The notes beneath the pieces were generated by a model. That model searched no databases and had not been told where the DNA came from. It was given only the letters and a program-made list of their open reading frames with translations. Position numbers and translations under genes: made by a program. Source: Methylotenera sp. (GTDB lineage Bacteria > Pseudomonadota > Gammaproteobacteria > Burkholderiales > Methylophilaceae). Taken from it: a DNA stretch of 64,000 bases. This document shows positions 1 to 64,000 of the stretch, one piece after another. Location of the stretch: assembly GCA_030682715.1 (NCBI GenBank), contig JAUXNQ010000045.1, positions 1 through 64,000 of the forward strand, read 5' to 3'. Numbering within the stretch: the first letter of the stretch is position 1; every line of letters begins with the position of its first letter.

Positions 1-139
1 TCTTAATGGAGAAATCATCATTAAGCCAGTCGCAGAAGTGACTTTAACTTTAGAGCAGCGATTAGCGTTATTTAATCCTGCAGAGCATGGTGGCGAAGTG
101 ATGGTTGCTTCACAAACAGTAGGTGCTGAAAATTGGTAA
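1..139 (+). CDS. mazE: MazE-like antitoxin, C-terminal part
   Basis: Only the last 45 codons lie in the window, read in the frame that starts at base 2 and ends in TAA at 137-139. The visible tail contains TLEQRLALFNPAEHGGEV and ends in AENW, a layout seen in C-terminal toxin-binding tails of MazE antitoxins that carry an AbrB-type DNA-binding N-terminus. The identification rests mainly on the MazF-type toxin that starts inside its last codons. It would neutralise the toxin and repress the shared operon. The N-terminal DNA-binding half is outside the window and was not seen. Confidence 0.6.
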   Translation, partial: LNGEIIIKPVAEVTLTLEQRLALFNPAEHGGEVMVASQTVGAENW

Positions 140-510
140 AGTCTCTATTGAACTGGGTACCAGATCGACAAGATATTATCTGGATAAACTGCAATCCTCA
201 AGTTGGTCAAGAAATGCGTGATATCCATCCTTTCTTGGTACTGTCGCCGCGCGCATTTAATGACAAAACTTCATTGGTGATTGGCTTGCCAATGACAACT
301 GCAGAATACAATGCCAACAATCCTTTTGCTGTGGTTGCTGGAAAAGCGTCAGGCAATAAGTCGGATAAAACCAGCTATGTTCTTTGCCATCAACCAAAGT
401 CTTTTGATTGGCGCGTGCGTGACGCAAAGCCACATCCTTTAGGTCAATTGCGTGAGTCTTATTTTGTGCAAGTACGTGAGCTATTAAATCAAATTATTCA
501 ACTGACTTGA
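133..510 (+). CDS. mazF: MazF/PemK-type endoribonuclease toxin
   Basis: A 125-residue protein of the MazF/PemK fold, a ribosome-independent mRNA-cleaving toxin. Near the N-terminus it has the family pattern VPDRQDIIW followed by P-Q-x-G-x-E, then HPFLVLSP, which matches the first strands of MazF and its catalytic arginine region. The length is normal for the family. No ATG is available: the frame opens with TTG at 133, overlapping the last codons of the antitoxin, and a second TTG lies at 148. Overlap and weak start suggest translational coupling that keeps toxin below antitoxin. It looks intact. Confidence 0.85.
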   Translation: MVKSLLNWVPDRQDIIWINCNPQVGQEMRDIHPFLVLSPRAFNDKTSLVIGLPMTTAEYNANNPFAVVAGKASGNKSDKTSYVLCHQPKSFDWRVRDAKPHPLGQLRESYFVQVRELLNQIIQLT

Positions 511-569
511 GCGTGCGAATAGAAGTTAGTGGGCAGACTGAACGAGATTGGCTGGACAGTTTTGAATAA

Positions 570-735
570 TAATTAGTGGTCAGTTAGATGAGAGTACACA
601 ATTACCGCCTCTTACTTCATTTCATTGTCTAAAAATCCAACCTCATCTATATCATTTTTATGTGGTAACAATGCGCTCAACAGCTTGGAGAATATGAGCA
701 AGGTAATCTGGTACGCGCAGATCGTCTTTTTTCAT
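570..735 (-). pseudogene. decayed HEPN (HepT/DUF86) toxin remnant
   Basis: An ATG overlaps the stop codon of the upstream nucleotidyltransferase gene (ATGA) and opens 25 codons that read MKKDDLRVPDYLAHILQAVE and then RIVTT before a TAA at 658-660. This is the typical N-terminus of HEPN toxins paired with MNT antitoxins. In the next frame downstream the reading DIDEVGFLDNEM continues the family pattern before another stop, and further pieces fade out around 570. A frameshift, in-frame stops and loss of the C-terminal RNase motif show the gene is dead. Product and boundaries downstream are inferred. Confidence 0.7.
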
Positions 736-1022
736 ACCAACTTTGCCTCAGCCAACACTTTTGCTCGAAAATTACCGGGTAATGCTTTGGGGGTGAGTAC
801 ATCAACCGAAACACCAAGTAACTTCTGAAGGTGATTCTGAATCTTGGCAATATCTAGCAAACTGGTATCTGCTGTAGGGTCAACCAGCAAATCAAGATCA
901 CTGCCGTCAGTATCGTTACCATGCAGTACTGAGCCAAAGACGCGAGCATTAAGTGCATGATTGGACGCCACCACTTGGCGGATAGCTTCTCGGTTTAAGT
1001 TTAAGGCTTCAGAGGGTTTCAT
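732..1022 (-). CDS. MNT-type nucleotidyltransferase antitoxin
   Basis: A 96-residue minimal nucleotidyltransferase. The catalytic signature G-S-V-L-H-G-N-D then SDLDLLVD is visible around residues 30-48, with the two metal-binding aspartates of the DxD pattern. In MNT/HEPN toxin-antitoxin systems this enzyme silences its HEPN RNase partner by AMPylation. Here the partner gene, overlapping at the 3' end, is broken, so this antitoxin is an orphan unless it serves a toxin elsewhere. The ORF itself is complete with intact motifs. Confidence 0.85.
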   Translation of the reverse strand: MKPSEALNLNREAIRQVVASNHALNARVFGSVLHGNDTDGSDLDLLVDPTADTSLLDIAKIQNHLQKLLGVSVDVLTPKALPGNFRAKVLAEAKLV

Positions 1023-1302
1023 TTACTTTATTCATCCACGTAACTTTATGAATTATAATATATTTATCAGTATTGTATAGCAACATGATTTAACGTATTT
1101 GGATAACATTTACGATAGATGCCATCATTTACGGCGCTCCCAATCGAATAATGACAGGTAGATAAAGTGCATTATTTGAGAGACTAGCAACATGCTCACA
1201 ACTGGCTGTAATCAACCAATTGGTTCACCCAAAACAACCATACCGTTAAGCAATTAAAGAATAATCTAATTAAAAATCAATAAGTTAATAAATTATATTG
1301 AC
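1023..1302. other. gene-free stretch upstream of sigma-54 unit
   Basis: No plausible coding frame was found on either strand. The stretch holds the region upstream of the nucleotidyltransferase gene and, from about 1214, the likely upstream control region of the sigma-54 promoter at 1303. It becomes very AT-rich between 1240 and 1300, which suits bending by IHF, although no clear IHF site was verified. Confidence 0.6.
1214..1225. promoter_or_regulatory. palindrome, possible sigma-54 activator site
   Basis: AACCAATTGGTT is a perfect 12-bp palindrome with one further near-symmetric base on each side. Its centre lies about 110 bp before the inferred transcription start of the sigma-54 unit, where enhancer-binding proteins usually bind. 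It is not a good match to the usual NtrC consensus, so the activator is unknown. Confidence 0.4.
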
Positions 1303-1318
1303 TGGCATAACATTTGCA
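1303..1318 (+). promoter_or_regulatory. sigma-54 (-24/-12) promoter
   Basis: TGGCATAACATTTGCA fits the RpoN consensus TGGCAC-N5-TTGCW at all but one base. The invariant GG (1304-1305) and GC (1316-1317) are separated by exactly ten bases. Transcription would start near 1328-1330. No coding gene follows; the next feature is the structured RNA ending at 1560. Confidence 0.75.
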
Positions 1319-1328
1319 CTATCTCCAT

Positions 1329-1560
1329 CAGCGCCAATGCGCTTCATGGGAGGGTGCTGGATCTAGGCCATGCGAAGTATTGAAAGATATTAGCATGTTC
1401 AGTTACCTTCCCACCCAGCATAGTGCCAAGGTATTTCATGTAATGTAGCTTTGCAATACCAATCTAAGTAGTTGCGAATCTAGGTAATACCAATTCAGAT
1501 TGAAATTTGATGTGTTGATTGCGAGTTAGCCCGAGGTGTTTTACGCCTCGGGCTTTTTTT
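1329..1560 (+). ncRNA. putative sigma-54-dependent small RNA, ~230 nt
   Basis: The segment between a sigma-54 promoter and a strong intrinsic terminator has no credible ORF but visible secondary structure. GGGAGGGT (1348-1355) pairs with ACCTTCCC (1405-1412). Inside it CATGC (1369-1373) pairs with GCATG (1393-1397), closing a GTATT-GAAA-GATAT hairpin. Further on, CAATCT and AGATTG can pair, and two AATACCAAT repeats lie in a less structured stretch. I do not recognise it as 6S, tmRNA, RNase P, SRP RNA or a known riboswitch. Sigma-54-driven sRNAs such as CrcZ or NrsZ in pseudomonads are functional precedents, not homologues. The 5' end is inferred from the promoter. Confidence 0.65.
1528..1560 (+). 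terminator. intrinsic terminator of the sigma-54 RNA
   Basis: AGCCCGAGG and CCTCGGGCT form a perfect 9-bp GC-rich stem around a 9-base loop, followed directly by seven T residues. It is among the strongest intrinsic terminators in the window and defines the 3' end of the upstream RNA. Confidence 0.9.
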
Positions 1561-1562
1561 AT

Positions 1563-1834
1563 GATGATTATTTAAAAAGCATTCACCAAACCTAGATTAC
1601 CTATAAATCGTCTCATCGATGGTTTATGAGCATTCAGACACTAGATCAAGCTTAAAAAATACTATTTACCTAATACAGAAGCAACAACGATTGGATGCTT
1701 AAAAGCAAAACTAGTTGGAGATCAACTAAACAATTACAGCGTAGAAGTAATGCGATTAAAAACGGAACAGTCAGTAGCACGCACACAAACAGATGCGGCA
1801 GTAAAGAGCCAGCATTCAACTATCTTAGCAAGCC
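1563..1834. other. intergenic stretch with no recognised feature
   Basis: Short ORFs occur on the plus strand but none has a recognisable product, a good ribosome binding site or codon use like the neighbours, and they overlap the antisense of the Bfd-like gene. I see nothing further here. Confidence 0.5.
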
Positions 1835-2044
1835 TTACACACTACTTTTGCGTTGTTCGGCTAGGTTTTTTAAGAATGCGGCAACATCCCACTCACAACC
1901 ACCACAGCCTGAAAGCGCCCCTGTCCATCTCGAGATGGCGCCCATATCCATGCCTTGTTCGAATAGGTGCTGCATTTCACCGCGTGTAGTGCCACTACAA
2001 TGACAGATCACTTCATCTGCGGGGTTGGCATGTTTTTCATTCAT
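1835..2044 (-). CDS. Bfd-like [2Fe-2S] protein
   Basis: A 69-residue protein with the BFD-like [2Fe-2S] domain: ICHCSGTTRGEM near residue 13 supplies CxC and SGCGGCEWDV near residue 46 supplies CxxC, giving four cluster ligands. Such domains occur as bacterioferritin-associated ferredoxin and in nitrite reductases and oxidoreductases. Here it stands alone, with no bacterioferritin gene beside it, so the partner is unknown. It may take part in iron release or electron transfer. Confidence 0.8.
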   Translation of the reverse strand: MNEKHANPADEVICHCSGTTRGEMQHLFEQGMDMGAISRWTGALSGCGGCEWDVAAFLKNLAEQRKSSV

Positions 2045-2265
2045 AGAAGAGTTTACTTAGATGCTGAGACTATCTGTAGTTTAACATCTCGTATTTTTAA
2101 TGCATAACGGCATAAACCTAAAATACATTAATCAAAAAGAAACAATGGCTTGACTAAAATATCCTGTTTTGGATGGAGAAGCGCATATTGGTTCTTGAAT
2201 TCAAGATAATTAACAGGTCATTATTTATAACAAAACCATTTAAAGAACCTAATAATTTACTGCAT

Positions 2266-2305
2266 AAAAAAACGGCGAACACATCACTGTATTCGCCGTT
2301 TTTTA
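2266..2305 (-). terminator. terminator downstream of tRNA-Gly
   Basis: AACGGCGAA and TTCGCCGTT form a stem that, read on the minus strand, ends in a T-run. It follows the tRNA genes transcribed leftward. A near-identical stem recurs at 2588-2620 between the other tRNA genes. Confidence 0.75.
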
Positions 2306-2309
2306 TATT

Positions 2310-2385
<76 letters not shown>

Positions 2386-2439
2386 CTGACTAAAACCAAT
2401 TAAAACTGCCAAATTAACACAAAAACTATTACAAAACAC

Positions 2440-2513
2440 TGGAGGCGCGAGCCGGAGTCGAACCGGCCTAAACGGCTTTGCAGGCCGCGGCATAACCGCT
2501 TTGCTATCGCGCC
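2440..2513 (-). tRNA. tRNA-Cys (GCA)
   Basis: The reverse complement begins GGCGCGATAGCAAAGCGG, has the anticodon loop CTGCAAA (anticodon GCA), T-arm GGTTCGACTCC and an encoded CCA. Length 74 nt, typical for bacterial tRNA-Cys. It lies between two tRNA-Gly copies in the same direction. Confidence 0.97.
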
Positions 2514-2587
2514 AATGCTAGCATTATACCATACAACAAAAGTACATTCATTGATGACAAAATCAAGGGAGCATACTTTTTAAAACT

Positions 2588-2620
2588 AAAACGGCGAAGC
2601 ATTTATGCATTCGCCGTTTA
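2588..2620 (-). terminator. hairpin between tRNA-Gly and tRNA-Cys
   Basis: AACGGCGAA (2590-2598) and TTCGCCGTT (2610-2618) form a stem with ATGCAT-type extension; on the minus strand it is followed by TTTTAGTTTT. It probably ends or processes the transcript of the first tRNA-Gly. Its stem matches that at 2266-2305, so the tRNA-Gly plus terminator unit appears duplicated. Confidence 0.6.
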
Positions 2621-2625
2621 TTGTT

Positions 2626-2701
<76 letters not shown>

Positions 2702-2775
2702 GTGTCGTTAAGACAGGCGCCATTATAGAGGGTTTGAAGATATCGTCAAGTACTTGATACGCATTTTTTATCAAA

Positions 2776-3372
2776 TTACTTGCGGTTTATTTTTGGCATT
2801 GCCGCACGCAAATAATAAGCCATTGATAGCAATGTTAAAAATGCAGCGATGACGATTAACACTTGTCCAAATAATTTGGTGGGGAACGCACCAACATTCG
2901 CAATCTCAATACGATCCCAATATAGTAGAAATAAAATTGCAATCATTTGCACGGCTGTTTTCACTTTACCGATCATGGCAACGCCTACGCTGCTACGTTG
3001 CCCTTCTCCTGCCATCCACTCACGCAATGCACTAATGGCAATTTCACGGCCAATAATAATCAAAGCCACCACAGCCCCTACACGCTCAAACTCGACTAAT
3101 ACAATTAATGCCGCCGCTACCATTAACTTATCAGCAACAGGGTCTAAAAAAGCACCAAACGAAGAGGTTTGGTTCAGTTTCCGCGCCAGGTAGCCATCAA
3201 GCCAATCCGTGAACGCTGCGATTGCGAATATTATAGTCGCCGTTAAATTAACCCAATGTGCGGGTATAGCGCCAAAGTCTTGTGGATTTGTAGGCAAATA
3301 AAAAATAATGACAAATACTGGTATCAATAAGATACGGAGCCATGTCAGCATGGTTGGGATGTTGCAAGTCAT
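2776..3372 (-). CDS. pgsA: CDP-diacylglycerol-glycerol-3-phosphate 3-phosphatidyltransferase
   Basis: This inner-membrane enzyme makes phosphatidylglycerol phosphate from CDP-diacylglycerol and glycerol 3-phosphate, the committed step to phosphatidylglycerol. The CDP-alcohol phosphotransferase signature is visible at about residues 57-80 (DWLDGYLARK, then GAFLDPVADK), with all the metal-binding aspartates. The 198 residues contain several hydrophobic membrane segments, normal for PgsA. It begins MTCNIPTMLTWLRILLIPVF, matching the family N-terminus. It follows uvrC on the same strand after about 60 bp, a widespread pairing. Confidence 0.96.
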   Translation of the reverse strand: MTCNIPTMLTWLRILLIPVFVIIFYLPTNPQDFGAIPAHWVNLTATIIFAIAAFTDWLDGYLARKLNQTSSFGAFLDPVADKLMVAAALIVLVEFERVGAVVALIIIGREIAISALREWMAGEGQRSSVGVAMIGKVKTAVQMIAILFLLYWDRIEIANVGAFPTKLFGQVLIVIAAFLTLLSMAYYLRAAMPKINRK

Positions 3373-3435
3373 ATAGTTAATCTCAAAAAAATACCAATTC
3401 TCATCTATTGCAAATTATCATCAACTGCCAATTAT

Positions 3436-5235
3436 TTAGTGCAATTCGCCATATATTTTCTCAGCCAAACTTTGGCTAATACCTTCAACATTGGCAAGTT
3501 CGTCAATACTAGCATTTTTTACGCCATCTAAACCGCCAAAACGTGTCAGAAGCGCTTTGCGGCGCTTAGCACCAATCCCTTCAATATCTTCTAGGCTTGA
3601 ATGCAATCTCGCTTTTGCGCGTTTGGCGCGATGGCCTGTAATGGCAAATCGATGCGCTTCATCTCGTATCTGTTGCAACAAATGCAAACCTTTGTTGTCT
3701 TTTTCCAAGTTAATCATTTCACCAGTATCGGAAAATATCATGGTTTCTAAACCTGGTTTACGATCTTCACCTTTGGCAATACCTACTAGTAAAATATCAT
3801 CCAGGCCGACTTCAGCCATGACGTCGATCGCCACGCCAAGCTGACCTTTACCACCGTCAATAAACACCAAATCTGGACGTTTACCTTCACCCGCGGCTAC
3901 TTTCTTATAACGTCTGGTGAGTACGTCTCGCATCGCCGCGTAGTCATCACCAGGGGTAATGCCAGTGATGTTATAACGTCGATATTCACTATTCTGCATA
4001 TCGCCACGGTCAAATACGACACAACTGGCAACGGTGGCCTCACCCATTGTATGGCTGATATCAAAGCACTCCATACGTTCTGTACTATCCGGCAGGTTCA
4101 ATGCTTCTCGCAGCGCAATCAGTTTAGCTGCTTGATTAGCCGAGGTTGCAGCACGCTGGCTTAACGCTAACTCCGCATTGGTTTGCGCCATTTTTAACCA
4201 TACGCGTTTATCACCAATCGGATTAGTGTTGATTTTTACTTTACGTCCCGCTTGCTCGCTCAGTACTTCTTCAATCAATTCTGTTTCAATTTTAACGCCA
4301 ACCACAATGAGTGGCGGTGTATTCTGTGCAACATAATGTTGTGATAAAAAGGCTTCCATACTGGTTTCTAAAGTTTCGCCTTCTGAATTTTTTGGCATAT
4401 AACTTCTATCGCCCAAATGCCGCCCGCCTCGTATCATCACCAGATTAATACAATGCTGACCTTGTAGCTCGGCACAAGCGATCACATCAGCATCTGATAC
4501 ATTAAAATCACTGACGAACTGCTTAGCCTGTACCTGATGCAACGCCTGAATACGATCTCTAAATACAACCGCAAGCTCATAATCTTGTTTCTCCGCGGCA
4601 ATGTTCATTTGCTCTGCAATCGTATCGATCACTTCTGTGGTTTTACCTTGCAAGAACATCGCCGCCTGATGCACGTCATTACGATAATCCTCTGCCGAAA
4701 TAAAGCCTACGCATGGTGCAGTGCAACGCGCTATTTGATGCTGCAAGCATGGGCGACTACGGTTGGCGAACACGGTATTTTCACAAGTACGTAACTTGAA
4801 GACCTTTTGCAGTAACTGGATACTTTCACGCACCGCAACTGAGTTGGGAAATGGCCCGAAATACTGGTTACCTTTGCGTTGTGATCCTCGATGAAATGCT
4901 AACCGTGAATATCCATCGCCTGTCAGGGTGATGTAAGGATAAGATTTATCATCTCGAAACAACACGTTATAACGCGGCATCAAGCCTTTAATCAGGTTAT
5001 TTTCAAGCAATAAGGCTTCCGCTTCACTGCGCGTGACGGTTGTTTCTAAGCGCACGATATTGCTGACCATCATTCGCGTACGTGGGCTTGATATATTCTT
5101 ATTGAAATAAGAAGAGACACGCTTCTTGAGGTCTTTGGCTTTACCTACGTAAATGACCTCGTCGCTAGCGTTAATCATGCGATAAACGCCTGGCAAGTTA
5201 GGTAGGTTTTTTAAGATGGGTTTGGGGTCGAACAT
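3436..5235 (-). CDS. uvrC: UvrABC system protein C
   Basis: UvrC is the dual-incision nuclease of nucleotide excision repair. The N-terminal GIY-YIG domain is seen as LPGVYRM then VIYVGKAKDLKKRV (residues about 14-40), followed by a UVR motif near residue 205, the RNase H-like C-terminal nuclease domain (ECFDISH, FIDGGKGQL) and a terminal helix-hairpin-helix pair (IEGIGAKRRKALL, VEGISQSLAEKIY). At 599 residues it is full length. It begins MFDPKPILKNLPNLPGVYRM, in keeping with the family. Confidence 0.98.
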   Translation of the reverse strand: MFDPKPILKNLPNLPGVYRMINASDEVIYVGKAKDLKKRVSSYFNKNISSPRTRMMVSNIVRLETTVTRSEAEALLLENNLIKGLMPRYNVLFRDDKSYPYITLTGDGYSRLAFHRGSQRKGNQYFGPFPNSVAVRESIQLLQKVFKLRTCENTVFANRSRPCLQHQIARCTAPCVGFISAEDYRNDVHQAAMFLQGKTTEVIDTIAEQMNIAAEKQDYELAVVFRDRIQALHQVQAKQFVSDFNVSDADVIACAELQGQHCINLVMIRGGRHLGDRSYMPKNSEGETLETSMEAFLSQHYVAQNTPPLIVVGVKIETELIEEVLSEQAGRKVKINTNPIGDKRVWLKMAQTNAELALSQRAATSANQAAKLIALREALNLPDSTERMECFDISHTMGEATVASCVVFDRGDMQNSEYRRYNITGITPGDDYAAMRDVLTRRYKKVAAGEGKRPDLVFIDGGKGQLGVAIDVMAEVGLDDILLVGIAKGEDRKPGLETMIFSDTGEMINLEKDNKGLHLLQQIRDEAHRFAITGHRAKRAKARLHSSLEDIEGIGAKRRKALLTRFGGLDGVKNASIDELANVEGISQSLAEKIYGELH

Positions 5236-5348
5236 GAGCGTATTTTAACAGCCCATTAATTGAATTGGCTGAAATCAGTGACGGTAAATATAACAAGATG
5301 AATATTTACCGTCACCGCCATCACTAAAGAGAGTCACGCTAAAGCGAA

Positions 5349-5870
5349 TTACTCTGAGATTTTTTTAATATTTTCTAAACCTGATTGGAAAATACCCAAA
5401 ATTGCCGCTTTAGCTGCCGCATCATCTTGACCAGCTGCGCCAGGATTAGCTGGGTCTTTACGTTTAAAGTTTGCGCTCCAAACAACGGTTGTTTTACCAT
5501 CAGCACTTTCTTTAACCTTTAAAGTTGCGCCATATTCACGTACAGGTAATACGCTTTCAGTGATTTCATACTTCATTGTTTTAGAAGCAGCATCATAACT
5601 GGTCAGCACTTCGTTAATTTTGCCACCGTCTTGTGTAGTTAATACACGCGTAGCGCCAACTTCATCAGCTTTGCCGCTGGTGATTTCAGTTTTAGCAATC
5701 GCTGGGTGCCAGCTCATATCGGCAAAACTACCAATCTTTGCCCATACTTTGTCAGCTGGTGCATTAATTTCAATGGTTTCTTTCAAACGGATTGTTTCGT
5801 CAATCGCAGCAGTTGCTTGGTTAGTAAACGCAAACAATGAAACCAACATTGCTGTAAAAAATTTACTCAT
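5349..5870 (-). CDS. exported SRPBCC (START-like) family protein
   Basis: A 173-residue protein with a signal peptide (about 22 residues ending near ATAA) and an SRPBCC/polyketide-cyclase-type domain, recognised from the pattern INAPADKVWAKIGSFADMSW and the central KINEVLTSYD region. Such domains bind hydrophobic ligands in a deep pocket. The signal peptide places it in the periplasm. Neighbours give no operon context. In methylotrophs, similar exported SRPBCC proteins occur, but no ligand can be assigned from sequence. Confidence 0.75.
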   Translation of the reverse strand: MSKFFTAMLVSLFAFTNQATAAIDETIRLKETIEINAPADKVWAKIGSFADMSWHPAIAKTEITSGKADEVGATRVLTTQDGGKINEVLTSYDAASKTMKYEITESVLPVREYGATLKVKESADGKTTVVWSANFKRKDPANPGAAGQDDAAAKAAILGIFQSGLENIKKISE

Positions 5871-5996
5871 AAAACCCTCAAAATATTAATAATTTAAAAA
5901 TACGCTCGCCTCATACGAGCGGATTAAGAATATACATGATTATTTACGCGATATGTGCGCAAAATAGTGATACACCTAATAGTCGTCTAACCACTA

Positions 5997-6032
5997 GATG
6001 TCCAATCATTAGGCGCCTAATCATTAGACATC
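5997..6032. repeat. inverted repeat downstream of tautomerase
   Basis: GATGTC (5997-6002) and GACATC (6027-6032) flank the perfect palindrome ATTAGGCGCCTAAT, forming one long hairpin. The tautomerase gene ends at 6037, so on the minus strand it sits immediately after the stop codon. No T-run follows, so it may stabilise the 3' end of the mRNA more than terminate it. Confidence 0.6.
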
Positions 6033-6036
6033 AAAT

Positions 6037-6219
6037 TTAAGCATCTAGCAACTCACCTGCTATCGCCCAATCCTCAAATGCAATTTCTTCAAAAGTAATG
6101 TAGGTATAAGACTTTGGCTTATGTGCAACACGTTCTAGTGTTTCTGTAATTTCTTTAGCAATTTGCGCTTTTTGTTCTCGAGTCACTTCACCCGCTAATT
6201 TAATATTCACATATGGCAT
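6037..6219 (-). CDS. 4-oxalocrotonate tautomerase family protein
   Basis: A 60-residue protein starting MPYVNIKLAGEVTREQKAQI, the standard opening of the 4-OT family, in which Pro2 becomes the N-terminal catalytic base after removal of Met. These small enzymes interconvert enol and keto acids and act as hexamers. A ribosome binding site (AGGAGG-like) precedes the ATG. The true substrate is unknown; no aromatic meta-cleavage genes are nearby. Confidence 0.85.
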   Translation of the reverse strand: MPYVNIKLAGEVTREQKAQIAKEITETLERVAHKPKSYTYITFEEIAFEDWAIAGELLDA

Positions 6220-6246
6220 GCTTATTCCTCCTTTAGTTTACAAAAG

Positions 6247-6396
6247 TTAAGGAAACACGAAATAAATGGCTACGCGGGCGAATTGCTTCGTTGCTCGGTA
6301 CTCGCAACCTCACTGTACACCACGTACTATCTCGGTTTCTGCGCTCCGTGCGCCTCTCACTTCATCCCGCTCGCTCACTTACTCCGTGCTTCCTTA
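6247..6396. repeat. ~150-bp dispersed repeat, copy A
   Basis: This segment is closely related (by eye about 80 percent identical) to 23428-23578. Both copies start TTAAGGAAACACG and end near CGTGCTTCCTTA or CGCGCTTCCTTA, an imperfect terminal inverted repeat. Copy A fills almost all of the gap between the tautomerase and the cation efflux gene, whose stop codon lies three bases beyond it. No ORF is present. It resembles a small non-autonomous (MITE-like) element; no transposase is in the window. Confidence 0.75.
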
Positions 6397-6398
6397 GT

Positions 6399-7085
6399 TT
6401 AATGGCCGTGGTCATGCGGATGCTCATGGTCGTGTTGGTGATATTTAGTCACCTGACCTTTTAATGTTAATAAGATATCCCGCATTAAATTTAAAGTAAG
6501 TAGCAATAGCAAAAATGAAATCAATAATGACAGAATAGGGTCAATCAGCATCCAGCCTGTAAAATAAATCACTACACCAGCAGTTACCGCAGCAACAGAG
6601 CCTAACAAATCACCTAAAACATGAAGAAAAGCCGCACTGTTATTTAAGCTCTCTCCATGTTCATGCGCCTGATGATGCAGTTGTTTAGCCACAATCAGAT
6701 TAACAATTAAGCCAATGCTTGCAATGACGATTAAACCAAAGCCTTGTACATGGTGCGGCTGTTTAAACCTAGAAATTGCCTCAATTACGATAAAAACGAC
6801 TACCAGCAACATAGTAACCGCATTGATGATTGAAACAATCAACTCCGCATAACTAACACCCGAATGATGCCGAGCAACATTGGGTTTCTTACTCATGACA
6901 GAGGCCATCCATGCCAACCCTAGCGCGGCAACATCAGAGAACATATGCCCAGCATCGCTTAAAAGTGCTAGTGAACCCGTGTACCAGCCTCCGACTGCTT
7001 CTACGATAGCAAAAATCAGTATGAGTAAGAATGGTATGAAATAATGATCGTGATCATCATGGTTGTTGTGTGTTGATGTGTTCAT
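6399..7085 (-). CDS. cation diffusion facilitator (CzcD/ZitB type), short form
   Basis: A metal-proton antiporter of the CDF family, exporting zinc or similar divalent ions from the cytoplasm. The family signature is visible at residues about 25-55 (SLALLSDAGHMFSDVAALG) with the HxxxD metal site, followed by further membrane segments including a second HVLGDLLGS site. Both termini are His-rich (HNNHDDHDHY and HQHDHEHPHDHGH), as in zinc exporters. At 228 residues it lacks the C-terminal cytoplasmic dimerisation domain of the usual ~300-residue proteins; the gene ends right at repeat copy A. Confidence 0.85.
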   Translation of the reverse strand: MNTSTHNNHDDHDHYFIPFLLILIFAIVEAVGGWYTGSLALLSDAGHMFSDVAALGLAWMASVMSKKPNVARHHSGVSYAELIVSIINAVTMLLVVVFIVIEAISRFKQPHHVQGFGLIVIASIGLIVNLIVAKQLHHQAHEHGESLNNSAAFLHVLGDLLGSVAAVTAGVVIYFTGWMLIDPILSLLISFLLLLLTLNLMRDILLTLKGQVTKYHQHDHEHPHDHGH

Positions 7086-7161
7086 AAGCTAAATGCTAAC
7101 CCAAAAATATAGGATAATGTCGGCTTATCACTATTTTTAATCATACTTATTTAATCATTCT

Positions 7162-8007
7162 ATGCTCAGTTATCGCCACGCATTTCATGCAGGCAACCAC
7201 GCCGATGTGCTTAAGCATTATGTACTCGGCCTAGTGCTTGCTCACACCAAACAAAAAGATAAACCATTTTGGTACATTGATACGCATGCAGGTGCTGGGA
7301 TGTACAGCCTGCAAGATGGCTATGCAACACAAAATCAAGAGTTCGAAGCAGGCATTAGCAAACTATTATCGGCTAAAAACTTACCACAATCCTTAGCAGA
7401 TTACGTTGCACAGATTCAGTCATTCAATACTGGCAACTCACTGAACCTTTACCCTGGCTCACCTATGCTAGCTGAACCCTATATGCGTGCAGATGACAGA
7501 ATGCGCCTGTTTGAATTGCACCCTAGTGATTACCAGTTACTATCAGAAAACTTCGAAGGCTTTGGTAAGCAAGTTAAAGTTGAGATGCAAAATGGCTTTA
7601 AAGGTCTAAAGTCCTGCCTACCTCCATCACCACGCCGAGCTGTAGTATTGATAGACCCACCTTATGAAGATAAACAAGATTATCTCTACGTAGTAGAAGC
7701 CATTAAAGACAGTTTAAAACGATTCCCTACTGGGTCATATATCATTTGGTATCCATTATTACAGCGCCCAGAACCCGCTGAGATGTTAGATGCGCTATTT
7801 GCACTTAACGTACCAGACTGGCTACATGTAACTTTATCTGTGGAAGCCCCTTCGGAAGAGGGATTTGGCATGTATGGCAGCGGATTATTTATCATTAACC
7901 CGCCATGGACGCTACCTAAAACCTTAGCAGAAACAATGCCTGTTTTAACAGAACTACTTGCACTGGATGAGACGGCAAGTTTCACTTTAGATAGCCAGAT
8001 TGAATAA
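7162..8007 (+). CDS. rlmJ: 23S rRNA (adenine(2030)-N6)-methyltransferase
   Basis: RlmJ methylates A2030 of 23S rRNA using S-adenosylmethionine. The protein opens MLSYRHAFHAGNHADVLKH, the diagnostic N-terminus of the RlmJ/YhiR family, and carries the catalytic DPPY motif of N6-adenine methyltransferases in VVLIDPPYEDK at about residue 160. Its 281 residues match the family length. It is divergent from the cation efflux gene, with a 76-bp spacer. Confidence 0.95.
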   Translation: MLSYRHAFHAGNHADVLKHYVLGLVLAHTKQKDKPFWYIDTHAGAGMYSLQDGYATQNQEFEAGISKLLSAKNLPQSLADYVAQIQSFNTGNSLNLYPGSPMLAEPYMRADDRMRLFELHPSDYQLLSENFEGFGKQVKVEMQNGFKGLKSCLPPSPRRAVVLIDPPYEDKQDYLYVVEAIKDSLKRFPTGSYIIWYPLLQRPEPAEMLDALFALNVPDWLHVTLSVEAPSEEGFGMYGSGLFIINPPWTLPKTLAETMPVLTELLALDETASFTLDSQIE

Positions 8008-8127
8008 AAAACTGCTGTTCAAACTGCTACAATACGCACAAGTTTTACTATCATTTTTTAAAGGGTTTTACATACCATGCAACAAAAAAGCAAACGACAA
8101 GCAACTGAATATAAACAAGGTAGCATT

Positions 8128-8622
8128 ATGTCCAACATTTTATTTGGTAGCCGTTGGTTACAATTACCGCTTTATTTAGGTTTAATTGTAGCGCAGGCTG
8201 TATACGTGTTCTTTTTTGGGGTCGAACTTGTTCATTTAGTATCAACTGCACACAAAATCGTTGAAGCAGACATTATGCTGATCGTATTAGGCTTAATTGA
8301 CGTGGTAATGATTTCAAACCTGCTGATTATGGTGATTGTTGGCGGCTATGAAACGTTTGTTTCACGCCTTAACTTGGAAGGTCACCCAGATGAACCAGAT
8401 TGGCTCTCTCACGTTAACGCTAACTTATTGAAAGTAAAACTAGCGACTGCCATTATTGGTATTTCATCGATTCACTTGCTTAAGACCTTTATCAATGCGC
8501 AAAACTTATCAGATAAAGTATTGATTTGGCAGACGGTTATTCACATGACATTTGTACTATCAGCTGTGGCCATTGCTTACATCGATAAACTTATGGCGCA
8601 TTCACAACCGCCAGAACACTAG
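8128..8622 (+). CDS. YqhA/UPF0114 family inner-membrane protein
   Basis: A 164-residue membrane protein of the TIGR00645/UPF0114 family, recognised from the start MSNILFGSRWLQLPLYLGLI and the GGYETFVSRL motif around residue 72. Three to four hydrophobic helices are predicted by eye. I chose the ATG at 8128 because it begins the conserved region; the frame also has an upstream ATG at 8077 with an extra 17 charged residues. The family has no established function. Confidence 0.85.
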   Translation: MSNILFGSRWLQLPLYLGLIVAQAVYVFFFGVELVHLVSTAHKIVEADIMLIVLGLIDVVMISNLLIMVIVGGYETFVSRLNLEGHPDEPDWLSHVNANLLKVKLATAIIGISSIHLLKTFINAQNLSDKVLIWQTVIHMTFVLSAVAIAYIDKLMAHSQPPEH

Positions 8623-8645
8623 CATCATTTAGACCCCTGCGTAAT

Positions 8646-9740
8646 CTAGTAGAACCGCATCACTCTACGTGGTGCAGTTTCTACATAGCGTATTGAAAAC
8701 TTATGGATGGTAATCGTTTTCTCGTTTTCAGTTTCTACACTTACGCGCCAATCACCTTCAGCTAGGTTATTTTTGTAAGTATAACCTCTGAAACCTGCAT
8801 GACGCCCACCAGATAGATCAAAACCAATGTGTGACTGCGTCACCCATCCTTGCTTTTTATTGTAATGCTGCCAGCGGTGGTAGAGCTTGGTGTTAAGTCC
8901 AGGTGGTGCGAATATTGAAGAAAAACAATAGACACGCTGGCCTTCTACCATCTTTAAATCATTACTAGCTGTGTACCAAAACATCCACCAGATTGATGGC
9001 TGGTGCACTAATCGATATTGACCATCTATCTTATCTAACTCAAACGCCATCACAACGTCACGCTTCACAAGAGGTACTGGCGGAATCATATCCGCCGCAT
9101 AGGCTAACATAAGTAATACCGCAATTGCCGCAACAGGCTTGATACTACCTAGCTGATTGGGTGTTTTTCTATATAGCCAAAAAGCTAAACTAGCACCAAG
9201 TAACGTACTTAAATAAAACCATATCTCATTAATACTACCTAGCGTAAATGGCAATGCAAAGTTAAATAGCAACATTGCACACAAACCAAACATAGACCAA
9301 CTTAAGGTAAAGCGTTTATATTCACTCTCTAAAAACTCATTTGCTACTAATAATACAGCTAGAACTAGCGACATTAGCCATGATAGCCAGTGACTAGAAC
9401 TTTTAAAATATAAGATGAATAATGCACTGAAAAGACTACCAAACAGGAACTGAAGTAAGAAGTACGGGACGCGTGGCCTGTAGTGCCGTTTAAAGATCGA
9501 TACTAACCTACCCTCACTATTTTCAATGGATATTGGATGGCCGATTAAATAGAGAATAATTGCCGCACAAAGAAGGTATCCAGCAAATATCCATAAATCC
9601 GAAGCGACAACGTTGTGGCCTATCGTCAAAGCATCCCACACAAAACCTGAAATAAAAAATATCGCAGGTAAAAAGTCGGTGAGCCTACGTGCGCGGGGCA
9701 TGCCTACTGGCATCTGAGAAGTATCAGTTAAAGAAATCAT
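8646..9740 (-). CDS. DUF2914 membrane protein
   Basis: A 364-residue protein with about seven or eight hydrophobic helices in the first 230 residues and a soluble C-terminal domain (about residues 250-360). That tail has the DUF2914 pattern YHRWQHY, then SGGRHAGFRGYTYK and GDWRVSVETE. DUF2914 often occurs with membrane or envelope proteins, and its function is not known. It lies 18 bp downstream of another membrane-protein gene on the same strand, probably in one transcript. Confidence 0.75.
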   Translation of the reverse strand: MISLTDTSQMPVGMPRARRLTDFLPAIFFISGFVWDALTIGHNVVASDLWIFAGYLLCAAIILYLIGHPISIENSEGRLVSIFKRHYRPRVPYFLLQFLFGSLFSALFILYFKSSSHWLSWLMSLVLAVLLVANEFLESEYKRFTLSWSMFGLCAMLLFNFALPFTLGSINEIWFYLSTLLGASLAFWLYRKTPNQLGSIKPVAAIAVLLMLAYAADMIPPVPLVKRDVVMAFELDKIDGQYRLVHQPSIWWMFWYTASNDLKMVEGQRVYCFSSIFAPPGLNTKLYHRWQHYNKKQGWVTQSHIGFDLSGGRHAGFRGYTYKNNLAEGDWRVSVETENEKTITIHKFSIRYVETAPRRVMRFY

Positions 9741-9758
9741 ATGGGGTTAATACAGAGC

Positions 9759-10184
9759 CTATAAGAAATTGCCAAGCACATACCCAATGATAATACCGAT
9801 GATTAACGCGACGGTAAGCCCACGATAAGTAAGCACATCTTTTGAATAACCGCGCTTAATGGCGACAAATGACACCATGTAACCAATCGCATTTAACAGC
9901 CAAATGATGGAGAGACTGAGTACCTTCACAATTAACGGGCCGATAAAAGGCACCAAGCCAATCACACCTAGAATCCAAACAAACACATTGGAGATAGCGC
10001 CAAATAACAGAACGCCTGCAGTAACTACTTTGGCATCCCAACTGAAATACCAAGCAGCAAGAACCACAGCTAGCAATAGCAAACTTAGCGGCAACATTCG
10101 CTTCCACGCACCACGTTTAGGTGGTTGCGTGATGACCTCTGGATTAAAGATTTCTTTATTATCCTGCGCCCGCGGCTTTGTCAT
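9759..10184 (-). CDS. small membrane protein of unknown function
   Basis: A 141-residue protein with a basic, proline-containing N-terminal tail (to about residue 28) and four hydrophobic segments (about 30-47, 50-75, 82-105, 120-140). I do not recognise a family. It is placed between acnB and the DUF2914 gene, all on the same strand, which may hint at a shared transcript but says nothing firm of its role. Confidence 0.55.
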   Translation of the reverse strand: MTKPRAQDNKEIFNPEVITQPPKRGAWKRMLPLSLLLLAVVLAAWYFSWDAKVVTAGVLLFGAISNVFVWILGVIGLVPFIGPLIVKVLSLSIIWLLNAIGYMVSFVAIKRGYSKDVLTYRGLTVALIIGIIIGYVLGNFL

Positions 10185-10243
10185 AGCGCTATCAAACCAA
10201 ACACGAAGAATTCAATATTTTCAATCACATAAGCTTGAGACAC

Positions 10244-12847
10244 TTAAACTTGCTCAGTGATTGGAATGACTTTTTTACCGCTAGAGAGCGCTTCCAAAGA
10301 GGGCGTGTAATCCGTCATTTGATCAAAGTTTAAATATTTATAAATTTCAGCGGTATTCGCTAGTTTATTGCCTACTGTTTCTAAATATTCTGCATGTGTA
10401 GGCATACGGCCTAACTTAGCACAAACTGCGGCAAGCTCAGCTGAACCCAAATAAACGCGCGCATCTTTACCCATACGGTTATCGAAGTTACGAGTGCTGG
10501 TTGAAAACACTGTCGCTTTATCTGCCACACGCGCTTGGTTACCCATACATAGTGAACAACCTGGCACTTCTGTTCTGGCGCCAGCAACACCAAACACAGA
10601 GTAGACACCTTCATCACGCAATTGCGCTTCATCCATACGAGTTGGTGGTGCAATCCATAAACGTGTTGGAATGCCGCCCGAACCTTCTAACACTTTAGCC
10701 GCTGCACGATAATGGCCAATATTCGTCATACAACTGCCGATAAATACTTCGTCAATCTTATCGCCAACCACAGCACTGAGAGATTTAATATCATCTGGGT
10801 CGTTAGGGCAAGCAACCAATGGCTCTGTGATTGTATTGAGATCAATTTCAATCACGTGCGCATAATCAGCATCTTTATCGGCCTCTAATAATTCAGGCTT
10901 AGCCAACCAAGCTTGCATGCTCGCGATACGGCGTTGTAAGGTACGTGGGTCTTGGTAGCCGTTATCAATCATGTTTTGCAACAACACGATATTTGAAGTC
11001 AGAAACTCAATGACAGGTTCTTTATTTAATTTTACGGTACATCCATTGGCAGAACGCTCAGCTGAAGCATCGGCAAACTCAAATGCTTGCTCTACTTTTA
11101 AATCTGGCAGGCCTTCGATTTCAAGGATTCTGCCATTAAACACATTCTGTTTACCTTGTTTACCAACGGTTAAGGTACCTTCTTGAATCGCGGCATACGG
11201 AATTGCATTCACTAAATCACGTAAGGTAATACCTGGCTGCATTTCACCTTTAAAACGCACTAATACAGACTCAGGCATATCTAATGGCATCACACCCATT
11301 GCCGCAGCAAATGCAACTAAACCAGAACCCGCTGGGAATGAAATGCCAATCGGGAAACGGGTATGTGAGTCGCCGCCTGTACCCACAGTATCAGGCAACA
11401 CCATGCGGTTTAACCATGAGTGAATCACACCATCACCTGGACGTAAGCTTACACCACCACGGCTGCTCATAAACTCTGGCAAGCTGTGCTGCAATTTAAT
11501 ATCCACTGGTTTTGGATAAGCCGCTGTGTGGCAGAAACTTTGCATCACTAAGTCAGCGCTAAAGCCCAAACATGCCAACTCTTTAAGCTCATCACGCGTC
11601 ATACCACCTGTGGTATCTTGTGAACCGACCGTTGTTGCCTTAGGCTCACAATATGCGCCAGGGCGAACACCCGTACCTTCTGGAAAACCACAAGCTCTAC
11701 CTACCATTTTCTGCGCCAGCGTATAGCCTTTGCCAGTGTCTTTTGGTGCGATTGATTGAATAAATAAATCTGATGGTGGCAAGCCCAATGCTTGACGAGC
11801 ATTAGTGGTTAAGCCACGACCAATAATCAATGGAATACGGCCACCAGCACGTACTTCATCTGGCATTGTCGTTGGCGCTAGTTCAAATTTGCTAATCACT
11901 TCACCTTGTGCATTTAATACTTGTCCTGCATAAGGTTTAATGGTGATCACGTCACCCATTTGCATTTTTGATACATCACATTGAATCGGCATCGCGCCTG
12001 AATCTTCTGCGGTATTAAAGAAAATCGGCGCTATTTTGGTGCCTAAAATGACCCCACCAGTGCGTTTGTTTGGAATATTAGGAATATCATTACCCATAAA
12101 CCACTGCACTGAGTTGATTGCTGACTTACGTGATGAACCTGTTCCTACCACGTCACCCACATAGGCAATTGGCAAACCTTTTTCTTTCAATGTTTCAATG
12201 GTTTGTAAGCCTTCTGGCATTTTATTCACCAGCATTGCTTTTGCATGCAATGGAATATCTGGGCGACTCCAAGCCTCTTGTGCTGGGCTCAAATCGTCAG
12301 TATTGGTTTCACCATCTACTTTAAATACGACGACTTTAATTTCATCCGCTAATATTGGCGCATTGGTGAACCATTCTGCATTTGACCAAGACTCGATGAG
12401 TTTTTTAGCATGCGCGTTGCCTGCTTTCATTTTTTCATCGACATCATGGAATGCATCAAACATGAGGATCGTTTGAGACAATGCCTTTACAGTTGCATCT
12501 GCCATGGTTGGATTAGTCGCCGACAGATCTAATAGCCCTACTAATGCTTGAACATTGTAGCCACCAAGCATTGTGCCCAACAAAGCAACCGCTTGCTCAG
12601 CGCTCACTAAAGGCGACGAAGCTTTGCCGTGCGCGATATCTGACAAAAATGCCGCTTTCACATAGGCAGCCTGATCCACACCTGCTGGTACGCGATTTTC
12701 AAGCAAATCGGCCAACAGTTTTTCTTCACCCGCTGGCGGATTTTTAAGTAGCTCGACAAGTTGTGCAACTTGTTCTGCTGATAATGGTAATGGAGGAAGT
12801 TGTTGTGAAGCACGCTCTTGTACGTGCGCTGCATAGGCTTTTAACAT
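10244..12847 (-). CDS. acnB: bifunctional aconitate hydratase B / 2-methylisocitrate dehydratase
   Basis: AcnB interconverts citrate and isocitrate and also hydrates 2-methyl-cis-aconitate to 2-methylisocitrate, so it serves both the TCA and methylcitrate cycles. The 867-residue length and AcnB order (HEAT-like domain first, swivel domain next, then catalytic domains) fit. The [4Fe-4S] ligands are visible as GSCMTNIG near residue 708 and the pair in PGCSLCMGN near 768. It starts [20 protein letters not shown], typical of AcnB. It belongs to the same metabolic island as prpBCD and fum but has its own spacer of about 140 bp. Confidence 0.98.
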
Positions 12848-12984
12848 AACGGTTTTCTGCTTAGATTTCTAGTTAAATAAAATTGTGATTATTATAAACT
12901 AGCTTAACTTAATGTTGATTAGTGCATATATGATGATTCACGCATTGATATTAAGTGACCATCTATAAAATCAAATCAGCAAAG

Positions 12985-13293
12985 CTAGTTCGTTAAATGT
13001 AATGTGCTTGCAAATGGTGTGCCACAGCTAGTGCCTTTAATCGAAGCTTCAAATCTTTCTAAGACCTCACTCTGATAACCCTTGCCATGTTTAAGCTCTA
13101 AAAAGGCACGGACTTCGCTGGCATCGGCAAATCCGTTTTTATCTGTGTCCATCGACACCACATTATCTTCTACCGTGGGACCGATATATCTGCCTTGCGT
13201 GTCGGTCAATACATCAAGCACTGTAGCTGCATGCGCATGGAACGTCGGTATCAAGCAAACCAATATCAATAGCTTTGTCATTTGTGATTTCAT
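12985..13293 (-). CDS. exported EF-hand protein
   Basis: A 102-residue protein with a signal peptide ending about AHA and one canonical EF-hand loop, DTDKNGFADASE, in which positions 1, 3, 5, 9 and 12 carry the expected metal ligands. It would bind calcium, or possibly a lanthanide, in the periplasm. A single hand suggests it dimerises. Start chosen at ATG 13293 with an AAGGAG site upstream; a TTG lies one codon earlier. Partners are unknown. It sits between acnB and fumarase. Confidence 0.7.
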   Translation of the reverse strand: MKSQMTKLLILVCLIPTFHAHAATVLDVLTDTQGRYIGPTVEDNVVSMDTDKNGFADASEVRAFLELKHGKGYQSEVLERFEASIKGTSCGTPFASTLHLTN

Positions 13294-13400
13294 CAACTTA
13301 CTCCTTCGTATGAATTAAGAGTGATAATTCAAGCGATAATTCACATACAATAATTCACAAGCATAATTCATAAAACATAATGCATTCAGTCTATCACTTA

Positions 13401-14942
13401 TTAACTCACTGGATGAACCACTATCATTTCATCTGAGGCTTTACGTTGCGCTATTTTATGCTTCCACTCCGCAGGGCCAGTGGTATGCACTGAACTGCCA
13501 CGACTATCAACGGCTACGGTTACTGGCATATCCTGCACCGTAAACTCATAAATCGCTTCCATGCCCAAATCAGCAAAGGCTAGGACTTCAGCTTTTTTAA
13601 TGGCTTTACTTACCAAGTAAGCCGCTCCACCAACGGCGGTTAAATAAACGGATTGATATTTAGCAATGGTTGCTATCGTTTCTTCACCGCGCTCAGCTTT
13701 GCCAACCATGCCTAACAAGCCTGTTTGGCCCAACATGGTTTCTGTAAAACTATCCATACGTGTAGCTGTGGTAGGGCCTGCCGGACCGACCGCTTCAGCG
13801 CCGACCGCATCTACTGGGCCTACGTAATAAATAAAACGGTTAGTAAAATCTATTGGCAGTTTTTCGCCTTTTTGCAGCATCGTGACCATGCGCTTATGTG
13901 CTGCATCTCTGCCTGTTAGCAGTTTGCCATTGAGCAATAATGTCTGCCCTGGCTGCCAAGCTTGTATTTCTTGCTGAGTAATCGTATCAAGATTTACCCG
14001 TAAAGACTGCTCACTAGGTGCCCAATTAACATCAGGCCATTCTGCCAAATTCGGGGCTTCTAGCACGGCTGGGCCACTGCCATCCAACTCAAAATGTACA
14101 TGCCTAGTGGCAGCGCAATTTGGAATAATCGCCACAGGCAAACTCGCCGCATGGGTGGGGTAATCTAATATTTTCACATCCAGCACAGTGGTTAGGCCAC
14201 CCAAGCCTTGTGCACCTATGCCTAGATTATTGACTTTCTCAAATATCTCAAGCCTTAATGCTTCAATTTTATTCTGCGCGCCGTTTGCTTTAAGCTCATG
14301 CATATCAATAGGCGCCATCAGTGATTCTTTGGCTAACAACATGGCTTTCTCAGCGGTACCACCAATGCCAATACCCAGCATACCAGGCGGACACCAGCCA
14401 GCACCCATCGTTGGCACAACCTCTAATATCCAATCAACAATGTTGTCGTTTGGGTTAAGCATGGCAAGTTTTGCTTTATTTTCACTACCGCCGCCTTTGG
14501 CCGCAATACTCACTTCAACCTTATCGCCCGCTACCAATTCTACATGCACCACAGCAGGTGTATTGTCTTTGGTATTGGCGCGCTTACCAGCAGGGTCGCT
14601 CACAATCGAGGCACGCAGTTTATTCTCGGGTAACAAGTAGGCGCGGCGTACGCCTTCATTCACCATCTGTTCCAATGAAAGCTCAGTATCGAAATGTACA
14701 CCCATACCTACTTTTACAAATGCCACCACAATGCCAGTATCCTGACACAATGGGCGCTTACCTTCTGCACACATGCGAGAGTTGGTCAGTATCTGCGCGA
14801 TTGCATCTTTTGCCGCTGGCGACTCTTCCTGCGCATAAGCGGCGGCTAATGCCTGAATAAAGTCTGCTGGGTGATAGTAAGAAATATATTGCAAGGCATC
14901 TGCAATGCTTGCAATAAAATCCTCTTGTTTAATCTTAGTCAT
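13401..14942 (-). CDS. class I fumarate hydratase (possible mesaconase)
   Basis: Oxygen-sensitive [4Fe-4S] fumarase converting fumarate to malate. The 513-residue single chain joins the alpha and beta parts; cluster-ligand regions are visible at MCAEGKRPLCQDTG (about residue 57) and in the CAATRHVHFELDG and CPPGMLGIGIGG segments. Some class I fumarases also hydrate mesaconate to citramalate, which is relevant beside a CoA ligase and CitE-like lyases. It lies 8 bp after the CoA-ligase gene and ends the sdh-centred minus-strand block. Substrate preference cannot be read from sequence. Confidence 0.93.
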   Translation of the reverse strand: MTKIKQEDFIASIADALQYISYYHPADFIQALAAAYAQEESPAAKDAIAQILTNSRMCAEGKRPLCQDTGIVVAFVKVGMGVHFDTELSLEQMVNEGVRRAYLLPENKLRASIVSDPAGKRANTKDNTPAVVHVELVAGDKVEVSIAAKGGGSENKAKLAMLNPNDNIVDWILEVVPTMGAGWCPPGMLGIGIGGTAEKAMLLAKESLMAPIDMHELKANGAQNKIEALRLEIFEKVNNLGIGAQGLGGLTTVLDVKILDYPTHAASLPVAIIPNCAATRHVHFELDGSGPAVLEAPNLAEWPDVNWAPSEQSLRVNLDTITQQEIQAWQPGQTLLLNGKLLTGRDAAHKRMVTMLQKGEKLPIDFTNRFIYYVGPVDAVGAEAVGPAGPTTATRMDSFTETMLGQTGLLGMVGKAERGEETIATIAKYQSVYLTAVGGAAYLVSKAIKKAEVLAFADLGMEAIYEFTVQDMPVTVAVDSRGSSVHTTGPAEWKHKIAQRKASDEMIVVHPVS

Positions 14943-14950
14943 CGTATGAT

Positions 14951-16588
14951 TTATCGTGTTGATTTTGCTATCGCAATGGTTGAGTTAATATCTTTACGTA
15001 AGATTTTACCATTCTTAGTACGCGGGAAATCTTTTGCCAGATAAACCGTTTTAGGCGATTTATAAGCCGCAAGATGCTGTTTACCAAACTGCAATAAGTC
15101 ATCTGGGGTGACGCTTACTTCTGGTTTCAAAATCACATAAATCACCACCAGTAGTTTATCTTTTTCAATTTCCTCGCCGATCGCCGCGCAATCTGCCACA
15201 CCAGGATGTCCTTTGTACACACGCTCAATTTCATATGGCGATACACGATACCCAAAACTTTTAATGATGTCGTCTTTACGTCCTAAAAACCAAATATAAC
15301 CATCAGCATCGTATTTTGCATAATCTCCGGTAAAAAAGTAGCCATCATGCTTATATTTGTTCGTTTCATCATCTAAATTCCAATAGCGCAAAAACAAGCC
15401 TGGATCAGTATCTGTGACGCAAATCATGCCCTCTTCACCTGTTGCAACCTGTTCACGTGTGTCTGGATTTAACAATTGAATATCGTGCCCAGGTTGTGGA
15501 AACCCTGCTGACCCTGCACGGATAGGGCGAAACTTGCTTTGTGACAAGTAGTATGAAAACTCACTCATCCCCACTGCCTCATAGATATCCAAACCAAAAC
15601 GTTCACGCCATTGGTTTAAGACCTCATCTGACAAGTGCTCACCCGCACTCATGTAGTGGCGCATGCTTGGCAGCTGTTCTTTTGCCGTGGTGGTTTTCTG
15701 TAATATCTGGCGATAGATAGTTGGCACGCCAATAAAGATAGTCGCCTGATGTTTTTGTATGAGATCTAGCCATTTTTGCGCATCATTTTTACCCTCATGC
15801 ACAATCACAGTTTTACCTAAGTACAAAGGATCCATCAAACCAGTACCTAGCACGTAAGTCCAGTTAAACTTGCCAGAGTGCATGATTCTATCTTGCACTT
15901 GCTCACTGTAATTAAACCAATACTCTGCTGCAGGCTGACGTCCTAATAGAGCGCGGTGTGCGTGCAGCACGCCTTTTGGATAACCTGTAGTCCCTGAGGT
16001 GTAAACTAGATAAGCTGGGTCTTCGGCTTTGGTGATGGGCATCTTTTCTACTACTCCCACACTTGCCATCGTTAGCTCAAGGTCATGTACCGCCAGTTTA
16101 CTAGGCGCAATTGTCTGTGTTAGTTGCGTTAAAAGTACATGTTTTAGATTTGGCGTATTACCTAAAGCCCCCTCTAGCTGCGACTGCATCGCATTCCATG
16201 CAGTAGCATCCGTCACTAGCACGGTAGCTCCTGAATCTTTGGCTAAATAAGCCACTTCTTCAGCGGTGAGCAAGGTGGAGGTTGGCACTGAAATAGCGCC
16301 CATTTTCATCGCACCTAAAAAAGCAATTGGGTAATCTAAGCTATTAGGTAAACGAATTAACACACGATCGCCAACTTTAACACCTAAATCACGCAAAATT
16401 TGTGCAAAAAGATTAGTTTTAAGTGCCAGTTCAGCAAAAGTAATAGTAGAAGTGCCTAAAGCATCATCTTCTACAATCATGGCAATCTCATTGGCTTGCG
16501 CAGCACCTAAATGCTTATCAGAACAAGCGACACCAATATTAAAATATTCTGGAATTTGCCAATCCCACTTTGGAAAGTCAGTCAACAT
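14951..16588 (-). CDS. AMP-forming acyl-CoA synthetase (benzoate-CoA ligase-like)
   Basis: A 545-residue ANL-superfamily ligase that activates a carboxylic acid with ATP and CoA. The P-loop-like motif YTSGTTGYPKG is at about residue 196, the hinge region GRKDDIIKSFGYRVSPYEIE near 450, and the catalytic lysine in PRTKNGKILRKD near 528. Overall pattern resembles benzoate- or medium-chain-acid ligases. The ATG overlaps the TAA of the upstream CitE-like gene (TAATG), so the two are translationally coupled. Context suggests a dicarboxylic or branched acid as substrate, but that is inference. Confidence 0.85.
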   Translation of the reverse strand: MLTDFPKWDWQIPEYFNIGVACSDKHLGAAQANEIAMIVEDDALGTSTITFAELALKTNLFAQILRDLGVKVGDRVLIRLPNSLDYPIAFLGAMKMGAISVPTSTLLTAEEVAYLAKDSGATVLVTDATAWNAMQSQLEGALGNTPNLKHVLLTQLTQTIAPSKLAVHDLELTMASVGVVEKMPITKAEDPAYLVYTSGTTGYPKGVLHAHRALLGRQPAAEYWFNYSEQVQDRIMHSGKFNWTYVLGTGLMDPLYLGKTVIVHEGKNDAQKWLDLIQKHQATIFIGVPTIYRQILQKTTTAKEQLPSMRHYMSAGEHLSDEVLNQWRERFGLDIYEAVGMSEFSYYLSQSKFRPIRAGSAGFPQPGHDIQLLNPDTREQVATGEEGMICVTDTDPGLFLRYWNLDDETNKYKHDGYFFTGDYAKYDADGYIWFLGRKDDIIKSFGYRVSPYEIERVYKGHPGVADCAAIGEEIEKDKLLVVIYVILKPEVSVTPDDLLQFGKQHLAAYKSPKTVYLAKDFPRTKNGKILRKDINSTIAIAKSTR

Positions 16589-17718
16589 TATAAGAGCACT
16601 CCATATGGCCAGTTTTCTCGCACAACCTGTGCAGGTAGCAGTTGTAAAACATGCAACGCAAACTCCATATCACTGGATTTAAGCGCACGTAATGCATGTG
16701 CTCTTAATAGGGTTTGCAAAGCTTTACCAAACATTGGCGGATCTAACATTTCGCCATCAAATTTAATGGCACCGCCGAGCAGCGCATCTGCTTCAATCGC
16801 TGCTTTTAAAATACTAACTTTTTGCGCAACTTCAGTTGGAGATGGCGTGTAAGCTGTTTTGCAAAGGTGGATATGCCCAGGATGGATGACTTGCTTACCT
16901 GTTAAGCCCATTGCAGCCTCTTTACAAGCATGCTTGTAAACAACACGCGATTCGTTATCACCATGCAAATCCAGCCAGCGACGCACATCATGCGGCTCTA
17001 GGTATTTTTCTGGCATGGCACTGGCGCCGATGAGCGTTTCCACACCGCCAATCACACCTTTACCAGCAATACGTGCTTCAAACATCAATGTATTCATGTA
17101 AAACTGTAGTTCATCAATCCAGTTTTCTGGCGTGATTTGAATGCCCATCGCTTTTGAAAAGTCATGAATCCCAAACACCACATGTTTAACCGTGGTGTAC
17201 TGCATTAAATCAGGCGCTATTTTTAACGATTTCGGGTGTTCAATAATCGGCTGAATCGTAATTTTCGGGTTAACGCTAAGCAAGAAGCTTGATAAATCAC
17301 GCACTTCTGCTGCGCCATAAGCTTCACCTGCTTTAGCCAACATCACGACATCGATGTAATCACCCATATCGCGCACTAACTGCATATCTAGCTCGTATTC
17401 ATCTGTTCTAAATGAGTTGGCACGAATAGCAACGGTAACACGCTCGTTCATTTTGCGGAGTAAGGGCAGCTCTTTCCGTAACAAATCACGGCTCATTGCT
17501 TTTTGGCGGCAACCGTCTTCCAAGTCAAAAATCAGTGTATGTGCATGCGTAAAGTGCGCATGTTTTTTCATACGCGCAGACGCTTGCTCCATATCCTCAT
17601 AAATACCCAAGCTAGGCGCATATTTAACTGGCGGATAATACAACTGTATGCCAGGCCAATAATCGCCTAGCGCTTTGGCATCGAAAGAGATTGGCTCTTC
17701 ACCTATATGCATCATCAT
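16588..17718 (-). CDS. HpcH/HpaI aldolase / CitE-like CoA-ester lyase
   Basis: A 376-residue TIM-barrel lyase of the CitE/malyl-CoA lyase superfamily. Visible are the FDLEDGCRQK motif (about residue 67), the arginine-binding VAIRANSFRTDEYE segment, the PIIEHPKS metal-ligand glutamate and the C-terminal VIHPGHIHLCKTAYTPSPTEV strand. The enzyme probably cleaves or makes a 3-hydroxyacyl-CoA such as malyl-CoA or citramalyl-CoA. It occupies the place after sdhE where gltA is found in many proteobacteria. Start among three consecutive ATG codons with AGGAGG upstream. Confidence 0.85.
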   Translation of the reverse strand: MMMHIGEEPISFDAKALGDYWPGIQLYYPPVKYAPSLGIYEDMEQASARMKKHAHFTHAHTLIFDLEDGCRQKAMSRDLLRKELPLLRKMNERVTVAIRANSFRTDEYELDMQLVRDMGDYIDVVMLAKAGEAYGAAEVRDLSSFLLSVNPKITIQPIIEHPKSLKIAPDLMQYTTVKHVVFGIHDFSKAMGIQITPENWIDELQFYMNTLMFEARIAGKGVIGGVETLIGASAMPEKYLEPHDVRRWLDLHGDNESRVVYKHACKEAAMGLTGKQVIHPGHIHLCKTAYTPSPTEVAQKVSILKAAIEADALLGGAIKFDGEMLDPPMFGKALQTLLRAHALRALKSSDMEFALHVLQLLPAQVVRENWPYGVLL

Positions 17719-17719
17719 C

Positions 17720-18025
17720 TTATTCAGCCTCCTGTGGTTTATTTAATCTGGCAGTCTTTATTTTGTAAATCATTGCATTTCTTGCTTTTTCTTTTGCACT
17801 AGTTGCATTGCTCATCTCACTCGTATTGTTAATCAATGCCCAGAATTCATTATCTGGTAGTGCGAGTAAAGCATCGAACACTTGCAACTCATCTAAAGTC
17901 AACGCATCGTATTGATAAAGCACAAAATTTTGCAGCACTATATCAAGCTCTAACAAACCTCTTCTACAGCGCCATGCAAAGCGCCGTTGTTCTGCATCTC
18001 TTAGGATTTCTGCATTCATCATCAT
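17720..18025 (-). CDS. sdhE: FAD assembly factor SdhE
   Basis: A small factor that promotes covalent attachment of FAD to SdhA. The conserved RRGLLELD (RGxxE) motif is at about residue 21, and the rest fits the SdhE/DUF339 helical bundle, though at 101 residues it has a slightly extended C-terminus. It directly follows sdhB, with GAGGTGCC just before the ATG, within the sdh operon. Confidence 0.93.
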   Translation of the reverse strand: MMMNAEILRDAEQRRFAWRCRRGLLELDIVLQNFVLYQYDALTLDELQVFDALLALPDNEFWALINNTSEMSNATSAKEKARNAMIYKIKTARLNKPQEAE

Positions 18026-18031
18026 GGCACC

Positions 18032-18769
18032 TCAAATCGCTTTAATTGATACGGTTTTCTTTGTCGCTTTAGCTTCTTTTGCGCGCTCGATTTTTAAATC
18101 TTTAATGCTGGCAATTGCAGCATTCGGGTTCAGTTTTTTCGGGCATACGTCTACACAGTTCATAATATTGTGGCAACGATACAAACGGTATGGATCTTCT
18201 AGACTCTCCAAACGCTCTGCTTCTGCCTGATCGCGAGAATCGACAATAAAACGGTAAGCCTGCATCAAACCAGAGGGGCCTACGAACTTATCAGGATTCC
18301 ACCAAAAGCTCGGGCAAGAAGTTGTACATGCGCCGCACATAATGCATTCATACAAACCATCTAACTTTGCACGATCTTCTGGGCTTTGCAGACGCTCAGT
18401 TTCTGGCAACGGATCATCGTTGATTAAATAAGGCTTCACTGAATTGTAATGCTCAAAAAACTGCGTCATATCAACAACTAGGTCGCGTATCACAGGCAAA
18501 CCTGGCATTGGGCGCAGCACGACAGGTTGCTCAAGTTCGGATAACTTGGAGGTACAGGCCAGACCATTTTTACCGTTAATATTCATGGCATCACTACCAC
18601 AAACACCTTCACGGCAAGACTTACGTAGCGACAGAGTATCATCGTATTGCTTGATACGAATCAGCGCGTCCAGCAACATTTGGTCGCCGTCTTGCAATTC
18701 AATTTCATAATCTTGCATGTACGGCTTTTTATCTTCATCTGGGTTGTATCTATAAATAGAGAACTTCAT
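18032..18769 (-). CDS. sdhB: succinate dehydrogenase iron-sulfur subunit
   Basis: Electron-transfer subunit of complex II carrying [2Fe-2S], [4Fe-4S] and [3Fe-4S] clusters. The N-terminal ferredoxin domain has SCREGVCGSDAM (about residue 52), and the C-terminal domain has CIMCGACTTSCP and CHNIMNCVDVCPK. The start at 18769 (MKFSIYRYNP) matches the family; the longer frame would overlap sdhA. Length 245 residues. It lies one base after the sdhA stop. Confidence 0.97.
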   Translation of the reverse strand: MKFSIYRYNPDEDKKPYMQDYEIELQDGDQMLLDALIRIKQYDDTLSLRKSCREGVCGSDAMNINGKNGLACTSKLSELEQPVVLRPMPGLPVIRDLVVDMTQFFEHYNSVKPYLINDDPLPETERLQSPEDRAKLDGLYECIMCGACTTSCPSFWWNPDKFVGPSGLMQAYRFIVDSRDQAEAERLESLEDPYRLYRCHNIMNCVDVCPKKLNPNAAIASIKDLKIERAKEAKATKKTVSIKAI

Positions 18770-18770
18770 A

Positions 18771-20531
18771 TCAATAAACCCTCGCTTTAGGCACAAATGG
18801 TTCTACAGTTAATGGTTGTAAACGCACAGGTTTATAGAGCAACTGATGGTTATTTTTATAGTAGAGTGAATGCGTTAACCAATTTCCATCATCTCGCTCA
18901 GAAAAGTCTTCTCGCGCATGTGCGCCTCGGCTTTCTTGTCGGTTGTTTGCTGCATGCATCGTAGCCACTGCAACCTCAATCAAGTTGTCCAACTCCAACG
19001 CCTCTATACGCGCTGTGTTAAACACTTGGCTTTTATCTTTAATTTCAATACGCTGCACACGTTCTGCAATTTCATTGATTTTAGCCACGCCGTCTTGCAA
19101 TAAATCTGGAAACCTAAACACACCGCAATTGGTTTGCATGGTTTTACGCATGGCAGCACCAACTTCAGCCACGTTTTCGCCATTTTTTTGATTATTTAGA
19201 CGAGATATCCGTGCTAATGTTTTCTCTGCAACATCTACTGGCAATGGCTTATGCGGCTGATTTAACGCAATCTCTTGCGCCATTTTGTCACCTGCTACTT
19301 TGCCAAATACCACTAAATCTAACAGTGAGTTTGAACCTAATCGATTAGCACCATGTACTGAAACGCAAGCACACTCGCCCACTGCATATAGGCCATTTAC
19401 GACTTTTTCGCTGCCATTGCTTGGCTCGACTACTTGCCCATCTAAATTGGTTGGCACACCGCCCATCATGTAGTGCGCTGTCGGCACAATCGGAATTGGG
19501 TCAACGACTGGGTCAACATTCGCAAAAGTTTTAGCAATTTCACGGATACCTGGCAAACGCTTACTAATTAGCTCTTCGCCCAAATGGTCGAGCTTTAAAT
19601 ACACCGCATCTTTATTTTTGCCAACACCGCGACCAGCTTTAATTTCTGTGGCAATGGCGCGTGAAATCACATCTCGGCTCGCTAAATCTTTCGCATGAGG
19701 AGCATAACGCTCCATAAAGCGCTCACCTTCAGAGTTAACTAGATAGCCCCCTTCGCCGCGCACCCCCTCAGTAATCAGCACGCCTGCGTGTAGAACACCT
19801 GTTGGGTGGAACTGCCAGAACTCCATGTCCTGTAACGGCAGACCCGCACGTACCGCCATACCTAGACCATCTCCTGTGTTTATAAAAGCATTAGTGCTCG
19901 CTTGAAATATACGGCCAGCCCCACCCGTTGCTAGCATTGTGGTTTTAGCTTGCAACACATGAATATCACCAGTTTCAATTTCTAGCGCAATCACGCCTAG
20001 CACGTCGCCATCAGCGTCGCGAATTAAGTCCAGTGCAAACCATTCAACAAAAAATTGAGTATTTGCACGGATATTACGTTGATACAAAGTATGCAACATG
20101 GCATGCCCTGTTCTATCTGCCACCGCACAGGTACGTGAAATAGGCTTTTCACCAAAATTTTGCGTCATGCCGCCGAATGGGCGCTGAAATATTTTGCCGT
20201 TCTCTAAGCGATCAAACGGCATGCCGAAATGCTCAAGCTCAATAATGGCTTTAGCGGCGTTCTTGCACATAAACTCAATGGCATCCTGATCACCTAAATA
20301 ATCAGAACCTTTAATTGTGTCGTACATATGCCAAAGCCAGTTATCGCCAGACACATTACCTAAAGCTGCCGCCACACCGCCTTGTGCCGCCACAGTATGT
20401 GAGCGTGTTGGAAACACTTTAGACAGCACAGCGACTTTCACGCCTGCTTCCGCCAACTGTAGTGAAGCACGAAGCCCCGCACCGCCGCCACCGACAATCA
20501 CTGCATCAAACTGATGATTTTTTATATTCAT
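18771..20531 (-). CDS. sdhA: succinate dehydrogenase flavoprotein subunit
   Basis: Catalytic subunit oxidising succinate to fumarate, with covalent FAD. The dinucleotide fold appears as [13 protein letters not shown] (about residue 10) and the FAD-linking histidine in [12 protein letters not shown] near 45. The active-site HPTG and REDFSERDD regions are present, and the 586-residue length is normal. Operon order is sdhC-sdhD-sdhA-sdhB-sdhE. Confidence 0.98.
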
Positions 20532-20538
20532 ATGAGAC

Positions 20539-20886
20539 TTAAAGCTTCCATAAAATAATGCTTACCCAACACAGGTAACCAATCAACAACATATCAACGA
20601 CAATCTGCAAAAATGCACGCAACCTTAAGTTAAAAACATAGTCTTTAAATACATCGCGTACACCAAGCCACGCATGTACAAACAGGCTGACAAAAAACAC
20701 CAGTGTTAATACGCGCCACCACCAAGGGGTCATTAACATTAACCATGACCCATAATCACTAGGTTGCCTAATAGCCAGCACCAGCAACATCATGAACATA
20801 TAAGCCACCATGACGACTGCTGAAATACGTTGCGTTAGCCATAAACGCATGCCTGGATATTTTTTTGTCAGTAGCTCTATCAACAT
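20539..20886 (-). CDS. sdhD: succinate dehydrogenase membrane anchor subunit D
   Basis: A small cytochrome b membrane anchor of complex II with three hydrophobic helices; [17 protein letters not shown] opens the first and [15 protein letters not shown] contains the heme or quinone region. The ATG at 20886 gives 115 residues. A TTG at 20904 would add six residues and overlap the sdhC stop codon. It lies between sdhC and sdhA. Confidence 0.93.
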
Positions 20887-20897
20887 AAGCGTGGCTT

Positions 20898-21287
20898 TTA
20901 CCAAATATAATATGCAAAAATTAGCGTCGAACAGACACCTAACACCAACACAATCCGACTAGAAAATCGCGCTTTGTTTAGCGTTGTCATCCAATGCACA
21001 TCCTGCCCTAAATGCCTTAACCCTGCATATAGGTGGTGAAAGAATGGCCAAGAACAACCAATTAAAATCAACTTCAACGTCCAGTGTTGAAACATCTCAG
21101 CCAACTCGGCAAAACTCGCCTCACTGCTTAGTGAAGCCTGCATTGACCAAATTAGCACTGGAATTAATAGAAACAGCAACATGCCACTCATACGATGCAG
21201 AATCGACACCACCGCGTTAATAGGCAAACGAATCGTAAAAAGATTAAGATTCTTTGGTCTATTACGGGCAGGTAATTGGTTCGGCAT
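20898..21287 (-). CDS. sdhC: succinate dehydrogenase cytochrome b556 subunit
   Basis: Membrane anchor of complex II, 129 residues, with the family N-terminal pattern RPKNLNLFTIRLPINAVVSI followed by LHRMSGMLLF and the heme-ligand segment HHLYAGLRHLGQDV. Three membrane helices. Its ATG abuts the stop codon of the malic enzyme gene without a gap, so malic enzyme and sdh genes are translationally linked. Confidence 0.95.
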   Translation of the reverse strand: MPNQLPARNRPKNLNLFTIRLPINAVVSILHRMSGMLLFLLIPVLIWSMQASLSSEASFAELAEMFQHWTLKLILIGCSWPFFHHLYAGLRHLGQDVHWMTTLNKARFSSRIVLVLGVCSTLIFAYYIW

Positions 21288-22478
21288 TTAAGCTGCTCCA
21301 GCCACTGCTTTTGACACGCGCGCTAACAGACGCGGATCAAACGGTTTAGGTATAATGTATGTTTTGCCAAATTCAAGTGCTTCTAAATTGTAAGCAGCCA
21401 ACACTTCAGCTGGGACTGGTTCGCGTGCAAGTTCGCTCAGTGCATGTGCCGCTGCAACTTTCATCGCTTCCGTGATTTGTTTAGCTTTAGCGTCTAACGC
21501 CCCTCTAAACAAATAAGGAAAGCACAGCGCATTATTGACCTGATTAGGAAAGTCACTACGGCCAGTTGCCATTAAAATATCATCACGAATCGCATGCGCC
21601 ACACTTGGCAACACTTCAGGATCAGGGTTAGCCAATGCAAAAATAATTGGATTTTTTGCCATGCCTTTTATCAGACTGGCATCGAGTGCATTTTTGGCTG
21701 AAACGCCAATGAACACATCGGCATTAAGCATTGCATCTGCTAAGTTTTTGATATTACTTGGCGCGATGGCAAGCTCACGATTATTATCATGCAAGTCAGG
21801 CCTGTCAGTATCCAGCACGCCTGTTCTATCTACCATCGTGATGTGATTTGCCCCCATACTTTTAAGTAATTTGGCACAAGAGCACCCTGCTGCGCCCGCT
21901 CCCAAAAACACGATTTTTGCGGTTGCCAATGTCTTACCCTGTAGCTCCAGCGCATTCAACATGGCTGCGGCAACAATCACAGCTGTACCGTGCTGATCAT
22001 CATGAAACACTGGAATATCCAAACGTTTCTTAAGCTCATTCTCTATATAAAAACAGTGTGGTGCGGCAATATCTTCTAAATTAATGCCACCGAACGTTGG
22101 CGAAATATTGACCACTGTCTGAATAAACTCATCAGGTGTTTTTGCATTAATCTCGATATCAAATACATCAATCCCAGCAAAGCGTTTAAACAACACCGCT
22201 TTACCTTCCATCACAGGCTTACTTGCTAGCGGCCCCATATTACCTAGGCCTAGCACAGCTGTACCATCGGTAATCACTGCAACCAAATTTCCTTTATTGG
22301 TGTACTTATAGGCGTTGCTTGCATCAGCGTAAATCTCCCTTACTGGCTCTGCAACACCAGGCGTATAGGCAAGAGATAAGTCATCTTGCGTGGCACAAGG
22401 CTTTGATGACTCCACACTAAGCTTTCCTGGTATTGGAAACTGGTGATAATCAAGTGCTCGTTTTTTTAGATCGTCCAT
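21288..22478 (-). CDS. NAD(P)-dependent malic enzyme, short form
   Basis: Oxidative decarboxylation of malate to pyruvate. The 396-residue protein has only the malic N-terminal and NAD-binding domains and lacks the phosphotransacetylase-like C-terminal domain of MaeB. Motifs include [21 protein letters not shown] (metal and substrate binding) and the nucleotide-binding [15 protein letters not shown]. It is the first gene of the block reaching sdhE and probably fumarase, so it drains the malate that Sdh and fumarase produce. The TTGACAACTG-like repeats upstream may regulate it. Confidence 0.94.
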
Positions 22479-22500
22479 TTTTTGCCTTTTTACAACGCAC

Positions 22501-22540
22501 AGTTGTCAAAATTCATAGCTGTCAAAACTCACAGTTGTCA
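22501..22540. promoter_or_regulatory. three 16-bp direct repeats upstream of malic enzyme
   Basis: AGTTGTCA, AGCTGTCA and AGTTGTCA occur at 22501-22508, 22517-22524 and 22533-22540, a strict 16-bp period with conserved flanks (AAAATTC/AAAACTC). They lie 23-62 bp ahead of the malic enzyme start. Read on the minus strand each contains TGACA preceded by T-rich sequence, so one copy could be a -35 element. They look like a regulator-binding array; the protein is unknown. Confidence 0.5.
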
Positions 22541-22654
22541 GAATGTTTTTAATAATTTACATTAGTTAGAAGACCAGCGCAGACAGAACGAGAAGTACAG
22601 TAAGCGATATCTGACAACGCCAATGCTGATTTTAAAAACTTCATTCAAATACAT

Positions 22655-23389
22655 TCACTCAAGCTCACTCATATAGTGATGGTCATCGGTTAAACACAAA
22701 CCTAAACGCCACTCCATTGGTTTATCACCGTAGGTAAACGAAACGCGCTCAATACTTAACAGCGGAAATCCTTCTTTCAAACCAAGGGCTTTTGATACTT
22801 CTTGATCAGCAGCCACTGCTTTCAAGCGCTCTTCCGCACGTATCATGCGAATACCAAACTGCGATTCATACATGCTATACATCGAGCCATTGCACTCTTC
22901 CACCTTATTACCATTGAGGCCTTTAAATGTGGCAGCTGGTACAACAAGATGGTCATAAATAATCGGACGGCCAGAAAAAGTTAACAGTCGCTTTACTTCC
23001 ACCGTTGCCGCACCTGCTTTAATCTCCAAAATCTTGGCGAGATAATTATCGGCTTTCGATTTAACGCATGAAATTAGCTCGTTATGTAATAGCTCTTTTT
23101 TGCCGTCAACCGCAGTCAACCTTAAAAATCTAAGCTTAGTCACCTCTTCACTATGAGTTGCAACAAAAGTACCTTTACCTTGCCTGCGAATTAAAATATT
23201 TTCGGCAGAGAGGCTATCAATCGCTTTGCGCACCGTACCTTGGCTCACTTTGTAACGTGCAGCCAACTCTATTTCACTAGGAATCACATCGCCAGGACGC
23301 CACTCACCACCAATCAAACTCTGTGTGATTAATACTTTAATCTGATCATATAAAGGCCTGTAACTAGGTGAACTCAATTGCTTATCCAT
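22655..23389 (-). CDS. GntR-family regulator with UTRA domain
   Basis: A 244-residue transcription factor with an N-terminal winged helix (PLYDQIKVLITQSLIGGEW, then YKVSQGTVRKAIDSL) and a C-terminal UTRA ligand-binding domain of the HutC subfamily (residues about 90-240). The start at 23389 was chosen because the longer frame runs into the dispersed repeat. Divergent from the lyase-prp block, it probably controls it through the palindrome at 23631-23651. UTRA ligands are small metabolites; an intermediate of this pathway is a reasonable guess. Confidence 0.9.
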   Translation of the reverse strand: MDKQLSSPSYRPLYDQIKVLITQSLIGGEWRPGDVIPSEIELAARYKVSQGTVRKAIDSLSAENILIRRQGKGTFVATHSEEVTKLRFLRLTAVDGKKELLHNELISCVKSKADNYLAKILEIKAGAATVEVKRLLTFSGRPIIYDHLVVPAATFKGLNGNKVEECNGSMYSMYESQFGIRMIRAEERLKAVAADQEVSKALGLKEGFPLLSIERVSFTYGDKPMEWRLGLCLTDDHHYMSELE

Positions 23390-23427
23390 AATTTTTACTA
23401 CCCTAGATTTAGTTAACATCAACTTGC

Positions 23428-23578
23428 TTAAGGAAACACGGAACAAGTGGCTGCGCGGGAGAATTGCTTCGTTTCGCGGTACTCGCAACCTCGCTGTATA
23501 CCTCATACTATCTCGGTTTCTCCGTTCCGTGCGCCTAGCACTTCATCCCGCTCGCTCACTTATTTCGCGCTTCCTTAA
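23428..23578. repeat. ~150-bp dispersed repeat, copy B
   Basis: Second copy of the element at 6247-6396, in the same orientation, with termini TTAAGGAAACACG and CGCGCTTCCTTAA. Long internal blocks are identical (for example TACTCGCAACCTC and CTTCATCCCGCTCGCTCACTT). It lies between the GntR gene and its probable target promoter and supplies false upstream start codons for GntR. Confidence 0.75.
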
Positions 23579-23630
23579 TTTCCATGATTGAATTTATATC
23601 ATGCAAAATAAAATTAGTCTAGTGTTTTAT

Positions 23631-23651
23631 ATCTTATATAAGACATAAGAT
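23631..23651. promoter_or_regulatory. palindromic operator for the lyase-prp operon
   Basis: ATCTTAT (23631-23637) and ATAAGAT (23645-23651) are inverted around ATAAGAC, and overlapping this TCTTATATAAGA (23632-23643) is itself a perfect palindrome. The site ends five bases before the -35 hexamer. Size, symmetry and position are those of a GntR-family operator; the divergent GntR gene is the likely ligand. Confidence 0.6.
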
Positions 23652-23656
23652 AAATG

Positions 23657-23686
23657 TTGACACTTATTTAATTTCATCTATATAAT
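23657..23686 (+). promoter_or_regulatory. sigma-70 promoter of the lyase-prp operon
   Basis: A consensus -35 TTGACA (23657-23662) and consensus -10 TATAAT (23681-23686) are separated by 18 bases. The start would be near 23693, about 25 bases before the ATG at 23719. With perfect hexamers this is a strong promoter that needs repression, in keeping with the adjacent operator. Confidence 0.8.
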
Positions 23687-23718
23687 CAAATCCACATCTT
23701 TAGAAAGTCATATTGATT

Positions 23719-24600
23719 ATGGAATATCACATCAGACCACGGCGCTCTATGCTATATGTACCAGGCTGCAACAAGCATTATCTTGATCGCGCACGCACAT
23801 TAGCGGCCGATTCTGTCATCTTGGATCTGGGCGACCCGATTCTTGTTGATGCAAAAGAGCAATCCAGAGCCAATGTAGTAGAAGCTATTCAACAAGGTGG
23901 ATACGGATCACGAGAGGTGGTCGTACGTGTAAACAACCTAGATTCAATCTGGGGGCATGATGACATCCGCGCTGTAGCTAATATTGGTGCCAATGCAATT
24001 TTGTTTCCAAATATTGAGTCTCGTGAAGATGTACTCAAAGCACAATCATATTTAGATGAAGCTGGCGGTAGTCATATGCCCATTATGGTGATGATAGAAA
24101 GCCCACTTGCCGTGTTAAATGCCAAAGAAATTGCAGCTGCGTCAGATAGAATCAGCTGCATCGTGATGGCAACCTCAGACTTAATCTCTCAACTACACGC
24201 CCATGTGACGCATGAACGCTCTGCCATTTTAACTTCACTATCATTGGTGATTTTAGCAGCGCGTGCATACGGAAAAGCTGTGATTGATGGTATTACCAGC
24301 GACTTTAAAAACATGCACTCGTTTGAATATGCATGCCGAATTGGCCGCGATATGGGTATGGATGGAAAGTCACTGGTTCACCCTGCCCAAATTGCTTATT
24401 GCAATGATGCATATACTCCAAAAGCAACAGAAGTCGCTAATGCAAGACTCATTATCACAGCACTAAAAGAAGCGAATGAAGCAGGCCGCGGCACAGTGGT
24501 TGTTAACGATAAATTAGTAGAGCATCACCACATTAAAGCAGCGCAACGCTTAATTAAACTCCATGAAGCAATCCTTGAGCTTGAAGAAGAATACATATAA
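23719..24600 (+). CDS. CitE/Mcl-like CoA-ester lyase with altered LEDA motif
   Basis: A 293-residue TIM-barrel protein related to malyl-CoA/beta-methylmalyl-CoA lyase and CitE, starting RRSMLYVPGCNKHYLDRA. The magnesium ligands appear as IESPLAV and SDLISQL, and the C-terminal SLVHPAQIAYCNDAYTPK strand is typical. The usual LEDAV/LEDSV motif reads LGDPI, replacing a conserved glutamate. It begins the operon with mesaconyl-CoA hydratase and could act on beta-methylmalyl-CoA (to glyoxylate and propionyl-CoA), as a thioesterase, or on another ester. ATG 23719 chosen; TTG 23713 is in frame. Confidence 0.8.
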   Translation: MEYHIRPRRSMLYVPGCNKHYLDRARTLAADSVILDLGDPILVDAKEQSRANVVEAIQQGGYGSREVVVRVNNLDSIWGHDDIRAVANIGANAILFPNIESREDVLKAQSYLDEAGGSHMPIMVMIESPLAVLNAKEIAAASDRISCIVMATSDLISQLHAHVTHERSAILTSLSLVILAARAYGKAVIDGITSDFKNMHSFEYACRIGRDMGMDGKSLVHPAQIAYCNDAYTPKATEVANARLIITALKEANEAGRGTVVVNDKLVEHHHIKAAQRLIKLHEAILELEEEYI

Positions 24601-25680
24601 ATGGCTACCATCATGCAATCAAACAAAACATCATCAGGACGTTTTTTTGAGCACTTCACATTAAATGAAGTGATCCAACACGCTACACCGCGCACCATTA
24701 CTGAAGGCGATGTTGCGCTTTATATCGCGTTAACAGGTAGTCGCAACCCATTGCATTGTAGTGAGCCATTTGCTCAAAGCGTAGGCTACCAATCTGCTCC
24801 AATAGATGACTTACTCACGTTTCATATCGCTTTTGGTAAAACCGTACCTGATATTTCTGTGAACGCAGTGGCAAATTTAGGCTATGCAGATGTGCGCTTC
24901 TTACAACCTGTATCTGTAGGCGACACACTGAGCACATCCAGCCAAGTGATTGGGCTTAAACAAAACTCTAACGGCAAAAATGGCGTTGTCTATGTACGGT
25001 CAACCTCAGTTAACCAGCATAATCAGCCAGTTTTAAGCTGGGTGCGCTGGGTAATGGTGCATAAAAATGACGCTAATGCGCCAGCGCCCGAGACCACAAT
25101 CCCTGAGTTGCCAGCGTTTGTTACAGCGAATCAATTAAACATCCCAGCATACTTAACGGCAAAGAACTTTGACCAACAGGCCACAGGCGGCAAGTTCTAC
25201 TGGGAAGATTACCAAGCAGGCGAACGCATTAACCACGCGGCAGGCATGACCATCAACGAAAGTGACCATTCGCTTGCTACGCGGCTTTATCAAAACAATG
25301 CTCGCTTGCATTTTGATGCGCATTTAATGCAATCCTCCTCATTTGGCAAACGTTTGGTTTACGGCGGCATCGTTATTTCCGCATGCCGAGCACTAAGTTA
25401 TGAAGGGCTAGAAAATGCCATCAGCATTGTTGCCATTAACGCTGGCACACATGCCCACCCATGCTTTGCGGGCGACACCATCTATACATTTACCGAAGTG
25501 TTAGATTGCTGGGAGTTACCAAATAGAAGCGACATTGGCGCGCTCAGACTACGCATGGTAGGCATCAAAAACATGAGCTCCGCCAGTTTGGCTGAAACTA
25601 AACAATTTAATAGCTACCACCCCAATGTAGTACTTGATCTTGATTACACCGTACTTATGCCACGCAAAGGAAATCAATAA
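24601..25680 (+). CDS. mch: mesaconyl-CoA hydratase (double MaoC domain)
   Basis: Reversible hydration of mesaconyl-CoA to beta-methylmalyl-CoA, known from the ethylmalonyl-CoA pathway. The sequence recalls Rhodobacter Mch closely: ATPRTITEGDVALY near residue 30, FGKTVPDISVNAVANLGYAD near 80, GVVYVRSTSVNQ near 130, FAGDTIYTF near 290 and VVLDLDYTVLMPR at the end. Two hot-dog domains and about 350 residues fit. The gene starts immediately after the preceding TAA, and its own stop overlaps the next ATG. No other ethylmalonyl-CoA pathway genes are in the window. Confidence 0.9.
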   Translation: MATIMQSNKTSSGRFFEHFTLNEVIQHATPRTITEGDVALYIALTGSRNPLHCSEPFAQSVGYQSAPIDDLLTFHIAFGKTVPDISVNAVANLGYADVRFLQPVSVGDTLSTSSQVIGLKQNSNGKNGVVYVRSTSVNQHNQPVLSWVRWVMVHKNDANAPAPETTIPELPAFVTANQLNIPAYLTAKNFDQQATGGKFYWEDYQAGERINHAAGMTINESDHSLATRLYQNNARLHFDAHLMQSSSFGKRLVYGGIVISACRALSYEGLENAISIVAINAGTHAHPCFAGDTIYTFTEVLDCWELPNRSDIGALRLRMVGIKNMSSASLAETKQFNSYHPNVVLDLDYTVLMPRKGNQ

Positions 25681-26678
25681 TGGCTGTGACTTTATATAAA
25701 AAACACCCGAATGAAGCGCTCTTTGGCGGCGAAAAACCATTTCCACTTATTCCAGCCTGCGAACACTTTGCTGGCAGTGAAAAACTCATACTCAAAGCAC
25801 TATCGCTACAAGACAGCATTGGCGCTGTGTTTGATATTACCTGCGATTGTGAAGATGGCGCCGCCGCTGGGCAAGAGCGGGAACATGCAGAGATGATCGT
25901 GCGCGTATTAAATTCAGAAGACAATAAACACAAAATGGCAGGTGCGCGTATTCATGATTACACGCACCCAGCGTGGAAACTAGACATCGACATTTTAGTC
26001 GCTGGTGCTGGCAACCTATTGAGCTATATCACGATTCCTAAATGTACTGATATCAGCCAAGCCAGCGAAATGATTCAGTATATTCAAGAGGTGGCGAAAA
26101 AAAACAATATTAACCGCGTGATTCCAATTCACATTTTGATTGAAACACACGGTGCACTCAAACAAGTGCACGAAATAGCCGCACTGCCATGGTTACAAGT
26201 ACTGGACTTTGGATTAATGGACTTTGTTAGCGCACATCATGGCGCAATCCCTGCAAGTGCGATGCGTAGCCCTGGTCAATTTGAGCACAAACTTTTATCT
26301 CGCGCAAAAACTGAAGTCGTAGCCGCAGCCCTCGCCAACGGCGTCGTGCCAGCGCATAACGTAACACTCGATTTAAAAAATGTAGAAACTACATTAAACG
26401 ATGCCAGCCGTGCACGCAATGAATTTGGTTTTATGCGCATGTGGAGTATCTACCCAACGCAAATTCAAGCCATTGTAGATGCAATGAAGCCTAATTTTGA
26501 TGAAGTGATTGATGCAGCCAACATCTTGCTTGCCGCACAACAAGCCGATTGGGGCCCAATTCAGTACAACGGTGAGTTACACGACCGCGCAACCTACAGA
26601 TACTTCTGGGAGGTGCTACAAAAAGCCAGACTCACCCGAGTAGAGATTTCGGCAGAAGCAACTGCAGCATTTTTTTAA
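25680..26678 (+). CDS. second HpcH/HpaI (CitE-like) CoA-ester lyase
   Basis: A 332-residue lyase of a branch different from the first: motifs FDITCDCEDGAAAG (about residue 50), ARIHDYTHPAWKLDIDIL, HILIETHGAL and MRMWSIYPTQI. The conserved CEDG acidic pair and the IET metal glutamate are intact, unlike the upstream paralogue. Its position directly after mesaconyl-CoA hydratase (TAATGG overlap) suggests it cleaves or forms the hydratase product, giving glyoxylate plus propionyl-CoA that the following prp genes consume. The exact substrate is inferred. Confidence 0.82.
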   Translation: MAVTLYKKHPNEALFGGEKPFPLIPACEHFAGSEKLILKALSLQDSIGAVFDITCDCEDGAAAGQEREHAEMIVRVLNSEDNKHKMAGARIHDYTHPAWKLDIDILVAGAGNLLSYITIPKCTDISQASEMIQYIQEVAKKNNINRVIPIHILIETHGALKQVHEIAALPWLQVLDFGLMDFVSAHHGAIPASAMRSPGQFEHKLLSRAKTEVVAAALANGVVPAHNVTLDLKNVETTLNDASRARNEFGFMRMWSIYPTQIQAIVDAMKPNFDEVIDAANILLAAQQADWGPIQYNGELHDRATYRYFWEVLQKARLTRVEISAEATAAFF

Positions 26679-26805
26679 ACAACTAACCATCCAGCTACCA
26701 ACCCCAATCGGCAGGCATTCCTGCTGCTAAGAAGATGGATTTTGAATACAACACACGCCGATAGAGCAATTTCGCGTGATTAAAATGAACCGAAGGAAGT
26801 AAGCA

Positions 26806-27690
26806 ATGAGCAAACAAGCGACCGCAGGTGCCCGTTTCAGAGCCGCATTAAGCGCCGAAACGCCTTTACAAATCATAGGTGCAATCAACGCTTATCATGC
26901 ACTACTCGCCACACAAACAGGCTACAAAGCCTTGTATTTATCTGGTGGTGGCGTTGCCGCAGGCTCATTAGGCATTCCAGATCTAGGCATATCTACCCTT
27001 GAAGATGTACTAATTGACGTACGCAGAATCACCGATATCACCGAAACACCTTTATTAGTGGATATTGATACAGGTTTTGGTGGTGCATTCAATATCGCGC
27101 GCAGTATCAAGAGCATCATTAAAGCAGGTGCTGGTGCAGTACATATTGAAGACCAAGTGCAAGCAAAGCGCTGTGGACATCGCCCCAATAAAGCTATTGC
27201 GAGCCAAGCAGAAATGGTAGACCGCATTAAAGCCGCTGTTGATGCAAAAACTGACCCTGACTTTGTCATCATGGCGCGCACAGATGCGCTGGCTGTCGAG
27301 GGCTTACAGTCGGCAATCGACCGCGCGTGCGCATGCGTTGAGGCTGGCGCGGACATGATTTTCCCTGAGGCGATTACCGAGCTAAGCATGTATCAACAGT
27401 TTGCAGATGCAGTCAAAGTGCCTGTACTTGCCAATATTACCGAGTTCGGCTCCACGCCATTATTTACCGTAGATGAGCTACGCAGCGCCAATGTCAGCAT
27501 GGTGCTATACCCACTGTCAGCATTTAGAGCCATGAATCAAGCAGCACTCAACGTGTACCAAGCTGTACGTAAAGATGGCACGCAAGCAAATGTAGTGAAC
27601 ACCATGCAAACACGCGCAGATCTCTACGAACACCTCAATTATCACGCATACGAACAAAAGCTAGACGAACTATTTAAGGGAGAAAAGTAG
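26806..27690 (+). CDS. prpB: methylisocitrate lyase
   Basis: PrpB cleaves 2-methylisocitrate to pyruvate and succinate in the methylcitrate cycle. The isocitrate-lyase-superfamily signature of Prp[10 protein letters not shown], is at about residue 122; the magnesium-binding DIDTGFGG segment is near 85. The 294-residue length is normal. The gene is preceded by GGAAG and 127 bp of spacer, and overlaps prpC closely (one-base gap). Confidence 0.97.
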
Positions 27691-27691
27691 C

Positions 27692-28846
27692 ATGACACAC
27701 TCCACCTCTACTCAAGAACCTAAAAAGAAAAAAGGCGTAGCGCTCGCTGGCATCTCAGCGGGTACTACTGCAATCTGCACTGTTGGGCACACGGGAAACG
27801 ACCTGCACTACCGTGGCTACGACATTATAGAGCTTGCAAAATCTGCAACGTTTGAAGAAGTTGCTCACTTGCTGATTCACGGTGAACTACCTAATAAAGC
27901 TGAGCTAGCGGCATACCACCAAAAGCTCAAAAAATTGCGTGGGCTACCAGAAGGGTTGAAAAAAGTACTAGAACAAATACCAGCTAACGCACACCCTATG
28001 GATGTGATGCGCACAGGTTGCTCTATGCTCGGCACACTAGAACCTGAAGCAAGCAACCGTAATATTGAAGACGCAAAAAACTTGGGCGATAGACTCATTG
28101 CCTGTTTTGGCTCGATTTTGATTTATTGGTACCACTTTAGTCACAATCAACAACGTATTGAAGTTGAGACAGACGAAGATTCTATTGCCGCACATTTCTT
28201 ACATTTACTGCATGGTAAAAAACCGTCAGAACTACATATCAGCGCAATGAATACATCGCTGGTACTGTACGCAGAGCATGAGTTTAATGCCTCAACATTT
28301 ACGGCGCGCGTGGTAGCAGGCACCCTATCTGACATGTATTCATGCATCACTGGTGCGATTGGTGCGCTACGCGGACCTAAACACGGCGGGGCGAATGAAG
28401 CAGCGATGGAAATCATTGAGCGCTATAAAACAGCCGATGAAGCAGAATCAGACATCATGCAACGTATGGCGCGTAAAGAAATCATCATTGGTTTTGGCCA
28501 CCCCGTCTATACCATAGCCGACCCTAGAAATGAGTCAATCAAGGCTGTTAGCCGTAAGTTATGTGAAGATAGCGGCAATATGATGCTATTTGATGTTTCA
28601 GCACGTATTGAAGAAACCATGTGGCGCGAGAAAAAAATGTTTCCTAACTTGGATTGGTATAGCGCGTCCAGTTATCACATGATGGGCATCCCTACTGGCA
28701 TGTTCACCCCGATTTTTGTGATATCACGTACCACAGGCTGGGTCGCGCATGTGATTGAACAACGCATTGATAACAAAATTATCCGTCCAAACGCTGAATA
28801 TGTTGGGCCTGATAATCGCCCTTACGTGCCACTAGAAAAACGTTAA
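27692..28846 (+). CDS. prpC: 2-methylcitrate synthase
   Basis: Condenses propionyl-CoA with oxaloacetate; PrpC enzymes usually also have some citrate synthase activity. Citrate-synthase-fold motifs are present: [10 protein letters not shown] near residue 35, [16 protein letters not shown] around 225 with the catalytic histidine, GFGHPVY near 265 and the catalytic aspartate region DWYSASSY near 325. At 384 residues it is PrpC-sized and clearly in the prp operon. No separate gltA is seen in the window. Confidence 0.96.
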
Positions 28847-28858
28847 CACTTAACTTCT

Positions 28859-28933
28859 GTCATTTCCGCAAAAGCTGAATCCATTTTTTTATTCTCTGTT
28901 TAAATATGGATTCAGTTTTGGTGGGAGTGACGA
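28859..28933. repeat. REP-like palindromic element between prpC and prpD
   Basis: CTGAATCCAT (28875-28884) and ATGGATTCAG (28906-28915) form the inner stem, and TCATTTCC with GGGAGTGA form the imperfect outer ends. The ends recall the widespread GTCATTCCCGC / GCGGGAATGAC repeat family, also present at 50680-50960. It may dampen or stabilise expression across the prpC-prpD boundary. Confidence 0.65.
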
Positions 28934-28971
28934 ACTCAATTAAATTACTTTCATATTAAAGGTCCTAAAAT

Positions 28972-30432
28972 ATGTCGTCGCACATCTCAAACGTCCGTCC
29001 CGCACCTGACCAAGTCATTGTTGATATTGCTAATTATGTTGCAGATTTTGAAATCAATAGCGACGAAGCATACGACACTGCACGCAACTGCCTCATGGAT
29101 ACATTAGGTTGTGGGTTTGAAGCACTGGATTATCCAGCTTGCACCAAATTGCTGGGGCCAGTCATTGCTGGCACCGTTGTGCCTAATGGCGCAAAAGTAC
29201 CTGGCACCAACTTCCAGCTTGACCCTATCCTTGCCGCATTCAATATCGGTGCAATGATTCGCTGGTTAGACTTTAACGACACATGGTTAGCTGCCGAATG
29301 GGGGCACCCATCCGATAATTTAGGTGGCATTTTAGCCGTGGCAGATTACATGTCACGCAAAAATATCGCAGAAGGCAAAGCGCCGCTTAGCGTAAAAGAC
29401 GTACTCACTGCCATGATCAAAGCGCATGAAATTCAAGGCGTACTTGCCCTTGAAAACAGCTTTAACCGTGTGGGGTTAGATCACGTCATTTTAGTAAAAA
29501 TCGCCTCTACCGCGGTAGTCACCAAACTATTAGGCGGAAATAAAGAAGATATTATCAATGCCGTTTCTAATGCGTTTGTTGACGGCCAAAGCTTACGTAC
29601 TTATCGCCACAGCCCGAATACCGGCTCGCGTAAGTCTTGGGCGGCTGGCGATGCCACTTCACGCGCGGTAAGGCTGGCTTGGATGACCATGCAAGGCGAA
29701 ATGGGCTATCCATCCGCACTCACCGCAAAAACATGGGGCTTCTACGACGTGCTGTTTAAAGGCAACGCATTTAAATTCCAACGCGCTTACGGTTCTTATG
29801 TCATGGAACAAGTACTTTTCAAAATCTCGTTCCCAGCAGAGTTCCACGCACAAACAGCGGTGGAATGCGCATTGCCGTTAAATAAAGAAATCGGCAACCG
29901 CTTACAAAGCCTAGAACAAATTGCAGAAATCGACAAAATCGTCATTACCACTCACGAATCTGCAATCCGCATCATTGATAAAACAGGGCCACTAGACAAC
30001 CCTGCCGACCGCGACCATTGCATTCAGTACATGGCAGCCATCGGCCTATTAAAAGGCAACCTGACTGCTCAGGATTACGAAGATGAAGCCGCAGCAGACC
30101 CACGCATTGATGCGATTCGTAGCAAAATGACCTGCGTAGAAAAAGCAGAATACACACGCGACTACCTAGACCCAGAGAAACGCTCAATCGCTAACGCCAT
30201 TCAAATCTTTTTCAAAGATGGCACTAGCTCAAGCAACATTGCCGTAGAGTACCCAATTGGCCACCGCCGTCGCCGTGGTGAAGGCATCCCTGAGTTAGTG
30301 AAAAAATTCAAAGTGAATTTAGCACGCAGATTTGATGCTAAAAAACAGGCAGATATTTTGGCATTATGCTTAGCGCAAAATACACTAGAAAAAATGCCAG
30401 TGAATGAGTTTGTAGATATGCTAGTAACTTAA
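28972..30432 (+). CDS. prpD: 2-methylcitrate dehydratase
   Basis: Dehydrates 2-methylcitrate to 2-methyl-cis-aconitate, which AcnB then hydrates. The MmgE/PrpD pattern is clear: [10 protein letters not shown] near residue 43, [20 protein letters not shown] near 93, [15 protein letters not shown] near 222 and [12 protein letters not shown] near 290. The 486-residue length is standard. It closes the methylcitrate operon, separated from prpC by 125 bp with a palindrome. Confidence 0.96.
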
Positions 30433-30438
30433 TTAGCA

Positions 30439-30471
30439 GGGTGTGCAAATGGCTTTTTTATTTGCATACCC
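30439..30471. terminator. hairpin after prpD
   Basis: GGGTGTGCAAAT and ATTTGCATACCC pair over 12 positions with one mismatch. There is no T-run behind it, so termination strength is uncertain; mRNA 3'-end protection is an alternative. A second perfect 9-bp inverted repeat (GTGCAAGAT / ATCTTGCAC) follows at 30498-30520. Confidence 0.55.
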
Positions 30472-30610
30472 GAAATGATCATTATTGCTTGGACAATGTG
30501 CAAGATAACTAATCTTGCACATCTACACTACTACACTCAACGCCAATACACTCTATACGTAGATGAGCATTTTCAAATAAATTTGCCACCATTACACAGG
30601 TTAAATTCGT

Positions 30611-30616
30611 TATAAT
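30611..30616 (+). promoter_or_regulatory. -10 box giving a likely leaderless mRNA
   Basis: A perfect TATAAT lies only six bases before the methyltransferase ATG at 30623, so transcription would begin at or within a base or two of the start codon. No Shine-Dalgarno sequence can fit. The -35 region is weak. Leaderless methyltransferase transcripts are known in several type II R-M systems. Confidence 0.6.
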
Positions 30617-30622
30617 CTGCGC

Positions 30623-31756
30623 ATGGAACTAGACTATTCACACCCACATCCCACCGAAAACTCTGCGTACGAATATCCAGTTTCAGATGAAAAAGAAGCC
30701 TACAAAGCTGCTCAAGAGGCTCTTCAATACAGACTTTTCAACAAAGCCCCAGTTCCTTTCCCTGAGCCTAATCAACCTGAATTTACTTTTATTGATCTAT
30801 TTGCGGGCATTGGTGGCTTCCGTATCGCCATGCAAAGCCTTGGCGGAAAATGTGTATTCACCAGTGAGTGGGATGAAAAGTCACAATTAACTTATAAAGT
30901 TAATTTTGGCGATTCGCCTTTCGGTGACATTACCAAAGAAATTACCAAACAATACATTCCAGACAATTTTGATGTGTTATGTGCTGGTTTCCCGTGCCAA
31001 GCTTTCTCAATAGCTGGAAAACGTGGAGGGTTTGAAGATACGAGAGGCACTTTGTTTTTTGAAGTAGCTGAAATTATAAAACGTAAAAAACCTAAAGCTA
31101 TATTTCTGGAAAATGTAAAAGGTTTAACTAATCATAAACAAGGTAAAACATTAGCAACTATCTTAAATGTACTTCGTAATGACTTAGGTTATTTTGTGCC
31201 AGAGCCGCAAGTACTCAACGCCAAAAACTTTGGTGTACCTCAAAATAGAGAACGTATTTTCATCGTTGGCTTTAGAAAAGATTTAGGCATAACGGACTTT
31301 AACTATCCAACACACAGCAATAAGAAAGTTAGCTTTATTGATGTTAGAGAAGAAAAAACTGTCCCCTCAAAATACTATCTATCAAATCAATATCTCAGCA
31401 CTTTAATTAAACATAAAGAGCGTCATGAAAGCAAAGGCAATGGTTTTGGTTATGAAATCATCAAAGACGATGGCATTGCCAACGCAATAGTTTGTGGCGG
31501 CATGGGGCGTGAGCGTAATTTAATTATTGACCACCGTTTAGAAGACTATACGCCAACGACTAATATCAAAGGCGAAATCAATCGCCAAGGTATTCGAAAA
31601 ATGACACCTAGGGAGTGGGCAAGATTGCAAGGATATCCAGACAACTTTATTATTCCTGTTGCCGATGCCTCAGCATATAAACAATTTGGTAATTCTGTGG
31701 CTGTGCCAGCGATTAAAGCTACTGCTAGAGAAATTATTAAAAGAATATTGGAGTAA
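30623..31756 (+). CDS. HpaII-type DNA (cytosine-5-)-methyltransferase
   Basis: A 377-residue C5-cytosine methyltransferase closely resembling M.HpaII, which modifies CCGG. Motif I FIDLFAGIGGF is near residue 57, motif IV AGFPCQAFSI near 121 with catalytic Cys125, motif VI ENV near 163, and motif X FGNSVAVP near 360. The target-recognition stretch, including KHKERHESKGNGFGYEI and GGMGRERNLIIDHR, is of the HpaII kind. The N-terminal extension of about 50 residues is longer than I recall for M.HpaII. The endonuclease gene starts three bases after the stop. Confidence 0.92.
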   Translation: MELDYSHPHPTENSAYEYPVSDEKEAYKAAQEALQYRLFNKAPVPFPEPNQPEFTFIDLFAGIGGFRIAMQSLGGKCVFTSEWDEKSQLTYKVNFGDSPFGDITKEITKQYIPDNFDVLCAGFPCQAFSIAGKRGGFEDTRGTLFFEVAEIIKRKKPKAIFLENVKGLTNHKQGKTLATILNVLRNDLGYFVPEPQVLNAKNFGVPQNRERIFIVGFRKDLGITDFNYPTHSNKKVSFIDVREEKTVPSKYYLSNQYLSTLIKHKERHESKGNGFGYEIIKDDGIANAIVCGGMGRERNLIIDHRLEDYTPTTNIKGEINRQGIRKMTPREWARLQGYPDNFIIPVADASAYKQFGNSVAVPAIKATAREIIKRILE

Positions 31757-31758
31757 TT

Positions 31759-32838
31759 ATGCTGACTGGCAACAAAGGTGAATGGAGTGAAATTTATGCC
31801 TTACTTAAAGTCATTTCTGATAAGCAACTCTATCACGGCGATGGCAATCTGAATCAGCTAGAGAATGCAGTTTTACCAGTCATAAAGGTTTTGCGAGAAA
31901 AGTCAGACGGCACTTATGAATATGAAATTCAGCAGAATATAGTGGTTGTAAGTGGCTCTGAGAAAGCATTTAAAATCCCAATCTCAGACTTCAAACTTCA
32001 GGCTGAACACCTTTTGACGAGAATAAAATCGTCATCTGCCGCTAGCTTTGCAATACCTGAAATTGAAGAGTTTATTGCCTTATTTAACTGCAAGTCACTT
32101 AAAGCAAAATCTGGTGTAAAAAGTGATATACATATTGTTTTACATGATGCTGCTACAGGCACGTCACCAGTGCTAGGCTTTAGTATTAAATCTCAACTAG
32201 GCAATGCCTCCACACTATTAAATGCTGGCAAGACGACAAATTTCATTTATAAGCTAGAAGGCAAAAAACTTCCAAGCCAATTAATTAACGAAATTAATTT
32301 GATTGATACTCGAACTAAAATCAAAGATAGATTAGTCGCACTGACCAATTTTGGAAGCGCATTATCTTTTATCAGAACTGAAAACTCTATTTTTTCAAAC
32401 AACCTAACTCTTATCGACAGCGCGCTGCCTAAAATACTAGCCGAAATCATCTATTTGTTTTATACGTCAGCAAATAATACGCTTGCAAGTTTGGTTGATG
32501 AGATTTCAGTTAAGAATCCACTTAACTTTGATACTTCGGAAAAACACCCATTTTACACTTACAAAGTTAAGCGATTTTTAACTGACATTGCTTTAGGAAT
32601 GATGCCTTCAAAAGTATGGACTGGGGAGCTTGAGGCTACTGGTGGTTACTTGGTCGTGAAAGACGATGGGGAAATACTCGCGTACCACGTTTACAATCGT
32701 AACGATTTTGAAGATTACCTGATGAACAACACTAAGCTAGATACAGCAAGCTCTACAAGGCATCATTTTGGGTTGATTTATGAAGAAAATGACGATCTAT
32801 TTTTTAAATTAAATCTTCAAATCAGATTTGTCAAGTAA
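31759..32838 (+). CDS. HpaII-family type II restriction endonuclease
   Basis: A 359-residue protein opening MLTGNKGEWSEIYALLKVIS, which fits the HpaII restriction endonuclease family; recognition of CCGG is inferred from this and from the adjacent M.HpaII-type enzyme. A conserved central region (VLGFSIKSQLGN) may hold the PD-(D/E)xK-type catalytic residues. It appears intact. The pair looks more AT-rich than the prp genes upstream and lies between two conserved loci, in keeping with horizontal acquisition. Confidence 0.85.
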   Translation: MLTGNKGEWSEIYALLKVISDKQLYHGDGNLNQLENAVLPVIKVLREKSDGTYEYEIQQNIVVVSGSEKAFKIPISDFKLQAEHLLTRIKSSSAASFAIPEIEEFIALFNCKSLKAKSGVKSDIHIVLHDAATGTSPVLGFSIKSQLGNASTLLNAGKTTNFIYKLEGKKLPSQLINEINLIDTRTKIKDRLVALTNFGSALSFIRTENSIFSNNLTLIDSALPKILAEIIYLFYTSANNTLASLVDEISVKNPLNFDTSEKHPFYTYKVKRFLTDIALGMMPSKVWTGELEATGGYLVVKDDGEILAYHVYNRNDFEDYLMNNTKLDTASSTRHHFGLIYEENDDLFFKLNLQIRFVK

Positions 32839-32940
32839 ATAACCCTCGCAAAAAGTAATCACAACTATCTGATGGCATTAGCCATATTTTACGCACATAT
32901 CTTTAGAGGTGTTACTCCACTTAGGCTAAATCTGCTTACG

Positions 32941-33636
32941 CTAAATCTGCCAATCAATCGGCGCTTCACCCCGTTTTTTCAGATACTCATTAATACTCGA
33001 AAATTGGTGATTACCAAAAAAACCTCGGTAAGCAGATAACGGCGATGGATGGGGAGATTTCAACACCAAATGTTTTTGTCCATCTATCATCTCGCCTTTT
33101 TTCTGCGCATAACTGCCCCACAGCACAAATACCAAGCCTTCCCGATGTAGGTTTAAAGCCGCAATCGCCGCATCGGTAAAGGCTTCCCAGCCGCGCTTTT
33201 GGTGCGAGCCCGCATTGGCCATTTCCACTGTTAGTGTTGCATTTAATAACAGTACGCCTTGGTTTGCCCAAGATGTTAAATCGCCTTTGCCTTGCATCTT
33301 AATGCCGAGGTCACTTTCAATTTCTTTAAAAATATTGACGAGTGAGGGCGGTAAAGCGACGCCTTCTGGCACTGAAAAACTCAACCCATGCGCTTGTGAC
33401 TGCCCTTTATCTTGGCCATGATAAGGGTCTTGCCCGATAATTACCACGCGTACTTTTTCAAACGGCGTGTGATTAAAGGCATTAAAAATCAATGAACTAG
33501 GTGGGAATATTATCTTGCCTGCGTTTTTTTCTTGCAATAAAAAAGCGCGTAGTGATTGCATGTATGGTTTATCAAGTTCGTCACCAATCACAGCTTGCCA
33601 TGAAGGGTGAAGTTGACCAGCTTTTTCTTGTGACAT
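32941..33636 (-). CDS. ung: uracil-DNA glycosylase
   Basis: Family 1 UDG that removes uracil from DNA. The catalytic water-activating motif GQDPYHG is near residue 67 and the minor-groove-binding [13 protein letters not shown] near 190, with [10 protein letters not shown] between. Length 231 residues from ATG 33636 ([13 protein letters not shown]); an upstream in-frame start would add 18 non-conserved residues. Convergent with the restriction gene. Confidence 0.97.
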
Positions 33637-33888
33637 TTGATAAGAGCGATGGTTTATGAAGATAAATCCATTATAAACCGAAGTGATCACTCATTTTGAG
33701 TCATAAATATAAGCAGATGTAAACACGGGTATATATTTATATATCGTAACAATAGTCTCCAGCCATTAAATCGTTAAAGTATTTGAAAATTAAAATATGT
33801 ACCTTTCAGTTCGTCATTGGGAAAATGTATAAAAAATCTAATCATAGTTTAAATTAATCATAGTTTAAATAAGGTCACACAAAATAAT

Positions 33889-34424
33889 ATTAGCCCTACT
33901 GTCTATATACAACGAGGCTTCACGCTAATCGAACTAGTTGTGGTGATTGTGATACTAGGGATACTCGCTTCATCAGCATTACCAAAATTTATCAACTTAG
34001 GTAGAGAGGCAAGAGTTGCCGCCATACAAAGTCTGGCAGGGTCAGTACGAAGCTCAATGCACCTTGTAGAGGGCAAGTGATGATAAAAGGAATGGGCTCA
34101 GCTGGTCAGCAACCCAATATCACTTGGATCCAGCTTGCGGACGGCACTGATGTTAGAGTTTGGAGTGGCTATCCAGACCGCTGGTGCGGTGGCATAGGCG
34201 TTCTGCAACAAGGTTTTATCGTTCCATCCTCTGGATGTTATTTAAGCAATGCTGCCATTGAAAATAACGGCCTGACTTTTTACGGGTTTGGTAACTCCAC
34301 CATTCCTACTGGCGATGCTGGCTGGAGAATAGAATCCGCAAGTACGCCTAACCAGTGCGCAGTCCAATATCGTTACAATGGCACTGGTACACCTGTTGTT
34401 ACAGCACACACCAGTGGCTGCTGA
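33889..34424 (+). pseudogene. frameshifted type IV prepilin-like gene
   Basis: The class III prepilin N-terminus [19 protein letters not shown] is encoded from about 33913 and continues through an amphipathic helix to EGK, then hits TGA at 34078-34080. The globular part (from GTG 34077) continues in another frame as MIKGMGSAGQQPNITWIQLA and ends with a cysteine pair like the C-terminal loop of MSHA-type pilins. One base lost or gained at 34076-34080 would join them. No ATG, GTG or TTG precedes the leader in frame, and a stop lies at 33850. It therefore appears broken at two points. Confidence 0.75.
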
Positions 34425-34558
34425 AAAAGCAAACTCACGCCTCCACTTAAGTAATACTAACCAATTGTTTTATCTATCTTAATAGAACTTTCCCTCATCA
34501 ACACTCTCTATATCAAAATAGCACTATCAAGCTTTATCCATCTCTTGGAGAATCACTG

Positions 34559-35611
34559 ATGCGCAAATTGACACTTGGCTTTGGGTTCATACTTAGCATT
34601 GGTCTTACTTTTACCACCACCCCCGCACTTGCAACGCCGCCAGATGGCTTGGTTTATGCACTTAAATCTAGCGTTGTAAAAATTCGCGTCATACTCCCTA
34701 ACGGCCACTATGGTGTAGGCTCTGGCGTAGTAGTCGCCAAAGACCAAGTGGTCACCAATTGCCATGTCGTAGCCAATGCGCATGCCATTAATGTGATTAA
34801 ATTTGGCGAAAGTCACCGTGCCATTAGCCTAAAGGCCGACTGGGAGCACGACCTGTGCATCGTCGGCTTTGATGGCCTAAACACCACGGTTGCAACACTA
34901 GGTGAAAGTACCAGCTTGCAATATGAACAATCCGTTTTCACCATCAGCTTTCCCAACAACTCTCCTAGGCCACTCACCACCTATGGCGCAATTAAGGCAC
35001 TGTACCCAATGGATGACAGCGTGATTATCCGCACTACTAATGATTTTAGATTAGGAGCGAGCGGTGGCGCTATGTTCAGCGACGATGGAAAACTAGTCGG
35101 CATCATCACCCTCAAAAGCCCTGGGCGAAACGCGTTTTACTACAACATGCCAGTTGAGTGGATTAAAAATCTTTTAAAACAACCAGAAATTGCCATTAAC
35201 ACTAAGGGTGAGCTACCTTTTTGGGATGCCCCTGAAGAAAAACGCCCATATTTCATGCGCGTGATTCAACCTTATCAAACTAAAAACTGGGAAATGCTCA
35301 AAAAACTTGCTACCGAATGGTTACTATTAGAACCAAAAACAAGCGAAGCACTTAATTACTTAGCCATTGCCGAATACAATCTTAAAGAAACTAAAAACGC
35401 TGAACAGCATTTTGGTCAAATTTATGCTGACAACAAACATCACGCCAATGCTTTATTGCATTTGGGCATGATTGCAGCCGAATCTGGCAATAAAGATGAA
35501 GCTATCAAAACAGCGACACTTCTTGATCAGTTAGATAAGGACGCAGCAAACCAATTGAACGAGAAACTAGGCATTGCAACAGGCAACGACTGCCAAATAA
35601 ACCATTGTTAG
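34559..35611 (+). CDS. exported trypsin-like serine protease with TPR tail
   Basis: A 350-residue protein: signal peptide to about residue 25 (ALA), a chymotrypsin-fold domain with the complete triad His69 (TNCHVV), Asp98 (HDLCIV) and Ser168 (GASGGA), and a C-terminal region of about 120 residues with two to three TPR-like helical repeats (EALNYLAIAEYNLKE, ANALLHLGMIAAESG). No PDZ domain, unlike DegP. A paralogue with the same architecture lies at 51050-52021. GGAG precedes the ATG. Substrate unknown; envelope quality control or processing is plausible. Confidence 0.85.
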   Translation: MRKLTLGFGFILSIGLTFTTTPALATPPDGLVYALKSSVVKIRVILPNGHYGVGSGVVVAKDQVVTNCHVVANAHAINVIKFGESHRAISLKADWEHDLCIVGFDGLNTTVATLGESTSLQYEQSVFTISFPNNSPRPLTTYGAIKALYPMDDSVIIRTTNDFRLGASGGAMFSDDGKLVGIITLKSPGRNAFYYNMPVEWIKNLLKQPEIAINTKGELPFWDAPEEKRPYFMRVIQPYQTKNWEMLKKLATEWLLLEPKTSEALNYLAIAEYNLKETKNAEQHFGQIYADNKHHANALLHLGMIAAESGNKDEAIKTATLLDQLDKDAANQLNEKLGIATGNDCQINHC

Positions 35612-35778
35612 CTATATCCACCATGCAAGTTAACGATAGCCAGTTAAGCGATGTAGCACACTTGTAAGTGAAACACGCATTAATGAAATGCGCGCCGACA
35701 CCAGAGCCCTAGTAAATTAGTCAACCATTGTTGATTTATGGCATAATTACGTCCTGTTTAAAACCATTGCCAAACCAC

Positions 35779-36543
35779 ATGTTTGACCACATCAAAGAAG
35801 ATATTTCTATCGTTTTCGAGCGTGACCCTGCTGCTCGCACACATTGGGAAATTTTAACCACCTACCCTGGCGTACATGCACTGCTGATACACCGCCTGAG
35901 CCATTGGCTATGGAAGGCTAATTTTTTCTGGCTTGGTCGATTTTTGTCACACTTGGGTCGCTGGTTCACTGGCATTGAGATTCACCCTGGCGCCACAATA
36001 GGACGTCGTGTTTTTATCGATCATGGCATGGGTGTTGTTATCGGTGAAACTGCGATTATTGGCAATGACTGTACCTTGTATCATGGCGTAACGCTTGGCG
36101 GCACTTCATGGAACAAAGGTAAACGTCACCCAACATTAGAAGCAGGCGTAGTCATTGGTGCAGGTGCTAAAGTACTGGGCCCTATCACGATCGGTGAAGG
36201 CGCAAAAATCGGCTCTAATGCCGTTGTTGTCAAAGATGTGCCAGCCAATGCAACTGCGGTGGGTATTCCTGCACGTATTTTAGAAGAAGAAAAATCAAAA
36301 AAACGCGAAGAAACAGCACAGAAAATTGGGTTTGCCGCTTATGCAGTTGGTAATGATGAAAATGACCCCATGATTAAAGCAATACATTCACTACTCGATC
36401 ATGCATCAAAGCAAGACCATGCAATCACCGAGTTGCAAGCTCAACTAGCACGCCTGAATACAGATGAACACAGCGATACAGAAGTGGCCAAAGCTTTTAA
36501 TGTTCCACCAACTAAGGTTCCACCACCAAACAGCAAGTCGTAG
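35779..36543 (+). CDS. cysE: serine O-acetyltransferase
   Basis: Acetylates serine with acetyl-CoA, the first step of cysteine synthesis. The left-handed beta-helix shows as hexapeptide repeats from [19 protein letters not shown] through [16 protein letters not shown] (about residues 75-180), with the catalytic histidines. Start at 35779 ([20 protein letters not shown]) fits the family; the longer frame adds 17 unlikely residues. The 254-residue length matches the bacterial NifP/CysE type. Proximity to the isc genes makes sense, since cysteine is the sulfur donor for the desulfurases. Confidence 0.95.
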
Positions 36544-36634
36544 CTCAAGTCATAGCTAAATCTGGCTTTACAATTAGCATGCAATTATTAAACGTTTTAA
36601 ATTAATTAAAACGAGCGTTGAACTGAACCGCATA

Positions 36635-36667
36635 ATAGTTGACTAAATTTGTAAGGAATTATACAAT
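36635..36667 (+). promoter_or_regulatory. isc promoter with IscR type 1 site
   Basis: TTGACT (36639-36644) and TACAAT (36662-36667) are separated by 17 bases. Overlapping the -35, positions 36635-36659 (beginning ATAGTTGACTAAATTTGTAA) match the 25-base IscR type 1 consensus at about 22 positions. In E. coli the cluster-loaded IscR represses iscR through such sites, so autoregulation is likely here too. Confidence 0.75.
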
Positions 36668-36702
36668 TCACTCACTTATGATACATACCCATACAAAATA
36701 TT

Positions 36703-37230
36703 ATGCGATTAACCACTAAAGGTCGGTTTGCTGTAACAGCAATGTTAGACCTAGCGATCAATGAGACAAAAGACGCACCAGAAACTAAGCCCGTGACACT
36801 CGCGGGCATTAGCGAGCGTCAAGATATATCACTCTCATATTTAGAGCAGCTGTTCAGTCGCTTGCGCAGACAAGGTTTAGTCAAAAGCATTCGTGGCCCA
36901 GGCGGTGGTTATAATTTAGCCAAAAAGTACGCAGATATTTCTGTGGCTGAAATTATCAATGCAGTTGATGAGCAAATTGATGCAACACAATGCGGTGGGC
37001 ATGAAAACTGCCGTGACGAGGGCCGTTGCATGACACACGACCTATGGTCCTCGCTTAATACTAAGATTTTAGAATACTTAGCAGGTGTCACGCTTGCAGA
37101 CATGGTGGCATCGCAACAAAGTGGTCAAAAAGTGTCAATCACGCCACGCAACTGCACTAGTACACATGAAAAAGCCAGTGCACACGACAAGAGTGCAGTG
37201 ATTAACACCGTATCAGTCGTTGTTAATTAA
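36703..37230 (+). CDS. iscR: Rrf2-family iron-sulfur regulator IscR
   Basis: [2Fe-2S] transcription factor that represses the isc operon when clusters are plentiful. It has the Rrf2 winged helix MRLTTKGRFAVTAMLDLAIN and SYLEQLFSRLRRQGLVKSIRGPG, and the cluster-binding cysteines in TQCGGHENCRDEGRCMTHDLW (C-x5-C-x5-C pattern plus His). The 175 residues are slightly longer than E. coli IscR, with a basic C-terminal tail. First gene of the isc operon. Confidence 0.96.
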   Translation: MRLTTKGRFAVTAMLDLAINETKDAPETKPVTLAGISERQDISLSYLEQLFSRLRRQGLVKSIRGPGGGYNLAKKYADISVAEIINAVDEQIDATQCGGHENCRDEGRCMTHDLWSSLNTKILEYLAGVTLADMVASQQSGQKVSITPRNCTSTHEKASAHDKSAVINTVSVVVN

Positions 37231-37251
37231 ACATCTGGTTAAGTTAAACCC

Positions 37252-38397
37252 ATGTCTAGCATCTATTTAGATCATAACGCGACAACAGCACTTGACCAGC
37301 ACGTGCTAGAGAGCATGTTGCCTTGGATGCAAAGCCAAAGTGGCAACCCAACAAGCCGCCATATATTCGGCAGGTCAGCGCGAGATGCAGTTGAACAAGC
37401 AAGAACGCAAGTGGCTGAAGCTTGTGGTGCTTACGCTTCACAAGTGATTTTTACCGCTTCGGGTACTGAAGCGAATAACTTTGCAGTAAAAGGTATTGCA
37501 GCTAGCCAAGTAGGAAGCCAGATTTTGCATAGCGCCATTGAGCACCCTTGTGTATCTAGGCCAGCAAGGGCAATGCAACAAGCAGGATGGCTAAGCAGTG
37601 AAATTGGCGTAAATGAAAGTGGTGTTTTAAACATTGCTCAATTGCAGCAACAGCTTCAAACGCCAACCAGCGTTGTATCTGTGATGCTCGCCAATAATGA
37701 AACTGGCGTCATTCAGGATGTTGCAGAGATTGCTGAAATCTCACGTAAAGCTGGTGCTTTCATGCATACGGATGCGGTACAGGGCCTAGGTAAAATACCT
37801 GTTAATTTTACTGATTTAGACGTGCACGCGATGACGATTTCAAGCCATAAAATTCATGGCCCACAGGGCGCAGCGGCACTGATTTTAGATAAACGTGTTG
37901 ATATACAGCCACTGTTACACGGCGGTGGTCAAGAACGTGGTTTACGTAGCGGCACAGAAAATGTTGCAGCAATCGTTGGCTTTGGGATGGCATGTGAACT
38001 TGCAATTGCAAACTTGGCACACTTTAATAGCCATACACAAATATTACGTAATGCATTTGAGCATGGATTAAAATCGCTCAATGTCACGGTATTTAGCAGC
38101 GATGCAACACGCTTACCCAATACCAGCTTTTTTGCATTAGACGGCATTGAGGGTGAAACTTTAGTGACGGCATTAGACCGAAAAGGCTTTGCCGTAGCCA
38201 GCGGCTCTGCATGCTCGAGTGACAGCACGGAGCCTAGCCATGTATTACTGGCGATGGGTATTGCGCCAGATTTAGCCCGCGGTGCGGTACGCGTAAGCTT
38301 TGGTGCTCACAACACTTTATTACAAGTAACAGACTTTTTAACAACGCTTAAGAATGAAATTTTGAGACTAAAACAGCTCACTAGTATTGCCGCATAA
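37252..38397 (+). CDS. cysteine desulfurase, NifS/IscS-like paralogue
   Basis: A PLP enzyme that takes sulfur from cysteine. YLDHNATTALDQHVLE opens the fold, the PLP lysine is in SSHKIHGPQGAAAL near residue 200, and the catalytic cysteine is in ASGSACSSDSTEPS near 320. At 381 residues it is shorter and clearly diverged from the neighbouring IscS. Lying between iscR and iscS, it seems to be a second desulfurase of the same operon; it may serve other sulfur acceptors. Both active-site residues are intact. Confidence 0.9.
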   Translation: MSSIYLDHNATTALDQHVLESMLPWMQSQSGNPTSRHIFGRSARDAVEQARTQVAEACGAYASQVIFTASGTEANNFAVKGIAASQVGSQILHSAIEHPCVSRPARAMQQAGWLSSEIGVNESGVLNIAQLQQQLQTPTSVVSVMLANNETGVIQDVAEIAEISRKAGAFMHTDAVQGLGKIPVNFTDLDVHAMTISSHKIHGPQGAAALILDKRVDIQPLLHGGGQERGLRSGTENVAAIVGFGMACELAIANLAHFNSHTQILRNAFEHGLKSLNVTVFSSDATRLPNTSFFALDGIEGETLVTALDRKGFAVASGSACSSDSTEPSHVLLAMGIAPDLARGAVRVSFGAHNTLLQVTDFLTTLKNEILRLKQLTSIAA

Positions 38398-38454
38398 GCA
38401 GCCAATATCAGCGCTAATAATATATATAACGTAACAGGTAAGGATAATTAAGAA

Positions 38455-39708
38455 ATGTCAGCATCAATTGAAATGCAAGTATTGAAAGGCTCAGAGCATG
38501 ACCTTCATCCAATTTATTTGGATTACTCAGCCACTACGCCTGTAGATCCTCGCGTTGCCGCAAAAATGATTCCATTCATTACAGAACATTTTGGCAATCC
38601 AGCTTCACGTAGCCACCCTTATGGTTGGACAGCAGAAAAAGCCGTTGAAAACGCTCGTGAAGAAGTCGCTAAATTAGTAGGTGCTGACCCACGCGAGATT
38701 GTTTGGACATCAGGTGCAACAGAATCTAACAACCTTGCCATTAAAGGTGCCGCAAACTTTTATGCAGCCAAAGGCAAACACATCATTACGGTAGCTACTG
38801 AGCATAAAGCAGTGATTGATACAGTACGCGAGCTAGAGCGCCAAGGTTTTGAAGCCACTTATTTACAACCAGAACCAAGCGGCTTGCTTGATTTAGAAAA
38901 GTTCAAAGCGGCTATTCGTCCAGATACTGTGTTGGTTTCTGTGATGTTAGTGAACAACGAAATTGGTGTGATACAAGACATCACCGCCATTGGTAATATT
39001 TGTCGTGAAAATGGCATCATTTTCCATGTAGATGCTGCGCAAGCAACTGGCAAAGTACATATTGATTTAGAAAAATTGCCAGTAGATTTAATGAGCTTTA
39101 GTGCGCATAAAACATACGGCCCTAAAGGTATTGGTGCATTGTACGTGCGCCGTAAACCGCGCATCCGTATTGAGGCACAAATGCACGGTGGCGGTCATGA
39201 GCGCGGTATGCGCTCAGGCACACTGGCAACACACCAAATTGTTGGTATGGGCGAAGCATTCCGTATCGCGCGCGAAGAGATGGATGAAGAAAATATTCGC
39301 ATCCGTCGCTTACGCGATAAATTACTTAATGGTCTGCAAAATATTGAAGAAGTTTACGTCAATGGCGACCTAGAAAAACGTGTACCGCACAACTTAAACA
39401 TCAGCTTTAACTATGTGGAAGGTGAATCACTGATTATGGCAGTAAAAGGCATTGCAGTATCTAGCGGCTCGGCATGTACATCAGCCAGCCTTGAGCCTAG
39501 CTACGTGTTACGCGCACTTGGCCGTAGTGATGAGTTAGCACACAGCTCAATCCGTTTTTCAATTGGTCGTTTCACAACAGATGAAGATGTGGACTACACG
39601 ATCAGTTTAATGAAAGGCAAAATTGATAAATTAAGAGAGCTTTCACCACTTTGGGAAATGTTTAAAGATGGTGTAGATCTATCAAAAGTAGAATGGGCAG
39701 CACACTAG
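38455..39708 (+). CDS. iscS: cysteine desulfurase IscS
   Basis: Principal desulfurase for Fe-S cluster assembly and tRNA thiolation. Motifs: [23 protein letters not shown] lysine in [18 protein letters not shown], and catalytic cysteine in [20 protein letters not shown] near residue 340. The 417 residues include a short N-terminal extension before the conserved start. The C-terminus ends with the IscS pattern [19 protein letters not shown]. Followed by a repeat-filled gap of 367 bp before iscU. Confidence 0.97.
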
Positions 39709-39712
39709 AAAG

Positions 39713-39811
39713 CGTTCTTTGCATGTCTGGCGTTGTTGCAGGCTTGCTCGTTTAGAAAAAATAAACTTCATGCATTTTCGTCTAGTCATAACAAGTAAGT
39801 GAACGTTTTTT
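39713..39811. repeat. inverted-repeat element 1 after iscS
   Basis: AAAGCGTTC near 39710-39717 and GAACGTTTTT near 39801-39810 are inverted, and within them GCATG and CATGC form a second arm. The arms are imperfect. It is the first of three consecutive palindromic elements in the iscS-iscU gap and differs in sequence from the other two. Confidence 0.45.
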
Positions 39812-39836
39812 ATAAAAGCTTCAAGAAATAATACAA

Positions 39837-39937
39837 GTGTTTGAAATAGGAAGCAAAATCAAGGCGACAAGCTGAAGACAGTACGTATAGTACGGCGAAG
39901 CGCAGTTAACGCCGAGTTTGCGATGTATTTCAAACAC
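39837..39937. repeat. 101-bp palindromic repeat, copy 1
   Basis: Perfect 11-bp terminal inverted repeats GTGTTTGAAAT and ATTTCAAACAC enclose a core that includes GCAAAATCAAG, GACAGTACG, TAGTACGGC and GAGTTTGC. The core recurs in copy 2 just downstream, but the terminal stem sequence is different. The inner parts (GCAAA with TTTGC, GGCG with CGCC) also pair, giving one long hairpin. Confidence 0.8.
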
Positions 39938-39958
39938 ACAAAGTAGTTAAATTATTAA

Positions 39959-40060
39959 ATGAATTAAAAAGCGAAGCAAAATCAAGACGGCAAGCCGCAG
40001 ACAGTACGAATAGTACGGCAAGGCTTGCCAACGCAGAGTTTGCAATGCATTTTAATTCAT
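39959..40060. repeat. 102-bp palindromic repeat, copy 2
   Basis: Perfect 11-bp terminal inverted repeats ATGAATTAAAA and TTTTAATTCAT enclose the same core as copy 1 (GAAGCAAAATCAAG, AGACAGTACG, ATAGTACGGC, GCAGAGTTTGCAATG). An internal GGCAAGCC/GGCTTGCC stem is perfect. It ends 15 bases before the iscU start and lies just ahead of its AGGAG ribosome binding site, so it could influence iscU expression. Confidence 0.8.
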
Positions 40061-40075
40061 CACAGGAGAACCAAA

Positions 40076-40471
40076 ATGGCATATTCAGACAAGGTATTAG
40101 ATCACTATGAGAACCCGCGTAACGTTGGTTCATTAGATAAAAACGATCCTCATGTAGGCACTGGCATGGTAGGTGCACCCGCTTGTGGCGATGTAATGAA
40201 GTTAATGATCAAAGTCAATGATAACGGCATTATTGAAGATGCAAAATTCAAAACTTATGGTTGCGGCTCTGCAATTGCTTCTAGCTCATTAGTAACAGAG
40301 TGGCTAAAAGGCAGAACCATTGAAGAAGCTTATGCCATTAAAAATTCTGAGATCGCCGAAGAGTTGGCCTTGCCTCCTGTTAAAATTCACTGCTCAGTGT
40401 TAGCTGAAGATGCCATTAAAGCGGCAGTAGCTGACATTAAAGCTAAGCAAGCAGCAAAAGCAGAGGCTTAA
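40076..40471 (+). CDS. iscU: Fe-S cluster assembly scaffold IscU
   Basis: Scaffold on which IscS-derived sulfur and iron form [2Fe-2S] and [4Fe-4S] clusters. Begins MAYSDKVLDHYENPRNVG; the three ligand cysteines are in GAPACGDVM, KTYGCGSAIA and KIHCSVLAEDA, with the HscA-recognition LPPVK just before the last. Length 131 residues from ATG 40076, which follows AGGAG; an upstream in-frame start lies inside the repeat and is rejected. Confidence 0.98.
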   Translation: MAYSDKVLDHYENPRNVGSLDKNDPHVGTGMVGAPACGDVMKLMIKVNDNGIIEDAKFKTYGCGSAIASSSLVTEWLKGRTIEEAYAIKNSEIAEELALPPVKIHCSVLAEDAIKAAVADIKAKQAAKAEA

Positions 40472-40541
40472 CTTACGCGTAGGAGCGTTCTTTAGAGATC
40501 ATTCCTACAAATATCACTTTTATAGTTACTAAAAATCAAAC
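40472..40541. repeat. short GTAGGA...TCCTAC palindrome between iscU and iscA
   Basis: GTAGGA and TCCTAC (about 40480-40510) are inverted around GCGTTCTTTAGAGATCAT. A related GTAGG/CCTAC arrangement appears between hscA and fdx. Likely a small REP-type sequence; no T-run. Confidence 0.4.
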
Positions 40542-40865
40542 ATGGCAATCACACTTACACAAACCGCGGCAAGCCGCGTTGAAAAATTTCTTGAGAATCG
40601 CGGTAAAGGCGTAGGTCTGCGCTTGGGCGTTAAAACCACTGGTTGCTCAGGGATGGCTTACACACTTGAGTTTGTAGATGACATGCAACCAGAAGATATT
40701 GCATTTGAGAGCCATGGTATTAAAGTCATTGTTGATCCAAAAAGCTTGGTTTACATTGACGGCACAGAGTTAGACTTCACTAAAGAAGGCCTGAACGAAG
40801 GCTTCAAATTTAACAATCCTAACGTTAAAGATGAATGTGGCTGTGGTGAGAGCTTCACGGTTTAA
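40542..40865 (+). CDS. iscA: A-type Fe-S carrier IscA
   Basis: Carrier that passes assembled clusters to apo-proteins. The family cysteines are in [13 protein letters not shown] (about residue 35) and the C-terminal ECGCGESF. The 107-residue length is standard. Third assembly gene after iscS and iscU. Confidence 0.97.
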
Positions 40866-40877
40866 ACATAGACGCAC

Positions 40878-41408
40878 ATGCAGAATACGCCAATTAACTA
40901 TTTTGAACTATTTGCTATTGCAGAACAGTTTGACCTCGATGAAACTACACTAGAAAGCAATTTCCGCAAAACTCAATCTGCAAACCACCCTGATCGGTTT
41001 ATCAGTGCGCCAGCATCAGAAAAACTCGTAGCCATGCAACTAGCCACCTTAGCTAATGAAGCTTACAGTGTGTTAAAGAGCCCTGCCAAACGCGCTAAAT
41101 ACATGCTGGAACAACATAGCATAGACGCTATCGCAGATACGAACACTGCCATGCCAGCCGAGTTTTTGATGCAGCAAATGGAATGGCGCGAACGCATTGA
41201 AGATGCAAAAATGGCGCGTAACATTGCTGAGCTAGATGAAATTGCTGGCGAGTTGAAATTAGAAACTAACTCATTAATCAATGAGCTACATGAGTTACTG
41301 GACATTAAGAAAGATCTAACTTCGGCTACAGCCGTCACACGTAAACTTATTTTTATTGATAAAGTTTGTGCCGACATTGACCAAGTCATCGAACAGCTCG
41401 ATGATTAA
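40878..41408 (+). CDS. hscB: Fe-S co-chaperone HscB
   Basis: J-domain protein that brings IscU to HscA and stimulates its ATPase. The J-domain HPD motif is in SANHPDRFI near residue 37, followed by LANEAYSVLKSPAKRAKYML, and a C-terminal three-helix domain for IscU binding. Length 176 residues. Thirteen bases after iscA. Confidence 0.96.
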   Translation: MQNTPINYFELFAIAEQFDLDETTLESNFRKTQSANHPDRFISAPASEKLVAMQLATLANEAYSVLKSPAKRAKYMLEQHSIDAIADTNTAMPAEFLMQQMEWRERIEDAKMARNIAELDEIAGELKLETNSLINELHELLDIKKDLTSATAVTRKLIFIDKVCADIDQVIEQLDD

Positions 41409-41505
41409 AAGTCAGATAATTAAGAAGTTAATGATTAAACCGTTAAATCATTAGCATAGCAATCACATCAATGTAACAAACAATAGATAAGCAACTAGTA
41501 AACTT

Positions 41506-43401
41506 ATGGCATTACTCCAAATTTCAGAACCTGGCATGAGTGCCGCACCACATCAGCATAGACTTGCTGTAGGTATCGACTTAGGCACCACTAATTCACT
41601 CATTGCGACTGTTCGTAGTAGCATGAGCACTATTTTGCAAGATGACTTTGGTCATGCTTTATTGCCCTCTGTTGTTCGCTATATGCCTAATGGGGACATT
41701 GTCGTTGGCCACGAGGCGCAAGCGCACCAAAGTGAAGACCCAATCAACACGATTACATCAGTCAAACGTTTTATGGGTCGCAGTTTGAACGACATTGCCA
41801 ATAAAGCACATATCCCATACCGATTTGTAGAGGGTACAGACTCAACTACAACACGTAGCTTACAACTGCAAACCCGCGCTGGCCTTAAAACACCTATTGA
41901 GATTTCGGCTGAAATACTTAAAGCACTTAAAGCGCGTGCAGAAAAATCTCTAGGCGGAGAATTAGTGGGTGCAGTCATTACGGTGCCCGCTTACTTTGAT
42001 GATGCGCAGCGTCAAGCCACTAAAGATGCCGCACGTTTAGCAGGTTTAAATGTACTACGCTTACTTAATGAACCAACAGCTGCTGCGGTAGCCTATGGCC
42101 TAGATAACGCTGCAGAAGGTACTTTTGTCATTTACGATTTAGGTGGCGGCACATTCGATGTGTCTATCTTACGTTTATCTAAAGGTGTGTTTGAGGTACT
42201 TGCCACCAATGGTGACGCAGCGCTTGGTGGTGATGACTTTGACCAGCGCATCTATTGCTGGGTCTTAGATAAAGTACGTGAAACCAATGCCAATTTCTCA
42301 CCGCTGAATGAAGAAGATACCAGACTATTGCTCACAAAAGCACGGCAGGCGAAAGAATGGCTCACTGACAACTTTGAAGCACAAATTGTTTGTAAATTAA
42401 ACAACGGCACATTGGTAGATGTAACGCTAACTGCACCCCAACTGGTTGAAGTCACCGAGCATTTAGTCAGCAAAACCTTATCACCAACACGCAAAGCCAT
42501 GCGTGATGCTAAGCTTAATCTTGAAGATATCAATGGTGTAGTAATGGTTGGTGGTGCTACACGTATGCCGCATATTAGACATGCCGTACAAGAATACTTT
42601 AAACAAGAACCTCTCACTAACTTAGACCCTGACAAAGTCGTTGCCTTAGGTGCAGCGATTCAAGCGAATATATTGGCTGGTAATAAAAGTGATGATGATC
42701 TATTACTATTAGATGTTACCCCTCTCTCTTTGGGCTTAGAAACCATGGGTGGGCTTGTAGAAAAAGTCATTCATCGTAATAGCACACTACCAATTGCACG
42801 CGCTCAAGAGTTCACTACCTATAAAGATGGACAAACCGCTATGAGTGTTCATGTCGTGCAAGGTGAACGCGAACTAGTGAGTGACTGTCGATCTTTAGCC
42901 CGTTTTGAGTTGCGGAGCATCCCGCCCATGGCGGCTGGTGCAGCACGGATTCGTGTAACATTTACTGTAGATGCAGATGGTTTATTATCAGTATCAGCCC
43001 GTGAGCAAAGCACAGGTATTGAAGCACATATCGAAGTGAAACCATCTTACGGACTGACTGAGGATGAAATCACCAGCATGCTTAAAGCATCATTTAACAG
43101 TGCAGAGGATGATAAAAAAGCACGTATGCTTGCTGAGGCAAGAGTGAATGCAGGCGCAATTATCAGCTCAGTAAGTGCCGCTTTAGCCGTAGATAGCAAT
43201 CTAATCAGTGCAACTGAAATAGAAGCAATTGAGGCAGAAATTAAAAAATTACAAGCACTTACAACGGCTGAAGATGCTACTGCGATTAATCAAGCAGTAG
43301 ATACGCTCAATCATGCAACGGAGACATTTGCAGCCGCCCGCATGAACGCCAGCGTAAGCCGTGCGCTAGCAGGAAAGAATTTAGATTCGATTAACCTGTA
43401 G
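41506..43401 (+). CDS. hscA: Fe-S assembly Hsp70 chaperone HscA
   Basis: Specialised Hsp70 that releases clusters from IscU. ATPase motifs: [13 protein letters not shown] near residue 25, [34 protein letters not shown] near 210 and [11 protein letters not shown] near 350; the substrate domain follows, opening with [14 protein letters not shown]. At 631 residues it is HscA- rather than DnaK-sized, and it lies between hscB and fdx. Confidence 0.97.
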
Positions 43402-43486
43402 GTGCGATATTTATATCGTGATAGTAACGTGACCAAAATTACGGCAGTTACCACTGTCATTCGTGATTTAAAAATCGCGCCTACTT
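43398..43486. repeat. imperfect palindrome between hscA and fdx
   Basis: The ends GTAGGTGCGAT and ATCGCGCCTAC are inverted, with further inner partial pairing (ATTTATATCG, CGATTTTTAAAT on the opposite strand). It spans most of the gap to fdx and resembles REP-type GTAGG...CCTAC repeats. Confidence 0.5.
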
Positions 43487-43498
43487 TAAGGAAATAAC

Positions 43499-43840
43499 AT
43501 GCCACAAATTATTATTCTGCCACACGTAGAACTATGCCCAGATGGTGCAGCAATTGAAGCACAAACAGGTGAGTCTATTTGCGACGTCTTACTCAATAAC
43601 GATATTGATATCGATCACGCGTGCGACAAAGCCTGCGCATGTACAACATGTCATGTGATTGTACGTGAAGGCTTTAAATCACTCAGTGAGTCTACTGAGC
43701 AAGAAGATGATTTGCTTGATAAAGCATGGGGCTTAGAACCAAACTCAAGGCTATCGTGCCAAGCAGTGGTTGGCACAGAAGACTTAGTCGTAGAAATTCC
43801 AAAATACAGCATCAACATGGCAAAAGAAGGTCATCGCTAG
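43499..43840 (+). CDS. fdx: isc-type [2Fe-2S] ferredoxin
   Basis: Adrenodoxin-type ferredoxin that supplies electrons to cluster assembly. The four ligands are in CDKACACTTCHV (C-x5-C-x2-C) and LSCQAVVG near the C-terminus. The 113-residue length and C-terminal ISC-specific region (LVVEIPKYSIN) fit Fdx. AAGGAAAT precedes the ATG. Last gene of the isc operon, closed by a terminator. Confidence 0.96.
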   Translation: MPQIIILPHVELCPDGAAIEAQTGESICDVLLNNDIDIDHACDKACACTTCHVIVREGFKSLSESTEQEDDLLDKAWGLEPNSRLSCQAVVGTEDLVVEIPKYSINMAKEGHR

Positions 43841-43898
43841 AAAAATCAGAACAACCCCTAGCCTCTAAAGCACTCGGTAAATTAATGAATATTCTACC

Positions 43899-43932
43899 CG
43901 TAAAAAAACCGCCTATTGGCGGTTTTTTTACG
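43899..43932. terminator. bidirectional terminator between fdx and carbonic anhydrase
   Basis: CGTAAAAAAACCGCC and GGCGGTTTTTTTACG form a perfect 15-base inverted repeat with a four-base loop, giving a GC stem flanked by A- and T-runs. It can end both the isc transcript and the convergent carbonic anhydrase transcript. Confidence 0.9.
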
Positions 43933-43941
43933 AATCAACGA

Positions 43942-44586
43942 TTAGCCAACATAAGTATCTTCTAAGAAATCTACCTTGCCCGTAGCAAGGTCATAAATAG
44001 AACCAATAATCGCAATTTGACGTGCTTCAATCATGTCATTCACGATATCACTTTGACGAATAATGGTATCAATCTGATGCTTTACATTCAGCACATTAAT
44101 CTTTTGAACAAAGTCTGGATTTTTAGAAGTCCTATCCTCCTGATTAACGACAGTCTTCTCATGACGAATAGAGGGTTTAATAAAGTTAATAATTTCGCCA
44201 ATATGCCCATCTTTAAAGTCATCGCATGCAGCTTTAACAGCACCACAACTGGTATGCCCCATCACCACAATTAATTTGCTACCTAGATATTTAGAACTAA
44301 ACTCTAAACTACCAATAGCTTTATCAGAAGCAATGTTACCTGCCAAACGCACGCTAAAAATATCACCTAACGCTTGGTCAAATAACAACTCAACTGGCGC
44401 ACGAGAATCACTGCAACTTAAAAAAGACGCAAAAGGATGTTGTTTATCTTTAGTAATATTCAGCAAACTTTGAAAGTCTTTGTCATCAGAATAGTTACTC
44501 GTAAACCGAAGATTACCTTCGATTAGAATATCTAAAGCTTCTTTTGGAGACATTAAGTCGCGATTAAGTAAAGGGTGTTTGTACAT
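43942..44586 (-). CDS. beta-class carbonic anhydrase
   Basis: Interconverts carbon dioxide and bicarbonate. Zinc ligands are visible: Cys58 with Asp60-x-Arg62 in FLSCSDSRAPVE, and His111 with Cys114 in MGHTSCGAVKAA. The 214 residues are normal for the class, and no signal peptide is seen, so it acts in the cytoplasm. It is 58 bp downstream of the SulP transporter on the same strand, forming a bicarbonate-handling pair. Confidence 0.93.
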   Translation of the reverse strand: MYKHPLLNRDLMSPKEALDILIEGNLRFTSNYSDDKDFQSLLNITKDKQHPFASFLSCSDSRAPVELLFDQALGDIFSVRLAGNIASDKAIGSLEFSSKYLGSKLIVVMGHTSCGAVKAACDDFKDGHIGEIINFIKPSIRHEKTVVNQEDRTSKNPDFVQKINVLNVKHQIDTIIRQSDIVNDMIEARQIAIIGSIYDLATGKVDFLEDTYVG

Positions 44587-44644
44587 TTTTATTTCCTATC
44601 ATTGATCTTTATTAACAAGTTGGACCTTCGTATCATAAATGCTA

Positions 44645-46189
44645 TTAATACTTAGGCTGAATAAAATTAATTGTTTCCACTTCAATATTTTTTAATTTAG
44701 CGTGGAGTGGATAATCACGAATAAACTCGACGACGTCATATGCAATCGACTTACAATTAGAGCAATCGATAATCACTTTTGCATTTTTAGGTATCGCCTC
44801 TAGCACTTGCAAAATGCTAGCCTTGTTAAAGAATGAAACCTCTTCAGCTAACACAATGTGGTGAACCTGACGACCATCCTCAGTTGTGGTACTTTCATTC
44901 ATATAGTGAGAATTACGGTAACTATGATGCAATGTATAAAAGATACCAACCACTAAGCCTATCGCAATACCTGTCAACAAGTCTGTTAATAAAATAGCGA
45001 CAACGGTAGCTATAAATGGCGCGAACTGTTCCCAGCCTAACTTATACATATGTGAAAACAATGATGGCTTAGCTAACTTATAACCCACCATAATCAAAAT
45101 TGCAGCCAAACTAGCTAAAGGAATCATATTTAACATACCAGCAATCGTCACGGCACTGAGCAATAGCCAAATACCATGCAAAATTGCTGACAGCTTACTT
45201 TTGGCGCCAAAGGTGATATTGGCAGAGCTACGCACAATCACTTGTGTAATAGGTAAACCGCCAACTAGGCCTGACAACATATTACCAATGCCTTGCGCCT
45301 TAAGTTCTTGATTTGTAGGTGTAATACGTTTAACTGGATCTAGCTTATCAGTTGCCTCTACACATAAAAGTGTTTCTAAGCTCGCCACAATTGCCATCAC
45401 CAAACCAACTTTATAAATTTCTATATTAGTGAGCTGTGAGAAATCTGGCCTTGCAAACTGGCCAAAAAACTCACCAAGATTATTAGCAACAGGCAATTGC
45501 ACGATCTGATTTTCTGCTAAAGAAAAATTAAGAATACCAGACTGGAATAGATAATTTAACAAAATACCAACCAGCACCACGACAATCGGACCTTGTAGCA
45601 ACTCAAACAAGCGATGTTTCTTTGTTAAGGTTGTATCCCATAAAATTAGGATCACCATAGAAATAGCTGCAATTAATAATGCGCCTGGCGTTAATAAGCT
45701 CCATGCATCAGCTAAGGCAGTAAACGTATTGCTACCATCCGCCTGCTCAAAAGACTCGCTACCTTGGTAGTCAAAATCGTAACCTAATGCATGAGGTATC
45801 TGTTTAAGTACAATCAATAAGCCGATACCCGTCAACATTCCCTTAATGACTGATGACGGCACAAAGTATGCAATGAAGCCAGCTTTAAAGTAGCCTAGCA
45901 AAAATTGAATTACCCCAGCGATCATCACAGATAATAAAAATGCTTCAAATGAGCCTAAGGTTCCAATTGCAGTGAGTACAATAACCGCAAGACCCGCTGC
46001 AGGGCCACTAACCCCAAGCTGAGATCCACTAAACATACCCACAACAATACCGCCAACAATACCTGCAATCACACCTGAAAATAATGGTGCGCCAGAAGCA
46101 AGTGCGATACCTAAGCACAATGGCAATGCCACAAAAAATACGACAATACTTGCCGGAAAATCGCTTTTAAACTCTTTAAATAAATTCAT
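44645..46189 (-). CDS. SulP-family anion transporter (bicarbonate/sulfate)
   Basis: A 514-residue permease with a membrane domain of about 12-14 helices (LCLGIALASGAPLFSGVIAG and GVSGPAAGLAVIVLTAIG in the N-terminal half) and a C-terminal STAS domain (about 430-514, containing VIIDCSNCKSIAYDVVEFI). SulP proteins carry sulfate, bicarbonate or other anions, often with sodium. The adjacent carbonic anhydrase favours bicarbonate, as in BicA-type modules, but selectivity cannot be read directly. Confidence 0.88.
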   Translation of the reverse strand: MNLFKEFKSDFPASIVVFFVALPLCLGIALASGAPLFSGVIAGIVGGIVVGMFSGSQLGVSGPAAGLAVIVLTAIGTLGSFEAFLLSVMIAGVIQFLLGYFKAGFIAYFVPSSVIKGMLTGIGLLIVLKQIPHALGYDFDYQGSESFEQADGSNTFTALADAWSLLTPGALLIAAISMVILILWDTTLTKKHRLFELLQGPIVVVLVGILLNYLFQSGILNFSLAENQIVQLPVANNLGEFFGQFARPDFSQLTNIEIYKVGLVMAIVASLETLLCVEATDKLDPVKRITPTNQELKAQGIGNMLSGLVGGLPITQVIVRSSANITFGAKSKLSAILHGIWLLLSAVTIAGMLNMIPLASLAAILIMVGYKLAKPSLFSHMYKLGWEQFAPFIATVVAILLTDLLTGIAIGLVVGIFYTLHHSYRNSHYMNESTTTEDGRQVHHIVLAEEVSFFNKASILQVLEAIPKNAKVIIDCSNCKSIAYDVVEFIRDYPLHAKLKNIEVETINFIQPKY

Positions 46190-46281
46190 TTTTTATTTTA
46201 ATTCCTCTTATAAAAATGATAGTGATTAGCTTATAAGCTTGAGGTAACACTAAGAATACTATATCAAATGGTTACAATCAC

Positions 46282-46312
46282 AAAAGCCCTGCCAGTTAAA
46301 TAACGGCAGGGC
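46282..46312 (-). terminator. terminator after the SKRPY gene cluster
   Basis: GCCCTGCC (46286-46293) and GGCAGGGC (46305-46312) form a perfect stem; on the minus strand it is followed by TTTTGTG. It separates the three small exported-protein genes from sulP. Confidence 0.75.
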
Positions 46313-46346
46313 AAGCTTAAAAAACTAATATGACATATCTATGACA

Positions 46347-46619
46347 TTAGTCCGTATTTCTTTCTGCGTATGGGCGTTTACCCAACATATTAAGACGCAT
46401 TTGCTTATGTTTACCATCAGTTTCAGCGCGCTCGTCAATCAATGTGGCACCTTCAAAACTTTCTTTTTTGTTTAGTGCTGGGTCAGCAGGTGCTTGCTGA
46501 TATGGGCGTTTAGACAAGTTTTGTTTATTAATATGTTTGTAGTCTTCATCTGCTGAGACTGCGCCAGCTGCCAATAAAGTTGCTGCAGACAATAGTGTGA
46601 TTAAGTATTTGTTTCTCAT
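46347..46619 (-). CDS. small exported SKRPY-motif protein A
   Basis: A 90-residue protein with a clear signal peptide (MRNKYLITLLSAATLLAAG, cleavage near VSA) and a hydrophilic mature part of about 67 residues. It has two copies of a short motif: NLSKRPYQQ early and NMLGKRPYAE near the end, with EGATLIDE between. Two tandem neighbours share the pattern. Start set at 46619 because GGAGAAT precedes it. I recognise no family; no enzyme or lipobox motif is evident. Confidence 0.75.
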   Translation of the reverse strand: MRNKYLITLLSAATLLAAGAVSADEDYKHINKQNLSKRPYQQAPADPALNKKESFEGATLIDERAETDGKHKQMRLNMLGKRPYAERNTD

Positions 46620-46677
46620 GATATTCTCCAATAATTATGTATTTGTATTCAGTACAACATTGTTTAAAAAATTAGCT

Positions 46678-46947
46678 TTAGTATGGGCGTTTGCTTAACA
46701 TGTTCAGACGTAATGTATTACGACTGCCAGCAATTGCATCATCTGAAGCATGATCAGAAATCAGTGTGGCACCTTCCCACTGTTGGTCTTTTTTCTGGTC
46801 ACTGTTTGTGACCACTTGTTGATATGGTCTTTTAGAAATAAAGTTTTGATTATGTGCATTATTTTTAAAGTTACTTTCAGCATGCGCTGCACCTGCTATC
46901 AATAATGCTGCTGCAGATATTAGTGTGATTAAACTTTTACTTTTCAT
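46678..46947 (-). CDS. small exported SKRPY-motif protein B
   Basis: An 89-residue paralogue with signal peptide (MKSKSLITLISAAALLIAG, cleavage near AHA). The mature part reads NQNFISKRPYQQVV early, WEGATLISD in the middle and ends exactly with RLNMLSKRPY, so the motif is the C-terminus. It is rich in Asn, Gln, Lys and Asp, with no cysteines. GGAGAAAATC precedes the ATG at 46947. Function unknown. Confidence 0.75.
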   Translation of the reverse strand: MKSKSLITLISAAALLIAGAAHAESNFKNNAHNQNFISKRPYQQVVTNSDQKKDQQWEGATLISDHASDDAIAGSRNTLRLNMLSKRPY

Positions 46948-46998
46948 GATTTTCTCCAATTCGTTTTTCATTTAGTGATACTATTTTTAGTATCTTGC

Positions 46999-47259
46999 TT
47001 ACTCAGCATATTGATTGATGCGCATTGCGTTACGGTTTTTTGAACCCACTTTAACTTTCACTTCATCATCAATCAATGTTGCACCTTCCCATTGTTGATC
47101 TTTTTTCTGATCGCTTTTTGTAACCACTTGCTGATATGGTCTTTTAGAAATAAAATTTTGGTTGTGTGCATTACTCTTATAGTTGCTTTCAGCATGTGCT
47201 GCACCTGCTACTAATAAAACTGCTGAAGAAACAATTGCTACTAAATTTAAAGCTTTCAT
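46999..47259 (-). CDS. small exported SKRPY-motif protein C, altered C-terminus
   Basis: An 86-residue paralogue; residues NAHNQNFISKRPYQQVV and DQKKDQQWEGATLID match protein B almost exactly. The C-terminus differs: it ends RINQYAE. A four-base duplication (CAATCAAT) shifts the frame just before the second motif; restoring the frame reads RINMLSK and then diverges from RPY. So the second SKRPY copy is lost. AGGAG precedes ATG 47259; the signal peptide ends near AHA. It is the promoter-proximal gene of the three. Confidence 0.75.
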   Translation of the reverse strand: MKALNLVAIVSSAVLLVAGAAHAESNYKSNAHNQNFISKRPYQQVVTKSDQKKDQQWEGATLIDDEVKVKVGSKNRNAMRINQYAE

Positions 47260-47396
47260 TTTTTTCTCCTGATAATGCTGTTTGGTAATACTGCTTGTTG
47301 TTCGTTTAATTGCTTTGTTGATGGATTGCATTATGAATGGTGTGAGTCAACTAAAAATCTACCATTATAGGTATAACGGTGTATACTGATCAGCAT

Positions 47397-48158
47397 ATGC
47401 CAAGTGACCTACATGAAAATATAAATCAACCAATTAGCGCTCGCGCACTTAGACAAAGCTTGAAAGAAACGCAAGCAAACGACACCCATTTACGGCTGTA
47501 TCTAAACTTTGGTCAGCAATTATTTACACATGGCTGGAATATCAGTGCGGCGAATAGCTTGCTGCACTCATTATGTAATTTACTCTCTGCACAGCACGCA
47601 ATATTAGCAATTGAAAATTCTGGCAAACTTGTAATATTTACTCAAATTGGACAAACACTACCAGTAGGATCAAGAATTCCTATGATGGGCATATTGGCCA
47701 TGATGCTAAAAAACCCAGTTCAATTTACTGTTCATGAAAATAAAAACACACAATTATGGACACATGCAGACTTACAACATCACGAGTGCTTAGTCCCTAT
47801 CGCTTTAGGGCAGCATGGTAAAGGCGTCATCGCTTTTTCAGGTAAGAAGTTAGTGCTAAACAACGCCGAGATAGAAGCTTTACATGCGGTGTCAGGCTTA
47901 ATCGCACTCGCTATTTCACAGCATCAAGGTCCTGCTCGCAGTGAAGCAGATTTATCTATTTTAGAAACACTAACACCACGAGAGCGTGAAATTTTCGCAC
48001 TATTGCCCGCTGGTTTAAGTAACAATGAATTAGGTCTTAAACTTGGCATTGCATCAGGCACCGCTAAAATACATGTAGAGCGTATTTTAAATAAACTTGG
48101 CGTCAAAGACAGAACGCAAGCTGCGGTGAAGGCAGTCGAGCTTGGCTATAAATCTTAA
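47397..48158 (+). CDS. GAF-LuxR transcriptional regulator
   Basis: A 253-residue regulator with a GAF-like sensory domain (about 45-175; LCNLLSAQHAILAIENSG, then HECLVPIALGQHGKGVIAFSG) and a C-terminal LuxR helix-turn-helix (LTPREREIFALLPAGLSNNE to KLGVKDRTQAAVKAVELG). No acyl-homoserine-lactone or receiver domain is seen. The ATG at 47397 is used. It is divergent from the SKRPY genes and followed by a hybrid kinase, so it may control one or both. Confidence 0.85.
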   Translation: MPSDLHENINQPISARALRQSLKETQANDTHLRLYLNFGQQLFTHGWNISAANSLLHSLCNLLSAQHAILAIENSGKLVIFTQIGQTLPVGSRIPMMGILAMMLKNPVQFTVHENKNTQLWTHADLQHHECLVPIALGQHGKGVIAFSGKKLVLNNAEIEALHAVSGLIALAISQHQGPARSEADLSILETLTPREREIFALLPAGLSNNELGLKLGIASGTAKIHVERILNKLGVKDRTQAAVKAVELGYKS

Positions 48159-48210
48159 TAGATTCTAAATCTTAATAGGTTGTAAATTTATATTTGCAAA
48201 ATGATTGTTA

Positions 48211-50178
48211 ATGATGAGTAAATCACACATCCCAATGAAAAGAAAAAACATCAGCCCCCTACATTGGGCTGCACAGGCGTGGCAAGATTTGCCACTAGGG
48301 TTTAAAGGCGTGTTTGTGATTGCGCTACCGTTAACCGTGTTATTAGCATCTTTAGCTTCACTTTATATACGTGAACTAGAATCAACCATGCTCGAAAACA
48401 ATCTTAAGCATGCTTTACAAAACCAGCGTGATATTCAAACCGTACATACTCAGCTTTTAGAAGCCTCAACTGGCGTGAGAGACTATCTGCTTACAGGTGA
48501 CAAACACTTCTTAAGCATTTTCTTTGAGGCTGAAAGAATACTCCCTGAGATTATCGATACACTAGAAGATCGCCTAGAAAGCGATCAGCAAAAAAATCGC
48601 TTACTTGTCATCGTGCCATTGGTAGCTAAAAACTTAGCAGATTTAAAAGCGCTGTCAGATCACGACTCAGAAATAGCCTCAGATAATTTAATTACGCAAT
48701 TTAAATCGCAAGTCGCCACACTAGACCAGCTTAGAAAAGAAATTGAAGCACTCAATGCAGAAGAAGCGTTACTAGTAGAGCAAGATCAGCAAGAGATTTT
48801 TCTACAGCGTCAGCAAAGTATTTCTGTCACGCTCATTGCCGCGATTGCAGGCATTATAGGTTCGCTCATGGCTGTTTGGATTTTTTCACGCACCATAGTC
48901 AAACGTGTACGTTTGCTTCGAGACAGTGCAGGCCACTTGGCGCGTGCAGAAGCGCTCGATTTACCCTCAAGCAGTAAAGACGAGTTAGGTCAGCTCTCAG
49001 ATGAGCTAGATCACGCCTCTCAATTACTAGCCAAAAACATTAGTGACGCTTTACAGGCCAGGCAAGAGGCAGAAGAAGCCAGCGCCTCAAAAAGTATGTT
49101 CTTATCAAGAACCAGTCATGAGCTTAGAACACCGCTCAATGCAATTTTAGGGTTTGCACAACTATTAGAACAAGATTTAGCACCAGGAAAGCAACGCGAC
49201 AGTGTTTCGCTCATCAAAGGCGCGGGTCAACATTTACTCAAATTAATTAATGAAGTACTAGAGATTGCAAGAATTGAATCAGGTGAAGTTTCATTAGAGT
49301 TAGCGCCTATAGCCATTAATAACTTGTTAGAAGAAGCAATACATTACATTGCACCAATCGGAAAAATTCGAGACATCGAAATTAAATCGGATCTTGAGCC
49401 AAACCTATGGGCAAGGGCTAACCGACAAAAACTATTACAAGTTGTACTCAACCTGCTTTCTAATGCACTAAAATATGGCCCTGTTAACTCTGTAGTTCAA
49501 TTAAATGCTTATCGTAAGCAAGATCAAATCATGATTGAAGTACAAGATGATGGGCTAGGTATTCCTGTTGAATTAAGGGAAAGAGTATTTACGCCTTTCG
49601 ATAGATTAGGTGCAGAAAACACCAAAGTAGAAGGGACTGGCCTAGGTTTAGCGCTATCCAAACAAATTATGCTTGCAATGCACGGGAGCATTCATCTTGC
49701 CAATGATAAAAGCTTATTTTGGGTTGAAATTTCAGCCTGCGAGGCCAGCGCAGATGCTAGCAAACAACCACAACAAAAAGAGAAATCAAAACAACTTAAT
49801 CTATCAAACAAACAGTCGATTCTTTATGTAGAAGACAACATTAGTAATCGTGCACTGGTTGAAGCCATTATTCTACGTCAGCGAGATTTGCGTATTCATT
49901 CTGTATCCACAATCAAAGACGCAAAGCAATATTTAAACGAGTTACAGCCTTCGCTATTATTAATAGATTTAAACCTTCCTGATGGCTCAGGAGAAAGCCT
50001 CGTACACTACGTGATGTCCGATCCTAGATTAAAAAATATCCCGATGATGATTTTAAGTGCAGACGCTTTGCCAGACACCATCAATCGATTACAAGCGGCA
50101 GGCGTAGCTTACTACATGACAAAACCGTTAGATGTTGCCGTGTTTATTAAACAAGTGAGAGAGTTAATTCAAAGTTAG
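48211..50178 (+). CDS. hybrid sensor histidine kinase with CHASE3 and receiver domains
   Basis: An inner-membrane kinase of about 655 residues. Order: first membrane helix (about 30-50), CHASE3-like periplasmic domain (about 60-205; LLEASTGVRDYLLTGDKHFL), second helix, HAMP, dimerisation/phosphoacceptor domain with histidine in SRTSHELRTPLNAI, ATPase domain (NLLSNALKYGP, DDGLGIP, GTGLGLAL), then a receiver domain with phospho-aspartate in LLLIDLNLPDGSG. The following gene is a response regulator 8 bp away. Signal unknown. Confidence 0.9.
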   Translation: MMSKSHIPMKRKNISPLHWAAQAWQDLPLGFKGVFVIALPLTVLLASLASLYIRELESTMLENNLKHALQNQRDIQTVHTQLLEASTGVRDYLLTGDKHFLSIFFEAERILPEIIDTLEDRLESDQQKNRLLVIVPLVAKNLADLKALSDHDSEIASDNLITQFKSQVATLDQLRKEIEALNAEEALLVEQDQQEIFLQRQQSISVTLIAAIAGIIGSLMAVWIFSRTIVKRVRLLRDSAGHLARAEALDLPSSSKDELGQLSDELDHASQLLAKNISDALQARQEAEEASASKSMFLSRTSHELRTPLNAILGFAQLLEQDLAPGKQRDSVSLIKGAGQHLLKLINEVLEIARIESGEVSLELAPIAINNLLEEAIHYIAPIGKIRDIEIKSDLEPNLWARANRQKLLQVVLNLLSNALKYGPVNSVVQLNAYRKQDQIMIEVQDDGLGIPVELRERVFTPFDRLGAENTKVEGTGLGLALSKQIMLAMHGSIHLANDKSLFWVEISACEASADASKQPQQKEKSKQLNLSNKQSILYVEDNISNRALVEAIILRQRDLRIHSVSTIKDAKQYLNELQPSLLLIDLNLPDGSGESLVHYVMSDPRLKNIPMMILSADALPDTINRLQAAGVAYYMTKPLDVAVFIKQVRELIQS

Positions 50179-50186
50179 GAAATAGA

Positions 50187-50654
50187 ATGAACGAGGCTGA
50201 AATATTAAACGCCAAAATTTTAATTGTAGATGACGCGGAAGCTAATTTAAAACTATTAGAAGACCTATTAACAAGAGAAGGCTTTCATCAGGTCATCAGT
50301 ACGGCAGACTCTACACGTGCCTTAGATTTATACAAAGCTTTTGAGCCTGATTTAATCTTACTGGATTTAATGATGCCAGAACTAGATGGTTATGCAGTGT
50401 TAGAAATGCTATCACGGCACATCCCTAAAGATGAGTATTTACCAGTATTAGTGCTCACAGCAGATGCCACAATCAGTGCAAAAAGAAAAGCGTTGGCACT
50501 GGGTGCCAAAGACTTTTTAACCAAACCATTTGATACAATTGAAGCAATGTTACGTGTTTGGAACCTACTAGAAACTCGTATTTTGTATCGTCATTTGAAA
50601 TCACTCAACGCTGCATTAACGCCAGTAGTACATATCAACCAGACTTCTGAGTAG
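50187..50654 (+). CDS. single-domain response regulator
   Basis: A 155-residue receiver (KILIVDDAEANLKLLEDLL, phosphorylated aspartate in LILLDLMMPELDGY, conserved lysine in DFLTKPFD) with a short helical tail and no output domain. It probably takes phosphate from the preceding hybrid kinase and works by protein contact or as a phosphorelay step. Confidence 0.88.
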   Translation: MNEAEILNAKILIVDDAEANLKLLEDLLTREGFHQVISTADSTRALDLYKAFEPDLILLDLMMPELDGYAVLEMLSRHIPKDEYLPVLVLTADATISAKRKALALGAKDFLTKPFDTIEAMLRVWNLLETRILYRHLKSLNAALTPVVHINQTSE

Positions 50655-50679
50655 TTAATTATAGTTAATCTCACAAATA

Positions 50680-50960
50680 ACGTCATACCAGCGCAGGCTG
50701 GTATCCAGTCAAGGTGATGGTCACGAATGGTTGTTTATTGTAAAAAAGCTAGTATTCACGCAGTCTGGATTCCCGCCTACGCACCACAGGCACTCCGATT
50801 CACTAAGTGCTAAGCCAGCATTTGGCTTGCCCATGGAATATGTGCAGTAAACTGCACTATTTCACACTTTTCTTGCCACTTTAGTGGCATATAAAATTGG
50901 GGAAGCCAATGACTGGCTCACATGTCAAAGCACATGTGAAGTCGTATGCGGGAATGACGA
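50680..50960. repeat. hairpin-rich repeat region with REP-type ends
   Basis: The left end CGTCATACCAGCGCAGGCTGG and the right end GCGGGAATGACGACT are those of a widespread bacterial palindromic repeat, here far apart. Between them lie at least four short perfect hairpins: GTGCAGT/ACTGCAC (50842-50857), TGCCACT/AGTGGCA (about 50874-50889), CACATGT/ACATGTG (about 50920-50940) and AGCCA/TGGCT. A partial CTGGATTCCCGC copy stands at 50765. No ORF was found in this 395-bp gap. Confidence 0.6.
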
Positions 50961-51049
50961 CTGTGAGCGTTGAGGTTTCAATTTACAAATGCTGCCATTA
51001 TCTAGCGGACTAGCTAGAACTACTAATTTGTACTAAGCACTTAATTAAA

Positions 51050-52021
51050 CTATTTAGCTAACAATGCCAATTGATCAAAATTAACTTTAGCGCTAGCAGT
51101 TTTCTCAGTAATTTTATTTAAATACTCAAGTGCTTGACGGTGATCATCGTTAATTGCCAACACTTTTCTAAAATGCTCACCCGCTTTATCGTAGTCTTTT
51201 GTTTCGTATTCAGCTGTCGCCAAGTAGAACCAAGACTCAGCCGTATCAGGTTCAGCATTTACCCATTCACGAGAAACAGTTAGCAGTGATTTCCAATCAT
51301 GTGAGATATAAGGCTTCACTACTTGCATAAAATAAGGCTGCTCATTAGCGCCAACGGCCCAAAAAGGTTTCTCACTTTTAGCGCCTAATGCTTGAGCAGG
51401 CTTATTCTTGAGTGCTTGCACCCACTCTACTGGCATATAGTAATAATGGGCTTGGCTGCCGCGGCTCTTTAATGTGATGATGCCGACTAAACTACCCATC
51501 TCATCAAACACACCTCCACCACTGGCACCCAATCTAAAAGGGCTAGTCGCACGGATCACTACGCCATCATCCAAAGGGAACATTCCCTTAACCACACCAA
51601 ATGTATTCACAGGCTCGGTGGTCTTATCAGGATACCCAATAGTAAATACTGGGGTTTCATATTTTAGAGTTTTACTGGCACCAACTTTTGCAATAGGCGC
51701 ATCTAAGTTAGCCACGGTTAAAATACATAGATCATGATGCCAATCAGGCCTCACTTCGGTAGCAACATGCGCTACACCGTTAACCATCACATGCACGTCA
51801 TGTGCATCAGTCACCACATGGCAGTTGGTCACTACTTGGTCTTTATCAATCACCACTGCTGACCCCAAACCATGATTACCATTATTGTGTTTAACTTGTA
51901 CACGTAAAACCTGTGCGTTGAGCTTACTCACCATTTCAGATGATGGTGATGCAGATGCCATGCCTGTAAAAAGCAAATTAAACCATACAGTACATAATAA
52001 AGCTGAAAAATGTTTATTCAT
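51050..52021 (-). CDS. exported trypsin-like serine protease with TPR tail, paralogue 2
   Basis: A 323-residue protein with signal peptide to about ASA (residue 25), a trypsin-like domain with His68 (VTNCHVV), Asp97 (HHDLCI) and Ser167 (GASGGG), and a TPR-like C-terminus (SWFYLATAEYETKDYDKAGE). It is the same architecture as 34559-35611 and shares stretches such as FRLGASGG and YYMPVEW. No PDZ domain. Start at 52021 after GAGGAG. It stands alone on the minus strand. Confidence 0.85.
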   Translation of the reverse strand: MNKHFSALLCTVWFNLLFTGMASASPSSEMVSKLNAQVLRVQVKHNNGNHGLGSAVVIDKDQVVTNCHVVTDAHDVHVMVNGVAHVATEVRPDWHHDLCILTVANLDAPIAKVGASKTLKYETPVFTIGYPDKTTEPVNTFGVVKGMFPLDDGVVIRATSPFRLGASGGGVFDEMGSLVGIITLKSRGSQAHYYYMPVEWVQALKNKPAQALGAKSEKPFWAVGANEQPYFMQVVKPYISHDWKSLLTVSREWVNAEPDTAESWFYLATAEYETKDYDKAGEHFRKVLAINDDHRQALEYLNKITEKTASAKVNFDQLALLAK

Positions 52022-52199
52022 GATGCTCTCCTCGCTACAATTAAACAAAGTCTATAAAGACTTATTCAATACAAAACAGGATTACTTAATGAATAAATAG
52101 CAATTCTCGTTCCAACTTTCAAAAACCTGACTACAGATGGCGTCAATGCTTAAAAGTACACGAAGAGATGACGGATTTTCAAACTAAATCACGTATAAA

Positions 52200-52230
52200 G
52201 AATAAAAAATACGCACTTTTAAAGTGCGTG
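52200..52230 (-). terminator. terminator after the DUF2490 gene
   Basis: CGCACTTT and AAAGTGCG form a perfect stem (52212-52228); on the minus strand it is followed by ATTTTTTATT. It ends transcription from 52364-53059. Confidence 0.75.
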
Positions 52231-52256
52231 AATTGTGCAAACTGGTGCGAAAAGAG

Positions 52257-52310
52257 GTTTAATAATGCGGCTTGATTTAATAGCCCAGATTTAATAACCT
52301 TGGTTTAATA
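52257..52310. repeat. four RTTTAATA direct repeats
   Basis: GTTTAATA, ATTTAATA, ATTTAATA and GTTTAATA begin at 52257, 52275, 52289 and 52303 (spacing 18, 14, 14). They lie about 240 bp upstream of the protease start and downstream of the DUF2490 gene. They may be protein-binding repeats or simple AT-rich drift. Nothing else is seen in the 340-bp gap apart from the terminator. Confidence 0.35.
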
Positions 52311-52363
52311 AATAAGTGAAGTTGAATAGTCCATTCAAGTAGTTATATATTTAGCGCAAACAT

Positions 52364-53059
52364 CTAAAATGAAAAAATGAGCGTCGTGGAAAACACATGA
52401 TTCATAAAATTAGCTTGTTTAGTTTTAACATACTGATTTAAATAACCAAGCTCTATCTTAGCCTCAGGATTAAGCGTCCAATTACCACCTAAAAATGCGC
52501 GGTTTTGGTCAAAGCCTTTTTGCGCACCATAATCAGTATTATTTAAATTAAGAAAATACTCATCATAAAACACCCAACTAAGCTTAGGATGCACCCCAGA
52601 AGGCGCTACCAATCTCAACATTTGCCTTAACTTATGCCCAGTGCCATCCGAATTTTCAATAAACCGTTGCTCAAGACGTGTACGGCTTTGTATAGCAATA
52701 TTGTTGATGGGTGCAAACTGATACAGATATTGTTGCCATAGCCGATGCTCATCAAATGCAGACCTACTCGCTGGGTGCGTCACCACATGGGCATAACCAG
52801 CCCAAATACTGCTCTGCTCAGTTAATTTGTAATAAATTGCTGGACGCAATAATGTTTGGTCTAAATGCGACCCCTCTTCACGCCAGCGTGGCTGTAGCTC
52901 TGCATACCAGCGCCAACCCTCACTAGGTAAAGCACCAGTCGCATTCAAGTTAAGCCAAATACGCCCGTCTTCTACAATGCTATTTGCACTTAAGTGAGCG
53001 GAAAAAGATGATATAGCGATAAGCATACCAATAGATAAAAATGAAACTCTCATAAACAC
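52364..53059 (-). CDS. DUF2490 outer-membrane-type protein
   Basis: A 231-residue protein with signal peptide (to about LSA) and the DUF2490 pattern: GWRWYAELQPRWREEG, LLRPAIYYKLTEQSSIWAGY, LWQQYLYQF, RTRLEQRFIE. Alternating hydrophobic strands and a final Phe (TTLIFSF) indicate an outer-membrane beta-barrel. The frame starts with GTG at 53059, spaced well from AGGA; ATG 53053 is an alternative. It lies between a protease and the phosphate porin. Function unknown. Confidence 0.8.
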   Translation of the reverse strand: MFMRVSFLSIGMLIAISSFSAHLSANSIVEDGRIWLNLNATGALPSEGWRWYAELQPRWREEGSHLDQTLLRPAIYYKLTEQSSIWAGYAHVVTHPASRSAFDEHRLWQQYLYQFAPINNIAIQSRTRLEQRFIENSDGTGHKLRQMLRLVAPSGVHPKLSWVFYDEYFLNLNNTDYGAQKGFDQNRAFLGGNWTLNPEAKIELGYLNQYVKTKQANFMNHVFSTTLIFSF

Positions 53060-53182
53060 GACAATCCTTTAATTCACTCAAATCAAACGCATAATTACAC
53101 AGCAAATAATATCTGGGGTGGATTATTCTATATGAAACTTAACTTGGTCATACATATGCATTTTAAAAGTTATCGTCTTAAT

Positions 53183-53206
53183 AAAAAAACCCGCTCATGC
53201 GGGTTT
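53183..53206 (-). terminator. terminator 1 after phosphate porin
   Basis: AAACCCGC and GCGGGTTT form a perfect 8-bp stem with a TCAT loop; on the minus strand a run of seven T follows. It is the second of two hairpins after the porin gene. Confidence 0.8.
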
Positions 53207-53230
53207 CTGTTTAAAGCCTGTAAACACAGA

Positions 53231-53260
53231 AAAATCCGCAGTGTTAGATTAACACTGCGG
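53231..53260 (-). terminator. terminator 2 after phosphate porin
   Basis: CCGCAGTGTTA and TAACACTGCGG are a perfect 11-bp inverted repeat with a three-base spacer, followed on the minus strand by ATTTTTC. It is closest to the porin stop codon at 53288. Confidence 0.75.
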
Positions 53261-53287
53261 ATTCACTATTTATAAATCATCAAGTTA

Positions 53288-54772
53288 CTAGTAGTTAAAC
53301 TGTAATTGCATACGTATTGCATCAGCACTAAATGTTTCATAATCACTAGTTGGACCACCATTAGCTAAATTAGCTGCATTAGCTGCACCAACCACTAGAT
53401 TTGAGCGCTTCATACGGTGATAGTACGCAACAAACTCAACTTCAGGGGCAATTTGCCATTCTGCACCAATCTCCCAATCATTCACACGATTTTGTGCAGC
53501 ATTAGACTCTGCTTTACTGTAACCATCAAAATACTGCCATTTAACAAACGGAATTAAAGTACCGTTTGTATCTAAGAATTTGAAGTTATCAATTTTATAC
53601 ATCGCTTGTAAGTAACCACCATTTAAGCTTTCTTGTTTAATTGTATTGGTTGCCATATCCAACCCTGGTGTTTTACCCCAGTTCCACTCCCCCTGTAAGC
53701 CAAACGGCTGTGGATACATCATGAAGCTGACACCAATACGCTCATCGTCAAAGCCATTACGCTCAGCTAATCTTGGTGTACAAGTAGCAAAGTTGGTTGT
53801 TGTAGCTGTAGTACCACAACCCAAGGCCGCAGCAGTTCCACCATTTCCACCTGTTAAGGTGCGGCCTACGTTATTACGATAAGCCCCTTGTGTGACGGGA
53901 ACATAGTCTCCCCTGTAAGCCTGAATACCAGCTTCAAAAAACTGGCCAGTTTCCGTTTTCCAAGGTTGTGTGTAGCGCGCTACAATATGGTAGTTATCAT
54001 TCACTTCACGTTGGTTTGCACCTTGGCCGTTGTAGGCACCTAGAGCAAACTGACCATAGTTTCCAGTGTGTTTTAAACCCAGCTCCATGATTTCTTTAAA
54101 CATGGCTTGTGTTGTTTCAGGTGTGTAGTAGTAAAAAACACCTAAATCACGTTCATCTTTTACTGCACTGTTTAATGCATCAGCACGATCTAATGCTAAA
54201 CGATTTTGTGAAGACTGTAAGTTCTCAAAACCAAATGGTACTTTAGATTGACCAACACGCAAACGATGAACCTTATCCTTAGTCAAATAAAAGTCACCAT
54301 AAAAGTCACGTAATTGCCCTAGGTTATTACCCCCAGTAGCCGAGGAGGCAAAGTCTGGCTGAATATAAATTCCTAAACGTTCACCTACATCGCCTGAAAT
54401 AACCACGCGCGCACGACGGATTAAAAAGCTTTTATCTTGATCACCAAGTGAACGATCATTACCAACTGAACGATCAGAGAACAAGTTAACACCTACATCA
54501 TCACCACCTACCATCGCCGTATTACGTGTTTGCAAGTAACCACGGATTGATAGTTTATTTGACCATTGTTTTTTTTCTTTTTTCTTTTGACTGTCAATTT
54601 CATTATCACGGCCCTTGGTAAGCAAAGCACCCTCTTCCTCGGTTAATACACCTTTAGTAATCAACGCATTCACAATGTCAGTGGTAGAATCTGCCGAAGC
54701 ATGTTGAGCAAGACCTAACATTAGTGAACCAGTGATAGTCGCTGCCACCAAGCTACGTAATTTGTAGTTCAT
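53288..54772 (-). CDS. phosphate-selective porin (OprP/OprO family)
   Basis: A 494-residue outer-membrane porin. Signal peptide to about ASA (residue 27), a short coiled linker (LTKGRDNEIDSQKKKEKKQW), then a barrel with the OprP pattern FLIRRARVVISGDVGERLGIYIQPDF and RLRVGQSKVPFGFENLQSSQNRLALDRADAL. It ends in Phe-x-Tyr (MQLQFNY), a barrel-assembly signal. OprP/OprO take up phosphate or pyrophosphate under phosphate starvation. A Pho-box-like site precedes it, and pit and pst genes follow nearby. Confidence 0.9.
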   Translation of the reverse strand: MNYKLRSLVAATITGSLMLGLAQHASADSTTDIVNALITKGVLTEEEGALLTKGRDNEIDSQKKKEKKQWSNKLSIRGYLQTRNTAMVGGDDVGVNLFSDRSVGNDRSLGDQDKSFLIRRARVVISGDVGERLGIYIQPDFASSATGGNNLGQLRDFYGDFYLTKDKVHRLRVGQSKVPFGFENLQSSQNRLALDRADALNSAVKDERDLGVFYYYTPETTQAMFKEIMELGLKHTGNYGQFALGAYNGQGANQREVNDNYHIVARYTQPWKTETGQFFEAGIQAYRGDYVPVTQGAYRNNVGRTLTGGNGGTAAALGCGTTATTTNFATCTPRLAERNGFDDERIGVSFMMYPQPFGLQGEWNWGKTPGLDMATNTIKQESLNGGYLQAMYKIDNFKFLDTNGTLIPFVKWQYFDGYSKAESNAAQNRVNDWEIGAEWQIAPEVEFVAYYHRMKRSNLVVGAANAANLANGGPTSDYETFSADAIRMQLQFNY

Positions 54773-54841
54773 TTCAATTCCCTCTTAGTTTAATAGTTAT
54801 TTACTGCGTTTTTTCAACAAGAGGGATTTTGCTATAGCTGT

Positions 54842-54859
54842 ATTACAGTTTGATGACAG
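54842..54859 (-). promoter_or_regulatory. Pho-box-like site upstream of phosphate porin
   Basis: On the minus strand CTGTCAT-CAAA-CTGTAAT gives two 7-bp half sites with the 4-bp spacer of PhoB boxes. A weaker pair (ATGTCAT-TTTT-ATGATAA) lies further upstream near 54868-54885. A -10-like TATAGC follows five bases later, closer than usual. Confidence 0.65.
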
Positions 54860-54904
54860 AACTAGATTTATCATAAAAATGACATAAATGTTGTATTTTT
54901 ACAA

Positions 54905-54939
54905 CAAAAAGCCCCGACTAGCATTCACTAATCGGGGCT
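54905..54939 (-). terminator. terminator after lysS
   Basis: AGCCCCGA and TCGGGGCT form the stem, with a 14-base loop that can partly pair (CTAG). On the minus strand TTTTTG follows. It ends the prfB-lysS transcript. Confidence 0.8.
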
Positions 54940-54989
54940 AAATAAAACACTAGGTATACACCTTGGTAAAACTTAAAGTAAATTTAGAT

Positions 54990-56564
54990 TTAAGCTTCTG
55001 GGCGCATATGTGGGAATAAAATCACATCACGGATACTTGCACTGTCCGTAATCATCATCACTAAACGGTCAATACCAATACCACAGCCACCTGTCGGCGG
55101 CATGCCGTACTCTAAAGCACGGATAAAGTCAGCATCATAATACATGGCTTCGTGATCACCCGCTTCTTTGGCTTTCACTTGTGCATGAAAACGAGCCGCT
55201 TGATCTTCCGCATCATTTAACTCACTAAAACCGTTTGCAATTTCACGTCCTGTCACAAACAACTCAAAACGTTCTGTAATTTCAGGGTTTGCGTCTGATG
55301 CGCGCGCCAAAGGTGATACTTCAACAGGATAATCAATAATATAGGTAGGCTCCCACAACTGGCTCTCGGCTGTTTCTTCAAACAACGCTAATTGCAGTGC
55401 GCCTAAACCTGCGTGATCAAATGGTTTAGTACCAAATTTAAGGATTTCTGCACGCAAGAAATCTGCATCGTTCAGTTGCTCAAGCGTGTATTGCGGTGCG
55501 TATTTCTGAATGGCGCCAACAATGGTTAAGCGTTGGAAAGGCTTGCTTAAATCCAACTCGCGACCTTGGTACTGCAATACTGCTGTACCACAAGCAGCAA
55601 TCGCCGCCGCACGGATGCAACGCTCAGTAAAGTCCATCAACCATAGGTAATCGGTATAAGCCGCATAGAACTCCATCATCGTGAACTCTGGATTATGGCG
55701 TACGCTTAAGCCTTCGTTACGGAAGTTACGGTTAACTTCAAACACACGCTCAAAGCCACCCACCACCAAACGCTTTAGATACAACTCAGGCGCAATACGC
55801 ATATACATTTGCATGTCTAGCGCATTGTGATGCGTAATAAACGGCTTGGCTGATGCACCACCTGGAATCGGGTGCAACATTGGCGTTTCTACTTCTAAAA
55901 ACTGGTTATCCAGCATAAAGCTACGAATCGCTGATACCACCTTACTACGTGCAATAAAGGTTGCGCGTGTTTCTTCAGACATCATTAAATCAACATAGCG
56001 CTGGCGATACTTAACTTCTTGATCTTGTAAGCCGTGAAACTTCTCTGGCAAAGGACGTAATGATTTAGTTAATAAACGTAGCTCTGATACTTTGACTGAA
56101 AGCTCGCCCGTTTTAGTCTTAAACAACACACCTTTAGCCGCAATAATATCGCCTAAATCCCAATGCTTAAATGACTCATAAATGGCTTCGCTATTTTCAT
56201 CGGTGAAGTTATCTTTAGACACAAATAACTGAATACGACCAGTGCTATCTTGCACGGTCGCAAAACTTGCTTTACCCATCACACGTTTCAACATCATGCG
56301 GCCAGCAATGCTCACATGTACGGCTCTTGGTTGTAGCACTTCATTTTCAAAGCCACCAAACTCAGCGTGTAACGCTACCGCTTGATGCTCTGGTTTAAAG
56401 TCATTAGGAAAAGCCACACCGCCATTTAATTTAGCATTTTCACGGATTGCTTTTAGTTTCTCACGACGTTCTGCAATCACATGATTTTCATCGACTGCTG
56501 GCACTTCATTGTTTTGTTGATTACTTGGTTGACTATTTGGTTCATTATTTTGCACGTTACTCAC
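54990..56564 (-). CDS. lysS: lysyl-tRNA synthetase (class II)
   Basis: Charges tRNA-Lys. A 524-residue class II synthetase: OB-fold anticodon domain ([20 protein letters not shown] near residue 85), motif 2 region [20 protein letters not shown] near 270, and motif 3 [13 protein letters not shown] near the end. It has a 25-residue Asn/Gln-rich N-terminal extension before the conserved part. Starts with GTG at 56564, one base after the prfB stop, with GGGAG upstream inside prfB. Confidence 0.97.
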
Positions 56565-56565
56565 A

Positions 56566-57670
56566 CTACACTCCCTGCTTCAAACTTTCGGTAATAAATG
56601 GGTCAAGGTCGCCGTCCAGCACGCCTTGCGTATTGCCAATTTCTACACCAGTACGTAAATCTTTAATGCGTGACTGGTCTAACACATAAGACCTGATCTG
56701 ATGACCCCAACCAATATCGGTTTTGGCATCTTCAAGTGCTTGTTTTTCTTGATTACGCTTATTCAACTCTAAATTATAAAGCGCACCTTTCAACATGTTC
56801 ATCGCTTCTTCTCTGTTGCGATGTTGCGAACGGTCATTTTGGCACTGCACCACGGTATTGGTCGGGATATGGGTAAGACGAACCGCAGAGTCTGTTTTAT
56901 TAATATGCTGACCACCTGCACCACTCGCTCTATAGGTATCAACACGCAAGTCTGCAGGGTTGATATCAATTTGAATCGAGTCATCCACCTCTGGGAATAT
57001 CTGCACACTGGCAAAGCTTGTATGACGTTTAGCGTTTGAATCAAATGGAGATTTACGCACCAAACGATGCACGCCATTCTCAGTTCTTAAAGTACCGTAG
57101 GCATAGTCACCAGACACTTTAATTGATGCGCCCTTAATGCCAGCCACATCACCTTCAGACTCTTCCAACACCTCGACCTTAAAGCCTTTGCGCTCGCAAT
57201 AGCGTAAATACATACGCAACAGCATATTTGCCCAATCTTGCGCCTCCGTGCCACCACTACCAGACTGAAACTCAATGAAGCAGTTCGCAGAATCCAACTC
57301 GCCAGAAAACATGCGTCTGAATTCCATCTCGGCAATTTGCTTTTCGAGGGCTAGAGAATCATGCTCTACACTTAATAAAGTATCGTCGTCATTTTCCTCA
57401 CGCGCCATCTCAAACAACTCTTGCGCATCTTTAAGGCCAGATTGCACATGCGTGAGGGTCTCTACCACCATTTCAAGAGTACGCTTTTCTTTACCTAGCG
57501 CTTGACTTTTGGCATTGTCATCCCAAACTTTAGGGTCTTCTAATAACCCATTCACTTCTTCTAAACGCTGGCTCTTAGTCTCAAAGTCAAAGATACCCCC
57601 GAAGAGCATGGTTACGCTCGCCTAAATCGCTTAAGCGATTAGCAATAATATTGAGTTGTTCTGCTTCCAT
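56566..57670 (-). CDS. prfB: peptide chain release factor 2 with programmed +1 frameshift
   Basis: RF2 releases peptides at UGA and UAA. Translation starts at ATG 57670 ([20 protein letters not shown]) and meets in-frame TGA at 57587-57589 after 27 codons. The site GGGGGTATCTTTGAC is the classic RF2 autoregulatory slip: an internal Shine-Dalgarno-like G-run, CTT TGA, then GAC read in the +1 frame. The full product is about 367 residues. The codon-recognition tripeptide region and GGQ motif ([16 protein letters not shown]) are intact. lysS follows at once. Confidence 0.96.
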
Positions 57671-57956
57671 AATGCTTACGTGTTGCTAAAAAACGTCATT
57701 ATACAGCAAAGGCTTATCGCGCCATATTGCAGGATTAACGAGTAATGACTAGCACTGAAACAAAAAACACTATCTGGATAGTGATACTTTTGATCTTTTT
57801 CAAATAAATACAAAAAACTTGATACATATTAAAAAAGTGTCATTAAATAAATATAAATCCTCGCAGATTTTGGCCTAGACAGTTAAACTTGCAATATTCA
57901 TAAATTTTTAATCAAAATGTAATAAATTTGTAATAAATTAGGGAGCTTCAAGAGTT
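57671..57956. other. AT-rich gap between prfB and the DUF47-pit pair
   Basis: This divergent spacer holds the promoters of both directions. A small inverted repeat (CACTATC/GATAGTG) lies at about 57759-57774. Apart from the Pho-box-like repeat at 57917, I see no gene or further element. Confidence 0.5.
57917..57934 (+). promoter_or_regulatory. Pho-box-like direct repeat before DUF47-pit
   Basis: ATGTAAT-AAAT-TTGTAAT matches the 7+4+7 layout of a Pho box, using the weaker TGTAAT half site. It ends only 22 bases before the ATG, which leaves little room for a -10 and a leader, so function is uncertain. AT-rich chance similarity is possible. Confidence 0.4.
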
Positions 57957-58613
57957 ATGGCAAATGCTGCATTTGGTCGCTTAATGGCGGCAATCACACC
58001 CCGCAATGACAATTATTTTGTACTATTTAATAGCCTAGCAGATTGTGCAGTAAAAGGCTCTAAGGTACTCGCGATGATGGCAGCTGTGAGAGACAGCGAT
58101 AAGTTTGATGAGCACTTTGCTGAAATTAGAAAAATTGAATCTGAAGCTGACGAGTACACAAAAGAAATTTTACTTTCCCTACATAAAACATTTATTACCC
58201 CATTTGACCGTCGTGAAATTCGCGAACTAGCAATGGCGCTTGATGACATTATTGATTACATGGAAGCTATTCCACAAAGTGCGCAAATCTATGGCCACTC
58301 AAGTTTTACCCCAGAAATGGTAGCGCTTGCGCAAATTTTATTACGTGCTTCTGAGAAAGTACGTGAAGCTGTCAACATGCTTTCTGACATGAAAAACGCT
58401 GAAGTCATTTTACGCACCTGTGCAGAAATCAGCAGCATTGAAGGCGAAGCTGATCACGTGATGCGCTCAGGCATGCACCGATTATTTTCTGAAGTTGAAG
58501 ATGCACGTACCTTAATCCGCTCAAAAGAACTCTACGATCTATTTGAAGAAGCCGTTGATAGCTGTGAAGACGTTGCAGACGTGATTCATGGCGTTGTACT
58601 TGAGCGTATTTAA
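57957..58613 (+). CDS. PhoU-like DUF47 family protein
   Basis: A 218-residue helical protein of the DUF47/TIGR00153 family, distantly related to PhoU. Recognised from the metal-binding-type helices IRKIESEADEYTKEILLSLH, FDRREIRELAMALDDIIDYMEA and IEGEADHVMR. These proteins are usually encoded next to Pit and modulate its phosphate uptake. It is 10 bp from pit here. Confidence 0.92.
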   Translation: MANAAFGRLMAAITPRNDNYFVLFNSLADCAVKGSKVLAMMAAVRDSDKFDEHFAEIRKIESEADEYTKEILLSLHKTFITPFDRREIRELAMALDDIIDYMEAIPQSAQIYGHSSFTPEMVALAQILLRASEKVREAVNMLSDMKNAEVILRTCAEISSIEGEADHVMRSGMHRLFSEVEDARTLIRSKELYDLFEEAVDSCEDVADVIHGVVLERI

Positions 58614-58623
58614 GGGGTAAATC

Positions 58624-59622
58624 ATGGATCACGCAATTCTCATCATGGCGTTGCTCGTGGTGGTTGCCCTCATATTTGACTTTATGAATGGCTTCCATGA
58701 CGCAGCTAACTCCATTGCGCTGATGGTTTCTACGCGTTTGCTAACACCGCAAGCTGCAGTGGCATGGGCAGCATTTTTCAACCTTATCGCGTTCCTATTT
58801 TTTGGTTTGCATGTAGCAGATACAGTAGGTAAAGGCATTATTTCAAAAGATGTGATTGATAATGCTGTGATTTTTGGCGCATTAAGCGGCGCAATTACTT
58901 GGAACGTTATCACATGGTGGTTTGGTATTCCATCATCCTCATCACATGCGCTAGTAGGTGGGTTGGTGGGTGCAGGTGTCGCTAAAGCAGGCACAGGCTC
59001 AATTGTCGCGGCAGGCCTCACTAAAACTTCAGTGGCAATTATTTTGTCGCCGCTATTCGGCATGTTGCTCGCATTATTATTGATGGTCATCACTTTATGG
59101 GCGTTTGAAAAAGCATCTCCATACCCAACTGAAAGAAGATTCAATAAATTACAGTTTATTTCTTCATCACTCTATAGCTTAGGTCATGGTGGTAACGATG
59201 CGCAAAAAACCATGGGTATCATTGCTGTGTTACTTTATGCTAATGGCTACTTACAAGGTGACTTTCATGTTCCATTTTGGGTTGTTATTTCATGCCAAGT
59301 GGCAATGGGCTTAGGTACGCTATTTGGTGGCTGGCGTATTGTGCGCACCATGGGCATGGGCATTACGCGTATCCGTCCATCTGGTGGCTTTTGTGCACAA
59401 ACATCAGGCGCTATTGCGCTGTTTTCAGCAACCGCATTGGGCATTCCAGTTTCAACCACGCACACCATCACTGGCGCTATCATTGGTGTAGGCTTGTCTC
59501 GCAGGATGTCTGCCGTGCGCTGGGGCTTAGCTTCCAGAATCGTATGGGCATGGGTGCTGACCATTCCATGTGCTGGATTAATGGCTGCTGCGGGTTATCA
59601 CTTAGGCCGCACGTTCATGTAA
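58624..59622 (+). CDS. pit: low-affinity inorganic phosphate transporter
   Basis: A 332-residue Pit-family permease moving metal-phosphate with protons. The twin signature is visible as FDFMNGFHDAANSIALMV near residue 20 and SLGHGGNDAQKTMGII near 192, with WWFGIPSSSSHALVGGLVGA and GIPVSTTHTITGAIIG in the paired halves. About ten hydrophobic segments. Forms an operon with the DUF47 gene and is ended by a strong terminator. Confidence 0.95.
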   Translation: MDHAILIMALLVVVALIFDFMNGFHDAANSIALMVSTRLLTPQAAVAWAAFFNLIAFLFFGLHVADTVGKGIISKDVIDNAVIFGALSGAITWNVITWWFGIPSSSSHALVGGLVGAGVAKAGTGSIVAAGLTKTSVAIILSPLFGMLLALLLMVITLWAFEKASPYPTERRFNKLQFISSSLYSLGHGGNDAQKTMGIIAVLLYANGYLQGDFHVPFWVVISCQVAMGLGTLFGGWRIVRTMGMGITRIRPSGGFCAQTSGAIALFSATALGIPVSTTHTITGAIIGVGLSRRMSAVRWGLASRIVWAWVLTIPCAGLMAAAGYHLGRTFM

Positions 59623-59654
59623 TCAACAGCATGTAATAATCAGTATGGATGCTA

Positions 59655-59690
59655 AATAAGGGGCTTAAATTTAGCCCCTTATTATTTGTT
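59655..59690 (+). terminator. terminator after pit
   Basis: AATAAGGGGCT (59655-59665) and AGCCCCTTATT (59673-59683) form a perfect 11-bp stem with a seven-base loop, followed by a T-rich tail. Confidence 0.85.
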
Positions 59691-59709
59691 CATTTTACTA
59701 ATTTATTTT

Positions 59710-59743
59710 TTGTCATTATATTGTCACAATAGCTTCATATGAT
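59710..59743 (+). promoter_or_regulatory. Pho box and -10 element of pstS
   Basis: TTGTCAT-TATA-TTGTCAC (59710-59727) matches the PhoB consensus (CTGTCAT repeats, 4-bp spacer). TATGAT (59738-59743) lies ten bases on as the -10 element, the normal geometry for PhoB-activated promoters. This is the best Pho site in the window. Confidence 0.85.
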
Positions 59744-59785
59744 ACTTAAAGTTTAACAACAGACTACTCTCATAAGGAGCATCAA

Positions 59786-60787
59786 ATGAATTACCAGTTT
59801 ACTAAATACTCATCAATAGCCGGTTTAGTTGCATCATTATTTGCACTACCAACCATGGCTGTTGCGGCTGAAAAAATCGTTAAAATTGACGGCTCTAGCA
59901 CTGTTTACCCAATTACTGAAGCGGTTGCAGAAGAGTTTCAAAAAGCAACAAAAACTAAGGTAACTGTAGGTGTTTCAGGCACTGGCGGCGGCTTCAAAAA
60001 ATTCTGCCGTGGTGAAACTGACGTACAAAATGCATCACGCCCTATTCTGCAAAAAGAAATTGATGCATGTAAAGAAGCTGGCGTACAGTTTATTGAATTA
60101 CCAGTAGCCTATGATGCATTAACTGTTGTCATCAACCCTCAAAATGACTTCGCTACGAAAATGACTGCAGCCGAACTTAAAAAATTATGGGAACCAGCAG
60201 CTCAAGGTAAAGTAAAAACTTGGAATCAAGTAAACGCTGCATGGCCAAACACACCAGTTAAACTATACGGCCCAGGTGCCGACTCAGGTACGTTTGACTA
60301 CTTTACAGAAGCGATTGTTGGCAAGGCTAAATCAAGCCGCGGTGACTTTACAGCCTCTGAGGATGACAATGTCTTGGTTAAAGGTGTGGTAGGTGACAAA
60401 GGTGCGCTTGGTTATTTTGGTTATGCTTACTACGAAGAAAACCAAGATAAATTAACAGCTGTTGCGATTATCGAAAAGGCTGGTAAGCCTGCTGTGTTAC
60501 CATCAAAAGCTACTATTGAAGATGGATCATACCAACCGCTTGCACGTCCTATCTTTATTTATGTCAATGCAACTGCGGCTGCCTTCAAACCAGAAGTGAA
60601 AGCATTTGTTAACTATTATTTAGAAAACGGCAAACCTTTGATCGAAGAAGTAAAATACGTAGCTTTACCAGCTAAAGAACAAAAAGCAGTAATTGCTCAC
60701 TGGAAAGCACTTAAACCAGGCTCTGGCTTTGGTGGAAAATCTGAAGTTGGTGTAAAAATTGAAGAATTGCTAGCACGTATTAAATAG
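59786..60787 (+). CDS. pstS: phosphate ABC transporter substrate-binding protein
   Basis: Periplasmic phosphate-binding protein of the high-affinity Pst system. Signal peptide to about AVAA (residue 28), then the phosphate-binding motifs [15 protein letters not shown] near 35, [14 protein letters not shown] near 65 and [15 protein letters not shown] near 167. The 333-residue length fits. AAGGAG precedes the ATG. A hairpin after it probably makes pstS mRNA more abundant than that of the permease genes. Confidence 0.96.
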
Positions 60788-60799
60788 CATGCATGACTG

Positions 60800-60843
60800 A
60801 CGCTTGTTTGAAATACATATTTTTTTATGTGTCAGACAAGCGT
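60800..60843 (+). terminator. attenuating hairpin between pstS and pstC
   Basis: ACGCTTGTTTGA and TCAGACAAGCGT pair over 12 positions with one wobble. No strong T-run follows, so it is likely a partial terminator or 3'-end stabiliser that raises pstS expression above pstCAB. Confidence 0.65.
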
Positions 60844-60881
60844 TGCTTTACAAATAATATAAACTAGCTGGTACATATCAC

Positions 60882-61829
60882 GTGAATACGGTAACCCAAG
60901 TGCTGAATAACTCATTAACGCCCCAAATTAGTGATCGCTTATCTAAGAACTTCAATCGCCACTTAAAAGAGCGAGTGATTGAATTCATTTTAATGCTAGC
61001 TGCATTCTCTGCAGTATTAACGACTGCTGCGATTATGGGCATTCTATTATACGAATCTTATGGTTTCTTTGAGCATGTCTCTATAGCAGACTTTCTCACA
61101 GATACTGTATGGACACCGTTATTTGAAAACCCACGCTACGGTATATTACCCTTAGTTTCTGGCACGCTTACTGTCACTGGCGTTGCGCTATTGATTGCCA
61201 TACCTATTGGTACCATCAGTGCTATCTACCTTTCAGAGTTTGCGTCACACCGTGTGCGTGAAACAGTGAAACCAATCTTAGAATTGTTAGCTGGCGTACC
61301 AACCATTGTATTCGGTTTCTTTGCGCTACTATTTATCACACCGCTTTTACAAAAAATCATTCCAGGCTTACCTACCTTTAATATGTTGAGTTCTGGCATT
61401 GTGATTGGCATTATGATTATTCCATACATTGCCTCGCTATCAGAAGATGCCATGCGTGCAGTGCCAATGAGCATGCGCGAAGGCTCTTATGCCATGGGTG
61501 CAACGCGTTTTCAAACAGCGATTAGGGTGGTAACCCCTGCCGCAATCTCAGGCATTGTTGCAGCCTATATTTTAGGTATCTCACGTGCGATTGGCGAGAC
61601 TATGGTAGTTGCAATCGCCGCAGGCCAACAACCCAACTTAACGTTTAACCCGATGGACGCGGCTGCCACCATTACTGCTTATATCGTGCAAGTTGCCATG
61701 GGTGACTTACCGCACGGCAGCATTGGCTATCAAAGTATATTTGCAGCAGGCTTGGTCTTGATGCTAATGACATTGACGCTCAATATTATCGGCCACATTA
61801 CACGCAAGAGATACAGTGAGAGGTACTAA
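60882..61829 (+). CDS. pstC: phosphate ABC transporter permease PstC
   Basis: Inner-membrane permease subunit, 315 residues, with six membrane segments. The binding-protein-dependent transport signature is seen as EGSYAMGATRFQTAIRVVTP near residue 205. Starts with GTG at 60882 (MNTVTQVLNN). Its TAA overlaps the pstA ATG, so the permeases are translationally coupled. Confidence 0.95.
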   Translation: MNTVTQVLNNSLTPQISDRLSKNFNRHLKERVIEFILMLAAFSAVLTTAAIMGILLYESYGFFEHVSIADFLTDTVWTPLFENPRYGILPLVSGTLTVTGVALLIAIPIGTISAIYLSEFASHRVRETVKPILELLAGVPTIVFGFFALLFITPLLQKIIPGLPTFNMLSSGIVIGIMIIPYIASLSEDAMRAVPMSMREGSYAMGATRFQTAIRVVTPAAISGIVAAYILGISRAIGETMVVAIAAGQQPNLTFNPMDAAATITAYIVQVAMGDLPHGSIGYQSIFAAGLVLMLMTLTLNIIGHITRKRYSERY

Positions 61830-62767
61830 TGATGAACAAGCAACAAACTAAAAACCTGAATGAAGTACGTGCTATGATTCAACGGCATAAACTCAATGAT
61901 TATATTTTCTCTATCATTGGTTTATTGTGCTTAATGGTCGGCCTCATCACGTTATTAACGCTATTTATTGATCTCATCCTCCAAGGTTACCCTAAGTTAC
62001 TATCTTTAAGTTTTTATACAGACTTTCCATCACGTCGCGCGTCTAGTGCTGGGCTGTTATCCGCATTAGTTGGTTCATCATTGGTGATGCTAGTGACCTT
62101 TTTGTCAGCAGTTCCAATGGGCGTCATGGCGGCTATTTATCTAGAAGAATACGCACCAAAAAACTGGTTTTCAGACCTGATTGAAATCAACGTTTCAAAC
62201 TTAGCAGCTGTGCCTTCAATTATTTACGGCTTATTAGCACTTGGCTTATTTGTGTACATTTTAGACTTGGGTCAAAGTATCGTCACCGCAGGTCTTACTT
62301 TAGGTTTATTAATTTTACCTGTCGTGATTGTCGCAACCCGTGAGTCAATACGTAGCATCCCTATCGCGATTCGTGAGGCGGCCTACGCTGTAGGGGCAAC
62401 CAAATGGCAAGTGGTATATGACCACGTCATTAAGTATTCATTTGGCGGCATTCTAACTGGTGTCATTATCGGCATGGCGCGCGCAATTGGCGAAACTGCA
62501 CCGATTATTACCATTGGCGCACTGACGTTCATTGCATTCTTACCGCCATCTCCAGTAACAACCACCGCACCGTTTCTTAACTTTGAATGGCTATCATCAG
62601 GCTTCACAGTTTTACCGATTCAGATGTTTAGCTGGTTATCACGTCCAAGTGAAGCATTCCATGTTAACGCCGCAGCCGCTGGGGTGATTATCATTTTAGT
62701 GACACTGATTATGAACGGCTTTGCCATCAGAATGCGTTACAAAATGCGTAAAAACATTAAATGGTAA
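61829..62767 (+). CDS. pstA: phosphate ABC transporter permease PstA
   Basis: Second permease subunit, 312 residues, with six helices and the EAA-type loop IREAAYAVGATKWQVVYDHV near residue 188, which contacts PstB. GMARAIGETAPIITIGALTF is typical of PstA. It overlaps pstC by one base. Confidence 0.95.
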   Translation: MMNKQQTKNLNEVRAMIQRHKLNDYIFSIIGLLCLMVGLITLLTLFIDLILQGYPKLLSLSFYTDFPSRRASSAGLLSALVGSSLVMLVTFLSAVPMGVMAAIYLEEYAPKNWFSDLIEINVSNLAAVPSIIYGLLALGLFVYILDLGQSIVTAGLTLGLLILPVVIVATRESIRSIPIAIREAAYAVGATKWQVVYDHVIKYSFGGILTGVIIGMARAIGETAPIITIGALTFIAFLPPSPVTTTAPFLNFEWLSSGFTVLPIQMFSWLSRPSEAFHVNAAAAGVIIILVTLIMNGFAIRMRYKMRKNIKW

Positions 62768-62811
62768 TGCACGACTAATCTCTATATTTATCAACAGGAA
62801 TCTAAATTCTC

Positions 62812-63591
62812 ATGATGACATCAACTACACCAGTAAAAGCTGAAGCACGTAACCTCAGTTTTTTTTATAACGGTGGCAACAATGCAGTAAAAAACGTTTC
62901 TATGCCTTTGTATGAAAATAAAATTACTGCACTAATTGGACCGTCTGGTTGCGGTAAATCTACATTTTTACGCTGCTTTAACCGTATGCATGACTTATAC
63001 CCTGGCAATAAGTATGAGGGTCAAATTATCATGCATCCAGATGACACCAATATCTTAGAGAAAAATGTAGACCCGATTGAAGTACGCATGCGCATTAGCA
63101 TGGTGTTTCAAAAGCCTAATCCATTTCCAAAATCTATTTATGAAAACGTGGCGTATGGTTTACGTGTACGTGGCGAAAAAAATAGACGCATTGTTGATGA
63201 TAAAGTAGAGGAAGCATTAAAGGGCGCTGCACTTTGGAATGAAGTAAAGGACAGACTGCAAGACCTAGCCTTCAATTTATCAGGCGGTCAGCAACAACGT
63301 TTATGTATTGCACGTGCACTAGCAACTGACCCTGAGATTATGCTGTTTGATGAACCAACTTCCGCATTAGACCCAATTGCAACTGCAAATATTGAAGAAT
63401 TAATGAGTGAGTTACGTAACAAGTTAACGATTCTTGTCGTGACCCACAACATGCAACAGGCCGCGCGTGTTTCTGATTACACAGCCTATATGTATTTAGG
63501 CGAGCTGATTGAACATGGTGAAACTGACCGCATCTTCACACGCCCTACCCGTAAAGAAACTGAAGATTACATTACTGGTAAATTCGGTTAA
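62812..63591 (+). CDS. pstB: phosphate ABC transporter ATP-binding protein
   Basis: ATPase of the Pst importer. Walker [10 protein letters not shown] near residue 44, ABC signature LSGGQQQRL near 163, Walker [14 protein letters not shown] near 182 and the switch histidine in VVTHNMQQA. Length 259 residues. The usual phoU does not follow; the next gene is on the other strand, and the PhoU-like DUF47 gene is upstream of pstS. Confidence 0.97.
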
Positions 63592-63749
63592 CTGACTTTA
63601 CAAGCTAGATGATTTTACTAGCTAGCTAACTTTAACTGGCCTAACTTTAACGAGCTAGGCGCTTTTACTAAATAACTTTATAAATCTGGTTAGATAGTAA
63701 GTTAAATCAAGTAGATTCACCTACGCTAGCTGGGATAATTACCTATCAA

Positions 63750-64000
63750 TTAATCAATCACAACATGTTTCTGCGTAATGGCTAGCTGGCTATTCTTATT
63801 AGCAGATGCGTTAGCATGCATAATAGTGGCATAAAACTGTACCATACGCTCTGCCTGTATTGACGCAGTCCAATTTGCAAGCACATAAGATCTGGCACGC
63901 ACACCAAGCTCAAATCGCTCCTCAGGGTAAATCAATAAGTGCTTCACCTTTTCTGCAAAACCGATAACATGATCAGGTGCAATCAGCGCTCCCTCACCAT
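63750..64000 (-). CDS. glycosyltransferase family 1 (GT4-type), C-terminal part
   Basis: The gene runs off the window end; 83 codons of the C-terminus are visible. GEGALIAPDHVIGFAEKV recalls the nucleotide-sugar-binding G/E-rich loop, followed by HLLIYPEERFELGVRARSY and WTASIQAERMVQFY, the usual C-terminal helices of GT4-type enzymes. It would transfer a sugar from an NDP-sugar in polysaccharide or glycolipid synthesis. Acceptor and N-terminus cannot be judged. Confidence 0.75.
   Translation of the reverse strand, partial: GEGALIAPDHVIGFAEKVKHLLIYPEERFELGVRARSYVLANWTASIQAERMVQFYATIMHANASANKNSQLAITQKHVVID

Follow-up and report, generated by a model that had tools for sequence, protein, structure and literature searches.

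A candidate sigma-54-dependent small RNA of Methylotenera with a putative bulge seed complementary to the leader of a LanPepSY-like gene

We analyzed a 64,000-nucleotide stretch of Methylotenera DNA (contig JAUXNQ010000045.1, positions 1 to 64,000; hereafter the window) and its relatives, and find there a predicted gene for a small RNA, sRNA-1, that is probably a sigma-54-activated, bulge-seeded antisense RNA acting on lanthanide and methanol-oxidation genes. In the mechanism that we propose from genome sequence, an enhancer-binding protein on upstream dyads would lead sigma-54 polymerase to transcribe sRNA-1, whose long core hairpin would display a 7-nt bulge, CCUAGGC. This bulge would kiss a GCCUAGG hairpin loop close to the 5' end of the transcript of lanP1, which encodes a LanPepSY-like periplasmic protein, and the bulge of a sister RNA, sRNA-2 (ACUAGGA), would likewise pair with UCCUAGU in the leader of xoxF, which encodes the lanthanide methanol dehydrogenase. 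Pairing would change the stability or translation of the lanP1 or xoxF mRNA; the sign is a guess, namely that lanP and xoxF are repressed when metal is scarce. We also favor, with somewhat less assurance, a broader reading in which the lanthanide switch of the Methylophilaceae has an RNA layer: paralogous sigma-54 sRNAs, each with a 7-nt bulge seed and its own leader-loop partner, the letters of the two co-varying.

The predicted gene comprises a promoter, a structured transcript and a terminator (Table 1). The original prediction had described an RpoN promoter with GG-N10-GC spacing, a structured RNA of about 230 nt, a terminator and no gene in this interval, and all of these were recovered. 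Folding of the predicted transcript (1329-1561) gives -80.5 kcal/mol (z -4.65), a value as low being reached by none of 200 shuffles, and no open reading frame of 50 or more amino acids covers 1303-1560. For the bulge of the window RNA an unpaired value of 0.97 is predicted, and small hairpins like the one at the 5' end were seen by eye in sRNA-1 relatives. By itself the promoter motif is weak, with 3 matches in the window against 1.11 expected and 12 of 100 shuffles reaching 3. What raises sRNA-1 above chance is its conservation, that is, promoter, dyad and hairpin in seven genomes together with covarying pairs. An rpoN gene was found in all five genomes tested, the window's own included. In the window, sRNA-1 has MazF-like, nucleotidyltransferase and BFD genes as neighbors; the intervals 133-510, 735-1022 and 2313-2701 of the window hold MazF/PemK-like toxin and nucleotidyltransferase genes, which lie upstream of sRNA-1, and a tRNA cluster with two equal-scoring copies on either side of a third.

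Table 1 Features of the predicted sRNA-1 gene and its upstream region (window coordinates).
Feature	Position	Strand	Remark
Upstream dyad TGGYTG-N4-CARCCA (TGGCTGTAATCAACCA), proposed activator site	1203..1218	.	exact match
Second, stretched dyad TGGTT-N10-AACCA	1221..1240	.	joins the first to give the palindrome 1214-1225
Sigma-54 promoter TGGCA-N6-TTGCA (TGGCATAACATTTGCA)	1303..1318	+	GG 1304-1305, ten bases, GC 1316-1317
Predicted transcription start	1329..1329	+	from promoter spacing alone
5' hairpin AGCGC-CAAT-GCGCT	1330..1343	+	predicted fold
Core hairpin	1347..1413	+	lower stem 1347-1361/1398-1413, upper stem 1369-1373/1393-1397, variable apical part
7-nt bulge UCUAGGC, proposed seed	1362..1368	+	CCUAGGC in the other six members
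3' part of the transcript	1414..1527	+	alignable in G115, G110 and G146 only
Intrinsic terminator, 12-pair stem then T run	1528..1560	+	

A DNA search of 187 family genomes recovered three close relatives of sRNA-1 (84, 83 and 75% identity) and short pieces in others. A covariance model built from six sequences (R1) matched at least 7 of the 187 genomes, all within the window's genus (52 genomes): the six model members and a divergent sequence in genome G126 (E 3.1e-6). Genome counts from both RNA models of this study are lower bounds because only the best 25 or 23 first-look candidates per genome were scored. Across the seven sequences, 97.9% of the cells of the main hairpin are paired and six pairs have changed on both sides, values that none of 500 shuffles reached; without G126, whose stem has many changed letters and retained pairing, there are two such pairs (26 of 500 shuffles), and the covariation signal rests largely on that genome. 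The sequences are related throughout, so the counts are not independent, and related sequences can beat shuffles; A6, which was fitted to the model, leans towards it. The compensatory changes anticipated by the original prediction are thus seen in relatives. The letters CUAGGCC, from the 7-nt bulge (C/U)CUAGGC and the C that follows it, are invariant in all seven members, and the promoter TGGCA-N6-TTGC is kept in six, with GGGCA-N6-TTGC in G126. The core hairpins of G121 and G126 are each followed immediately by a T run, and there they may also serve as terminators. A pattern scan of named genomes returned 20 stretches, five of them with promoter and stem (four Methylotenera, one Betaproteobacteria); the remaining 15, four from Pseudomonas, were without the sRNA-1 promoter and stem. 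A promoter plus CTAGGC pattern matched in 46 of 52 genomes, mostly in what by eye resembles coding sequence, and no new sRNA-1 was recognised among these matches. On this comparative evidence, sRNA-1 is a real RNA family.

We also considered that the locus could be a short mRNA for a small protein. A 23-codon GTG frame crosses the hairpin in G115 and G110; however, in the window it is only nine codons long, and in G146, G138, G121 and G126 (the last read to an internal T run only) it is different or absent. The ATGGG frame gives MGGCWI, MGGCWT, MGGGWT, MGRC and MGEF, and the ATG frame at 1346-1366, which had been judged incidental, encodes a different short peptide in relatives. It is the stems that covary instead, and a conserved protein-coding frame, the finding that would have spoken against a non-coding RNA, was not found in relatives. 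With frames that differ among relatives and stems that covary, we rejected this explanation as extremely improbable.

At the Rfam 15 gathering threshold, the window contains three tRNAs and no match to sRNA-1, and 13 relatives' loci gave tRNAs only. A known RNA family was rejected on these searches of the window and the 13 loci, and the original view that this is an unrecognised family holds at threshold. The best sub-threshold match (NsiR1, 23.4 bits against 39) lies over the terminator, and all sub-threshold matches on the sRNA-1 strand span it.

The CrcZ, CrcY and NrsZ RNAs of pseudomonads are stand-alone non-coding genes with sigma-54 promoters, and sRNA-1 shares both properties. A sponge of this kind, reporting carbon or nitrogen status, would explain the sigma-54 promoter, the stand-alone gene and the terminator, and had been suggested by the likeness to CrcZ and NrsZ. 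The sequence features of such RNAs that we looked for were not found in the window RNA, however: the A-rich AANAANAA motif has 0 occurrences there, as in each of five relatives, and 2 in G121 (G126 read to its internal T run), and a simple pattern search (GCAC-N3-8-GTGC) found no NtrC-like site within 250 nt upstream of the window RNA. The Rfam search gave no match at gathering score, and the relatives' neighbors and shared dyad indicate lanthanide and methanol-oxidation genes. We rejected the sponge, given the lack of AANAANAA in the window RNA and of a match to this simple NtrC-like pattern, as very unlikely. Unlike CrcZ, CrcY and NrsZ, the window RNA is without A-rich repeats, and we propose for it a base-pairing seed and a lanthanide gene context.

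The 12-bp palindrome AACCAATTGGTT reported upstream of the promoter is present at 1214-1225 but is actually the junction of two dyads (Table 1). The 16-bp dyad is the sole window match within one mismatch (0.70 expected) and is unremarkable alone. The stretched 20-bp dyad also occurs in G115, G110 and G146, and a 19-bp form in G138. A dyad within one mismatch lies upstream of all seven sRNA-1 promoters, often with a second variant site, at distances of 78 to 112 bases (288 in G146), and the seven genomes carry 3 to 9 copies each of the exact dyad, compared to 0 to 4 of the reversed pattern. The promoter had been called an orphan but does not look isolated: the dyad found upstream of it also precedes pseudopilin and secretin operons that have sigma-54 promoters, as well as a TonB receptor and LanPepSY-like genes, the Pfam identities of these genes resting on one or two representatives each. 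Before lanP1 it is found in five of the seven genomes, exact in G000 (the window's genome), G110 and G115 and with one mismatch in G121 and G138; none was found before lanP1 in G146, and the sole near-dyad at lanP1 of G126 lies inside the leader. It also precedes a second PepSY gene, a lanP1 paralogue, in most loci read. Of 30 PepSY loci, 20 have an upstream dyad with at most one mismatch; for 59 permuted palindromes at the same loci the counts were 17 for two near-identical ones, 1 for two others and 0 for the remaining 55. In L040 (G142), near-dyads are kept 3' of the PepSY gene, with no sRNA recognised there.

The TonB receptor near the dyad adjoins an orphan-looking response-regulator sigma-54 activator, orthologues of which are present in 43 of the 52 genus genomes. 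Dyads lie directly upstream at 8 of 30 activator loci, in six of them as triplets 21-22 bp apart, and in G121, G126 and G138 they precede a large gene upstream of the activator, identified as the receptor by Pfam in G121. By position, this response-regulator bEBP beside a dyad-bearing TonB receptor is a candidate for the protein that binds the dyad. Since the lanP promoters look by eye like sigma-70 promoters, one dyad protein would need to act on two promoter types. Loci with a TonB-dependent receptor, a response-regulator sigma-54 activator and dyad arrays 21-22 bp apart are L106, L108, L109, L110 and L157-L162 (Pfam on L106 and L109 only), and by eye the receptor promoters are of the form GG-N10-GC. 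The pseudopilin operon, with sigma-54 promoter and dyad, was seen in L091 (4293-4704), L092 (4354-4764) and L093 (5560-5970), where its long, G+C-rich and structured-looking leader is nearly identical in G115 and G110. An O-antigen ligase-like gene adjoins a dyad (L091, 4807-6576; L093, 2583-2935), and in L093 a 615-aa gene is preceded by a dyad together with a GG-N10-GC site.

sRNA-1 adjoins lanP1 in five of the seven genomes (G110, G115, G146, G121 and G126). In G138 the two are on different contigs, and in the window's genome lanP1 lies near a contig end (G000:C64:422-943), as the window itself begins at one. The lanP1 product, a 173-aa protein with two Pfam PepSY stretches, matches PDB 9vy3 with an E value of 6.8e-63 (paralogue, 5.7e-50); the entry is listed as 'Propeptide, PepSY amd peptidase M4' and is, we believe, LanPepSY of Methylobacillus flagellatus. 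According to two reviews (PMC12482762 and PMC11845868), LanPepSY is a periplasmic protein of 19 kDa that binds lanthanides and has two PepSY domains. By sequence, then, the lanP1 product is LanPepSY-like, and its lanthanide binding is putative. On the other side of sRNA-1 in G110, G115 and G146 is a gene for a 321-aa beta-propeller protein, with a best NCBIfam match ('PQQ-dependent catabolism-associated', 266.8 bits) below the cut-off of 287.3. The seven sRNA-1 genomes are also the seven whose PepSY protein is of the closest type, at 73-100% identity, the next being at 67%. The shared dyad and the sRNA neighbors point to lanthanide and methanol-oxidation genes, not general nutrient status. Thus, of the nutrient-regulated sRNA originally predicted, the non-coding RNA gene with an activator-like site is retained and the general nutrient signal gives way to these genes. 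Only because of the genes concerned do we suggest lanthanide as the signal.

The bulge CCUAGGC is the exact complement of GCCUAGG, which is present in all seven lanP1 leaders, including that of G126, an otherwise quite different leader; the window bulge, UCUAGGC, would form six Watson-Crick pairs and one G-U pair with it. In six genomes the leader reads CCUGU[GCCUAG]GCAGG, just 3' of what by eye is a TATAAT-like box, and because these six leaders are nearly identical the 7 of 7 perhaps amounts to two independent observations. CCTAGG occurs in 7 of 7 lanP1 leaders versus 0 of 23 other PepSY leaders read, in a survey of one PepSY locus each for 30 of 31 matching genomes in which the start codon of G128 is misplaced. 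The sRNA-1 bulge is predicted to be 0.82-0.97 unpaired and the lanP1 leader heptamer 0.32-0.57 (mean). GCCTAGG is found 147 times in the window's genome (74 + 73), compared to 19 (11 + 8) for a reversed control, and 20 of the 24 places read lie within stop-to-stop frames of more than 160 codons; from this frequency, the chance of a match per 115-nt leader strand is about 0.35%. CCTAG was present in 10 of 14 versus 1 of 15 PepSY leaders (p 4.8e-4) and ranked third among the 1024 5-mers, after AGGAG and GCCTA, in a comparison that we set aside because the start codons of four loci in it are wrong. With leader sites about 60-115 nt 5' of the start codon, it is not obvious that the ribosome site would be blocked directly. 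CUAG is self-complementary, and two RNAs that both have CCUAGG therefore look complementary automatically; pairing can be told from a shared motif only by the flanking letters and the xoxF pair.

The xoxF pair involves sRNA-2, first found in genomes without sRNA-1 on the 3' side of the second PepSY type, in convergent orientation and with a sigma-54 promoter and dyads. A covariance model built from nine genomes (R2) matched at least 22 of the 187 genomes, the nine among them, at E 0.1 or better, 21 below 1e-6, and the matches fall in three genera: g1 (16), g15 (3) and g19 (3). In nine pairs both sides have changed, and the covariation score was reached in 0 of 500 shuffles; further pair types were not above shuffles (406 of 500). 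sRNA-2 is a long hairpin with the bulge ACUAGGA, which is seven nt in g15 and g19 as read and part of a ten-nt bulge in g1. R1 did not match any of 25 PepSY loci (sRNA-2 loci included) and R2 did not match any of the 7 sRNA-1 loci; the likeness seen here between the two RNAs is therefore one of build. G126 carries both, each with its matching target. Copies of sRNA-2 that are degenerate and lack CUAGG adjoin PepSY in G108 (L044) and G123 (L051), and a weak match in G135 also lacks it; a further copy in G108 (L211) is intact.

In most of 14 stretches retrieved from these genomes, sRNA-2 has as neighbors a MocR/PdxR-like regulator (318 bits against a cut-off of 320) and a divergent xoxF. This gene lies within about 2.5 kb on the same contig in 16 of the 22 genomes and was not seen near sRNA-2 in the other six, where some stretches end at a contig edge. 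The full-length protein of G148 has XoxF 6oc5 as best match (E 4e-199; best other methanol dehydrogenase, 8.3e-182) and carries D-Y-D, which is present in all five class-A (the xoxF type adjoining sRNA-2) and all three class-B (the other type) proteins read. The second Asp of this motif is taken as the residue of lanthanide enzymes, in line with the residue list in PMC11845868.

UCCUAGU, the exact complement of the sRNA-2 bulge, is present in 16 of 17 class-A xoxF leaders (9 of 10, and 7 of 7 in further genomes), often inside CUGG...CCAG. The exception is G172, which has sRNA-2 and an xoxF leader without UCCUAGU; in G126, sRNA-2 and the class-A xoxF are on different contigs. By contrast, 0 of 20 class-B leaders read contain UCCUAGU; 27 of 30 xoxF loci were parsed, with L234, L235 and L236 left out. 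Most class-B leaders (L223-L233, L237, L239, L241 and L242) have in common a stretch like AACC(C)UUAGUAGUU(Y)AACUUUGGAGA. When all 7-mers of sRNA-2 were compared with the xoxF leader of the same genome, the bulge matched in 16 of 17, compared to 9 for the overlapping -1 position and at most 2 for any other. In the control against class-B leaders, the bulge matched in 0 of 340 combinations and the other 7-mers gave 3.3 matches per pair, presumably owing to A+T richness. The xoxF heptamers are predicted to be 0.12-0.86 unpaired (mean) and the sRNA-2 bulge 0.44-0.63 in the window's genus; several of the target heptamers are thus mostly closed in the predictions. In the PepSY2 leaders of sRNA-2 genomes the match to the bulge is mostly 5 bp or less, and an association test on these leaders alone gave 3 of 7 versus 1 of 15 (p 0.077, with four misassigned starts). 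Hairpins with a GCCUAG loop and differing stems were seen in five PepSY2 leaders (L033, L037, L041, L049 and L050, from G148, G127, G139, G140 and G141), with only a 5-bp match to the local sRNA-2.

These comparisons bear on the idea that the bulge is a protein or ligand site and that the RNA titrates an RNA-binding protein which also binds the CCUAG hairpins of the lanP and xoxF leaders. Such a protein would explain why CUAG is common to sRNA bulges and leader loops, and why GCCUAG-type hairpins occur in five PepSY2 leaders whose local sRNA-2 complementarity is, by eye, only 5 bp. However, the letters that flank CUAG differ between the two RNA-leader pairs as pairing demands: between ACUAGGA/UCCUAGU and CCUAGGC/GCCUAGG, bulge and leader change in concert, and a motif for one common protein would not require this. 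In addition, the window bulge UCUAGGC breaks the CCUAGG motif, with pairing kept through the G-U pair. We consider the protein site unlikely, and we infer that the bulges pair with their leaders in the cell. A less probable alternative still is that the RNA is made and conserved, acting mainly on itself, as a dimer formed through the bulge, or on other mRNAs such as those of the TonB receptor and secretion operons; CCUAGG is indeed self-complementary, and the dyad precedes these other operons too.

The antisense reading places sRNA-1 near two known types of RNA. The Qrr sRNAs of Vibrio, which depend on sigma-54 and the activator LuxO and exist in several copies, pair with mRNAs, and base-pairing sRNAs that depend on sigma-54 are thus already known. 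The likeness lies in the dependence on sigma-54 and an activator and the base pairing, both predicted here, and in the several copies; sRNA-1 differs in having no Rfam match to the Qrr model at gathering score, in a proposed seed that is an internal bulge facing leader hairpin loops, and in its neighbors, hosts and activator. Kissing antisense RNAs are familiar from plasmid copy-number control and OxyS-fhlA, where, as proposed here, two folded RNAs make a loop-type contact of about 7 nt. Here, however, a bulge would meet a hairpin loop, and the RNA is chromosomal with a sigma-54 promoter. What appears to be new is the bulge seed, the lanthanide gene set and the intermolecular co-variation between paralogous pairs. 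The genes concerned, xoxF and that for the LanPepSY-like protein, are those of the lanthanide switch of methylotrophs. Among the literature matches listed in a full-text search, none describes an sRNA in the lanthanide pathway; PMC12403871 and PMC6373157, which mention xoxF and sRNA, concern other RNAs in the excerpts available.

How methylotrophs select a calcium or a lanthanide methanol dehydrogenase is under active study. The analysis adds two RNA families with no match in Rfam at threshold, together with a candidate activator. It also brings out an operator-like dyad by which sigma-54 promoters are linked to a TonB receptor and to LanPepSY-like proteins. If the proposed pairing is true, the choice between the two enzymes would include a post-transcriptional step, with the letters named on both partners.
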